From Ulva prolifera (taxonomy: Eukaryota > Chlorophyta > Ulvophyceae > Ulvales > Ulvaceae): a stretch of DNA of 64,000 bases. The notes under the pieces are model-generated. The model saw nothing but the letters and a program-made list of their open reading frames with translations, was not told the origin of the DNA and did not search any database. This document shows, in pieces, positions 1 through 64,000 of the stretch. A program made the position numbers and the translations under genes. How positions within the stretch are numbered: the stretch's first letter is position 1; every line of letters begins with the position of its first letter. Location of the stretch: contig CM041201.1 in the NCBI GenBank assembly GCA_023078555.1, positions 4,843,713 to 4,907,712 of the forward strand. Direction: 5' to 3'.

Positions 1-1722
1 CGGAGCCTCCAAACAGGAGAAGGTTTCTGGGGGTGTGATCTGCGGGTGAGTTTGGCACCAGGTGAGGCCAGGTGAGTAGGCTGTGGCAGAAAGGGTCCTC
101 TGGTCAGGGGTCCTGCGGCTGTTGCTCGCTTGCTGCAGCATGCAGCGCTGGCATAGGGAGGGGGTGATTGAATGGAGTGAGTGGAGGTTGGGGTGTGAGA
201 CGGGCGGTGGGGATTGTGCGTGCGGAGATTGGACCCTGGCAACATCCCATATGAAGCTCACTCTGGAGGCCAGTGTATATGGACTGCTATCATTTTTTTT
301 AGTTGTCCGTGATATTCGATGCGGCGTAGGAATATTTTGGTGGGTCGTGCTGATCTGATGTGGCTCGAGCACTTTTGGGTGTAAGGCTCAACCACTGTGG
401 CGTGCCGCGTATGCCACAATGCAAGCTGCCAAGGTCGCAATACTGGATATCATCACCCCTGTGCAAAGCTTGGCTCGTATATGCCATCTGTGACGCATCC
501 AGGCTAGTTACTCTGCTCTCCTGCACCTATCGAAGTGGGACTGGTCCCCCACGTCGGCTGTATCATGATGCAGGGTTGCCGTCCCCGCCCCTTGCTTGCG
601 TTTCAAAAAAAATTGCAGCCAAGCGGCTGCAGCTGGCCACCGACGACTGGACGTCGTTACACCGTTCACTGCCTGCCTTGACTGGTGTAGGACACACCTG
701 ATGTTCGGGAATTAACGTGCCCAGCGTAGCTGCGGGCAGCCGGGCAGACTTGGTAGCGTGGAGCATATGGATCTGCCAAAGCAATATGCACAAATGTGTC
801 GAAGGATGACTTGCAACATTTGCCTACAGGGCAGTCCTTCGCTGCCTGGCTTAGAGCATTCCCGCTCTGTAAACACGCTCGTGCTATCAGCTGACAGCAC
901 GAGCACGAGAGAAATCATGCATGCATGCACGATTTTTCTCAAGCGTCGAGTTGCAAACCCATCTAGGTGTACGGGTCTCATACGACCGCGCAAAATGTTC
1001 ATAAAACAGGAAATAAATGTTCAACAAACAGGAAATGTGCATCGCCAGATACGTTGTCGCGACGCAAACGCTAGCTGCACGTGCAGCGGTACCGGGCAGC
1101 GCTGCACCGGCCCGGGGCTCTGCAGAGGCCGGAACTTTACCGTGAGTGAAACTTACATCCCGCCCGAGCCCGACCGGATGACCCATGCGCAATCAAGCAA
1201 AGCTAGCTGTCGTCTTTCGACCATGTATGCGCCCGTAGTGAGGAAACGGCTCAGCTCAGTCGGCTGTGGCGCCTTTGTGCGGGTATGTCAGATCCTTTTG
1301 AACGACTGCACGCGTGTGTTGTGAGTGCGGTTGTGGTGTTCGTGTGTGTGTGAGTGTATGTTGATGTTGATTCGGATGAGATTCGGTTTCAGTGTTTGTT
1401 TTCTCTCCCGTTCACTCTTTTGTAATAGACTGCACGCGTGCCGCACGCGGCGTGCGCCAATGCCCAGAATGACCCGCCGGAAAATGGCTTGGGTCAGGTG
1501 CAGAACGTCACAGATTCTCTTCAACTGTGGGGGTTCGCACCTGGGAGCATGATGAGGTGAAACCGCCTGGTCCTGGCTGCATCTGGCTGCTTAGTAGTAC
1601 ACAGCGCACATGTAATGCGCGGCCATGCATAATAGTTGCATGTCTGCATGCGAAGGTGGTGTGGCTGCAGCACTCGCATGACTCACTTGCAGGTACCTCA
1701 TGCTTCACAAGCAGGGCCCGGT
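1..1722. other. No gene recognised
   Basis: Open frames here are short, overlap on both strands and lack recognisable domains or paired splice sites. The stretch holds a near-perfect palindrome at 877-904 and a TGCATGCA-rich palindrome at about 914-936. I see no RNA gene. Confidence 0.5.
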
Positions 1723-1997
1723 GCAGGTGCACAGGAGGGCCCTAGCTGTGCAGGTGCACAGGAGGGCCCTAGCTGTGCAGGTGCACAGGAGGGCCCTAGC
1801 TGTGCAGGTGCACAGGAGGGCCCTAGCTGTGCAGGTGCACAGGAGGGCCCTAGCTGTGCAGGTGCACAGGAGGGCCCTAGCTGTGCAGGTGCACAGGAGG
1901 GCCCTAGCTGTGCAGGTGCACAGGAGGGCCCTAGCTGTGCAGGTGCACAGGAGGGCCCTAGCTGTGCAGGTGCACAGGAGGGCCCTGGCTGTGCCAT
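1723..1997. repeat. 27-bp minisatellite, about 10 units
   Basis: A 27-base unit (starting ggtgcacaggagggccctag) is repeated head to tail about ten times with almost no divergence; only the last unit changes visibly (ctggct for ctagct). The unit length is a multiple of three, so frames on both strands stay open through the array, giving a false peptide with EGPSCAGAQ repeats. There are no spacers, so it is not a CRISPR array. Near-identity of the units suggests recent expansion or homogenisation. Confidence 0.95.
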
Positions 1998-1999
1998 GG

Positions 2000-2450
2000 C
2001 AGTAGGTTTGCGCAGTTGGGGTGTGGGGGGGTCACGAGCGAGCTCAGGCAGAGCTCAGGCAACCGTGGTGGGTCTGGGGAGGGGATTAACGTGTGGGGGC
2101 TGGAGGGCCTGGCATTGCTTGTTTCCGGCGGTTGCCAGGAGGTGGTGTGTGCATGCTAGTTGATGTCTGGCCGCCCGGGCCACGTGCGTGGTGGGGAGTT
2201 CGGGAATGGTGTCGCAGGGTGGGGTCGGTGCGTGCGGGTGTGGGCGGGACTTTGCATGTGCGCGGGCGTGGGTGGCGTGGGTGCGTTGGTGCTGTGTGCG
2301 CTGGTGGCGTTGCAGGATAGGGTGTCTGAGTGGGTTTCTGGGTGGAGTGACCGCGATTGCTGGCGTGGGTGGTGGCCCTGTTGCTGTTCGTGCCATGCGT
2401 GCGGATAGCGCATCGCTTCCTGCCTCTCCGACTTTGTTCCTGCAACACAG
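2000..2450 (+). repeat. GT-rich repeat, possible diverged retroposon copy
   Basis: This stretch is strongly G/T-biased on the + strand and ends in ctttgttcctgcaacacagg near 2434-2453. That end resembles the shared 3' end (ctttgtccttgtaacaca) of the repeat family at 24.7-26.9 kb. The body aligns only loosely by eye and no target-site duplication is evident. It may be an old relative or only compositionally similar. Confidence 0.4.
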
Positions 2451-5400
2451 GGCCCTACATGTGAAGCATCAAGCAGACTGGCCCAGGAGAGGGCAATGTC
2501 ATGATCATTGATGCCAATGCACAGGAACACAACCGGACTCAGGGCACATCTACATTATACTCCTGTTGTTTATCCTATGTGTCCATACTGAAATATTCAG
2601 TTGACTGCAGTTGATTGACGATTGACAGGGCTGCCCCTGGGGCTTGTGGGAGTCACGCAGACCAGTCCGCACTGTTCCAGACTGTGTCCTGGCATGCATG
2701 CACGCCCCGGCCCGACACGGCCGTGCACGGTCAGGTCAGTGCACTGAGCCAAGTTACGGACCCAATGTTACGGGCCCCGGGATCAGTGGTCATTCATTTC
2801 CCCCTGCTGCCTTGTAAACTGTTGGAACTACGCGCTGCATCCGATTGATGCGTCGCGTCGGATGTCGAAATTTCAGACTGGACAGAATGCTGCCCAGTCG
2901 CGCACACCCGGTCAGAGCTCCTTTGTTCTGACTTCTCATCTGAACGTAAATAATAAGGACATGAGCGGTAGGATCTCGCGCCATGCATGGTCTGTATGTC
3001 TGCTGCCATAGATAGATTGCAGCAGCAGGCGTTGCAGATCACCAGACAGCAGAAAGCAAGGCCCCTGGCATGAGCAGCCAAGACAGCTCACAAGCTCATG
3101 ATCATCTGCGCCAATGGGGCTCCCTAAAAGGGCACAACGGGCAGCCGCCGCACAGTATGCACTCGAACTCCGTCAGCGTCCACGAACTGCGCCGTGAAGG
3201 CTGACGTTTTCTGTCTGCCCTGGTGCAAGTCGAGTCTGTTAACGTCATCCCGTAGCAGACATGTCTGAGCTTGTATCATGGCAACACAGCTGCAGAGTTT
3301 TGGGTGGTAAGCTCACATTTGATGGCTACCCAAGGCCAATTACAACAACAAGCCTGCTACAGCCTTTACAAGTGGCAGGGTACCTCAAGACTCCACACCC
3401 TCACCTGGTAGCCTGGCTGCTGGCTGCGGCTGCAAGCAACCTGCTGTGCCAAACTCAGCAATGGATCTAGCTGCGGCCTCTTTCGTTCACGCTACAACTA
3501 CAACAAACGTGATCAGCCACAAAGCTTGGCCATTGCCAAATGCACATCGGCTTCAGCTCGCCATCATCGTCAAGCCCATCTGAGCAAATGAACTTGCGAA
3601 TGCCACATCACAGCTGGCCTCTTGTGCCCTCTCAGCACGGTGGTGCCCAGGGTTGTACAGGCACCCTTTTTCTGGTGGGATTCCCCGTGACAGTCTGCGC
3701 CTTCACCGGGACTACCCCAGTGACTAGTGCCAGTGCAGTGGGGTTTCCCGGTCTTGTGCTGAATGTCAAGGGGGAGCCAAAAGGCAAACCTTGGCCTCTG
3801 CCAGCAGCTTCTCAAGCTCCTCGACAGACATGCCAACTTCATCAAGTGTGTCTACATCCCACTCCGGCGCCTCGGTGTCACCAAGATCAGCAAAGCCATT
3901 GCAACACTGCAACACTGCAACACTCAAGCCCGTATTTGTCATTGCTCAACTGCATTGCCTCATGCAGCATCGCTCGCTTTGCCCGATGACGTTACATCAT
4001 CCTTGTTGCGTGGCTGCCCGCCGTCAGGATTCCGGTGAGCGGCTCCGATGGCCGCCTGCAGCTCATGGCGAAAGCCAGGTGCCTGCTCCGCCAGGCACCG
4101 GGTTTTCCCCAAAGTTTGCCATTTTTGATGGGATTCCCGTCGGGATATACAGCCCTGGTGGTGCCTGAATCCCGGCTCATGGAGGCCATGTCGGGCCGGC
4201 ACGCCCCGCCTCACACATGTAGCATGGAGCCATGCCTGCAGGATGCGCAGTAGTTTGTAACTCGAGTGCATGTATGTTCAGCATCCTACGCACCCGACTG
4301 CAGTGCCGCCCTGCCAGGGGGATTGGGTGCGTCATGTGCACCAGCGGCGTGCAGGCGCAGCAGCAGCCCATCAGCCGCCCTATACCTCTTCAGATCTATT
4401 CTCACAGACGCGCTGCGGGCTCGCCGATTGCTGGAATTTGAACACTCACCCCGGAGACAGTACCCCACGAGGCCTGCTTTCTGAGTACAGACATGAAGTG
4501 CGGGGGCCAGCGCAGGTTCCTGAGCAGGCTGCAGCAGCCTGTTCAGTGGCGCATGTGGCAATGTGGCAGACTGGTCTACAGGACTGGAGCAAATGAGCAG
4601 TGTGCTGCATCGTTGGGAGACCTGAGAGATGATAAGCCAAGGCGCCTGCTGCTCTCTGGCATTTCCTGGCAGCCGTCCAGCATTTGGCACAGCAGGTGGT
4701 GGTGTTTCAGCTGGTGGGGTTTCATTTGGAGAGTTGCATGTCTTCTTGTGGTGGGAGGTGCAGCTACTCCCATCTGTCGTTCCAAAGAATAGCGAAGACA
4801 GGCACATCAGCCGTCCAGAATTGCTAGACCCTGGAACGTCAACATTGACAGCTCCCAGCCATGTGCAGTGCTGGTCTTGCTCTCCACACCACCTGTATCT
4901 GCAGCCTCCGCGAGACTCATGTGTTACAACTTGCTGCTGATTTGATCTGCAACTCCGTGATGGGTGGTCCTTAGTCTGCATTGTGGATCTGAACTCGGAG
5001 TGGCAATCCTGTAGCATGCCATCGTGGCAGTGTGACAGTACAGCCACACCGTTGACAGAAAACGTTTCAGGCTCAGCGCCATTTCAAGCTGGTGCGAGTG
5101 ACAGTGCAGTCGATGCAGAAGTAACTGTATACTGCCCGCGAAGGTTCGAACGCTACACAAACAACAGACACTGACAGATCTTCAAAACGCAGTGATCCTG
5201 GCTTCCATGTTGCCTTCGTAAAACGTGTGATACGTCACCAAGCGGGGGGGCATCAGTTTCAGCAACATGCTCTCACAGGGCCGTTCGTGCATGTGACCCG
5301 ACCATCTCAAGCCACTTCGCGTCAGCGATGATGCGACGTGCAGTCGAATACCATTGTACAACGCATACGCCTTGTAGCATGTCCTAGCTGACGTGCATCT

Positions 5401-6765
5401 CAGAACAGCAGCAGGCAGATAGAAGGCCTTTGGTGATGCACAAGGCGCCAACTACAGACCCGCATGTGAGCATGCGATATTGGAAAACAGCAAGCAGCTC
5501 AACACAAGCAGATCAGGATGATTAACTCTGTACTACCTCCGAGATAAATTGTCCGTTGAAGGTGATCAGAGCAGCAAATCTTGCACTCGTCAGCGCTGCC
5601 GTGGCCCGCGGTGGACTCAGGTTCACAAAATGTGTGTTCCTGCGCTTGTACACATTCTGCAACCGCTAACTTCAGTAATCCAATGACTCATCTGTCAATT
5701 GAAGAGCTCGGAAAACCACTCCAGCCAATTGATGCCGCCCCAAAGGCAATATGTGCGCCAGTGCTGCGAAACAAGCGCAGCCGCAGGTCTCAACTGTATG
5801 TACATAACGACCAGAGACACTAACATCTGTATCGTAGGACCACCCAGTACGTGGCTGAGTGTGAATCAACTCTCAGATTAGTCAAACCCAGGATGGTTCC
5901 AACCATCTGACCTTGGATGACGCCGGGGTTGAGTTTGTCGTGGCAGGCCGCTGCGTGCAGCAGATGCAATTTCGCGATACGGTTCCATAGAATTGAAGTG
6001 GTTTCGCACATGATGACCTGCATGCCATAGCTTGTAGTCAACAGAGCTTCCGGCGGTACTCGATTCAGATGTAAGCACTGCGCCGGGATCTTCGAAAGGG
6101 GGAGAGTGGAATAGCTGCAGTGCGCAATGTAAAACTTCAACTTGGTAGCGGTCGCGGGTGCTCGTGAGCAGGCGGTGGTTACACACACGAAACATTTTCG
6201 CTGTCCAGCAGAAGGGTCATGCAGTACCTCCCTGCAGCTGGCAGAAACCCTACACCTATTGTGCACGCTGCACCAGTGTACTCGACATCGCACACACCAC
6301 AGATGGCACAGGCCGGCAGATCTTTCACGCAATGCGTGTGTGGTGATGTGTGGCGTATGCGCTGCGGTGCGTCCGCAGGGCCTCCGGAACCCAGCCCTGC
6401 CCGCACACGGGGCAGCTGGTCCAGAGGGAAACAACAGCACAAGCCTGCCGGCCCTCTCCGCGCATCGCCAACAGCGGCCAGGCATAATATCCACTCACCT
6501 GAGCCTGAACCGTGCATCCCACCGCTGATGCATCACATAAAAACTTGTCGCAAAACTTGAAACTCGAGCAGCCACAACCAGCCGTGCGGCCATCAGCCCA
6601 CATTCATGCCAGCAGGCGCACTTGCATTCACAGGCATGCACTCCCCGGCACACCCCCCTGTCGTTTCGATTCGATTCAGTCCTGCCTCCGGATCATCCCC
6701 CCCCCCCCCCCCCCCCCCCCCCCCGTCCTTTGACCCCTTACTCCCTACACTACTTGCATGCCTCG
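2451..6765. other. Long stretch without a recognised gene
   Basis: No conserved domain can be read in any frame. The longest open frame (4286-5047, minus, about 250 codons) has an irregular, Ser/Cys-rich composition and no flanking splice signals. Minus frames at 5182-5451 and 5820-6494 are also open but unrecognised and could be exons of an unknown gene. A short (caacactg)3 tandem lies near 3900-3925. A pure C run of 28 bases lies at 6697-6724. Confidence 0.45.
6697..6724. repeat. Poly-C tract, 28 bases
   Basis: This is an uninterrupted run of 28 cytosines about 40 bases beyond the stop codon of the minus-strand BTB/T1 gene, so it probably falls in that transcript's 3' UTR as poly-G. Its exact length is likely unreliable in sequencing. 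Confidence 0.95.
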
Positions 6766-9700
6766 TCAGAACCCGGGCCGGTACAGCGGCGAGCTTGCGG
6801 CCCGGGAGAGCGTGTTTACAGACGCAGAGCGCTTTGCGGTTTCACGCTTGCCGCCAAACACCCGGCCGATGGATGGGGGCAGGCGGAAGCGGTGCCGCGC
6901 TGACCGAGCCGAGAGGTTACCGGCACCACCCTCGGTGACCGACTCTTCCGAGCCGAGAGCGTGCAGGTCACCCGAGGGCTCTCGCCGGATCTCAGCGGCG
7001 TCCCGCGCAAACAGGTGCAGATCCGACTTGCTGCGCATGATGTCGTGGTGTGGCATGATGTGGGATGTCTGCGGGCCGCGCTCCATCGCGCTGCTGACAT
7101 TGGGCGGCGGCCCACGCAACACTGGCTGGGTGCGTGGACCAGCAATCATCTGCAAACACAGGCACACACTTCAAGCCTGGTACCTCTGTAGCGGCGGCAG
7201 CACCCAGACCAGACAGTAGAACCCAGCACAACACAACAGCGAGCAGGGAGCCCAGCCTTCTTGGGTGATAGGAGCACGCGGATCGAACACAGGCGGCGTG
7301 CAGGATGCAGTGTGCGAGTCGACTCGCAAGCTGAAAATTGAGCAAACTGACACACCGCTTTTGCACGCGCTGCGGCGCGCTTCTTCGCCTGCTCTACGGA
7401 GGCCTCCGCAACGCTCTGCGCTGCCTGCATGCGCACGTCTGGCGAAGCACTGTCCGCGTCTGTGGCCGGCCTCGGCGACGGGAAGTCCGCCTGTGTCGGC
7501 GTCACCTCCACTGACGCATGCGCCGTCGGCATCACCGGCTGCAGCCCTGCATCCGACACCTTGGCCCCTTGTGGCCGCTTGCGCCCCTCCAGCAGACCCT
7601 CCTCCCACTCCTGCGGGATGCCCTTCGGGGGCCCATCGGTGTTGATGTCAAACACGCGCACCTCCACGTGCCGCCGCGGCCCCGCATCGTACGGCATGCC
7701 TAGCTTCTCGATAGCCGCCGCGTGCGCCTTGTCCGTGTCGCCCAAATTGGTGGACCCCGGACGGGCAGGAGGCCCACCGGACGGCCCAGAGGGATTGGCA
7801 CCGGCCGCGAGCATCGAGTCGATGGTGCTGCTCGTGTTGGCGTGCTGCGAATTGGTCGACTTGTGCGCAACACTGTTGTTTGTGCTGTTCGCTGTGTGCT
7901 GCAGCACTGCCTCGCTGTCCTTCACAACAGATGCGGAGCCCCCCATCGAGGAAGCGGCAGTATCATCCCGAGCCAGGATGGCCTGGCCACCGCTGCTACC
8001 GCTTGCTGGCGCCAGGACGGGCCCGCCACCCCGCTGTCCGGAAGGGGGCCCGAAGGCGTCGATGCCGCCACCCCCGCCCGCGCCACCCGCGTAGTACGCG
8101 GACTGCACCCGCCCTTTTGCGGGCTGCGAGTGCGGAGTCGCAGACTTCTTGGGCAGCGCAGTCTGCTGCGAACTGCGCTCCCCCCGGGCGCTGAGGCTGC
8201 CCCTGTTCCCACCCGGCCCAACCTTTGACCCTGCGCCCGCCCGAGAATGCCCCGCAGTGCCGTGGGGCGACGGCTCTGGCTCCAGAACATCCACGCCACC
8301 ACCGCCGTGACTCCGGGACGGCGTCACGAGGGGCGGCACGAGGGGGTGACCCTTGGGCGAGGCGAGGCCCGTGGTGCGGTCAGCCCCGAACGAGGACGAG
8401 TCTGCTGATGCGACAACAGCAGAGTCGGCCGCGAGGCTGCCTCCGCCGCCGCGCTTATTGGGCTGGGCGCCGGCCTGGCCCGGACGCGCGGGCCGCGGCG
8501 GTGTGAGCTTGTGCGAAGACTGAGACTGTGTGGTCGACGTCATGCTCGACGCGTGAGACTGCACGTGCGACTTGGGCGGCAGCTGCCCCGCGGACTCTCC
8601 ATTGGGGCTGGGCACGCGCTTGCCCGTACTCCTGACCAGCACCGCATGGAAGTACCTGCAGAGGACGGCCTCAGGTCAGCTGCCTTGACTGCGATGCTCG
8701 ATGGACGCACTTGGTCGACGCATAGGCCACATGATCTGCTCCTCCGCCAGATGTGACAGCCGAGACCGCCACATGGTGCACAGTGAGCGAGCGGCTGCAC
8801 CACACAACGTGTCAACGGCAGGCCAGGGGCCGCGCACATGCAGTAGTCCTTCGTCTTGCGGTCTTGAGCGACGCCGGTGTTCATGGCCTTGACACGGAAG
8901 CCAGACGTCTGGAGCTCGGTGGTCCGTGCATTGACCTCTGCCATAGCGGCCTGCCGCTCCTTTTCTGTGAACTGCAGGCCGTTGGGGCTCGAGATGGTGA
9001 CATACACGCTCTGGAACTCGAGCTGCATGCGGGACGCCTTGCTATAAATGTCAGTGGTGTCATCTACAACGCCTGCTGCGGTTGTGCTGGCGCTGACGGC
9101 GCCGTTGTGGGTGATGCACTGTGTCGGGGTGGCCTTGAGAGCTGCAGCCACTTGCGACTCAAGCTCGGGTAGTTCATAATGTTCTGCTTCTGCAAGGAGA
9201 ATGGTAAGGTCTGATGCCGCAGCTGGCAGGGGCAGGGACTTGGCAGCACGGGCTGCGGCGTTGGATGGTGAGGCTGAGGGAGCAGTCGAGCTTGCTTCAT
9301 GGGCTACAGCTCGCAAGTAGAGCAGCACATACCGAAATGCCTGCAGTCCACCCACACTCTGAGTACTGGCTTCCATCTCAGCCACCAGATCTGGGCATGG
9401 CCAGCGGACAATCCGCAGGGTACACCATGTGAGCGAAGGAGCGATGACTGTAGATGCATAGGGCTGGATGCACAGGTGCGGCAAGCTTGACAGATGATCA
9501 AGATCCAGGCATCAGGCAGGGCCGGCCAATGCAATGTGAAACCGAGGGCAACGACACGAATGGCATTGCTGACATTCAGTAACCAAACTTGTTGCGGGAA
9601 ACGCTCGGCTAGCTTCTCGCGTGAGCATTGTGCATGCACCTCCCAGCTGATGCGTCGTGGCCCATCCCTGGTGTCTCATGCGTGTGCGTGAATCGCATGC

Positions 9701-10730
9701 GTGTACAAGTGAATCGTGCGACGGCTGTGCAGCAGGTGACTAGGCGAACGCTCAATTCACCTTTGTGCAATGTCATGATCCAACGCGTGCCATATTGGGC
9801 ACTCAAGTGCGCTTTTGCCAATCCACCACAGAGATAGCAATCGCCGCGTCCCAGCCGTCCAGGAATACGGGTGTGTTTACCCCAGCCGGGATGCATACAA
9901 CCAGGTCGCTTCACATATGTGCAGCACTGAAGCTGTCTCGGGGACATCAAAAGGCCAAGTCAGTGAACACATCGGATCCGCCGAACGATGATGACCCTTG
10001 TGATGGAGCGTTAGAAGATTTCATCACCGCTGTGTCAACGTGTGCAACGCTATGCGGATAACAGAAGAGCAGACACGCAAATCATCTAGCATCACATGAT
10101 CTTACGGGAACGAGAATCTATCATCTGTGACAGAGATACGACACATTTTTCAACAGGTGGCAGACTGGCGGGCGGGCGTGCCTGTGCATCACGATCAATG
10201 AACCGGATTTCCTGAGCTGTACGTGGAAGCTGAATAGCGCCATTCGCCAGTCGAGCGAGCCACGAATTGGGCACTGACATAAGCACGGCACGGGACACGG
10301 AATAGACGGTACCGCCCACATCCATCGTGAGCGCAGTCCCAGAACCATCGTCTCTGCATGGCATCGTCAAATCAGGACCTGCTGAGACGACTGAACTGAC
10401 GCGAGGTATCTTTACGAACTTGAGAATGCTCTGAAGACACGGCTCGGCTTGCTACGGCTTGTTCCAGCGCTGCTAGAGTTTCCAGGACGCGGTCGACGAC
10501 AAAATGCAGCGGGAACATGTGTACCGAGGGAATAGGTCCACCAGCACCGACTTCATCTAGGGAATGTCGGAAATCTGCCAGCTGATGCGATGGACGGGAC
10601 GCAATGCCCACCTTGCAAGCACACGGGATGGTGAGCTTGATGAGGCCATCCCAGCATCTCTGTGAGCCCTCATCGCCAGTACTCGCTTCTTCAACTTTTC
10701 TACTTCATCTTCGTCACCTACTTCTCCCAT
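6766..10730 (-). CDS. BTB/POZ T1-domain (KCTD-type) protein with long disordered tail
   Basis: Inferred exons on the minus strand: 10730-10625, 10574-10416, 10378-10182, 9340-8838, 8655-7356 and 7149-6766. All phases close, giving about 882 residues. The potassium-channel-tetramerisation-type BTB fold is readable: LTMDVGGTVYSVSRAVLMS, then RFIDRD, continued across an intron into AFRYVLLYLRA, then LTILLAEAEHYELPELESQV. Such proteins usually oligomerise and often act as Cullin-3 substrate adaptors; neither is shown here. After the fold comes an exon with a conserved-looking beta-rich segment (VYVTISSPNGLQFTEKER). A Gly/Ser/Pro-rich tail of about 500 residues follows, with one ordered island (VEVRVFDINTDGPPKGIPQE). 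The FIDRD/AFRY join requires a GC donor (cag|gcacgc). The two 5' introns would be only 50 and 37 bases, so the N-terminus before the BTB domain is the least certain part; an alternative start is the ATG at about 10364. Confidence 0.75.
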
Positions 10731-11099
10731 GTCAACGGGCAAAGTTATTCCGAGGTGTTGCGCGACAAGAGACGACGATAAGCTGCGCTGACTAAGCGCT
10801 GGTCGGAAACCAGGTAGCCCAGTTGTTACATCACACTCTGCACTTCATAGCCGAACTGTTGCAGCGTTACAACGCTGTTATGTGAGTCCTTTTGTTGTCG
10901 TGCGTGTTGCTCATGCATATGTCGAGGCCACCGCGCCACGCGCATGCTGGACCTGCCTCCCTGGGCCTAGCTGCTCAGTCATGTGGCGAGGCGGGCTATA
11001 ATGTAGCTGAGAAAGGTGGAGAAAGGGTGGCGTGTGATTGCAGCGATATGTGCTTCATGCCGTGGGAGGCGTTTGTGCACCTGAGAGACTTGCAGAGCC
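10731..11099. promoter_or_regulatory. Shared divergent promoter region, 369 bp
   Basis: This is the gap between the inferred start of the minus-strand BTB/T1 gene and the start of the plus-strand CDKC-like kinase. Its short length implies that the two core promoters overlap or abut. I see no convincing TATA box. The assignment rests on gene orientation alone. Confidence 0.5.
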
Positions 11100-13623
11100 A
11101 TGGTGTACATGCGCAAGGTGCCGTTGCACTTGGATCGTAATTTCAAGAGCAGAACATCGGATGTGTACACTAGGCAAGAACAGGTGGGACTCGGTACGTA
11201 TGGTGAGGTTTTTTTAGCAGAGGAACAGAACACCAAGGCGAAAGTCGCGCTGAAACGAATAAAGATTGACATGGTCAAAGAGAAGCGCCAAGGATTCCCC
11301 ATTACTGCTGTCAGAGAGATTCGTGTGCTCAAAGCTCTTCGGCACCCAAATATAGTGGCGTTGATCGAGGTGACACGGTCGAAAGGTGCGGTGATCTCAC
11401 TGCTGTACGGTACAGATCACCTTGGCTCCTCATTGACTCAAAATATCCCGCATAGTGGGCGTTCAGCGACCCATGAAACTGCACCGCGATTCCGAGTGTG
11501 CAGACATGTTGATCGCAGTCATCTTGAACCCGACTACCGAATGCAGTGTGCGTAAGCAACCAATACAAAGGCTCAGTATATCTTGTCTTTGAGTACGTGG
11601 AGCATGACCTGTCGGGGCTGCATGAACGCTTGAAGAAGAGGGACAACAAAACGATGCCCTCGGGATTGCCCCCATCTCTAGCGAAATCCCTCATGAAACA
11701 GATGCTCGATGCCATTGCGTTCTGCCACAGCCACGACGTCCTCCATCGAGACTTGAAAGCCAGCAATGTACTGGTCAGTCAGGATGGCCAGCTCAAGCTC
11801 GCAGACTTCGGACTAGCCCGGTTTCTGCCCAAGCAAGAGGATCTCACTTACAGAGTTTGCACGCTTTGGTACAGGTGTGAACCGGCACGTCACCTGCTGA
11901 TGACTGGCGCTTGCCAACCAACAGATCTGACTCTAGTGTCTTACGTACTCGACCATGCATGTGAGGCATGCTCCTAGACCAGGGCACACAAGGGCACACG
12001 TCAATGTCCAAGAGGATACGGCTCAGTAATTCAGATTTACTTTACTTTACACGACCTCCGGCTGCCTTGCATGCGCACACCAAGGCACACTTGCAGGCCA
12101 CCCGAGCTGCTGCTGGGGAGCGCCAAGTACGGCGCAGAGGTGGACATCTGGTCTGCAGGCTGCATTTTCTTTGAAATGCTGACGGGGTCTGCCCTGTTCA
12201 CCGGGGACAAAGAGATATCTGTGCTGCGGAATATCATGTCGCTGCTCGGGCGGCCCTCCTGGCCGCCATCGGAGGGTATACCGGCCGCCGAGTCCTTGAA
12301 GCAGTGCGGCTCCACCTGTGATATGCATGCGTGGCACTCATAGCTGCGCGCCTCTGCTTGCACGCTGGTGGCAGCCCCGCTGTTGCAGCATGCTGCTGCC
12401 GCATCTCTGTCACACGTGCCTGTTACCTCCAGCCCACCAGCGGACCCTCGTCCTGGGACAAACTGTAACAGACCTCTGCTCCCAGCTCAGCATGTGGTGC
12501 ATCTCAGAGCCACGCATGACTGATTTCCAAGGCAACGCTGCTGTGCTCGGCGCAGCATGGACTGCTACCAGCTCCACCACCAGATACAGCTGGCCATGTC
12601 CGGAAACAGTGCCTGCTGCCAGCTCGTGTGCCCCACTGGCTGAATTGGCGACTGAGTAGCCCACTCCTCCGCCTGGCACGGCGCGTGTGATCACTCCGCC
12701 TCGGCCACTGCACGCATGCGCTCATGTCAGCTTGCGCCGGCGCCCCCCCCTGAGCACACGCTCTGCTGCAGCTACTCAAAGCTACCGCAAGACGTCGAGC
12801 AGATGAGCTTGCGCGACCACGTACTGCGGTCGATGCGGCCGCGCGAGGTGGACCCCGTGGCGCTGGACCTGCTGCTCCGCATGCTCTCCCTGGACCCCGG
12901 GCAGCGGCCATCGGCGCGGGCGTGCCTAGAGCACAGCTATTTCTCGTCGGGCGTGTCGCTCATGACGGCGCCGGAGTTCCGGGAGCTGACGCACGGCATG
13001 CCGATGTCGCATGAGTACGCCGTGAAGCAGGACCGCAGCCGATCCCGTGCCGGCCGCGGCGCTGCCGGTGCGCAGCTCTCCCGCCCCTGTGCTCTCGTGG
13101 CGCCATGGTGCCATCGCTCTGTCGCCAAGCCCGGCACAAACCATGCAAGGCACAGCTGCTGACTCGTAGATTACATACAGAGGCCCAGCTGCAGAATATG
13201 GTTCGGGCTGGTGCATGCATATCGGGAGGAGAATACCCGTCACCGGTCTACAGCCACCCAGAAAGCCCCAGGCCAGAATTTCCGTTGGCCCTGAGCGTGT
13301 TCCGTCGCGCGATGATCAACCATTGCGAGGCGAGTCTTTAGCAGCAGCTGGAGTGGAAGCGATGGCCCTCCGGCGCTGCATTGCGCCATAGCTCCTACGA
13401 CGTCTGGACCTGGGTTTTGGGAGAAGGGCACCAGGGCGCAGGTCGCCAGCATAAGATGGTGCTGTGACAGTGGCTGTGGGTTTGTGCAGGTGCTGCGCCG
13501 GCGGCAGCCGCTTCCGGGCCCCCCGGATCGCCATATTCTCGGCCTGCTAGGCCGGGGGGCTACGCACCCGGGCCGGACTACAGACATGGGCCGGCGGCGG
13601 GGCAGTCGGGATACCCGTACTGA
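11100..13623 (+). CDS. Cyclin-dependent kinase, CDKC/CDK9 type
   Basis: Five exons (11100-11385, 11547-11874, 12097-12303, 12772-13067, 13490-13623) join in phase to 416 residues. The family phosphorylates the RNA polymerase II C-terminal domain with a cyclin T partner to release elongation. Visible motifs are the glycine loop GLGTYGEVF, VALKRIK with the ATP lysine, and GFPITAVREIRVLKALRHPN, the PITAxRE helix of the CDK9/12/CDKC group. The catalytic loop is HRDLKASN (HRDIKGSN is commoner in this group), followed by DFGLAR and the T-loop VCTLWYRPPELLLG. The last exon encodes a Gly/Pro/Tyr-rich tail ending SGYPY, as in plant CDKC proteins. The intron before it begins gtgcg and the exon after it begins gtgctg, but only one join keeps frame. 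CDK12/13 is the alternative assignment; these are usually longer with RS-rich arms, which are absent here. Confidence 0.93.
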
Positions 13624-14613
13624 TGAGTAGAGCGCCAACGACTCGGCGGGGTCGTGCACAGTTGCTGTGTGCATGGCGTCCCCGTGCTGTTTGTCGTGTA
13701 GACGCTGCCTGGGGTGAGCGCGGGGGGCCGTGCCCGACAACCTGGCTTGCAACCAGTTCAAATTGCTTGGGGTCTGTTGTCCGGTGCTCGTTATCTGCGG
13801 GTGTGAGATTACGATGATGTAAATGAATGCAAACAAAAGTACTGCTGCTAACTGGTCAATGAGCATGCACACATTTGCCGATGCACATGTGTCGATGACG
13901 CAGGTGACTACTGGCGCGCATGCGCAAGCCAGAGAAGTAGCCTGCATGCCGGCTGCAACTTCTGGGCTTGTGCGGCATGCGCAGGCTGTGCCTTCCTGTG
14001 CGCAGCAGAAGCCGCGTGAACACACGGCTTGTAGCGCGGCCTCACGCGCTACATGTACCCCACTCTGGAGTGGGGACTAACATCGTTCGCACCGCGGCGA
14101 TCTGCGGCACTATCCTCACAAGTTCGTCCAGGAGCTGTTTCATGGAATTGGGCGCACAGAGCATCCGGAAGCACAAATGTTGATATCAAGGTCCTTTCGT
14201 CACTTCCAGCTGTGTCCTTTTTGTGCAATGCATTGTGGGAGGCTGGCAGTCGTTGTACGTGGTCTGAAGCTTCTCGAGCACGACGATTCTGTTGCGACGC
14301 TTGCCACCCTCTCGTGTAGCAGACTCACGGATCAAGTTTAATTGCGACCTTGGAGGGCAAAGTGTCGCTGACTTCCCGTTGGCTGGTCTGTCGTATCGCA
14401 ACACGTCAGCTTTCGCATTGCTTGCTGGGGACTCCGTTAATGCGGGCTAAGATGGCTTAAATTCAGGCTGTAGGAATGTATACAGTGTAGCTGAGTTCTG
14501 GAGCATCGTTCGGCTCTTCAAAATCTCGCTTTCTTGGTTGCGCTGTCTTTGGGATCAGAAGTCGTTTCATTGGTGAGTTTGCCAACAAGGGGAACCCGAC
14601 CCTGCACAGCTCG
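13624..14613. other. Intergenic, CDKC to PI4K
   Basis: This holds the CDKC 3' UTR and presumably the promoter of the PI4-kinase gene. A TGTAA motif at 13818-13822, about 195 bases after the CDKC stop, is a candidate chlorophyte poly(A) signal. Short open frames here have no recognisable content. Confidence 0.5.
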
Positions 14614-17600
14614 ATGCCTCATGGAGACGTAATTTCACCATCCATAGGCTCTGTAATAAGCAGTGCCGCCGGTGGATGCCGGATGGAGGCGTTAGCTCCA
14701 GGGCGTGCACAGCGGTCCAGCACACAATCAGCGGGACCAACCCAAGTGCAGAACGATGAACGGAATGTTGTGACCACAGAGCCGCTGCGAGCAGCTGAGA
14801 AGGAGTCCCAATCAGCTGGCATGTTCCGGGACGGAGCAATTAACACTGCACCTTTGATAGAGCAGCAGCTGCAGCCGCGCGGAGCCAGCAGTTCTCCACA
14901 GCTTTTAGTCCAGGTCCTGGTGGAGAGCTCTTTCGGTCAGAAGGCGACGTTGCCTGTGTCGGGCTGTGACACCATCCGGGAGCTGAAGATGCGACTTGCA
15001 AACAAGTCCTGGTTCACATCAAAGCACTGCCTCTTCTTTGGCGGCAAGGAGCTACTTGACCATGACATGGTCGCAGACATTGTAAATCAGGTCAATACCG
15101 CGGCCAATCCCAATTACCTCCACGTGTTCGTTCGTGCGAAGGATGTTCGTTACGGCAACATCTCCACCTCAGCAGCCTCTACCTCTTTCGGCAACCTGAG
15201 GGCTCTTGATGCTGCGGAAGCTGCAGACGCCCATTCTCCTCCAAAAGACTCCTTCACTCCCCGAGCGCCGCCTCAATCCAGTGACGACCTGGCCCTCGCC
15301 ACAGTTTCCTCCTCGGATGCAGCAGACCTCGCTCCGGTGCTCCACATTGTGATCCGCAAGAGCTCACATGTCACCTGGAGCTCTGCATCACGCACGGGCG
15401 AGTTCGAACTCACCGTGCGGGCCACAGACACAGCAGACCAACTCAAGCAGCAGCTGCTGCCCAGTTCGGGCGATGCATGCTCCCCAGCTCTTCACAGCGA
15501 TATCAACCTTTTTCACAACGGTGTGCGGCTTCAGGTGCGCTCAGTCCTCCTGTGCCGTCCTGCTCAAATCTCGTCTGATCATCCCACAGTGCCCCCCGCC
15601 CACACGACTACCGCCGCGACCACCGCACGTGGATTCTGTGATCACTGACTCCCGTGGACCGAGCCGCAAAGACAAACGAGGGACCACCCGCAGACTGCAA
15701 CTGGTCTCCCGCCTTGAGCAGGGCCTGCAAGCATGCCTGCAGCCCATGAGGCCACAGCGCACATCCGCCACTCGACCACAGGTCAACAGCTCGTGGCATG
15801 CAGGCGGACAGACCCCTTCTGACGTACGGCCTGTCTGACGGGGACGTGCTGGACATTGTGCCATGGGAGCCGGCGGTGCGCTCCGTGCGCTCAGCCATCC
15901 CCGCCGCCGTGTCCGCCGGCACCACCATCGAGCTGCACCAGCCGGTGCTGTCCTCCCCGACGCACGCCCTGTACATCAGCTGGCAGAAGGCCGCCGACGG
16001 CCTCCGCTCGGGTGCGCCCCGCGCCTTCCATGCGCTGCACCACCGCACACCTGCCTCCCTCGCATCATGCGAGCGAGACCTCGTATGCGGCTGCGCGAAC
16101 AGCCTCCTGCGTCATCCTGTGGAGCGGCTGGAACAGCACTTACCATCGCTCTGTAGCTCTAAGCCTGGGCCTCTGGTGTTTCAAGACATGCACTGGCTTT
16201 CTCGGTACATACGGGCGCTATCAGCACACCTGTGGACATAGTGCATGCATGCGCTGCGTCTGCACACTGCTCGAGAGCATGCGTGTGTGCAGGGATCGTG
16301 CCGGAGCTCGCGCCGTCAGGCACCGGGGGTTCGTATTTCCTGCGCGGCCCCGACCGGGCCGTCGTCGCGGTCTTCAAGCCGATGGATGAGGAGCCCAACA
16401 TGCGCAACAACCCGCGCAGCCTCGCGCGCTCGCCCTCGCCGCCGTCGTCCGCGTCGCCCCCAGGCCTCGCGCTCGCTCCGGCCTGCGTGCGACGCGGCGT
16501 GCTGCCCGGCGAGGGCGCGCTGCGGGAGATCGCGGCATACCTGCTAGACCACGGCCACCGCGCCGGCGTCCCCGCTACGGCCCCCGTCTTCCTGACGTAC
16601 CCCGATGGCTCCTCGAAGCACGGCAGCCTGCAGCAGTTTGTCACCGCAGACTGCGACTGCGAGGAGATGGGGTACAGCGCGTTCTCCGTGGAGGAGGTAC
16701 CCCCCCCCCCCCCCCCCCCCCTTTTGGTCGAGGGCCTCTGCTCATTACTGACCGCGTGGCTGCAGCGTGGGCACTGGCGCCGAGCTGTGTGGAGGTGCTG
16801 ACGTGGGGGGTCTGGATGCAGGTGCACAAGATCGCGGTGCTAGACCTGCGGCTGTGCAACGCGGACCGCAACGGCAGCAACATCCTCGCGCGCCGCGTTG
16901 ACGGCGAGTGGCTGCTGACGCCGATCGACCACGGCTTCTGCATGCCCGACTCCTGGACAGACATGGCGTTCGTCTGGAGCTCCTGGCGCCAGGTGCGGCG
17001 ACCCGGCTGTGGGGAAGCACTGCCCGGCGTGCCCTTCATGTAGATCACCCGCATGGCGTGTACTGATGGCACCGCCTGTTTTGACGCTGCATGCATGGTT
17101 ACTGCTGGGCATCCGGCATCGGTCTCTGTCCCGCTGCTGTAGTGCATGGCCTGGCAGCGGTGTCGGTTGGCGCTGGGTGTGCTCGAGTTGGGGCCCCGCT
17201 GTGCAGGCCAAGGTGCCATTTGACCGGGACACGGTGGAGTACATCATGGGGCTGGACGCGGGCGGCGACCTTGCGATGCTGGCGGAGTGCGGCGTGCGCG
17301 TTCGGCCCGCCTGTGCGCGTGTTTTCAAGGCCGCAACCATGGTCCTTAAGAAGGTCGCCGCTCGCGGACTCTCTCCTCGGGACGCTGCCGACATCCTGGA
17401 GCGCAACACCCTGCGAAAAAGTACGATGGAAAAAATGCACAGGTGCGACTTTCAGAGCCGTCTTTTTGCGGGGCCGGCCGGGCGTGTAGATGACCTGGGG
17501 CCTGTGCACTGACAGAGGTAGAGCATGATGGTGGGGTCGTTTGTGCAGGGTGGCATGCGAAAAGGCTCTCCGCGAGGAGGAAGGCGAGGAGCTTGAAACA

Positions 17601-17753
17601 AGCACGACCACGGGCGCTGTACTGATCAAGTCCAAACGTAGCTTGTCCTCCACAATGACACCAAAGAACGATGCTTTGTACCTCAAGCATCTGGACGATC
17701 TGCTTGAGGAGTACCTAGATGATCTCCACGATGATGCGATTGAGTTCCCATGA
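14614..17753 (+). CDS. Phosphatidylinositol 4-kinase gamma with two ubiquitin-like domains
   Basis: Six exons (14614-15534, 15804-16011, 16293-16696, 16822-16992, 17207-17442, 17549-17753) join exactly to 714 residues. The N-terminal half carries two ubiquitin-like folds at roughly residues 95-175 and 243-335 (LLVQVLVESSFGQKATLPVS; later VLHIVIRKSS and YGLSDGDVLDIVPW, the second interrupted by intron 1). The kinase domain starts near residue 375. It shows GTGGSYFLRG, VAVFKPMDEEP with the ATP lysine, GEGALREIAAYLLDH, the catalytic loop DLRLCNADRNGSNIL and the activation segment IDHGFCMPD. This is the type-II-like PI4K gamma architecture of plants. Family members phosphorylate phosphatidylinositol or, in several plant cases, act mainly as protein kinases, so lipid activity is not assured. 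Intron 3 starts with GTAC followed by a 22-base C run. A disordered Ser/Pro/Ala insertion follows the NNPRSLARS segment. Confidence 0.93.
16700..16721. repeat. Poly-C tract, 22 bases, beside a splice donor
   Basis: The run begins at the fourth base of PI4K intron 3, directly after the donor gaggag|gta. The intron is only 125 bases long and the run takes up about a sixth of it. Confidence 0.95.
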
Positions 17754-18167
17754 TGTCGCACAGTCTATGATGTATGCCTAGTGGAGCTCTGCACCAGCAT
17801 GTATTACATGGACTCTGATTGGAGAGCTGGTAGAGATGTGTAACCAATGGCCTGAACATTGCTGAAGCATGGAAGATGTAAAAAATAAATCACTATACAT
17901 CACTTTTCTTGACTGGCGCTTCAAGAGATCATGAACCAAAGCAATCTACATTGCCCCAAGCTACTATGTCACGCAGATGAATCAATCTGCCTGGGTATGT
18001 TATACATTGTTATCATTGATCTTCTCTGGAGACCCTACGTGCTCCCTGGGTGGCTGAAGGCATCTCAATGCTCTGGCCACGAAAACTGCGGATTGCCTTC
18101 ACGCTGGGTAGAATCAGCTGCACCTCACTTGTGTGTCTACCCTCTGGATCTGTATCTTAGTGTCGGT
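17754..18167. other. Convergent 3' ends of PI4K and CBM20 genes
   Basis: The two genes end tail to tail 414 bases apart. A TGTAA at 17839-17843 lies 86 bases after the PI4K stop and is a candidate poly(A) signal. No further gene is visible. Confidence 0.5.
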
Positions 18168-21100
18168 TCATGCAGTCTTCACACCTCGCATTTCGTCAAC
18201 AGCAGACATGGCCAGTGCTGCTAACAAAACTAGCGGTGCCCTCTGTGTCTCCAGCTTGGCTGCACCCACCGCCTCCAAATGCTCAGCTGCAAGGCAGATG
18301 GCAGCACGAATCTCGATCTTGGCCAGTTCAGGCGTTTTCCAGGCTGATGGGTCATCATTCAGGAGCATTTTCACCAGGTGCGCCACCTTGTCCTCATCAG
18401 ACAAGTTGCTGTCCAGAGCCTGCACCAAACTCCTGCAGTGTTGGCACACAGCCGACACCATGGAGACATTCGTGACCCGAACATGTCAACGGCAACATGC
18501 CATTCAAAGGCAACCAACAAGCACGTTCAACTGCTTGCAGCAGTACTGTCATCCTGCACACGCCGACAGCGCTACCCACGTATGCTATTCGAGGGCGAGT
18601 GCTGGACACTGTGATGTGTCTCCAGGATTCAGCAACAGCGAAGTCAAATCAAGCTGCAGCACTGTCGCGGATGTCCAGCCTGCACACCTTCAGGATGCGC
18701 TGCACATCGGTCGTCATGACCTGGTTCACGCCATCCTCTAGCGCCTGCATGCCCTTTGGCCCGAGCTTGCGCCGCATCTCTTCCGCACGCGTAGCCACCC
18801 TCTTCACCATCATGGCCCGAGCCTCCTCCTGCGCAGCCACGCGAGCTTGTGCCTCCGTCTCGGCCTCCACAGCAGCCATCACCTGCGTCACCTCTGCCGC
18901 CGATTCGCTCTGCGAACTCACATCTGCGCGCCGCGACCTCTCGTACTTGCCGAGCCGCTCATGCGCAGCCGTGCGCGGCTTCTCCGGGCCCTTGCCCTGT
19001 ATGCGGCGCGCGAGATCTGCGGCCGTGACGAACGCGGAAAGCACCGGCCCCGCGGCGCCCTTTGCACGGATCGCCGAGTTGCGGGAGCTGCCGATCGCGG
19101 TGGCAACACCGTACACCCCCGCAATGAGCGCAACGTCGGTGATATCGACGGCGATGCCGCCGGCGAGCGTGGCGGCGCCGAGGCCGGCGGCGGCCATGCC
19201 GGCGTATGCGCCGACGCGGCCGATCAGGCCGACCTCGTCCTCTGGCCTCACATCCGCGACGTCCTCTGCCCTGACTGAGCCCGGGTCCTCGATCAACTGC
19301 ATGCTCACACGGCCACGCCTGGTGCGGGGTGCTACACCATCAATACGAACAGGTGCAGTGGCGTTGCAATCAAACACATGTCCGGCACGCAGCGATGACT
19401 GGCCAAAGTCCAAGGGCACAAATTTTGGTGTCACAAACAAAGTCAGCCTGTTGATCCGGTTTACTATGACATCCGGCAGAATACTCTGTGTGAAGGGAGA
19501 ACAGGTGAGCGTGAAGCCTCTGAAATACACAGCTGTGTCCATCCATTGCCATGGAGGCTCGTTCACCAGCCAAGTGGCATGCTGCTGTTGACTGACACAT
19601 GAACGAGTGCGTGGACCAGCGGCACTGAGGCGCATCGGAGGAGGGGAGAGGGGGGGCGCACGACGCCATTAGAGTCAGTGAGCAGGCCGTCGGGGCCCTG
19701 CGAGAGGGGCGTCGTTACAGTCACAGTGCCCGTCTCGGAGTCGTACTCATGGCCGCCGCCGCGCACAACGACCGTGCTGCCGTCCTCGCTCACGTCCAGG
19801 CGCCCCTTCTGCAGCTGGAATGTGCCGTCGTCTTCGACCTCAGCGGCGGCAGCGCCGGCGGGTGGCGCGCCGGCCTCCGCAAGCACCGCGAGCTGCTCCG
19901 GCGTGAGCACCATGTCTTCCAGGCCTGCAGAGCGGGCTGCATGGCTGTGACACTGGCTGGCAACTGACGCAGGGCCCTGTGCATGGCTGGGACAGGCACC
20001 TGTGCCGTGCTGAGAGCGCAACTTGAGCCGCTGGGCAGTGCCGGGCAGACGCGGAGCTGCACAGATGGTGTGACAGCGCAGTGGCTGGCTGTAGGGACAC
20101 CAGCTGTGGCATGCACACATTGACAGCTGCTTGCACAGAGCATGAAAGACTCTAACACGGCATGAGTGCACGCTTGGGCGAAACTGCTAGATACGCTCAG
20201 GCAGCACCGGCATATGTGGTTGCACATCTCGGGCTGATGCAGACTACTCCGCTGTACTGAGACACGCCTGAGCAAAATTTGCCTGGAGTGCTGCGATCTC
20301 AGGACACACTGACGGCCTGCAGCTGCAACACAGACAAGGAGGCGCCGTCTCTGGGCTGATCGCACCTGCTGCAAGTGCATCACCGTTCTGTGGCCGGTCA
20401 CTGCTGGCCAGCGCGGCGCCATCGGCACCTGCTGTGTCTCGCACAGCCCACGGAGCGTCTGCGGGCGGGCCCTCAGGCACCTGCGCTGATCGATCGGCAG
20501 TCATTGGCCAGTCCTGCACGCTCTGTGGCAGCGCTGTGGGCAGCGCAGTCTGTCCTGCTGCCTTCTGATCCGTCGTGTCCAATGAAACATTCGCAGTTGC
20601 GCCTCGCTCCTTCACATCCCCAGGAGCGGGGGCTGCCCCTGGCTGTGCAAAGGGTGGCACGGACGCTGCAGAATCTGCTGCGCCCTCTGCCACCGCAGTG
20701 GACCCCTCAGAATCCGGTGGCGCTTCCTTGGCTCCCGTGGCATCTGCCGGCGCACTCTTGGCTAGCGGCCACTCTGATGCAATGCCTTCAAGAACTGCAA
20801 GGCGGCCCTCTGCGTGGACCGCGGCAGCGGTCGCGGCAGCCGCATCAGCCTCAGCAGCCTCAGCCTGCTCCAGGGCAGCGGCCTTCGCCCGCGCAGCCTC
20901 CTCCGCCTGCGCCTCCAGCGCCTGCACCACCTCTTCATCTGACGTGTACCCCAGGTCCTCGCTCATGTCCAGACCTGCCGCGGCAACCACAGCAGCAGAG
21001 GGCCACATCACGCTGCCCCCTGCACGCTTCGCCTGTGCTGCCTCGGCGACGCCATCCTTGCCTGCAGCGCCCTGTGCGGTGAGGGACACAGCACCATGGG

Positions 21101-23800
21101 CCCCGGTGGATGCAGCTGTGACTGGAGACCCGCCCTTTGCATCTGCCTCCTGGGTGGCCTGCTCTACCTGGTCAGATGCCCAAGGCTTCTTCTGTTGCAC
21201 CTTTTCTTTCGCGACTCCTGGACTGTCGGAGGTAGCATCCTCATTCTTGGCCTCCATCGCAGTAGTGGTCATGGCCTCCTCAGTCTTCACCTTGTCCGCT
21301 GCAGCCTTCTTGATCGCAGCTTTCTCTTCCTCGGCCGCTGCCGCCTCCTCAGCCTTTGCCTTCGCTGCCTTGGCCTTTTTGGCCTTCGCCTTCTCAGCTT
21401 CGGCCTTCTCCGCCTCAGCCTTCTCAGCAGCAGCTTTATCGGCCTCAGCCTTAGCCTTCTCAGCCTTTGCCTTCTCAGCAACTACCTTCTCAGCTTCGGC
21501 CTTCTCCGCCTCAGCCTTCTTAGCAGCAGCTTTCTCAGCCTCGACCTTCTCAGCAGCAGCCTTCTGCGCCTTTACATTCTCAGCCTTCTCGGCAGCAGCC
21601 TTCTCAGCAGCTACCCTGTCAGCTTCGGCCTTCTCCGTCTCAGCTTTCTCAGCAGCAGCTTTGTCAGCCTCAGCCTGCTCAGACTTTGCCTTCTCGGCAG
21701 CTACCTTCTCAGCTTCGGCCTTCTCCGCCTCAGCCTTCTCAGCAGCAGCTTTATCAGCCTCAGCCTTCTCAGCTTTCACCTTCTCAGCGGCAGCCTTCTC
21801 AGCTTCGGCCTTTTCGGCTTCGGCCTTCTCAAGCGCAGCCTTCTCCGCCTCAGCTTTTATCTTCTCAGCTTTCTCGGCTGCGGCCTTCTCAGCCTTCACC
21901 TTCTCAGCAGCAATTTTATCAGCTTCAGCCTTCTGAGCAGCAACCTTCTCGGCCTCGGCCTTCTCTGCAGCAGCTTTCTCGGCCTCAGCTTTCACCTTTT
22001 CCGCTTCAGCCTTCTCGGCAAGAACCTTCTCAGCCCTTGCCCTCTCCGCCTCGGCCTTCTCAGCCCTTGCCTTGTCAGCCTCAGCTTTCTCAGCAGCCGC
22101 AATGGCGGCATGTAGCTTCTTGGCCTTCGCAGCCATGACCTCTTCTGATGCAGCTTTCGCAGCAGCTGCAGCCTCTGCAGCAAGCTGAGCTGTCTTCGAC
22201 TCTTCAGATAAAACCGCATCAGCTTCAGCCTGCTTGGCAGCCTCATCTGTGGCATCTGCCATGACAGGCGCAGTTTGCTCTGCGGACGCCTTGGGTGCCC
22301 CAGCCCGGACCTCATCAGAACTGTCAGAATCGGACCCGTAGACTGCCTCTTCCTTCACAGTGATCATGCGCTGCGAGTCAGCTACCCCTGACACCACATC
22401 TGCAACAGCTGCAACAGCTGCCACCGTTGCTGCTGACGCCGGTTGCGGTGTAGACAGGATGCTTGCCCTGGACTCGCCGTCCCAGGTGCAACCCACCTCG
22501 AGTATGTCGCCCTCCTTCAGACCCAACAATGTTGGGTCCACGATTGTGTTCTCTCCGCTCTGCCACTGGCACCAGTCATTGCTGCCCTCGACCGCTTGGA
22601 CGACTTTCCAATCGACAGGAGTGTCCACAGGCAGCTCAAGCTCCAGCTGCCAAATGTTGTCGGGGGTCCATGTGAAAGCAGGAGCCTGAGGGAACCGCCA
22701 GCTGCCCAGCACAGGGGAGCTGCCGACGAGCTTCAGGTGCTGACCAAGGCAGAGCTGCAAAGCAGTCTTCTCAATTGGTAGCAATTATGTGTTACCAGCT
22801 CAGCAAGCTGCAATGGGACAAACCAGGAAATTCGTGACGCCGAAGAACATGTTGCAACCTTATGTCAAACGCTTGGTGCAGTGATGCAAGAGCGCACCTC
22901 TTTCTGAATGGCAATGCGTGCTGTGTAAGTTGGCACCGCTGCAGCATCGATCTCTTCAGCCACCCCACCGTTACCAGTCGTCCCAAACGAATCGTTCTGT
23001 ACGACCAAAACGAATGTTAGCGGCGAGGCGTTTGGGGACGCGCGTGATACGGGGAACTCTAACATGTGGGGAAGCAGAACAGCACCTGCAGCGGCGTAGC
23101 GCTGGAATAAGACTCCGGTTGCCCCCAACAGGATGTTATACTGATTCCTGGAGATGATATTTCGTTCAGGTTTGCTGTCCGATCGTCCCCACCCTCCCAC
23201 TCAGCGAAGGCTAGATCTTCGGGGACTCGCACAAACTTGTACTGGATGACAGCGTCAGCGACGGAGACGGAGCCTCTCCATACATGTCCCGGATGCCACT
23301 CCAGCTTGACACCATTGAGGTGATTCCATTCACCAAGTTCGGGAGCGCTACCCACAACCACGACTTCTTCGCCCACGGCAACCTGCGAAGATGGCAAGGA
23401 TGAGTGGGCATATTCTCAAACCACGGCGCAAAGAGCACGTGAGCTGCAGCGAAACTCTGAGCTGTATTCACAAACAGAGTGTTCTCATAGGGACACACTT
23501 ATGGAACTGCGTGCATCGCAGCAGTTCTGCATGGATATCTCGCAGAGCGTCCGAACGTGTGGCGCGAACGAGCTCTCAGCAATAGGAGCGTACCTCACGC
23601 GTCACCTCGAAGAAGACACGCTTGACCGATGCTTCTTCTCCTGAACTAGCGCCTCCAGGTGCAGGCGAAGGAACGGGCCTTGTCTGCACCGGGGACGCCT
23701 GGGCGCGCCCAAGCGGTGAAGTGCGGCCATGTACGACTTGCGATCCTGGAACTGCATCCACACGCAGATCTAAAGTCATGATTTTGATGGCCATGTGCAT
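18168..23800 (-). CDS. Tandem CBM20 starch-binding, long coiled-coil protein
   Basis: Exons on the minus strand: 23800-23594 (start tentative), 23382-23086, 22996-22898, 22754-20366, 19924-19662, 19296-18688 and 18419-18168. All phases close, for about 1371 residues. Two CBM20 domains open the protein. The first runs from VKRVFFEVTRE to VVVVGSAPELGEWN, WHPGHVWRG and WEGGDDR; the second runs from TARIAIQKE to LKLVGSSPVLGSW, WQLELELP and W-K/W-Q-W aromatics. About 270 residues of imperfect AEKAEAEK-type heptads follow (DNA about 21330-22130), a very charged coiled coil, then an acidic Ala-rich region. Near the C-terminus is a hydrophobic Gly/Ala stretch (AGMAAAGLGAATLAGG onward, about 40 residues) that could be membrane-associated, then helical ends. 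CBM20 binds starch. With no catalytic domain, a scaffold at the starch granule or pyrenoid is my inference, by analogy with Chlamydomonas SAGA1. Subcellular targeting is unproven: no clear transit peptide is seen and the 5' exon may lie further upstream. Confidence 0.85.
21330..22130 (-). repeat. Degenerate Ala-Glu-Lys coding repeat
   Basis: Within the large exon of the CBM20 protein, a degenerate unit encoding AEKAEAEK/AEKAAAEK variants repeats for about 800 bases. Synonymous variation between units is high, unlike the 27-bp array at 1.7 kb, so it is old or under coding constraint. Its composition also keeps two plus-strand frames open; those are shadows. Confidence 0.85.
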
Positions 23801-24698
23801 GCAGGTATTGCGTTGAGCGTATTCTTATCGACGGCAAGGCCAGGCGTGTGACTGAGAGAAAAACATGCTATCGAACAGCCACTGATGCCAATCAACATTA
23901 GCATACCTCGCCGAGGAAGCCTTAAAGGAAGGGAGAATATGTGTGCGTGCAAGCTGCACTGCTTCATGGTGACCGACGCCAGAGCTTCAGGCACGAGTGA
24001 GCCTGCTGATGTTACGCCTGCTGTACTTCAGCGCCGAGAAAGAAGCAGTCTTGTTTGTTTCGCGACTGTTGCTATCACCGCTGTCTCGCCTCTTGAGCCA
24101 ACGTCGCTGCACGCAGCTTGTCTGGCCAGCACATGGATTTGAATCGTCCCGGGTTACCGCGGCTTCCCACAACGCGGCTTCCTGTGCGTGCAGGTAGGCC
24201 GACGTCGGACCCGCATCTTCACAACCTACCGCGACACAAACATTCATCGCGATTCCAGTTTGCAGCTCATATGCAATGGGATGACCGCATCCCGCCAGGA
24301 GTGATAATACAGGCAACAGCGATGAGATTCGAGCGTCCATGTGCATCATTTCGATACCGACGGGTATGCTGCGCGCAGCCTGCGAACACCTGCACTTCGC
24401 CGCAGCGTGTGCCAGTCGAAAAGCGCATTAGTAGTAACAAGTCCATATCGATCGGTACGACATGCCGCAGATGTGTAGCACGTAATAACTGGGATTCACT
24501 GGGAATGCTTGCGATAGCAGAATCATTGTGACTGCTCACTGTTGGCGCAATTGCACACATGTGTGAATTAGTTCCGAGAAAACGTTCTCAGTGCTAAGCT
24601 CGTGCTTGTCGCTGTCGATGTCATGTCCGGAAGCCAGTAGGCCAACGCTCCCCCGGCTCCCGTGCAGTGATCACCAATGCCTTGTTGTGCGCATTGCA
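23801..24698. other. Upstream of CBM20 gene; no other gene recognised
   Basis: Any missing 5' exon and the promoter of the minus-strand CBM20 gene should lie here. A Ser/Arg/Lys-rich minus frame around 23990-24130 could be a transit-peptide exon, but no convincing ATG plus donor pair joins it. Confidence 0.35.
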
Positions 24699-25272
24699 TG
24701 TGTAAGCATGTGTTACAAGGACAAAGCAAGCGAGGCAGGTAGCACCGCAAGCAAGAACCAGGGGAACCGCACACCACGCAACAAGCCACACGCAGCACAC
24801 ACCAAAACACCCACGCAACGGCAGCACCCGCGCCGGCCACAGCCACACAGCCACACAGCCACACACACGCCCACGCCCACCTGAACCGCGCCCACCAGCC
24901 AGGCGCACGAGACCCGGAAGCACAAGCAGCCAAGGCCGCCGAGCAAACAAACATTGAGACCGCAACAACAACCCCCAGCCCGGGGAGGCCCCCGCCTCCC
25001 CCAGCACAACCCCCCCAAGCCCAGCCCCCGCACACCACCCCGCCCGCCCGCAAACCCACACCCGTAACCCCTAAAGTCCAGCCCAGCCCGCCCAAACTAC
25101 CCGGCCGCGTCCCAACGGCGGGCCACACGCAGGCGCACGGGGAAGACACCAGCGAAACGCGGCACGCCTGAGCCGCCACCACAACAAAGCGGACGAGGCT
25201 GCGAGCGCACACGCAGCGGCGACTGCCTACCACGCAGCCCAGGCGGGCACGCAGCCGTGTGTAAGCATGTGT
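24699..25272 (-). mobile_element. Retroposon-like GC-rich element, copy 1, with 15-bp target-site duplication
   Basis: The 15-base sequence tgtgtaagcatgtgt stands at 24699-24713 and again at 25258-25272, enclosing a 544-base element (24714-25257). Read on the minus strand, the element matches copy 2 at 25991-26873 over most of its length and ends in ctttgtccttgta. Its strand bias (G/T on the minus strand) keeps a frame of about 240 codons open. That peptide is Trp/Cys/Gly-rich, contains no reverse transcriptase or other motif, and loses frame between copies, so I treat the element as noncoding. The duplication plus a fixed 3' end fits target-primed insertion of a non-autonomous non-LTR element. 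There is no poly(A) tail. Confidence 0.75.
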
Positions 25273-25977
25273 AAGGACAGCACCCCCCGTTCTCCCCATC
25301 CGATCTAGCTACATATATTGCAACGTGATAGCGTCTCACTCCAATTCCACATTGGAAGGCAGAGGTTGACCAGGTCCGCAATGATTGGCGATCTGTCAGT
25401 GTCCCCGGGACTCGCAGCCGTACAGCAAAGCATTTTGTTCGTCGGAGTAATCAATGTTCACAAACAACGTCACCTGCAGACTGCATCGTCTTTCCCATGC
25501 GTCCCTGCCGCTCACGCCAGTTGTGACCGGCTTCGAAACGAGCATGATCATGAGACACCGTACATTGCCCGCTATCCGCATGTTAGACGTGGCCTGCGCA
25601 ACATCGTGTGCCCGTCCAAGATTACAGTAGAATTGCCGACGAGCATGTACACAGGCGTAGTACCACAGGCGTAGTACGTAGGTATACACGAGTAGTACAC
25701 TGGGACAGTGCACTGAAGCATGGCCGGCTCAGCTGTTGTACTGGTGCAACTGTGCTACAGGTTGAAGGCACTCGATGTGCCAGGATGCAATGATTGTGAT
25801 GCCATGGATATTGCAAAGCTCATCTCCAATGTTCTGCTCCAGACTCGATTCCCCCCCTGTCCTCGTGGACACCCCCTGCCGACTGCTATATACGGCGATC
25901 TGGGATCCTTGACCACACATTGCACATGGGATGGCCACATTAAATTACTGCATACTGGTGCATGGGTGTGAGTGACG
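25273..25977. other. Spacer between two retroposon copies
   Basis: I see no gene or repeat here beyond short open frames. The two flanking copies point in opposite directions, away from this spacer at their 3' ends. Confidence 0.5.
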
Positions 25978-26197
25978 CACAGTCGCAAAACCTCACAGGC
26001 CACCCGGTGTGAGCGGCGCTGCGCGCCCGACCGGGCTGCCTGATAGGCGGTCGTCGTTGCGTGTGCTCGCGGGCTCGTCCGCTTCGTCGTAGTGGCAGCC
26101 CTGGCATGCCGCGCTTTGCCGCTGTCCTCCCCGTGCATGTGCGTGTGGCCCGCCATTGGGGCGCAGCCGGGTGGCGTGGGGAGGCTGGGCTGGACTT

Positions 26198-26217
26198 GGG
26201 GGGGGGGGGGGGGGGGG
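26198..26217. repeat. Poly-G tract, 20 bases
   Basis: This is an uninterrupted run of guanines within retroposon copy 2. The matching position of copy 1 is not a homopolymer, so the run expanded after the copies separated. Confidence 0.95.
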
Positions 26218-26450
26218 TTGTGGGTATGGGGTTGCAGGTGGGCGGGGTGGTGTGCAGGGGCTGGGCGGGGTGGGTTGTGCTGGCGGAGGCGGGGGCCTCC
26301 CCGGGGCGGGGTTGTGGTTGTAGGGGTTTCGCTGCTTCTTTGCTTGGCTGCCTTGGCTGCGTGTGCTTTCTTTCGGGGCTCTTGCGCCTGGCTGGTGGGC
26401 GGCTGGTGCGGGTGGGGGTGTGCGGGTGGGTGTGCCTGTGGGTGTTGGGT

Positions 26451-26692
26451 GGGATGCTTGTGTTACAAAGGAAAAAGCCGGAGGGGCCGGTAGCACCGCC
26501 AGGAGCAAAAGGGAGAGCACGAACAATGCGACGCGCACGCAACAGGAGAGCAACAGCCAACGCCAAGGCACAACAAGCACCCACACACCCCCACACTCCA
26601 ACACACTACCACACGAACCCACCCCCACACGCACCTCCACACGCACCCACCCCCAAACGCCCAGATTCCTCGGCATTGACGGGATGCTTGTG
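26451..26692 (-). mobile_element. Nested 5'-truncated retroposon copy 3 with 12-bp duplication
   Basis: The 12-mer gggatgcttgtg occurs at 26451-26462 and 26681-26692 and brackets a 218-base insert. On the minus strand the insert is related to the 3' part of the family, ending in gctaccggcccctccgg and tttttcctttgtaa. Its short length, intact 3' end, reverse orientation and direct duplication are the marks of a 5'-truncated retroposon inserted into an older copy. Confidence 0.75.
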
Positions 26693-26886
26693 TGTGTTTG
26701 TGGGTGTGTGTGGTCGTATGTGGTCGTGTGTGTGGCTGTGTGGCTGTGGCTGGCGCGACTGCTAGCGGTGCGTGGGTGTGTTGGTGTGTGATATGTGTGG
26801 CTTAATGCGTAGTGTGCGGCTCCCCTGGTTGCTGCCCGCGGTGCTACCTGCCTTCCTTGCTTTGTCCTTGTAACACAGTGGCAAAA

Positions 26887-28601
26887 TTCGCAGATACCTT
26901 TGTGCCTCAGTGACTGTGTTGGCTGCCTGTGATGGCTTTTTGTGGACAAGTTCAGGTTTATGAAATCTTAGACTCTAGGCTTGACGTCTGTTCATGGCTA
27001 ATTTGCTCTCGGATTGCTTGCCGTGGTTGCTCTAGCCCTGTTGAGGTTGCCTTTGCTCCTGCGCACAGCTTACTGCAACTACCACACCGGCCAATCGTGG
27101 AAACGACACTGGACAACAATTGGCACTGGCGTGCACGTGCTTGATGGTGCGAGTTCACATGTGCCCACAGCTGCTACTGGTGTCAATGGCATGTGCCCAT
27201 GCACCAGCCAGCATGCAAGAGGCCACCGTAAACAGCAATTAACAGCAACACTTAAACCTGACCTTCCAGGCATGCACAGCTCCAAACACCCTCTGTCCAG
27301 CCAGCCCAGGTATGCCACCAGCCCGGATGGCACACTGCATCATGCCAAGGTTCATGCAGTGAAGCCGGCCAGCCACAACACCAGGGCATGAACTAGTCGA
27401 TCCAGCTGGGCCATGTGCTGCTGTGTAGCCTGAGGGTCAGCCACAGGGGCAGCACCTCGAGCTCGCAGCTCGCAGCTGTGTCGGAGTCATGATGCATGCT
27501 GTGTGCATGTGCTGGGCACATGGACAAGGCGACCGGGGACATCGCGACTGCAGACATGATTCTGAGGTGGTGCCCTGTGGCGCTGCCGTGAGAAGCCTTC
27601 CGGGCGGCTGCATGTGCTCTACGCATGCCTCCCTGCTCTGCACTTGGGAGCACTCGCGATCGTCTGGGCCTATGCATGCATGTAGTCGGTCGTCATGTGC
27701 GAACGGTGGCTGCGGGGCCGCAGCCACGCCGTACTGGTGCTGCAGTCGCGAAGGGTGCAGTTCGTGAGCCCTGATGTTGGAACAGAGGATTCAGGCATCA
27801 CACCACTCACGCGGGCATTGGCTTCATCACGATGGCAGAGGCGGCCAAAATAGACGAGAGCTGTGCGCCGGTGTTGTGGCGGTGGCCGGTGTCTCGATCC
27901 GATATCGCTGCTGCTGTGAAGTTCGTGGGCAACGCGATGCAGTGGCAGCGCCCTCACCCCTCCCCCCCCCCCCCCCCCCCCCCCACTCTCCGGCACTGGG
28001 TGCTACGTCTGCAACAACCTTAACAAACTCGGGCTTTGTGTACTCGGGCCTCCAGATGGTGTTGACAATAATGGTGCTGCATCTCTGCTAAAGTCTACGG
28101 CAAGAGTGTTAGTGACTTCTCCACCCTCCCGCTATCGGTGCTGCTGTACTTCGGGGTGGCATGGTGCTGCATTTCTGTTCTGTGCCGGGGCTGCTGTAAT
28201 ACAGCCTGCAAGTTGTGCAAAGCTGCATGCTGCGCTACGGCAGCCCAAGAAAGCTGCAGATGCTTGATCCAGAGAATGAAGCCGTTTCAAGGTGAATGTG
28301 TTCTGCTTCTCTGATTGAATCGGAAGGTGCTAGCGCTGCCGCAAACCTGGCGCTGAGTGAAGAAGGCACGTCACCTGCTGATACGGCGCAATGGCTAGAA
28401 GTCCATCGCGGCCCCGGGTACGATACCATGCTCGCGCAGCATAGAACGGCAACCTTATAATCACACACACACACGATCAATCACATCTGATCGCATTGTT
28501 TTCTGGCTGCTTCCGATTTTCCTGCAGTCGGCGAGACAGTAGTTGTTTGACCGCGACCGCCTGTCGCAACCAAGGTGCCTGATTTACGCGTGACTTGCAA
28601 G
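26887..28601. other. Intergenic; no gene recognised
   Basis: This stretch contains a 23-base C run at 27962-27984 and a short (ac)n near 28464. A plus frame starting MAEAAKIDESCAPVLWRW at 27832 is open up to the C run but is not recognisable. The GST promoter should lie in its last part. Confidence 0.45.
27962..27984. repeat. Poly-C tract, 23 bases
   Basis: An uninterrupted run of 23 cytosines between the retroposon cluster and the GST gene. Confidence 0.95.
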
Positions 28602-30298
28602 ATGACGACGCTGTATTACTTCCCAATTCGTGGCTTGGCGGAGATGATCCGCGTTACGCTCTCATGCGCAGGCGTGCCGTGCGCTCCTCCTTGGCCATTC
28701 CAACTGTGATAGCCTCCAGCTAGTGATTACGGAAGCCGGTGACAGTTTCCTGCAGATATAAGGAGACAGCTATTGGAGGTAGCTCGAAGGATTCTTCGGA
28801 AGATTCAGTTACATACGACGACGTCAAGACAGATATCGCGAGCTTCCCGTTTGCCCAAGTGCCCAGGTCCGATAGCAGTACTGGCACTAGCATTAGACAA
28901 ATGCGGTTCCCGCTCCCACTCGTCCCATCACATTGCCCATGATGTTGATGCGTGAATGAATTGTTGAATCCTCTGTGACTCGACCGTGGAGACATTGTGC
29001 TTGCATGCTCCTGAAGCGCCGCGTCCGGCATGTGCAGGCTGGTCGACGGGGACATCAACATCGTCCAGGCCAACGCAATATTGCGTCACTTGGCTCGCAA
29101 GTGTGAGCTCTATGGATCGTCAGAGGCTGATCATTGCCGTGTAGATGAAGTTCTAGACGGCGTGCAAGCTCTGAGAGGCAAGTATTACGACGTGGTGTAT
29201 GCCCAGTCCTTGGTGCGTGCTCCAAAGGCAATGTAGGGCCTCCATATCAGCGTCAGCTGTGTAATGCTGGTGCTGTGGCCTCGTGTTGTGGCCGTCTGAC
29301 ATCTGCCTAGTTGCTGAGACGCGTGCTGGTGGACATGGCATGACGCTCTTGGTCCGTGTGTTGTCTGCATCTGCTTGACCATCACACCTCAGACGGCGAG
29401 TATGCCGCAGCACACGATTAATGCTCACTCCCACACCTCAACAGACGCATCTGCAGCGCCACGAACTGAGAAGTGGTGGTGTGGCTGTGGACGTAATCGT
29501 GTGTACAGGAGGAGACTGCCAAAACAGAGCACTGGGAGAAACACGGCAATCCAGAGACCATCTCCGGTCGCAATGGTGGAGCCCACTGGGGCTACCTGGC
29601 GGCTCTGCTCAAGGCCAGTGACACAGCATTCGTTGCTGGAGCTTCCATTTCCGTGGCAGACTGTGCCCTGTTTGACATCACAGACAACTATCTGCGTACA
29701 TTTGGTGATCAGATGAGGTCTCAGGCAAGTGCACTCCTTTCTGCTCCATATGAGACTCTCTGACCTGTAGTGGCGGGCTTGGCGTCCACTACAGCTGACA
29801 TGGCTGCGATCGTAGTGGGCCCTTTGCAAATGCATGCGATACATGGACCGCAGTGTGTGTGTATGCCCGCTGTGCAGCAAGTGCTTTTTTCATACTGTTG
29901 GGTCTGATCTTGATGCTGAAGTCGAAGGTGGCATACAACTGACACAGCCATCAGCTCAGCCTTGGTCTCAGCATATGGTGAGCGCACAATCACCAACAGC
30001 CTTGCACCTCAGGCGGAATGATTTCATCATTTTGTTGCAGCTCTGGTTCCGACACAAGCTCCGATCATGCTCTGCGCTCATGCTCCTGTATCGCGTGAGG
30101 CACTATGCCAGCGCTTCACTCGCCACTCGGGCACAGCTCAGGCTTATGCACGGTGTGAGGTTGTGTCAACTTAAAGTTGCTGTGCAGTACCCTGCCATTG
30201 TGGAACACCATGAGATGATGAAGACGCAGCCTGGTGTAAAAGCTCATCTGGAGAGCGGCAAGCTTCATGAGCACTACAACAACAACCGGCTGGGCTGA
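28602..30298 (+). CDS. Glutathione S-transferase, sigma-like
   Basis: Exons 28602-28678, 28756-28866, 29038-29212, 29509-29724 and 30188-30298 join to 229 residues, the usual GST length. The N-terminal thioredoxin-like fold begins MTTLYYFPIRGLAEMIR, with the candidate catalytic Tyr in the position used by sigma/alpha classes. It continues through FAQVPRLVDGD, with the conserved cis-Pro, to NIVQANAILRHLARK, whose N-terminal residues occupy the glutathione-binding turn. The helical C-terminal domain contains FVAGASISVADCALFDITD, the GST hydrophobic-staple/N-capping region. The protein ends PGVKAHLESGKLHEHYNNN. The reaction is conjugation or isomerisation with glutathione, presumably in the cytosol since no signal is seen; the substrate cannot be told. 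The last intron uses a GC donor, cag|gcaagt. The GT donor seven bases earlier (gatgag|gtctc) would break phase. Confidence 0.9.
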
Positions 30299-31759
30299 GC
30301 TGCCCACGCGTAGTGTTGCACAAACTCACTGAGAGTCGGAGACTCGGCATCGCGCGGCACTCGTGCTGATAGAGGCTGCATGGCCTAAATGGAGTTGAAC
30401 ACAGACATACCTCGGGGAGGCAGAGGCTTGTCGCCCCGGCTGCCTGGGTTCCAATATCACAAGGTTAAAAACATGCTTGTATGGTGCCCAGGGCAGCCTA
30501 TTCAGGTGTAACAATGGGCGGGTAGTGGTCATGATGTTGTGAACACAGTATGATTGGCGCTGAGCATGCTTCCATCACAATACCTATGCTCATGGCTAAC
30601 CACTTGCAATTGACGGATGTATGCACTGGCTGGGACCTCTGGGGCGAAGTTAACGCATGATGTATGCTTCAGTCATGCACAGCTCAGCTGGTTGATTTTT
30701 TCCAGCTGCATGGCTGGGCATCTGAACTGCACTTAACTCCCTGGAATGATCTTCCTAGTGTCTGCTCTCATTTATTGGCTTTGACAGCATCTGGTCACAC
30801 TCTTCCACTCAGTGCCTTAACAGCCAGTTTTCTGCCAACAGCACCCCAGACATCCGGTCACCACCCTCATGCGGGATGCACACCTGTGGAAAGGGTTGCC
30901 GGAAAATCCAGATATCACTTAATCAGCAATGGTGTTGCATTCGCGTGGTTGTGTGCTGGGAGAGGTACATGTGAGGATTCATGAGCAGCCCGGAATGACA
31001 TGGGCCTTCGAAGGGATACTATCGGCCCTGATTCAGATTCAGATTTACTTTACTTTACACGCGCTGTCAGAGCTCGAATCCGTGCCCGTTCACAAGACCT
31101 GGCCAATGCATGACACTATGTGGCATCAGGTGCAGAGCGTAGGCATGCTTGTCGAAGGTGGGAGCTAGTGAGAGAAATAATGGCTGCTGTGCAACATGCG
31201 CTGGGCCTGGCTGGGCGCAGCTCCACTACATCATGCAGATGTGGGAGCCTCGTGAGACTTCGCTAGTTGAACTACAACAGATGCCTCAGCTGATTGCAGT
31301 CATGTGTGCTGGCGAGTGCACATATCAGCACCAAAAACCAGTCATGTGAAATCGACGGCTCCGTGGCTCCGGGTGTGGGCATCGATTGCGCTGGGTAGCC
31401 GCTGTTTCCTGGGTGTGCACAGCATGCGACCCATTCGTGCTGTCGGGCTGCCTCGGTGAGCCGAGGTTTAATTGGAAATGTCACAGATTGCACACGATTG
31501 CGTGTTCACTACATCCTACTACCTCGTGCGCTGATCTCGCGCAACGGTGGCGTTTACGTGCCTTTGGCGCCACCTGGAGTCTCAACCCACAGCATCTGTC
31601 CAGCCCATGTAGGGCGCTACGACCAAGTTCCGTTCATCCAGTCCGCGCAAACAGCCCGGATCCAAATTGGCCCTGGCAGCCTGGAACTCTTAATCCTCCT
31701 GTTTTGGTTCGCATTGTGCAGCAATTGCATCACCGTCAACTGAGACCGCACATTTAAGC
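30299..31759. other. Intergenic, GST to PsbP-domain gene
   Basis: A TGTAA at 30507-30511 may serve the GST transcript. A (tttac)3 motif at about 31041-31057 is embedded in 25 bases also present in a CDKC intron. Frames here are short or unrecognised. Confidence 0.45.
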
Positions 31760-32763
31760 ATGGCGTTCGGCTCGCTGCACCCTCCTACGACACGTTCCCA
31801 TGTGTGTCTTAGGCAAAGGGTACTAGCAAACTTTCATCGCCGTGATATGCTGTTCATGCCGTCATTGGTCGCAGCGGTAGATCCCAGAACACTTGCAAAC
31901 AGCGTTCTGTCTGGCTACGGATTACCAACAATCGGTAACGCCAAGGGATTTACACCATACGATAATTTTTCCAGCAATTACGAGTTTGATTACCCCAAAA
32001 GCTGGGTTGTCCGGTGCGCGTCCCTTGGTGACTCGCGAGAATCTTGCACTGGCACATTGCATCGCCTTCGCACCCCGTGCTACCAATACGACCTTTGCCC
32101 TTCTCTGAAAGAACGGTGGCACTATGATCTATCTTGATGGCGGCTGGTGCATTGTTATGTTCGTGGGGATCATTGACGGAATACGTGTGTGCAGCCAAAA
32201 TTCCCAGAGGCCAGGAGTGTATATAGCAGGTACGCTCTTGCACGCTACATCGAGGTTGCAAGCGGTAAAAGTCTGTACTGAGTATCTTAGTACTTTAACA
32301 CAGCTCACAAGCTAGGCTCCTGGCAACTGCTGATCACAAAAAGAATAACTATCCGCTACGGTGGAAGGGCAGTCACTCGTGGCCACATGCAGACTTTCAG
32401 ACAGCTGATAAAGCTGTTGTGGAAGAGCTCAGTCTGCCAGGCGATGGGGATCTCATATCGCTTGTTGTAGCTGCTGCTGTGGCACCTGGCGCCGCCGGTG
32501 GCACCGATCGTCTCAGCCTTCCCCCGGCCAAAGCCATCAAGGTTGAGGAAGTACAGCTAGACGGACGCAAGTACATCTACTTGCAGTTTCCGTCAGAGAC
32601 AATTACTAACAGTGGGTATAACATCAAGCGCCGTAATTTTGCCGTGGCAGGAGTGAAAAACAACATGGTGTATGCGTTAGTGGCGTCAGCCAGGTCAGAT
32701 CAGTACAATGCGGATAAAGCCAATCTGCTCACCACCATTGTTCAATCGTTTCGGGTTCGATAA
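31760..32763 (+). CDS. PsbP-domain protein, thylakoid lumen
   Basis: Exon 1 (31760-32013) encodes a basic N-terminus with RR at HRRDML, followed by a hydrophobic stretch (MLFMPSLVAAV). That looks like a chloroplast plus thylakoid-lumen targeting signal. YGLPTIGNAKGFTPYDNFSS and NYEFDYPKSWVV then open the PsbP fold. Exon 2, probably 32304-32763, continues with DFQTADKAVVEELSLPGD and ends with the typical PsbP strand pattern KYIYLQFPSE, RRNFAVAGVKNNMVYAL and LTTIVQSFRV. The product is about 237 residues. PsbP and its PPD relatives stabilise or assemble photosystem complexes from the lumen side; which role applies here cannot be told. The exon 2 start is inferred from phase only, and the stretch ARLLATADHKKNNYP could belong to a differently spliced exon. 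Confidence 0.8.
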
Positions 32764-32810
32764 ATTGTACAGTTACAAGCCCCGATCGTATCCTACGGAT
32801 ATGTTTCACC

Positions 32811-35800
32811 TCACAGCTGCAACGCTGCAATATCAGCTCGGTCAAAGTCAGACCGCCAAGACAAGATCACTTTGACCTCTGCCGGGCTGATACGCCATGC
32901 AATCGCTTCGTCCGACCACAGTGCAGATACTTCGTGTAGACTTTCCAATGTCAGCAGTTCTACCATTTGACTCAGGCGTGCAAAGCGTTCCCGGATCGGC
33001 TGGCCAGTCACCTCATGTAAGCCAGTACTCAGAGCTCTCATGTCCCTGCATACCACAGCCGCAGATGAGCCACCCTCAACGATGTGAATTCCTTATGCAG
33101 TTTCAAGTCCTTGCCAGAGTGCAATGGATGAGTTGCATGGTGGAAGTCATCAACAGCACAGCAAGTGCCAATGTGCTCTGCAGTTTCTCCATCCTTGTCG
33201 CTGTGTGTTTGCACAGCACTCGATGCCAGCACACCTGTCAAGTAGAAGGCCCCCCAGTGCGGTGAATCTCCGTGTCTTTAATGCACCCTCAATTCGGGTG
33301 AGCAGCCTTGCAAGCAAGGCTCGCGACACCTCCTGATGTGCCTCTGTGGCCAGGCCTGGAAGCAACAGATCCCAGTAGTGCTGCAGGCCACTGCACAGTG
33401 GCGCAGCCCACCCTGGCTCCACCTGCATGCCTGACCTCTCGTCAGCGCTTGCCCCCTGTCACAACACAGCGCGCACAGACCACCCATTGCGAATACTGTA
33501 TTCAACAACAAGCGTGCCCCAGTTCACCCCCTGCCTGAGATACCCCGAGGTCAGCACGGTGAGTCACGCCTGCCACCGCTGGGCAGCAGATACGTGAGGG
33601 CGACCGCACGTGAGCATGACATGGAGTTTGCGAGTAGGTGAGCATGCACGTCTTCAAGGCCACGGTGGCAAGTGCCGCGCGAGCTGGACTGACTGACGTA
33701 TTCAAGCATCGTGCTGCAAACTCGGATGTGGGCTTGGCAGTGTGAGCACAATACCTCCATAGCGCCATACTCAGCCTCAGAGAGGTTGTAGTTGGCATTC
33801 TGCAGCAGCGACATGGGCTTGGCCAGCAGCTGCTGGATGATGCTGTCTGCGAGTGCCTCGCAGAAGCGCATGCATAGCTCCTGCAGAGCTGCCCCGGCCT
33901 GCTGCAGGCTGTCCAGCGAGTTGCGCATCACCTCTGCAGCTGACGCTGCTGTGAACCTGGAAGTAAACAGCATGACCGTCAGCACCTGTCGGAGCCAGGA
34001 CAGTACATGCACCGCGAGCCAGATGATCCACCGCATGGACGTGAATAATGATTGCCTGCCAAAAATCTGAAGCCGTTGTGGACATAATATGGCATCCAGA
34101 GATGGCAGGGCACACTTGTGCATCGCCTGAGACTCGAGGGCCTCATGCATCTGCGAAACATATGCCGTGCTGAGCACTATATTGTTTAGAGGTGCGGCAG
34201 CCGCCTCGATTGTGGCGGCATCCGGCACAGCACCGCCCTTGAAGGCGGCCACGATGGCGGCCGTGCAGCCGGAGAGGGACCGCGAGAGCGCCTCCTTGAA
34301 CGCCCCCCGCAGCTGCTCCACAACGACGCTCAGGGTCATGGAGAAGCAGCGCATCGACGCCGTGGACAATGCACGGTTGGCGGCCTGGCGCACGACAAAC
34401 ATTGTGTCGTCAAGCATGCTGCTCATCATCGCTCCCTGCACCCCGCACTCCGCACATTTACAATCTCCTAGAACAAGCTACAAAACCTACCTGTCAACCC
34501 AGAGCAAGCGTGTTGATGGCCTCTGCAGGATCTGGCAGCCAAAGCGGGGCACAGCGCCCTGATGGATCTACCTGTGTTAGTGCTCCCTTCCGGATGGCTA
34601 TGACGTAGCATAGAGGAGATCAGCTGGTTCAGTCGGCCTTGATTCGATTACATTGGAATGCAAGGTGCACTGTTCCCTCATTTCACAAAGGCAAGAGCCA
34701 CAGCAGGAGCGTCCTCTGGCCAATGGAGAAAAAGCACATAGCAGGAAGATGTGTGCCTCGAGCTTTCACAGGCGTACCGGCAAGAGACTGTCCCACTCAA
34801 TCGCCTTTGCCACGCTGCGCTTGACATAGGCCGCCTCCAGGCTGAGGTACGCAGATTGCAGTTCCATCACTGCCCGCATGTGCTCACTGTCCCCAAAGAT
34901 GTCGACCAGCTCTCGCGGCAGTGGTTTGGGGTGCACCGCAGCTGCAGCTGTGCGCTGCAGAAACGCCAGGAACTCTTGCACGCACGCCAGCAGCCCCCGC
35001 AATTCATTCAGCAGACCATCCACAGCCACACTGTCAAAGGTCGCTCCTGCGGTCGCAGTCGCAGTTGCAGCAGAGACTACCGCTGGTAGACCCCGAGCAC
35101 TGATGAAGAGTTGAACAATACGAGGGATCTGCAGTTACAGCAAGATCCGTGAGCTGGCCATCACAGCATAACCTGTGGTGGACATCGCTGCAGCGTCTAC
35201 TCTTGACACACCTCTCCGAGCAATTCTGGATGAGAGTGGTTGCTGCATTTGTATGCAGCAAACGCTTGGAGCCCCTTGCTCCTGTGTCAGATTTGCGTAA
35301 TGCCAAATGCAGCCTGCTCTGCAGGCAGGGGACGAGAACATGCGGGGCCGGACTTTTCATGAAGAGACCATGCAAACACAACAGTTCAGAGCAGCAGTGG
35401 CCTGTGCACACACGAATTCAGCTCAAATGATTATGATGTCTGCATGAGCTCTGCCAACGTCACAGTCAGAAGCGCTGAGGGCACCTTGTCGTCCAGCGCC
35501 AGGGACACATCCTTCACCAGATCCACAACTCTGGGCGCCCCGAAAGCTTCGCTGATGACCGGCTGATATTGCTTGATACTGGCCAACACGGCTTTGAGGG
35601 TCGCGGCCAGCGTTTCGATGAAAGAGGTACCTTCACTGCCATCCTTGACCTTTGTCTGCAGCGCCTCAAAGATCTTGTCTGCATCCTCTTGGGTGCTGCT
35701 GCAGGCAGGCTACACACTATCAAGTTATTGCTACTTTGCGACGCATTCAGGAGCTCAAGGATGGTAAGTGGGCTGGATCATGCAGTGCATAACAGGAGTC

Positions 35801-37140
35801 GTAGCAGTAGATAGTGTGCTGTGCTCAAGTGGCCCATGCCTGCTAGAGATGATGCAGCACGCCTGCAGAGGCCTCGTGTTCAGAAGTCAACCGCGTGCTC
35901 AACAGCTTCGTCTCCTGAAATCTGTCATGGACACTGTTCTGGCCTTGCTCGATCTGTAGCTCATGAAGATGGCATCGTCCAGATGGCCGTGCTCAATGGA
36001 CATAGATGCATGCAGGAAGTGTGCAAATGTAGGAGCTACAAATCCTAGACATGAGGCCGCGAAATAGAAAGTACTCTAGGTACGCCTATCGCTGGCCTTC
36101 ATGTTTACACAGGCGCAGCCGTTTGATGTTTGAAAACTTTCACAATCGAGCTGTGTTAATCCACACAACGGCACCCGGTGAATGCAGGCTAGGCATACAG
36201 GACCAGCACCTTCGCACAAAAGAGATTGCAGCGGCCATGCCTTCCTGCGGAACATCAAGAGGCTTGTAGAGCTTGAGGAATCGCAGCATGGCACTCAGGT
36301 CTCCTGCTTCCCGCGCGGCGCCAACTTTGTCTCGTACCACTTCCAGCAGTTTCTCACGGGCCCTGCCTACGACTTGATCCGCATACGCAGCAGATGGGAG
36401 TGCTGCTGGCACAGCAGGGCCGCTTGGAAGTTGGTCTTGAAGGCTTTGATACTCACTAATGCGTGCTGCAGCGGCTTCATAATCCTGGCTGTCCAATGCA
36501 GCTTGGACCGCCGACACGCATGTACCACATTCCAGTGCAAGCTTAATTTGTTCTATCGTAGCCACCAGGTTTGACTGGGCTGTGTCTAGTTTACGCACTC
36601 GTTGAGATACCTGCAATGCTGAAGCTGTACCGGAATCCGGAATTGGCATGCAAAAAGAGCCTCTGCGCAGCATCTGTCTAGTGTCACATACAAGATGAAG
36701 ACCGACCTTCTCGGCTTCTGTAGCCGTAGACTGTACAGCTTCAGCAAGCTGTTGAGCTTCGGAATGCCCAACATGCAAGACGTCGCTCATGGATGCTGTC
36801 AAGGACAGGAGCTCTGCTTCCATGTCCTTGCGGTTCCGCAGCCGTTTTTCAAGCTCCACCTGTGGAAGGCATCCAAAGTGAAGCAGCAGGCAACTGGTGT
36901 ATTTTCTGCGGGCAGACAGAGTCCTAGACCACAGCAGTAACTGGCTATCAAGGCTAGTGCTGGAAAGCACATCATCATCACGGACACGACTAACACATTT
37001 TTTGTTGCCTGAATGCTGTACACTGGATCACATACCTGGATCCTTCTTTCCTGCGCCAACACATCGTGGAACAATTTGTTGACCGACCCGACGTCTTGTA
37101 TCTGCTCGACGTCGATCACAGTTTCCACATGGGACCCCAT
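32811..37140 (-). CDS. COG4: Conserved oligomeric Golgi complex subunit 4
   Basis: This is a minus-strand gene. Confident exons are 37140-37036 (MGSHVETVIDVEQIQDVGSV), 36860-36693, 36610-36218, 33422-33235 and 33045-32811. Further coding blocks lie at about 35700-35440, 35075-34766, 34436-34100 and 33957-33650. The N-terminal coiled coil (ELEKRLRNRKDMEAELLSL; VRKLDTAQSNLVATIEQIK) is followed by LDSQDYEAAAARISEYQ and LLEVVRDKVGAAREAGDLSA. The C-terminus is diagnostic of COG4: GALKTRRFTALGGLLLDRD, MRAL, IRERFARLSQMVELLTLES, then AWRISPAEVKVILSWRSDF. COG4 is a lobe-A subunit of the tethering complex for retrograde intra-Golgi vesicles. I could not resolve the join between 36218 and about 35700, where a short exon may be missing, so total length is not stated. 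Confidence 0.9.
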
Positions 37141-38165
37141 CCTACACGATACCCGCAAGAAGACTGCCTTTTATCCACGTCTAAACAGTGATGTCCATGG
37201 CACCAACGAGCCCAAACTGCTGCGGCCGCTACACAATCTGCCCACGACAGGGCATGGTACGCCAGTGCCCTGCATCAGCCTGCTCGGCTCAAACTCATCG
37301 TGCATAATATGCATGCCAAGGACACGGACGTCTCTGGCTGCTGCAGCATGCAGAGACCTGGCATTGGAAACGGGTGCAGCGGTCTAGCTAGTGATTGAGG
37401 CCCGGCCATGGGACTTGGCGGGCGCGCAATTGTGCACGTAACCGCGGCATGCATGCCAGGCGGAAATCTGGTGGTGGTGCGTATTCCTGGCTGATGCCAC
37501 GTTAGGCACATGGCAAAAGACAGCATAGACCTGCAGGAATTTCAGTATATCTGCTTGGTAGAACTTGGTTATCTGTAATCGCTGCCTGTGTACCAACTGT
37601 ATCTCTGTGACCGCTTGCGTATTGCGGCTAATGGGTTGTTCGTAACACTCGCACCTAGTTCTTAATGCGTTGGTATGTAAACTAGTCAGAACGGTGCTGC
37701 GCCCTCATGGCCGTCAACGTCAAAAGGTGCGAGGCTGGCACCAGAACATGTCGCCATTGCTTGAACTTGCGCGGTGTTGCAGTCCTGACCTCTGTGTTAC
37801 ATGACACACTGCTGTGATGAATTTTCAGGACAGTGATGCGCTCAGTTGCGATGTTTCGATGATTCGCCGAGCGGTTGGTATTGATGCGTGTGTCTGCTCA
37901 CCGAATTCATTGCCTTACATCGCGTTCTTGCACGTAGGCAACGCCATATCATGCATACTTTGTTCCTGGATTACTGGAGGTCTGGCCGAGTTCACGTTCG
38001 AAGGACCTGGCAACCGCACGTTATCCGCGCGTCTTTCTCGCCTTGTGCTGCACAGCCGGGTACATACGGCACGTTGTGAGCTAAGCTATAGCGTTTAGCA
38101 TAGAAGGCTTCTTTTGCCTTCGGTATGTTTCAGGTGACCGCCTGCAACCGAAGACGTAGTTGTGT
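37141..38165. promoter_or_regulatory. Divergent upstream region, COG4 / SET methyltransferase
   Basis: This 1.0-kb gap separates two start codons facing away from each other and should hold both promoters and 5' UTRs. No gene is recognised in it and no clear core-promoter motif is seen. Confidence 0.4.
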
Positions 38166-41100
38166 ATGCAGAAGCTCCTGAAGCTGGCGTCGCTGCAGCC
38201 AGGACCGCGCGCACCTGCGCTGGCCATGACCAACAATTCGTCTGACTCTGTTGCACAGCAGGAAAAGGAGGCGTTCCGAGAAAAGCAGGAACGCATGGAA
38301 CACTTTGCAAGACAATTCAATGATGATGCAGAGGGACTGCGCCTTCATCACGAACTCTGCAATCCTGCAGTCGCGGATGCTGCTGCACAGTGTCGTGTAG
38401 TCTGGGCGCAGGTCAAAGGATATCCTTACTGGCCGGTATGACTGCCCCTGCTTCCCCAGCGTGGTCACCGCGCGCGCTCTCCGACCTGCTGTTCCACCGC
38501 AGGGACGCATAATCATGCTTATTATTGCTTTCAAGTTCAAGTGGTGTACGCGTGAAATTATGCGTGCATGATGCTTGCTGTATGCCGGCCTTCATGCGCG
38601 CCAGAGCTGCAAGCACACTCCGGGGCTCCTCCGCAGTTGTGTTTACGTATCAACTTCGTCTCCAATGCTTTCTAAATGGTCAAGTACGCTGCGAAGGAGG
38701 TGACGGGGTTGAGCGAGATGTGAATGCCACGGCCATGTGCAAAGATCGAAAATTTCATTCCACGATTTCAGACCGCTTCATTATCACTGATTTCGTTTCT
38801 ACATCCCACCATTTTAATTTCTATGTATGCTGCCATATTTGAGCCAGCGCACCCGCACCTGCCGCGATCGCAGATGTGGTTAACAGCTCCAATGGAATTG
38901 TTCGCCTGGCTGTTCAAAGCAATCACGAGTCTGTTCTACTTAACATACCAGCCGCAGTCACTCTCACTTGCCCTGTGATGCGCATATTGTGCGTGCCTTG
39001 CCACGCATGCCGCTGCATGCATGTCTCGTATGCAAACTTGCGCTCTTGTATTTGTCATCGGCATGCATCGAACATACAGAGGGGCCAGGCCTGGGGCGGG
39101 TTTGCCGTGAACGCTCACAGAGTTGCTCCGTGCACTGCAGGCTCAGATCCTTCTTCCCAAAGATGCTAAGATCAGATTCCGAGACACAGCGCAAGAATAT
39201 TCCGAAAAGCGCATGGCTACCCATCGGCCAGTGCATTTCTTTGTGACACGGGAAATTTCATGGGTGCTATCAAAGCAGGTCAAAAGCTGGGCACAAGGGG
39301 TTGCAGATGGCTGCCACACCAAGAATCGCATGAACGGCACTTTCCGTGATTCATTGCTGCAAGTGTGTGATCTGCTGTATGGCCGCAAAGCCCCCAGTGG
39401 CTTCACAAAGCCCACACAGCCAGCCGTCCGGCAACGGTCGGCTCCGAGTCCACCCCGTCCAGCTCGACCGCCTCCTGCATCACCAGCTGCTGCAGCATCT
39501 GCGCCGCAGTCCCAATCGCCACAGCAAGGCCGGTCTGCTCCACGCAACCGGCCGCACAACAGCGCAGAGCACTTCGCAGAGGAAGTGGAGCGCAGTCGCA
39601 ACGCAATCCTGGGTGGCATGTCGCGTGATGAACGGCACCGCCGGAGGGAGGAGAGCAGAGCAACGGAGGTGGCCACACAGCCGTCGCCAAGTGACACGCT
39701 CTCCCCCCCAGTGTCAATGGCCACTCAAGCCACAGCCACAGTCAACACACATCCCCCACTTCAGCCACGCGCAGCTGCGCCTGTGCAGCTCCCTAAGTCA
39801 TCGTCTGGTGGTGCCGAAGCTGCCTCTGGCAGCCGAGGTCCAGGCACTCCCGGATCTTCTGCCGCTGCTCCCGAGCGGGACTCTGGCGGTGAGAATGCCC
39901 CCAAGCGGCACACCCGCTCTCAAGGTGTCGCGGAGCTGGGGATGTCAGACCTGCGCAATCTAGAGCCACGCAAGATTTTGCGGCGTGGGGGGGCGTCGGT
40001 TCCACATGTCACCACATCAGGGATGGGGTCGAGGGCGACGGGCGATGGCGCGACAGGGCGGCCGCCTGCGGAGACCCCGCAGTCTGTCGGCATGGCACCC
40101 TTCGCCGACGGTCGCCCCCGCAGTATCTCTGCAAGCCTGCCCGCGGAGTTTGGGGCGCGCTGTCTGCCGGCGTCACCACGAAGCGCCCACCTCGTTGGTG
40201 ACGTGCCGTGCGGCAGGGGTCTCCAAGACGGCGGTTCCACCCGGCAGGCGCAGTCCGCCGGGCCAGTCCTGAGCACACCCGCTCCAGGGCCCCTGTGTGG
40301 AGCGGAAACGACGAGCCCGCGCAAGCGGCCGCGCCTTGCTGATGCAGAGGCTGGTGGGGAAGACTCCGCGATGAATGGTGCTGACTCGTCGGCGCAGCAG
40401 CTGACGGGGGGTGATGTCACAGTTTACTCTGGGGCGGTCGCGACTAGCGTGAGTATGCACCAACCGCTCCTGGACCTGAGCGTGGGACCCGAACCCAGGG
40501 AGTGCCCCCCTGTTGTGTGCCAGGAGGGCAGCTATGTGCTCGGCCCTAGCCCTCGTGCTGCCGAGTCGCTGCAGTTCCCCCGGAAGCCCTCGCCTGCGCC
40601 TCGCCAGCCCTCTGGAATGTCACCTGTGGAGAACATCATTTCCGAGGTTCCTCCGGAGGCCCCAGCTGCATCTGCGGGCACATCCGAAGTCGGGAAGCCG
40701 AAATTCAGCGGCCAGGCAGTCAAGGACGAGACTGACCACACTGCAGCTCAGCCGCAGCAAGGGTCAGTGCATGACATCGTGTGGCGGCACGATGTGGGCG
40801 GCTCTCAACGCCCCCAGGATGCGGCTGAGCATCATTCGCCTCCCAAAGCATCTGCCGGAAATCCAGAGGATGAACAGGCGGGCAGCGTGCAACTGCGTGA
40901 CCACAACATGCCTGTGGCACAGGTGGACGAGCAAGCTATACTAGAGGCTGCGCAGCAAGAACAGCGGGTGCCACGCAATGGCGTCGCAGCTGCTGCACCT
41001 CGTGCATCTCCAGAGAACGGAGTTTCTCTTGCAACCCAGTATGAGGAGACGCAAGATGTTGGGGGGTCTGTGAATGGGGAGGACGATGCTGAGGCTGAGG

Positions 41101-44100
41101 CTCCGGCTGCTGAGGCTGCTGTGAAACGGCCGCGCCGGGCTGCTCGGGCGCGAAAGACTGCTCAGGAGCTGGTGAACGGAGAGGCTGCCAGAGGCGTGGG
41201 GCCGCAGAGGAGCACTGAGCGCTCGGCGTCTCGTGGGGCAGAAGGAGGCCCTCGGAACTCTTCCAGCCAAAAGTATGTCATCTGCTCAGCAGCTCTTTCT
41301 GTATGCACACGTTATTGTGCGTCGAACTGAAGTATCCTATATATGTACAAACATATGCTGGCCTTCGATGACTGCGCTTGACTCTGCTCAGCTCGTTGTA
41401 GTCTCCTTTCGTTATCAATGTGAATGCAGGCCTATTGTTGATGTCAAAACGCTGTAAGGCACAGCCTGATGAACGCTCACACTGCAATGCTGCTGATGTC
41501 CAGGACCACAGCTCAATATGAACATGTGCAGGGCTGGAGGTGGACAGAACTCTGGTGCAGCTCCGCAGCGCCGCAAATCAGCAACTGTGTCCGCAACAGC
41601 CACCGAGGTGCAGCCGCCGCGGCGCACACGATCCGCTAATGCGCCGATGTCTGCAGCTGGCACTGCAGAAGATGACATGGCAGGGCAGGCTGCAGCTAGC
41701 CCGGGGTCGCATCTGGGCATGACGGCACTACTGGCAGCTGCGACTGGCGGCAAGAGCATCACGCACCACGCTGTCCTTGAGCAGATCTCCGTGCTGCATG
41801 CGCAGCCCCAGACCGAGGAAACCAAACAGTACCTGCAGCAGCTTCAGGCAATGCTTCAGGTTCGATCCTACATCTATCGCTGCAGATCAGGTGTCCCACT
41901 TTGTGGAGCACATATCTTCTGTTTGTCTGCCCGCCTGTCTGTACTCAGGCTGGATTTTTGCAGAGTCTGCAGGCGCAGGCGGTTGTTGATGCCGCCGGGG
42001 CGCTCAGAAGCGCTCACACCGTGGCTGTGGCCGCCCCCCCGTTGATGGCGGTGTCGGAACCGGAGGCTCCGCCTCGGCCTGCAAACATGGTGTCGGTGAA
42101 GGAGGCGATCAAGGGCATGTTCAGCCGGGGCCCCGACGTGCCGGCCGAGGTGAAGGAGTTCTGGCTGCCGCACGAGTACCTGCTCATGCGCACGTCGCAG
42201 CACCAGCACTCCGATGTAAACAAGTATCCCCCAGAGCTCAAGCCCAAGCGGCTGCGCAAGGATGTCCAGGTGCCGCCCTGCCACCCGATCTAGCGTTCAC
42301 CGAGCTCTGTTTTGCCAGCAATCCATACCGCTGTGACGCCCACGGTAGCTCTGGAGCTCTCAATGAGGTGGCAGCGGCTGCGGTGAGCAGCTTGTGCAGC
42401 AGAATATGCCTTCTTGACAGCCTGCATGGCTGATTTCATACTACACTCTCACGCGTTCGTCTGTGGGACACCACCGTGAAGGGTGATCGGTGGCTGTACA
42501 GATCTGCACCTGCACTCGGAGAGTGGAGTATCAGCGCAGCGACACCTACTGCTGTGGCGATGGGTGCCTGAACCGCTCCGCCAGCATCCTGTGTGACCCG
42601 CGGTCGTGTCCATGCCGCGGGGACTGCCAGAACAAGCCCTTCAATCTCCGCAAGCAGCCCGCCGTCGAGGTCAGGGTGACCGAGTCAAGGTCTGCTCCTT
42701 GCCGGGCCACAGCAGTGGACCACTGCTGTGGTGACGACTGACTCTGCCGGGCACACGTGTGAAGGCTGTAATGCATGCTGAGGTGCCTTGCGATCGTCCT
42801 GTGCAGCATGGACAAGTGGCCATGCATCCTAGTCCGAGCTTCTTGGCTCAGGCCGGTGGCACGTGATGTCAATGTCGGCCGTGGTGCTTTTTTCGTCACC
42901 GTGTGCCGGTGCATGCCGACGTCTTTGGCTACTGATGTTTCTGCCTGTGTGACTCATGCATGACAGGTAGTCACTGTGCAGAGGGAAGGGTCTCTTTGCG
43001 CGAGAACACATAGGGAAGGAGCAGTTTGTGGTGGAGTACACAGGGGAGGTGATGAACGAGACGGAGCGGCTGTCACGCATGGTGCGCTCACGCACCAACG
43101 GCGAGCTGCACTTCTACATCATGGAGCTCTCGCCCGGCCTGTACATTGACGCCGCGCACGTCGGCAGCAACGCCCGCTTTATGAACTCCTCCTGCGACCC
43201 CAATTGCGAGACGCAGAAGTGGAAGGACGCAGCTACCGGTGAGCCACCTTCCTGCATGCATGCATTGCATGCATACACCATCCATATCTCAGGCCAACAT
43301 GCATGCATGCTTGCAAAGTGGCACGATGACGGGCTGAATGCGGGACCCTTGATCGAGCCTGTGCAGGGGAGACGCGCATCGGGCTGTTTACGACGCGGCC
43401 AGTGGCGCCAGGGGAGGAGTTGACGTATGACTACCACTTCCAGCATGCGGGGCTGCAGAATGCGGCGCAGGGGTTTCGATGCATGTGCGGCAGCGCCAAA
43501 TGCCGCGGCACGATGGACGAGAACCCGGAACGTATGCGTGATGCCGGCCGCAAGGTCCGCATTAAGTGGGACGACGATGACAAGTGGTACGAGGGCTTCG
43601 TGCTGCGGTACCACCCCAACACGCGGAAGCACACCATCTACTACCCGGTGGACGGCGACGCCGCAGGCACGCAGGAGACGCTGCTGCTGGACGACGTGGA
43701 GCACATCTGGATGGATGACGCCGTTACCGCGCAGCTGCCGGTTGCAGTGGCTGCGGCGAGCGCGGCGGCGAGTGCAGCGGCTGGCTTGACTGAGGCACCC
43801 CCCGCGCCTGCGCCCCTCAAGGCTGCAGCCATCAACCCCTCCACCGGCTTGCCCGCTGGGCAGGCCGCAGTCAACGCGACGCTCGAGTGTGCGCGCCGCG
43901 AGCTGGCGCAGGGTACCGCAGTCGAGCAGCAGGTCCGTGTGGCCGCTGCGGCGCCTGAGCTGGTGACCGCGCCCGCTGCGCCTTTGTTGGCCGCCCCGGT
44001 GGTGCCGGTGGTCACTCCGCCGGCGTCGAGCGGGGCCGCAGCGGAAGCTGTGCACCGCGTGCCGCTGCCCCGGCCGCTGCCGATGCACCCTCCAGACACT

Positions 44101-46563
44101 GCGGCGGCGCCGGAGCTGGTGACGGCAGTGCCAGCAGCACCTGCAGATGGGCTTGAGCTGTTGAGCAGTGTGGCTGCAAGCCTGCCGGAGGGGTTGAATA
44201 CACCTGGCGGCACTCTTGGTGCGCCTCCTGTCTCGTGCAAAGCCGCCGAGCGTCTGCAAATGATCCCACAGTCTTGTCTGTGCCACCTATGTTTTTGATT
44301 TCCATGCAGCTGCATCCGTCTTGGTGGAGGTGCTTGTAGTTGGGCTTTCGATACTGCAGGCTGGTTACAAAGTGTGTTTCCTGCAGGAGCAGAGGCTGCC
44401 GCGGACGTAGCAGATGGCGCCCCCAGCAGCATGGCTGCGCCGGCCGCGCCGGACGCCAACGTGGACATGTCAGGCCTGTCACAGATGCCGATGTTTGCAG
44501 TGCTCGCGCTGCTGCAGCCTCGAATCACGGACACATCCCAGCTGCAGCGCGCCCCACTGCCGGCTGCCGAGCATGCCACCTTGGCGCAGCCTATTCCTGC
44601 CCAGGCCGCTCTGGAGCAGCAGCAGTTGCTGCAGAGCCCTCTGCACTCGTCGGCTGAGCAGGCATTGGCCGCTGTCATGGCCGCTGTCACCCCGAGCCCA
44701 GACCGCTTAGCACAGCAGCAGCAACAGCAGGTGTCACCACAACCCAGTGCCGCAGGGCCGCAACCCAGCGCCGCGGTGGTGTCGCTTGGTGCACCGGTTG
44801 CTGGAGCGTCAGTGTCCCCGCCGGCTGGCTCTCAGGCTGCTCCGCTGCCGCAGGCTGAGCAGGTGATGAGGACGATCTCACCGAACCCTGGCACTCAGGT
44901 ACCGCAGGTGCTGGCGCAGTCGCCCCATGCGCCCGTCCAGGAGTTCCCCTTCCCGGCGATAAACCAGTACCAGGCACTCCAGAACATGCAGGCCAGCATG
45001 CACGTACAAGCGGCCCAGGCCCAGCAGCACGCGAAGCAGCTGCAGCCACGTCCGCAGACGCAGGCGGCGCAGCAGGTGTCGCAGGCGCTGCAGGCCCCTG
45101 CACAGCCGCACGCTCAGGCGCAGTCAGTCGCGCAGCAGCATGCGCAGCTGCAGCTGCTTGCTGCAGCGAACTGGCCGCAGCACGCGCAGCCGGCGCTTGC
45201 GGCGTCCGTGCAAGCGATGTTGCAGCAGGTCATCTCTGGCATGCAGCGCAGTGACGGCAGCGTGGCGTCGCCGATTCAGACTGCACTGTCCGCGCAGCAG
45301 CAGCAGCAGATGCTGCGCCTGGCCGCCAGCCTCCCTGTCCAGGCTGCGGCCTCTCAGCCCCTCGTGGGGCAGCCAGCACTGCGTGCGTCGTCGTCCCAGC
45401 CCCCCCAGCCTTCGCCGTCGGCCACAGCCCTCGGTGCACAGCACCAGCACACACCTGGCCATGGCCCGCATGGCGGGGCGGGCGCCCTTCACGTGGCCCA
45501 CCCCTCGTCCATGGCGGGTTCCCTGGAGTCGACCCGTGCTGTCCAGGGCACACCCACCTCTACGGTTGCTCAGGCGGGCGTGGCAGCTCTGCTGAACACA
45601 CCGCCGAACAGCGCCGGCGCGCTCGTGCGGTCTGCTCACGAATCTGCTGAGCAGAGCCTCTCGCAGCCCGCATCGGCACACAGCGCGCAGCATGCTGGAC
45701 TGCAAGCGCTGTACCCCACGTCGCCAGTCGCGGCTGCAGCCCTCGCGGCCGCTGTGTCAGAGTCTTTCGGAGCTCAGGGTGCATCTGCAAGCACGCAGGC
45801 CGGGCAGATACTGGGCTCGCCGAGTGAGCACCGTTCAAGGGCACACGGGGGTGCTGCTCAGGCTGCGGAGGCCGTACCTCACCCCATGCGATTTGCTGAG
45901 CAGCTGCAGCGCGGAGAGGTGCGGGCTGCTGCGCAGCCCGCTGCCCCAAGTGGACACACCGCGGCCTGCGTGCACGATGCCCCAGCCAGCGTAGCGCCTG
46001 GGGCATCTGCCGCGGTGCCTGCCTCCCAGCCAGGCACCGGACGCATGAGTGCGTTTATGGCTAGGCGCGGCGACGCGCCCGCGCGGGCCGCACACGGGAG
46101 CAGCGATCTCGGCCTGCATGCGGCGCCTGCCGCCGCGCCGCCGGCGGCTGCACCGCAGCAGGCCAATGGCGACGCCCCTGCAGCGGGGCATGCGGGCAGT
46201 GACGGTGGCGATGGGGGCCATCGGCACTGGCTGCTGGCAATGAACGTCAATGAGGACACGATCCGGACGTGGTACAGCTATGCGCGCGACCACCTGAAGA
46301 TTGTGGACCCGCTGCACGAGGCGCACAGCGGCGACTTTGTCAAATTCATTAGCGACCTGCAGAAGTCGATGGCGATCCACCAGTACATGGCGCAGGCGCG
46401 GTCGCAGCAGCCACAGCACGTTGCCCCGGCGGCGCAGGCGCCTGTGCTGGGGCAGATGGTTGCGCATGCGGCACCGCAGCTGCCGTGGACCGGGGCTGTC
46501 AGTGGCGCACAGCCGCAGGCACCGGTGCCACATGTGCCGCAATGGGGGTTCCGGCCGCACTGA
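38166..46563 (+). CDS. PWWP-AWS-SET-PostSET histone lysine methyltransferase
   Basis: Eight exons (38166-38435, 39141-41272, 41532-41859, 41964-42269, 42502-42689, 42982-43238, 43367-44218, 44387-46563) join in phase to 2169 residues. The PWWP fold comes first (VVWAQVKGYPYWPAQILLP to HFFVTREISWV). A disordered stretch of over 700 residues follows. The AWS zinc module has ICTCTR, CCGDGCLNR and CPCRGDCQNKPF. The SET domain has KGLFAREHIGKEQFVVEYTG, YIDAAHVGSNARFMN, CETQKW and GEELTYDYHF. PostSET is CMCGSAKCRGTMD. A Tudor-like segment (VRIKWDDDDKWYEGFVLRYH) follows, then a Gln/Ala/Pro-rich tail of about 800 residues. CETQKW with AWS and PWWP points to the SETD2/NSD group, which methylates H3K36; nucleosome reading by PWWP fits. 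The NHSC motif reads NSSC, an unusual His to Ser change. The start ATG is inferred. No PHD fingers are seen, unlike animal NSD proteins. Confidence 0.93.
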
Positions 46564-47010
46564 GCGTGGCTGATGTGGCCTGAGGGGGCATGGCTGGGGT
46601 GTGCCCTGGCGGATGTTTGGTGTGTGTACCGTGAGTTTGAACATGCGACAGTGGCCCGCATGGTATTGACGGCTGTGGTATGTTGTGCATGGCTGTGCTG
46701 CATTGCGCACAGGGTGCCGATGCATTTGTTTTGACAGCCCATGAGTTCGTGTGACAAGGCTGCAAGTTGAACCATGTTGACAATTTTCATCTGCGCACCA
46801 GCCGGCCTGGCTGTGTATGCATGCGGTTTTTGCCGGCCCCCCCCCAGGAGCTTCCTCCTGTCCAGCATATCGATTCTTGCCATTTTTGCTGTAGAGCCGG
46901 TCGTGGAGCATGTTGGATGTGATGACCATGGATGTGTGTAACTGGGCATCAGCACTTGCCGCTATCACAATGACGATGCTGCTCATACACTGCAGACAAA
47001 CATGTTACAC
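46564..47010. other. Convergent 3' ends of SET methyltransferase and PCIF1 genes
   Basis: The two stop codons face each other 447 bases apart. The gap holds both 3' UTRs, a 9-base C run near 46837-46845 and no recognisable gene. Confidence 0.5.
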
Positions 47011-50000
47011 TCATTGTGTCACTCGCACATGTTTCCTTTTGGGATGATTGCCTCGGTGTTGAAACTCTTGCGCCTTGGCAGGGGCCGTGTGCAGACCATT
47101 TCTGGGGGCAGCAACCAGGGTTTCTTTCGTGCCTGCGCGGTTGTCCTGGTCGGACCCGGAGTCATACTTGAGCTTCCGTTTCTCTATTGTCAGCCGTGAC
47201 ACACTTCTGCGACCGCCTTTACCTGGGATCTTGTTATTCGACTTCTTTGCTTTGCTACTCATATGCGATGCCTCTGCATTGGCATCCGCTTTTTCGCCCT
47301 CCTCTTCGGCAGCCTCAGCAAAAGCGGCCACCAGTGACCTCATCGTGTCATTGTCACAATACTTTCCCGTATGCGAGGCCACCTTCTTCATGCTCTTTCG
47401 TTTCTTCCGGCTCTCAGGCTGGTCTGCAGCTAGACCGTTACCTGGCTGAGCTCTGTTCACGTCCCCATCCTTCTCGCCAAGGTCATGGGCAGCATGCCGA
47501 GGCCTCTTCCCATTTGGCTCCTCGGCTCTATCTCCGAAGAGGGCTGCAGTGAGCCGTTTCCCGCTCGCCCGGGTGTCTATGGCCTGCAACGGGGTTGCCC
47601 CACTTTCACCAGCCCGTTGCTGCTGCTTCTTCCCTGCACACAGACAACACAATACAAAATCATCAACTGCGTGCGAGCGATGCCCTTCCTGTGCATCCCG
47701 CAGAGATACGAATGTACTCTAGGATGCCTTGACCTAGAATAAGACTCACCGTGCTGCTCTGATTCTCTGCTATTTCCCACATGAAACCATGCAAGCGGGA
47801 AACTCTGCCTGGACATGAAACGACCGCTCATGTGGGCACACAGGCTATGGAAGAAGCTGTAGGTCATCTCGAAAGGCAAGCAAGCCTGCCGCACCTGTGA
47901 AATCCCCAGCAAGGAGCGTGTCAGCTCCAGCCCCGGCCCCTCCGCTAGGTCGACGTCTCGGCTGTGCTTGGCCATCCTTTTGTGGTGCAAAGGCCTGCCT
48001 GACATCCGCCAGCTTCTCCTCTGTCACAGGCCACGTCTCCACCGCAGCGCTGTTCTGAAGGAAGAACACGCTGCTGTCTGTGCTGGCCACTCTGAACTGA
48101 TTCGCCCTGCAGTACGTCACCCGTTGCAGCCTCCACACCTGCTGACGCCAAACGCACTCCTGCCTGTCTTGCTCATGCCCTGACAGGCACAGACAGCAAG
48201 CTAGTCAATGGCTCGCGCAGGCGGGGGCGGCACGGCTGGACAAAGGCAGTTGTAACTTAAAGTGATCGTGGAAGCCGCACCGGTTGTGCTGAGCGCCCTC
48301 ACAGTACCCGTGCTCCCCGGCCGGCAGCAGCAGGTGGTGTCGGCACTGCTCGCTGTTCCGCAGGGACCGCCAGCAGTCCGCGTCGTCCCAGGTCGGAATG
48401 ACGACCACAAACATCAGCGCCTCCTGCACTCATGAGTCATGGCTCGGACTACAGCTGCAGAGCCGTACGACCGCCGCTGCTTTTGCTGGAATCCTGCCTA
48501 TGTTAATTGGGTGGTAGGCCTAAGTGGCGGAAAACCTGTTGAAAACTGTGTTGCAGCATCTGCGTCTGACCAGAGGCCCGCTGCAGCAGGTGGACGGACA
48601 CTGTGGGCGGGCAGGGGCGGGGGGAGCTCACGTGTGCCTGCAGCAGCAGCTTGAACATGTGCGCGGCCATGCGCGCAACGCACGCCTTGTCAAACGGGGG
48701 GTTAGCCTCGAAGCTTCCGCGCGCCGGCGCGAAGCGGAAGAAGCTGCCAAGTGAGCCAAAGGGGCCGTCGGTGTCGGCAAAGAGCGAGCAGAAGCGCGGC
48801 CAGTGGCAGTTGAGCGGCGACGCAAAGCACTCCATGCACGTGCCAAAGTGCGTGTGCAGCGCGTCCAGGACCGGCGCGTGCACCGCTGCCTGCATGCGTG
48901 TGCGTGGCGGCCTGTCGGCGGGAAAGGAGCCGAGGAGATTCGGGGTGCTGGTGGCTGCGCGTCGCAGGAGGTTGGAGAGCTTGAACGCGGGCGCATGTGT
49001 GTGGGTATGTGTGCACCGAATGCAGTGCATGCAGTACAGGAGCACCAGATCAGCGTTTTGCAAAAGGTCACGTGTGTAGTGCATTGCACGTGTGCTCTAT
49101 GGCAGATCCGACGTACGCGGCACGTACACTCACACACATGCACGAGCAGTTGCAGCCCTACAGTATAAGATGGATGGCGTCTCGGTGTGTATAATCAGGT
49201 CGGAGAATTCACTGTGCAGAGAAGGAGCTGGGGCGTGAGGCTGCTATGTGGCTGAGAGCCCCAGCCAGGCGAGCGACGTCGCGTGTGGTGTGAGCGGCGG
49301 ACCTGGAAGCCACCACCTCGGTAGTGGGTGCCCTGCAAGCTAGAGTAGCGGAGCAGCAGCGCCATGGCTGCGTGAGTGAACGCCGTTGCATCGTGGGCTG
49401 CTGAACCTGCTGTTCGGGCGTACAACAGGCGCAGCTTGTCGTAGTGTGACTTGTTGATTTCGACTGTCACACCCAGGCATGTCAACTTGAGCTTGGGAAC
49501 AGCGCCCTGCTGGCCTGTGAATGGCGCCACCTTCACTCGGACGCTGCCAGACGGCGGCCGCCGGACCTGCAGGCTAGAGAAGCTGGACCACTGGCCAGCT
49601 GCACCACCGGGCCACAGGGCGGGGGTCCGCTTGGTGCGGTGTCTACATGTGCTGGGAGCGGATCAGACCTTTTCGGAGACTTGGGAGGGGACTCGATCGA
49701 GCTCGGTGCAGATCGACTCTGCAAGGGAGGTGGAGACCCCGGCAGCTGTCAGCTTGCGCTTGAGCTCTTTGTGAGCAGCCGAGCTGTTTGTTGAGACTGG
49801 CAAGACAATGTCGGCACCCTGCTTGATGCCAGCGCGCCGAGCGAAAAGCCATGCCTCAAAGTGCTGAAACCATTTCTTCCCAAGGTGGTCTGCGGTTAGC
49901 TTTGAGAAGGTGTTGGCTAGCTGGGACACTGCCCTGTGCTTTGAAGTCTCAGATGCAAGATCTACAGGCTGCCTGCAGCTTCGATAAGTGAAGGAAGTTG

Positions 50001-50368
50001 CATGGTCGGATGCAGTGATTTGAGCACTGCGTTGTCCTAGACCCAAACGGGCTTGCTTATCTGCACGGTGCAAGCATCGGACACAAACACAGCCTCCGGC
50101 GATCTTACCGTGCTGACGATTTGATGGTGCTGAGCTCCGACACTGCCCACCACTCACTCTCTGCATCCGGGCTGAGGTCCACTTTCAGATCTAGCAGCCG
50201 TTGTGGGACTGGCGTCAAGTAGGCCAAGCCCGCCTCCGCTGGAGAGTCGGATGCCACAGGTTGGACATCGGTCTGCGAAGGTCGCACGCGACTTTCGTCT
50301 GCAGCTGAATTATGAGTTTTAGAGGAGCCTAGCGCTCGTAAGATGGCAGCTATCTGACCATCGCTCAT
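47011..50368 (-). CDS. PCIF1: PCIF1/CAPAM-type mRNA (2'-O-methyladenosine-N6) methyltransferase
   Basis: Seven minus-strand exons (50368-50109, 50026-49669, 49566-49303, 48889-48632, 48423-48281, 48106-47895, 47633-47011) close exactly on 705 residues. In animals this enzyme N6-methylates cap-adjacent 2'-O-methyladenosine on mRNA and binds the phosphorylated Pol II CTD. Diagnostic blocks are KLKLTCLGVTVEINKSHYDK, LLLRYSSLQG, ECFASPLNCHWPRFCSLF, ADTDGPFGSLGSFF and GSFEANPPF. The NPPF tetrad is the catalytic motif. IPTWDD, HHLLLPAGEHGYCEGAQHN and SVFFLQNSAA complete the methyltransferase core. The N-terminal part before the core is helical and shows no WW domain, which animal PCIF1 uses for CTD binding. 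The last exon gives a basic, Lys/Arg-rich tail (SRKKRKSMKK; KAKKSNNKIPGKGGRR) likely to act as a nuclear signal. The second exon start was chosen because it alone keeps phase. Confidence 0.92.
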
Positions 50369-50869
50369 TTTGGGGTGGCCAAAGCCGCGAGAAACAACAC
50401 ACGGCACTGCGCGATTGGCAAGCACTCAGGTACTCCAAGGCTACAGTACAGATGATCGTTTCCATTTCCCTACAGTTGTGGTCTGAGCGCATGACTTCTG
50501 TACGTGCGTTGAGCTACAGCAGCATCGTTCGTCGCAAAGATAGCTGCGTCATGGTGCGGGGTGGCGAAGGCATACCGGACACATATATCTCACTGCAGAT
50601 ATGGCATTGCGTGCATGCAATTGAATTCTTGCCAACACGCTGCAGCTGCCGTGCTGGCAGCAACTCACAGCATTTCTTGTAACAGCTCGGCAGTGTCCAT
50701 GAAGAGGATGTGGACAACGCTGTATGCTTGGATTTTTCGTCGGGCACTTGTGCGCAAACACAATAGATCCAGCACACTATGTCTTCTGCAAATAGAGATC
50801 ATTAGCTACTAATGGGCTCTCATTTTTGCATCTTTCAGATGTGAGATCGCGCTCACAGCTTGATTTACC
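50369..50869. promoter_or_regulatory. Shared divergent promoter region, PCIF1 / HBS1
   Basis: This 501-bp gap lies between the start codons of two divergent mRNA-related genes. No motif stands out; the assignment comes from orientation and spacing. Confidence 0.45.
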
Positions 50870-53800
50870 ATGCCTCGCTACCAAGACTACGACGACTACG
50901 ATGATTACGACTACGATGATTATGATGAATACGACGATGTGCCGCAGACTACGTCAAACAAGCCGTCGGTGGTGCGAGAGACTGTGGCCCGGTTGGCAGG
51001 GCTCACTGTGTCAATCAGCGACACGTGCCAGGAACAAGCTTTCACTGTTGCAGGCTGCTCAACGCAAGAATGCACCCAAGAGCAACAAAGCCACAGTGAA
51101 AGCAGGTGGGAGCCTCTTACAGGGGCATCTGTTGATTGCTGCAGCCGAGTCGCTGGCCACCATCTCCATCATTATAGAAACCACCTTGACAAGCCACAGA
51201 GGCCCCGAGTCCTGTTCGCGTAGAGTCCATGCCCTCTGTTGTTCTTCACTGTGCACAAGCGTGCAGCGCCCAAAACACAGCCTAGCAAGCCGGCTCCCTC
51301 AGCCGCAGCGGCGCCGCCTAAGCCGGATGCAGCTGGCAGTAGCGCAGCCGCACCTACAGCCCCTCCGACAACAGCAGCGGCGCCAGCGCAGCCATCAAAA
51401 ACCCGAGACAACCCGGACCCGTCCCCTGCAGGTATGTGAGCATTGTGCCGCCTGTGGTGCTTCATCTTGATTTTCGACCTGCATTCTGCTGCCAGCCACG
51501 TTGCTTCCAAACAGGCGACATCTGCAACTGTCTGCATGCTTATACGCTTCCCCAGGCACGCTCTACTTTCCAGAAGGCTGCCTTCGTAACAGCCAGCAAC
51601 ACCGTATCCCAGCAGCCACTCAGGCTCAGCACCTGCAGAAACAGCTACCCCGCAGGAGGGCGCCAGCGCCGCCGCCGCGGCCAAGCTCCCCGCCTACCAG
51701 GATCCTGCGACATACCAGCATCCGCCAGCCCTACAGCAACTCCTCATGGAGCACACCCCGCCAAAGCCCCCGCTGCATGTCGTCATCTGCGGCCACGTCG
51801 ACTCCGGCAAGTCCACACTGACGGGCCGCCTGCTGCACGACCTCGGCTACCTGGACCAGCGGCAGGTGCGCAAGAACCAGCAGGGCGCGCAGGCGATGGG
51901 CAAGGCATCGTTCGGGTGGGCATGGGCGATGGACGAGCGTGAGGACGAGCGAGCCCGCGGCCTCACAGTCGACATCAGCACCCGCAGCATCGAGACCCCC
52001 CGGTGCGCTGATGCTATGCCTCGCGCCTGTGACAGTGTGGCTATCCGACCACCTGCGTCCGCACTCCGTCACACGCTACGGGCTCTGCTCCGCAGCGCCA
52101 CTGACGCCAGTGTACAGCCCACTGCCCAATGGGCTTCTTGTACCTGCTGTCTGGTAGGTATATGCCAGCTTCTCAGCGAATGGGGGGCGGTGCGCTAGGG
52201 CAGGGTCATTGAGCTGACGTACGGTTGGTTGAGTTGTGGCTGGTGGAGGCCTGGTTGAGCTGCTCAAACACTGCACCTTTGTGTGCGATGACAAGCGTCC
52301 CTGAGACGCAGCATGCCGTCACCTGTGTACGGTGCTATAGCGGCCGGCGCGTTTGGAAGCCGCCGCGCCTAATTGGTAACAGTTTCACGCTGCAACCGTG
52401 GCCGCAGGTTTGCTGTCACGCTGCTCGACGCCCCTGGCCACCAGGACTTTGTGCCCAACATGGTCACCGGCGCCGCACAGGCCGACGCTGCGCTGCTCAT
52501 CATCGATGGCTCCCCGGGCGGCTTTGAGTCCGGCTTTGCGCCCAAGCCCGCGAACGCCGCCGGCGCGCCCGCGCGCTCCGGGCAGACTCGGGAGCACGTA
52601 CATATCGTGCGCAGCTGCGGCGTGCGCCAGCTGGCGGTCATCATCACGAAGCTCGACACCTGTGGGTACAGCCAGCAGCGCTTCGAGGAGATCAAGGAGC
52701 AGCTAGGGCCTTTCCTGAAGGCCTCGGGCTTTCCGAAGCCCTTGTGGCTGCCGGTCTCGGCGCCGCAGGGGGAGAACGTGTACAAGGCGCCGCAGGACGA
52801 GCGGCTGGCAGCGTGGTGGCCCGCCGGTGCGAGCCTCGCAGAGACGCTCGACAGGTTTGAGCCGGTGTCGCGGCTGGTAGGTGCGCTCACATGCCTTTCT
52901 GCGGTTGCCCTGCTGCGCGTTGATTCCGTGCTGAGCTCGTGCGTGCCTCTGCGGGCCGTATAGGCCTCGCTGTGTCCCGAGGTGTGGGAATGAGGCTGAG
53001 GAAATGAGACTGCTGGGAATGCTGCAGCACTCTGATCTCTGGGGACAGATCAGAGTGCTGCAGCATTGGTGGGCCTTTCCAAGTGTTTTTGGGGCAATTT
53101 CCCTAGACTGAACTTGGTGTGGGAACGCGCCTGACTTTGCACCAGTCTGTAGACAGGCTTTTGTGAAGACGCTCCATGTAGCCGCCGGCGTGACGGTTTG
53201 GTTCCCCGTGCAGAAATGCCGTTTCGGCTGGTGGTATCGGACTTGGTCAACAGGCAGGCTCTGGCGGGAAAGGTTGGCGTCAGTGGCAAAGTGGAGGCCG
53301 GCGCCTTGGCTGTCGGCGGCCGTGTGCTGCTTGTGCCGCAGGGGGCATACGCCATGGTGAAGGATGTCCAGGTGCAGGGCGTGTCGCAGGCGGTCGCGAT
53401 TGCGGGGCAGTCGGTGGACATCGGCCTTGATGCCGCCCCACCCGACCTCGAGCCTGGCTCGGTACTCTGCCACTCGGAGTACCCTCTGCATGTTGCCACC
53501 AGCTTCCGGGTGTGCCTCTGCCTGCTCGTAATCTGCACGGCTGCGGCTCCATTCTGCATTCTGCCCTGCTTTTATTGCCATTCGGATGCCTGGCTGCCAG
53601 CAGTAGTCTGGCAGGGTCATGCTTCGCGTTGTTCAGTTGCTGATCACTTGCATATCCTGCAGAGCACCCGCATGTGTAGCAGCATGCACATCCGGAGACA
53701 AGCATTGGGTCAGTGGTGGGGTTTTGCAGGCAAGGGTGCTGGTCGTGGACTGCCCGCGGCCCATTATTCCAGGGCAGAGGATGGTGCTGCACATGCACTG

Positions 53801-54044
53801 CACAAGTACTCCATGCCGCATCTCGCAGCTGGTGGAGCTGCAGGACCCCAAGACCGGGGGAGTGATGAAGGCGGGTCCTGCCCTCCGATTCCTTCTGAAG
53901 GATCAGGTTGCATGTGTGGAGCTGGTGCTTGACAGCGCTTTGTGCATGGAGGTGCTGGCAGGGACATGCTTGAACCGATTTGTGCTGCGCATGAACGGGC
54001 TGATCGTAGCAATAGGCAACATACAGAAAGTTCATGACAGCTAG
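50870..54044 (+). CDS. HBS1: HBS1-type translational GTPase (ribosome rescue)
   Basis: Exons: 50870 to about 51007, 51054-51105, 51267-51431, 51639-52002, 52408-52880, 53214-53509 and 53730-54044. HBS1 with Pelota (Dom34) dissociates ribosomes stalled on mRNA. The N-terminus is an Asp/Tyr-rich tract (MPRYQDYDDYDDYDYDDYDE) typical of HBS1, then an Ala/Pro-rich linker. The G domain shows G1 GHVDSGKST, the switch ERARGLTVDI and G3 LLDAPGHQDFVPNMV. G4 is TKLD instead of the usual NKxD. Domain II opens EMPFRLVVSDLV and domain III ATSFRARVLVVDCPRPI, as in HBS1/eRF3. The sequence matches HBS1 better than eRF3 or EF-1alpha at DKPFRL-type and RFRARI-type positions. The first join is uncertain: a 46-base intron at 51008-51053 or an 85-base intron from 50969 both keep frame into AAQRKNAPKSNKATVK. 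Confidence 0.93.
53018..53067. repeat. Perfect 21-bp inverted repeat (hairpin) in an HBS1 intron
   Basis: Arms 53018-53038 and 53047-53067 are exact reverse complements around an 8-base loop (ctggggac). They lie in the intron at 52881-53213. The pair could form a stable RNA or DNA hairpin. No duplicated flank marks it as a transposon. Confidence 0.9.
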
Positions 54045-54690
54045 TCGATGTCCTAACCGAAGGATATGTTGCGTTGATGTAAGTTTCGAAGTGCTGAATG
54101 CCATTGCACGCTGGACAAGGTAGCTGCAGACAGGAACACGCATAATTTGAACATCGCCTTGAGCACGTACAGTGCCCTGAACAGCTGAGGTGCATGTACC
54201 GGGAGACCGCAGGTTTACACTGGGGTAGTTTGTCAGCGCTGAAATCGCGATCATGTGTGTAGAAAATATCTCGATCGCTCCGAGTACGCTCTCCCTGCCA
54301 TGTTGATGGAATATCAGCATGCAGCACTGGTGGTTGCTCGAAATTTCCCAGCCTCTCAGCGAAGTCGATGCTTGCCTCGGCGGGCAGGCGTGCTCTGCGC
54401 ACCCGCCCTCTGTCTCGAGGTGACGCGGTGTAACGCGGTGAGTTTGAAACGGCCGAACTGCACGGACCATCCCTCTCGTCCATAACATTTTCATAAACCT
54501 GCTCAACCGAGCTACGGCAGGAGATGCGGTATGATCTGCTTGATCTTATCGTCTTGCTATCTGCATCGGTGTTTACGATCACTGAGCGAGCTCCGGTGCT
54601 GCTGTCTTCGAGGGGAGACGACGCTCTACTAATACACACGCATACCGATCTCTTATTGATCTCCTCCGCATAGATATCAGGTCAGCAGGT
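54045..54690. other. Intergenic, HBS1 to MCM6
   Basis: A TGTAA at 54078-54082, 34 bases after the HBS1 stop, is a candidate poly(A) signal. The MCM6 promoter should lie in the rest. Open frames here are short and unrecognised. Confidence 0.5.
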
Positions 54691-58566
<3,876 letters not shown>

Positions 58567-61500
58567 TGGGGATAGGCATATAGCACTGATTGCCTGAGCT
58601 TGTGTGTCTGAGCATTGTGTTGTGATCTGCTAGCTCCGGGGAACTGCTCCCCATTCTGGAGTAGCTTAATATTCTTTCAAGGTTCTGCCAGACTGTCTGG
58701 CGGCAATGTGCGTGAAAATGTAGCCATCACACAGCGGCTGAGTACATCTGTCATGCGCAGAGATGTAACTCAAAACACATATACGACCAGGCCACCAAGC
58801 TGACTGCATAACTCTTCAGTATCAGCTGCAGCATCGTCTGGTGGAAGCCTGCTTTGGTGTCTACACACCGTGTTGTTGGACACGCGCTTCGCCATGATGT
58901 GTTGGCACGGTACATGGCGCATATGTAATACACAGTATTCCCAGGACTTGCTACTCAAGCGCAAGTGATGCTGCCTTCAATGTACTTCAAGCCCATGTGA
59001 TGCCTGCAGTATTGTGACCTGGGTACTGGTGGCCCCCATGGGCCTCTCTGGCCACTTCCATCCCAGCTGCACTGCATGTGATCCAAAGTGCCAAAGCTAA
59101 AGAGCCCCTGTCTCAAAGACGCGGGTCTATCTCCTGTGCAATCAATACGCACATCGGGGGGCGCCGCATGCCACATGGCGCGGTGTGCCAGACGGGCCAT
59201 CACCACTTGGGTCAGAATTATAAAGCGTGACAAGGACAAGGCCAGACATGCAGGTAGCACTGCAGGACAACAGCACAACCAAGCCATACCACAGCCGTCA
59301 CCTGAGAACAACTCCAATGCACCACAGCCATTCAACACCACCCCCCAATGCTGACAAAACCCCGCCCCGCATGCGTATACTCCACAATCTTGCTAAGTTT
59401 GCAATTCCACCTGTCACTGCACTGCTAAAGCAGGCTCTACGCCAGGGAGACCGCTCGGCCAGTGGACGAAGTGATAGGCAACTGCCAGGTGCCTACTTCA
59501 GACTTAGGCTGCACAGCGCACACCCCTAGGCAAGCTGAGATACCTTACGCCGTTTGATAAGGGCTGCAGGATAAAGCTCGTGCCTACAACTTTCTTTGCA
59601 AGCGTGCAGGCACTGACCGATACAGGCACTTCCTGCCACTGTGCCCACCGTAGCATACACAAGGCAGCCAATCCACCTAGACATCTGACACTAATACCTG
59701 AACTAATGCAATAGGATTAAGCTGAGTTTTTATTCAACCCTGTTCTTGGTGATGAGTGCCGTGTCGTACATGCTGTGGAAGCTTATGGCTGGTTGCAAGA
59801 GAGGACGGCGCGTAACGGTGACATACCGCGACATCGGCCTCTGACTTTCGCCGGCGCACTGTGCGCTGCACAGACTTGCAGCATCCCCGCACAAGCAATG
59901 ATCCGAGGGAGGCTGCAGCATATATATCGCTGTGATCATTCTGTAATACACAATGTCCGCAGACCTCGTCTTGGATAGGATTCCCTGCTTGACGGGCAGC
60001 GCCGTCCTGATGTGCCCTACGCCGGCGTGCTGTTGCCTTACAAAGATCTGAAGGTAGATGTAACATATTAACGTGTGGTGGAGCTCTGACTAGAAGTTCA
60101 TCTCTGAAGGTGCGATTGCGACTTGCTGTCTGCAGACCTGGCCAGCTGTCAAGAAAGTGATGTTCATTGTCGCCCCAGTCCTACCGTGCCCAAAGCCAAA
60201 GGGCAACAAACGATGAGGATTGACACATTCTCTGATTCTGATGGCAGCTGGCCGGCTGATCGCATTTTGTTATTGCCCGCCGCGGCCGCCGTCGCTCTGG
60301 CGTCTGCAGCTCTGTGTCCGCGCGAAAGTCACCATGTACAAGTAACACAGACCCAGGAATGCATCAGGATTGTGCAGTGATGAAAGACATTACCCAGCTC
60401 GCTTTGAGCCTTCGGGCATTGAAGAGAATCTTGTTTCTCACGTTTTAGACTGAGCACTCCTGACCTGGGGCATCACTGTTGCGGCTGCATCAGCACTTAT
60501 CACATGTTGGAGGGGATGACGAGTCTTTCCCCGGATGATCGACTCTGATTACATCCTAAGTTGTTTCGGGATCAAGCTACCTGAAATTTTGAACCGACCC
60601 TCCAACGTGAATAGCTTCTGCGTCTGGATTGCTGTGATGACTTGAAGTAACGGACTAGAGTTTCTGACATACAGTGTTGAGAAAATCTTCGTACCTGAGC
60701 GATCCAAACGACTCGCCTAGGTCTGTCTTTGTTGTGTCATGTCGTTCAGGCTGCCTTTCAGTTGGATCATGGGTGATCAGTACCCATGGGCCCGTTCCCG
60801 GTAGCAACAGTAATGAGATTGTGGAAAGTATGATCAAGCCGGAAGCAATTGTTGAACTGGCCTCTGCTATCTTGGCTGTGTTCTTGTATGCTTCCAGGAC
60901 GAAGAGGCCAGACACTCCAATGGAACCAGCCATTGATAGTCAGTTATACTGCTGGTTGTTGCAAAAATGATTTTGCCGTGGATGTGCAGGGTCAGCACTG
61001 GGTGAGCACGTCCCAGGCACAGTGTGGACTTGCCGTAGCTTGTGGTGTCTTATGACACTTGCTGGCTGAGTAGTTTGCCCAGGTGTGCAACTCACTACTA
61101 TTGTTTCGTGGGCACTCCTGGCTTCTATTGAGCACATGGCGTGAATGTGTATTGCTGATACTGATGATCTGGACGTGTTGCACCATTGGATGCTTTATCA
61201 GGCAACAGGCGCTGCCCACGATGGCTGTGAGACTGTGTTCAATCATCCATAAATCGTATGGGCTATGTGTGAAGCCTGCCATGCCCTAATCATGCCAGGC
61301 TATACGTGGTCCGTACATTCCTTGCCAGCTCAAGGCACACTCAGTGTAGCAATGAATCTGCAGCTGATGATGTTTGGACGCATCATGTATATATTGTGCA
61401 TATGAGCCAATCCAGTAATGTCTGAGCTTATTGGGTACTGCTGCAGGATGTGATCGGCCCGCTCCGTTCACGCAAACATTCTGCGGATGTAAGGTACTTT

Positions 61501-63014
61501 GCCAACAGACTGTGATGTTTCAGACTTTACCAGCACACTCATGTGACTTGCATAAGAGGGGGCAGGCAAGCTGTATTGACGGTCGAAGGCTGGGTGTGCA
61601 TACCCTGCACTTCAACAAATCTTGCAGCAACATCAACAGATAATGCAGTGTATGTGCTGCCAGTTCAAAATGATCTGCCGGCTTCATTGTGCTTCTGACA
61701 TGCAGATTTTGATCATCTTCCCATGATAAGACCCGTCAGCATCTACTTGACAGTGAATGCTGCCCAGGTGAGTTATTCTTTATGATCTGTGACTGTGAAA
61801 GGCTGCAGGCTAGAAAAATATCATTGTGTCAGTCTGTAGGGTTGTACTAGTGGTGCAATGACGATAACCAGAGGCTGTTTCTGATCTCAATGATTACAAT
61901 CTCTGAAACAAAACGACTTCTCTTTCCACTGAGCACCGCTTCCTGTTGTTGAGGTTTACCTTGTGAAATGCTATGTGCTGCACTGTTTCAAGATGTTGTG
62001 ATGCACGTATGTCTAGCTTAGACATGGATTGCTGTAGAGTGAGGACAGTGGCCTGTAGACCCTGGATCAGGTTTAGACGCCAGGCATATCAGTTTGCTGT
62101 GCATTCTTATGATTTATTTTCTAGGATTGGGTTGTTTTTGGCTCGAGGATGATGGTATGCCGCTTTTGCCGCAGAGTCATCTCTGGGTCCTGCTCGATCA
62201 GGAAAGAACCTCCTGGAGACCTTTGCTAGTACCTTCTGTGCTCTGTCGGCCCAGAATGGGTGTCTGTAGACATGGGGTGCGGGTGCTGTGAGGGCATGTT
62301 GGTGCAGCAGTGCTGCGGTCTGAGAGCCTTGGGCGCTGGATGCTTCAAGCATTGCACGCTTTAGTTCAGTCGTCTCGGTGTGGTATGATGAGATCTACCA
62401 GAGAATATCTCACGACGGTCTTCATAGCTTTGCTTTGATGAGACCTCTGGATCAATGGCTGACCATGCTGATAGTCATTCTGGCATATGGCATGTTTGCT
62501 GTGTCATGTTTCTGACCAGGAATGGTTTCTCTGCAGGTGTTGTCATGGGGAAGGCAGTTTCTGGAACTCAAGAATGGTGAGTGCGCTGCTAGGGGAATAT
62601 CTGGAGTGTAGACGGTCAGACTAGTGTGAATCAGTAGGCATCCTGTGATGGACCAATGTAGGACCATGTCCACTATCTCCGTTTTTGTATCTCCACAGTT
62701 TGATGTAATGCATGGCATTAGCCAAGTTGGTCTGTGTTCAGCATGACACACCATAGCCATGTTGCAGAACTTTCGTTGGACGATACTACATGTACAATTG
62801 TTAGCCTGCCAAATGCAACAGAAAAATGTAACATTGCCGAGTACAAGTTTGCGCTTGCCTTGCCACACTTGTCTCGCGCCCAAGCAGACGGTATTGCGTC
62901 GTGGTCAACATCATGTCTGTATTCAAACAACCATTTGCGTCAAAATAGTGTGCACCGCCTGCAAAGCCATTAATGTGACTACATCGCAGCTGATCGCCGC
63001 TGCAGTGTGACATC
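58567..63014. other. Gene-poor 4.4 kb
   Basis: No recognisable domain is found. Scattered exon-like pieces exist: the pair at 59979-60216 (listed separately), a piece ending acagtgaatgctgcccag|gtgagt near 61769, and one ending ctcaagaatg|gtgagt near 62579. Overlapping frames on both strands near 60655-60970 are hydrophobic in part. One or more fast-evolving or noncoding spliced transcripts may lie here, but I cannot assemble one. Confidence 0.4.
59979..60216 (+). CDS. Possible 3' end of an unknown small gene (two exons)
   Basis: A 75-base piece (59979-60053) is bounded by tag and gtagat and reads PDVPYAGVLLPYKDLK at its end. A second piece (60136-60216) follows the acceptor ctgcag and continues in phase TWPAVKKVMFIVAPVLP to a stop after PKGNKR. 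The join is clean, with no stop and matching phase, but I do not recognise the product and no upstream exon or start could be fixed. It could be chance. Confidence 0.25.
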
Positions 63015-63716
63015 ATGAGTCGGCTTGAACACTACCGTATAGTGAAAAACATAGGCAGTGGGCAATTCGGCTCCGCCTACATGGTCAAGCATGTCATTAC
63101 AGGAAGGATGCTGTGCATGAAACAGATCGCTATAACTGCCGAGGTATTGACTCCATCTCACCGGCCCGGCTGGATTCGATCTTTGATCTCCATGGAGCTA
63201 CATGTCGCTGAAAAGATGCAGAACCAAGAGTCCTCGATGAAAGAGGCCCAGTTCTTGGCACAGCTGGCCAGCCACGACATGAAGAACATCAACGTCGTTC
63301 GCTACGAAGAAAGCTTTATAGACAGGGACAGGCTGTGCATAGTAATGGAACTGTGTGACGGAGATCTGGACTCAGAGATCAAGCAACACAGAGCAAACAG
63401 CTGCATGTACACTGAAGATGAGATCATGGAAATGTTTGTGCAAATTTTGATGGGCTTGGCACATATACATAATAACAGAATTCTGCATCGTGGTGTGTTT
63501 TCACCAGCAAAACATGCACACCACTGTAGTAGTGCCTTGAGTGTTTGAACACGCTTCTGTGATGTGCATCAACTTCCACAGCAATCCAGATCTGAAGGCG
63601 CAGAACATTTTCTTCAGCAAGGGCGGAATCGTGAAGCTGGGTGACATGGGAATCGCAAAAGTTGTGGAGTCAACACTGGAGCAATGCAAATCATTCGTTG
63701 GGACGCCATATTATAT
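63015..63716 (+). CDS. NEK-family Ser/Thr kinase, 5' part
   Basis: Three exons (63015-63143, 63216-63492, 63590-63716) join in phase. The gene then enters an intron that runs to the window edge, so only the kinase domain to the middle of the activation segment is present. Motifs are the glycine loop GSGQFGSAY, CMKQI with the ATP lysine, INVVRYEESFIDRDRLCIVM, LHRDLKAQNIFF and KLGDMGIAKV, then SFVGTPYYM. HRDLKAQNIF and GTPYYM are typical of NIMA-related kinases, which act on centrosomes, cilia and mitosis. The DFG motif reads DMG. The start ATG directly precedes the kinase domain, as usual for NEKs. Confidence 0.9.
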
Positions 63717-64000
63717 GTATGCTGCGGCTCCGTTGACACACCACTACCTTGAGATATAACACATGCACCCTCTGGTCTCTTGCAAAGTGTTTCTCGAAAA
63801 CATTGATGTGCTCGATGTGCACATAAGCAGCTGCATGCACCTGCCCTTTTGCAAAGAAGTGTCTGCGAGCAAGAGTCACCACTATTGTTCACTGTCGCTC
63901 TGTGGTCACTGGGTGCACACCGCCCACATACCGCAAATTGACCACGCAGATTGAAGGGTCACTCTGCCAATCTTAGCCCTGATCAGCCCCAAGATGCTGT
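63717..64000. other. Intron of the NEK gene, cut by the window end
   Basis: The donor tatat|gtatgc follows the codon start for Met of GTPYYM. No SPE-encoding continuation is found before position 64000, so the next exon lies outside the window. Confidence 0.7.

Follow-up and report, generated by a model that had tools for sequence, protein, structure and literature searches.

A dispersed, adenine-poor, non-coding sequence family with a common 3' end and flanking duplications in a 64-kb window

The window analyzed here, a stretch of 64 kb, contains Pfam matches to COG4, MCM, ubiquitin and CBM20 domains, from which it was taken as eukaryotic nuclear DNA; a SET match falls just below the cut-off. 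We judge from the GC content and the character of the genes that the host is likely a green alga, which the comparison with algal LINEs below presupposes. The CBM20 starch-binding domain belongs to an 846-aa open frame on the minus strand (20244-22784) with a long repetitive stretch of 15-nt periodicity, and the snoRNA U31b was matched by Rfam at 60153-60238 with 41.5 bits for a gathering score of 37. The window also carries a dispersed non-coding family, for which our analysis supports three copies and one or two decayed relatives (Table 1).

Table 1. Coordinates of the family members and of their flanking duplications in the window
Feature	Position	Strand	Description
Candidate copy 5	2161..2444	+	A-poor G/T-rich stretch; ends CTTTGTTCCTGCA, then ACACA; start undefined
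Copy 1 duplication, 3' side	24699..24713	.	TGTGTAAGCATGTGT, 15 bp
Copy 1	24714..25257	-	544 nt; A-depleted, G-rich; 3' end CTTTGTCCTTGTA at 24714
Copy 1 duplication, 5' side	25258..25272	.	TGTGTAAGCATGTGT, 15 bp; matches 3' side 15/15
Copy 2 duplication, 5' side	25978..25990	.	CACAGTCGCAAAA, 13 bp
Copy 2, whole span including nested copy 3	25991..26873	+	Read from sequence
Copy 2, 5' part	25991..26463	+	78% identical to copy 1 over 426 aligned columns
Copy 3 duplication, 3' side	26451..26463	.	GGGATGCTTGTGT, 13 bp
Copy 3	26464..26680	-	217 nt; nested inside copy 2 in opposite orientation; 3' end CTTTTTCCTTTGTA
Copy 3 duplication, 5' side	26681..26693	.	GGGATGCTTGTGT, 13 bp; matches 3' side 13/13
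Copy 2, 3' part	26694..26873	+	Ends CTTTGTCCTTGTA(A); 83% identical to copy 1 over 170 columns
Copy 2 duplication, 3' side	26874..26886	.	CACAGTGGCAAAA, 13 bp; 12/13 identical to 5' side
Copy 4, diverged 3' tail	59229..59288	-	GTGCTACCTGC...CCTTGTCCTTGTC

The three elements reported in the initial annotation are real, each with its flanking duplications and the common 3' end. Once copy 3 and one of its duplications are removed, copy 2 becomes a continuous element of 653 nt that aligns to copy 1; the final 13 bases of its 5' part double as one side of the duplication of copy 3. Of 541 aligned bases, copies 1 and 2 share 450, and they give a colinear match of 426 columns (E 2e-93, low-complexity filter off). 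Their 5' ends lie within about 26 nt of each other. Overall, the copies vary in length at their 5' side (544, 653 and 217 nt for copies 1, 2 and 3) and share the same 3' end. At its 5' end copy 2 bears inverted arms, CTCACA and TGTGAG (25992-26013), which are absent from copy 1, and Rfam, run on 24650-26950, matched no ribozyme family there. Among the transitions that separate copies 1 and 2, 29 of 52 lie at CpG-type sites in one or both copies, as compared with 93 of 319 unchanged C or G sites, which is suggestive of CpG decay as a source of their differences.

The relationship of copy 3 to the two others is of a different kind. It can be aligned to the 3' portion of copy 2, beginning near position 413, at 71% over 126 columns, with an E of 1e-7 obtained in a five-sequence database, on GT-rich sequence and in one search direction only. 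A profile of the full-length copies 1 and 2 gave E 0.0056 for copy 4, 0.22 for a segment of candidate copy 5 (2226-2445) and 0.31 for copy 3. With a profile of the four tails, copies 1 to 4 all scored at E 3e-9 or better, as expected from the way it was built, and no other sequence of the window scored below E 0.7. Comparison of the two profiles thus indicates that copies 3 and 4 are related to the family mainly through their tails. Copy 3, the third of the elements first proposed, is a relative chiefly through its 3' tail and GT-rich stretch and is not a full homologue.

Read on their sense strand, copies 1, 2 and 3 end in GTCCTTGTA, GTCCTTGTAA and TTCCTTTGTA, respectively, in each case followed by (A)CACA. 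All three terminate with TTGTA(A), and we agree with the earlier observation that they have no poly(A) tail. The motif CTTGTAA occurs as one unit in copies 1 and 2, its final A being ambiguous in copy 1, and the terminal unit is CTTTGTAA in copy 3 and CTTGTC in copy 4. Just before the terminal unit stands CTTTGTC, which by eye matches CTTGTAA at 5 bases with one gap (3/7 ungapped) and could possibly be a decayed second unit. The likeness of the tails was compared with 1,000 shuffles: the score of copies 2 and 3 was reached by none of them, that of copies 1 and 3 by one, and that of the copy 4 tail against copies 1 and 2 by none. Copy 4 is followed by ACGC and not by ACACA, and no duplication was detected around it in 3.3 kb at the thresholds used. 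A hairpin of 4 pairs can be drawn in the tail, with one pair broken in copy 3 and no covariation. When the four tails were folded singly, one did better than shuffles (z -3.1) and three did not.

In the three clear copies, the duplications directly adjoin the common 3' end and each starts with (A)CACA, as had been noticed for the sequence downstream of each 3' end. Their lengths had been given as 15, 13 (one mismatch) and 12 bases; the first two values are correct, but copy 3 has a perfect duplication of 13 bp. Among 20,000 junction pairs placed at random in the window, an exact match of at least 12 in a 60-base zone was found 4 times, and 13 bp with at most one mismatch 24 times. CACA occupies 0.8% of positions (1,048 of 128,000, both strands of the window), and its presence at one of two offsets in all three copies has a nominal probability of about 4e-6, a post hoc value for a motif picked after it had been seen. 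Since the (A)CACA lies inside the duplications, it was already present in the target; in copies 1 and 3 the junction A is ambiguous. A scan for any repeats that follow TGTA was rejected as non-discriminating, with 0 to 5 hits of at least 11 bp in each of 30 shuffles; in the real window it returned nine rows, three of them directly on copies 1 and 3 and one being a shifted repeat at copy 1. The scan further returned a 13-bp pair at 57817/58754, dropped as an element because the stretch resembles, by eye, host gene sequence adjoining the MCM matches. The sense-direction flank upstream of the copy 1 duplication (25273-25290) reads TGTCCTTACACATGC and resembles the element's own junction TGTCCTTGTAACACATGC (24714-24726); it is perhaps an older insertion end or reflects complementarity of the target to the tail.

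The bodies of the copies do not look coding. The mismatches that separate copies 1 and 2 favor no codon position (30, 29 and 32 at the three), in agreement with the earlier statement that no frame is conserved between copies. Pfam was run on ten stop-free frames, of which nine span copies 1-3 with their borders and the tenth lies downstream, at 29318; the single match obtained (E 0.086) was below the cut-off. No Pfam reverse transcriptase was found in the 30 ORFs scanned in the window. A motif search for reverse transcriptase boxes in its 625 ORFs of at least 60 aa gave two pattern matches, neither of which looked like a reverse transcriptase by eye, so the absence of this enzyme, also claimed initially, is borne out for both sets of ORFs. 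ARAGORN detected no tRNA gene in the window, and Rfam, applied to 24650-26950 with E up to 10, gave five microRNA-family matches, all below their gathering scores. No head derived from a small RNA (tRNA, 5S or 7SL) was thus found by ARAGORN in the window or by Rfam in that region.

The base composition of the copies is peculiar. Their sense strand contains 15 A in 544 nt for copy 1, 32 in 653 for copy 2 and 11 in 217 for copy 3, and only 5 A are common to copies 1 and 2 in 541 aligned positions. As a comparison, in 819 windows of 150 bases taken outside 24.5-27 kb, the rarer of A and T averaged 18% and never fell below 6%, while a denser scan added a single window at 5.3%, located at 21276 in a coding stretch rich in repeats. 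We counted 16 G-quadruplex motifs in the whole window (7 plus, 9 minus), and 7 of the 16 belong to the sense strands of copies 1 and 2. In copy 1 there are three for a shuffle mean of 0.5 (a number reached by 0 of 200 shuffles), copy 2 has four for a mean of 1.0 (2 of 200), one of them drawing on a run of 20 G, and copy 3 has none. Runs of at least 20 C or G occur at least four times in the 64 kb (6697-6724, 16700-16721, 26198-26217 and 27962-27984). The nearly adenine-free sense strand, together with the quadruplex motifs of copies 1 and 2, looks like the sole odd feature of otherwise ordinary LINE-type insertions.

We consider it likely that the copies derive from RNA and were inserted by target-primed reverse transcription, with the machinery of a LINE that recognizes a fixed 3' tail and is most likely of the RTEX clade or a similar algal one. 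A LINE-type endonuclease would nick the strand that pairs with (A)CACA and expose a 3' end ...TGTG(T); this nick site is deduced from the start points of the duplications. The reverse transcriptase would then start at the fixed 3' end of a template RNA recognized through its last ~35-60 bases, GC[G/A]GTGCTACC...GCTTTGTCCTTGTA(A), and cleavage of the second strand 13-15 bases away would produce the duplications. The copies themselves could correspond to the 3' UTR of the partner LINE or to a SINE-like parasite bearing its tail. Support for recognition of the tail comes from copies that carry it even though their bodies can hardly be aligned, if at all. Such stringent recognition of the 3' end has been described for otherwise diverged LINEs and SINEs that have a conserved 3' end of about 45-50 bases in common (PMC3747384). 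Against the LINE-based reading count the reverse transcriptase sought in vain in the ORFs covered, the ACGC flank and missing duplication of copy 4, the short tail hairpin, and the poor scores of copies 3 and 4 with the full-length profile. The common tail makes recognition testable in the present family, which adds an inferable 3' recognition module and a target preference to the poorly known retroposons of a host that is probably a GC-rich alga.

The partner could tentatively be an RTEX-clade LINE with CTTGTAA in its 3' repeat, to which we would give slightly less than an even chance. The initial annotation could not assign the family to a named group; the terminal CTTGTAA may narrow the choice to green-algal RTEX elements, but this lead, the sole link to a clade, consists of only 7 bases in a single unit with no tandem array. 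Indeed, (CTTGTAA)n is listed among the 3' repeats of six green-algal RTEX families (PMC3747384, Table 3), and RTEX LINEs have been reported at Chlorella centromeres (PMC11005252). The 3' repeats listed for these LINEs also include (CA)n (PMC3747384); here the 3' end is CCTTGTAA, placed before (A)CACA, with no poly(A). On the other hand, our family shows one clear unit and no array, and no reverse transcriptase was seen in the window. Stringent 3'-end recognition is also a property of UnaL2. This L2-clade LINE ends in TGTAA repeats (PMC3747384). However, UnaL2 is an eel element, our family has a single unit, and the likeness concerns the 3' motif alone. A parallel can also be drawn with mammalian L1, which carries a G-quadruplex-capable tract on the sense strand of its non-coding 3' UTR. 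However, L1 is A-rich and has a poly(A) tail, whereas this family is A-depleted and has none.

The TGTAA motif has another known role, as the main polyadenylation signal of Chlamydomonas, where the distance from it to the downstream cleavage site averages 14 nt; in the same study, however, only 12 of the 26 recorded tails had the motif within 22 nt (PMC3439250). If the host uses this signal, the element would terminate in a polyadenylation signal of its own, and reverse transcription would have to begin before any poly(A) tail. Exact searches with tail and body patterns gave no match in viral or bacterial/archaeal contig collections, nor did blastn with copy 1 in a plasmid collection; given the nature of these collections, such absences say little. 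No description of the family appeared in the titles and abstract openings of the algal retroelement, LINE and Penelope literature, among the matches listed, which covered few subscription papers, and none of six retroelement terms occurs in 'Comparative genomics of Chlamydomonas' (PMC8226300).

Target-primed insertion by a LINE can take two forms, which are near even with n=3 and are versions of the preferred explanation, not alternatives to it. The copies have about an even chance of being 5'-truncated 3' UTRs of an autonomous RTEX-like LINE and not the non-autonomous family of the initial annotation. Varied 5' ends with one 3' end make the pattern of 5' truncation, as does copy 3, a 217-nt element that can be aligned to the 3' portion of copy 2 and starts far inside it, and no small-RNA head was found in the sequences covered by ARAGORN (the window) and Rfam (24650-26950). 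However, the starts of copies 1 and 2 are only about 26 nt apart, a spacing that two random truncations of a several-kb LINE would seldom give and that favors a defined 5' end. One could then assume a complete SINE-like element, about 550-650 nt long, that has a LINE-derived tail and a head of unclear origin, a version that falls somewhat short of an even chance: the coincidence concerns two copies only, copy 3 starts elsewhere, and no tRNA (window) or Rfam (24650-26950) match was obtained. Its length would also exceed that of most SINEs. Comparable elements are nevertheless listed in Chlamydomonas, where SINEX-1, -2 and -4_CR combine a head of unknown origin with a LINE-type tail and have RandI partners; compared by description alone, their tails are (ATT)n or (CTTT)n and not CTTGTAA (PMC3747384).

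A more specific and rather unlikely variant would be a headless but complete SINE-like family of about 600 nt, with an almost A-free, G-quadruplex-rich transcript, used by a LINE that recognizes a TGTAA-ended tail of ~35-60 nt and inserts at (A)CACA, in which the loss of A was selected and did not arise by drift. If true, adenine would have been selected against in the template RNA, for example to avoid internal polyadenylation signals. We regard it as improbable that the copies are non-autonomous Penelope-like elements of the Chlamys type that prefer CA-rich sites, of which Chlamydomonas MRC1 is an example. Chlamys elements occur in algae and are biased toward microsatellites, which would fit, as would the position of copy 3 in a GT-rich stretch, but Penelope-like elements show a pseudo-LTR or tandem arrangement, and a self-search of copy 1 gave no internal direct repeat; moreover, Penelope machinery need not be invoked for a clean common 3' end that carries a LINE-like terminal unit. 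Finally, parts of the copies are GT-rich or short-period, and one would wonder whether low-complexity DNA with fortuitous repeats could look alike by chance. This is refuted by the 426-column colinear match of copies 1 and 2 and by three duplications whose chance rates are 4 or 24 in 20,000 per junction, and its probability is practically nil.

Besides the diverged copy 4, the stretch listed as candidate copy 5 may be a fifth member of the family, although a weak candidate. Its A content is 7.7% over 2161-2445. Its tail scores against copies 1 to 4 were reached by 91, 109, 2 and 498 of 1,000 shuffles, respectively, and are not significant alone. As a control, 60 shuffled windows gave 42 hits of E 1 or better, none of them with ACACA at the junction. 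Its duplication is weak (79 of 1,000 shuffles). Upstream of it, at 1721-1994, lies a 27-bp minisatellite of about 10 units. The unit AGGGCCCTAGCTGTGCAG matches the 3' flank of candidate copy 5, AGGGCCCTACATGTGAAG, at 15 of 18 bases, as if the array had been seeded by a target duplication.
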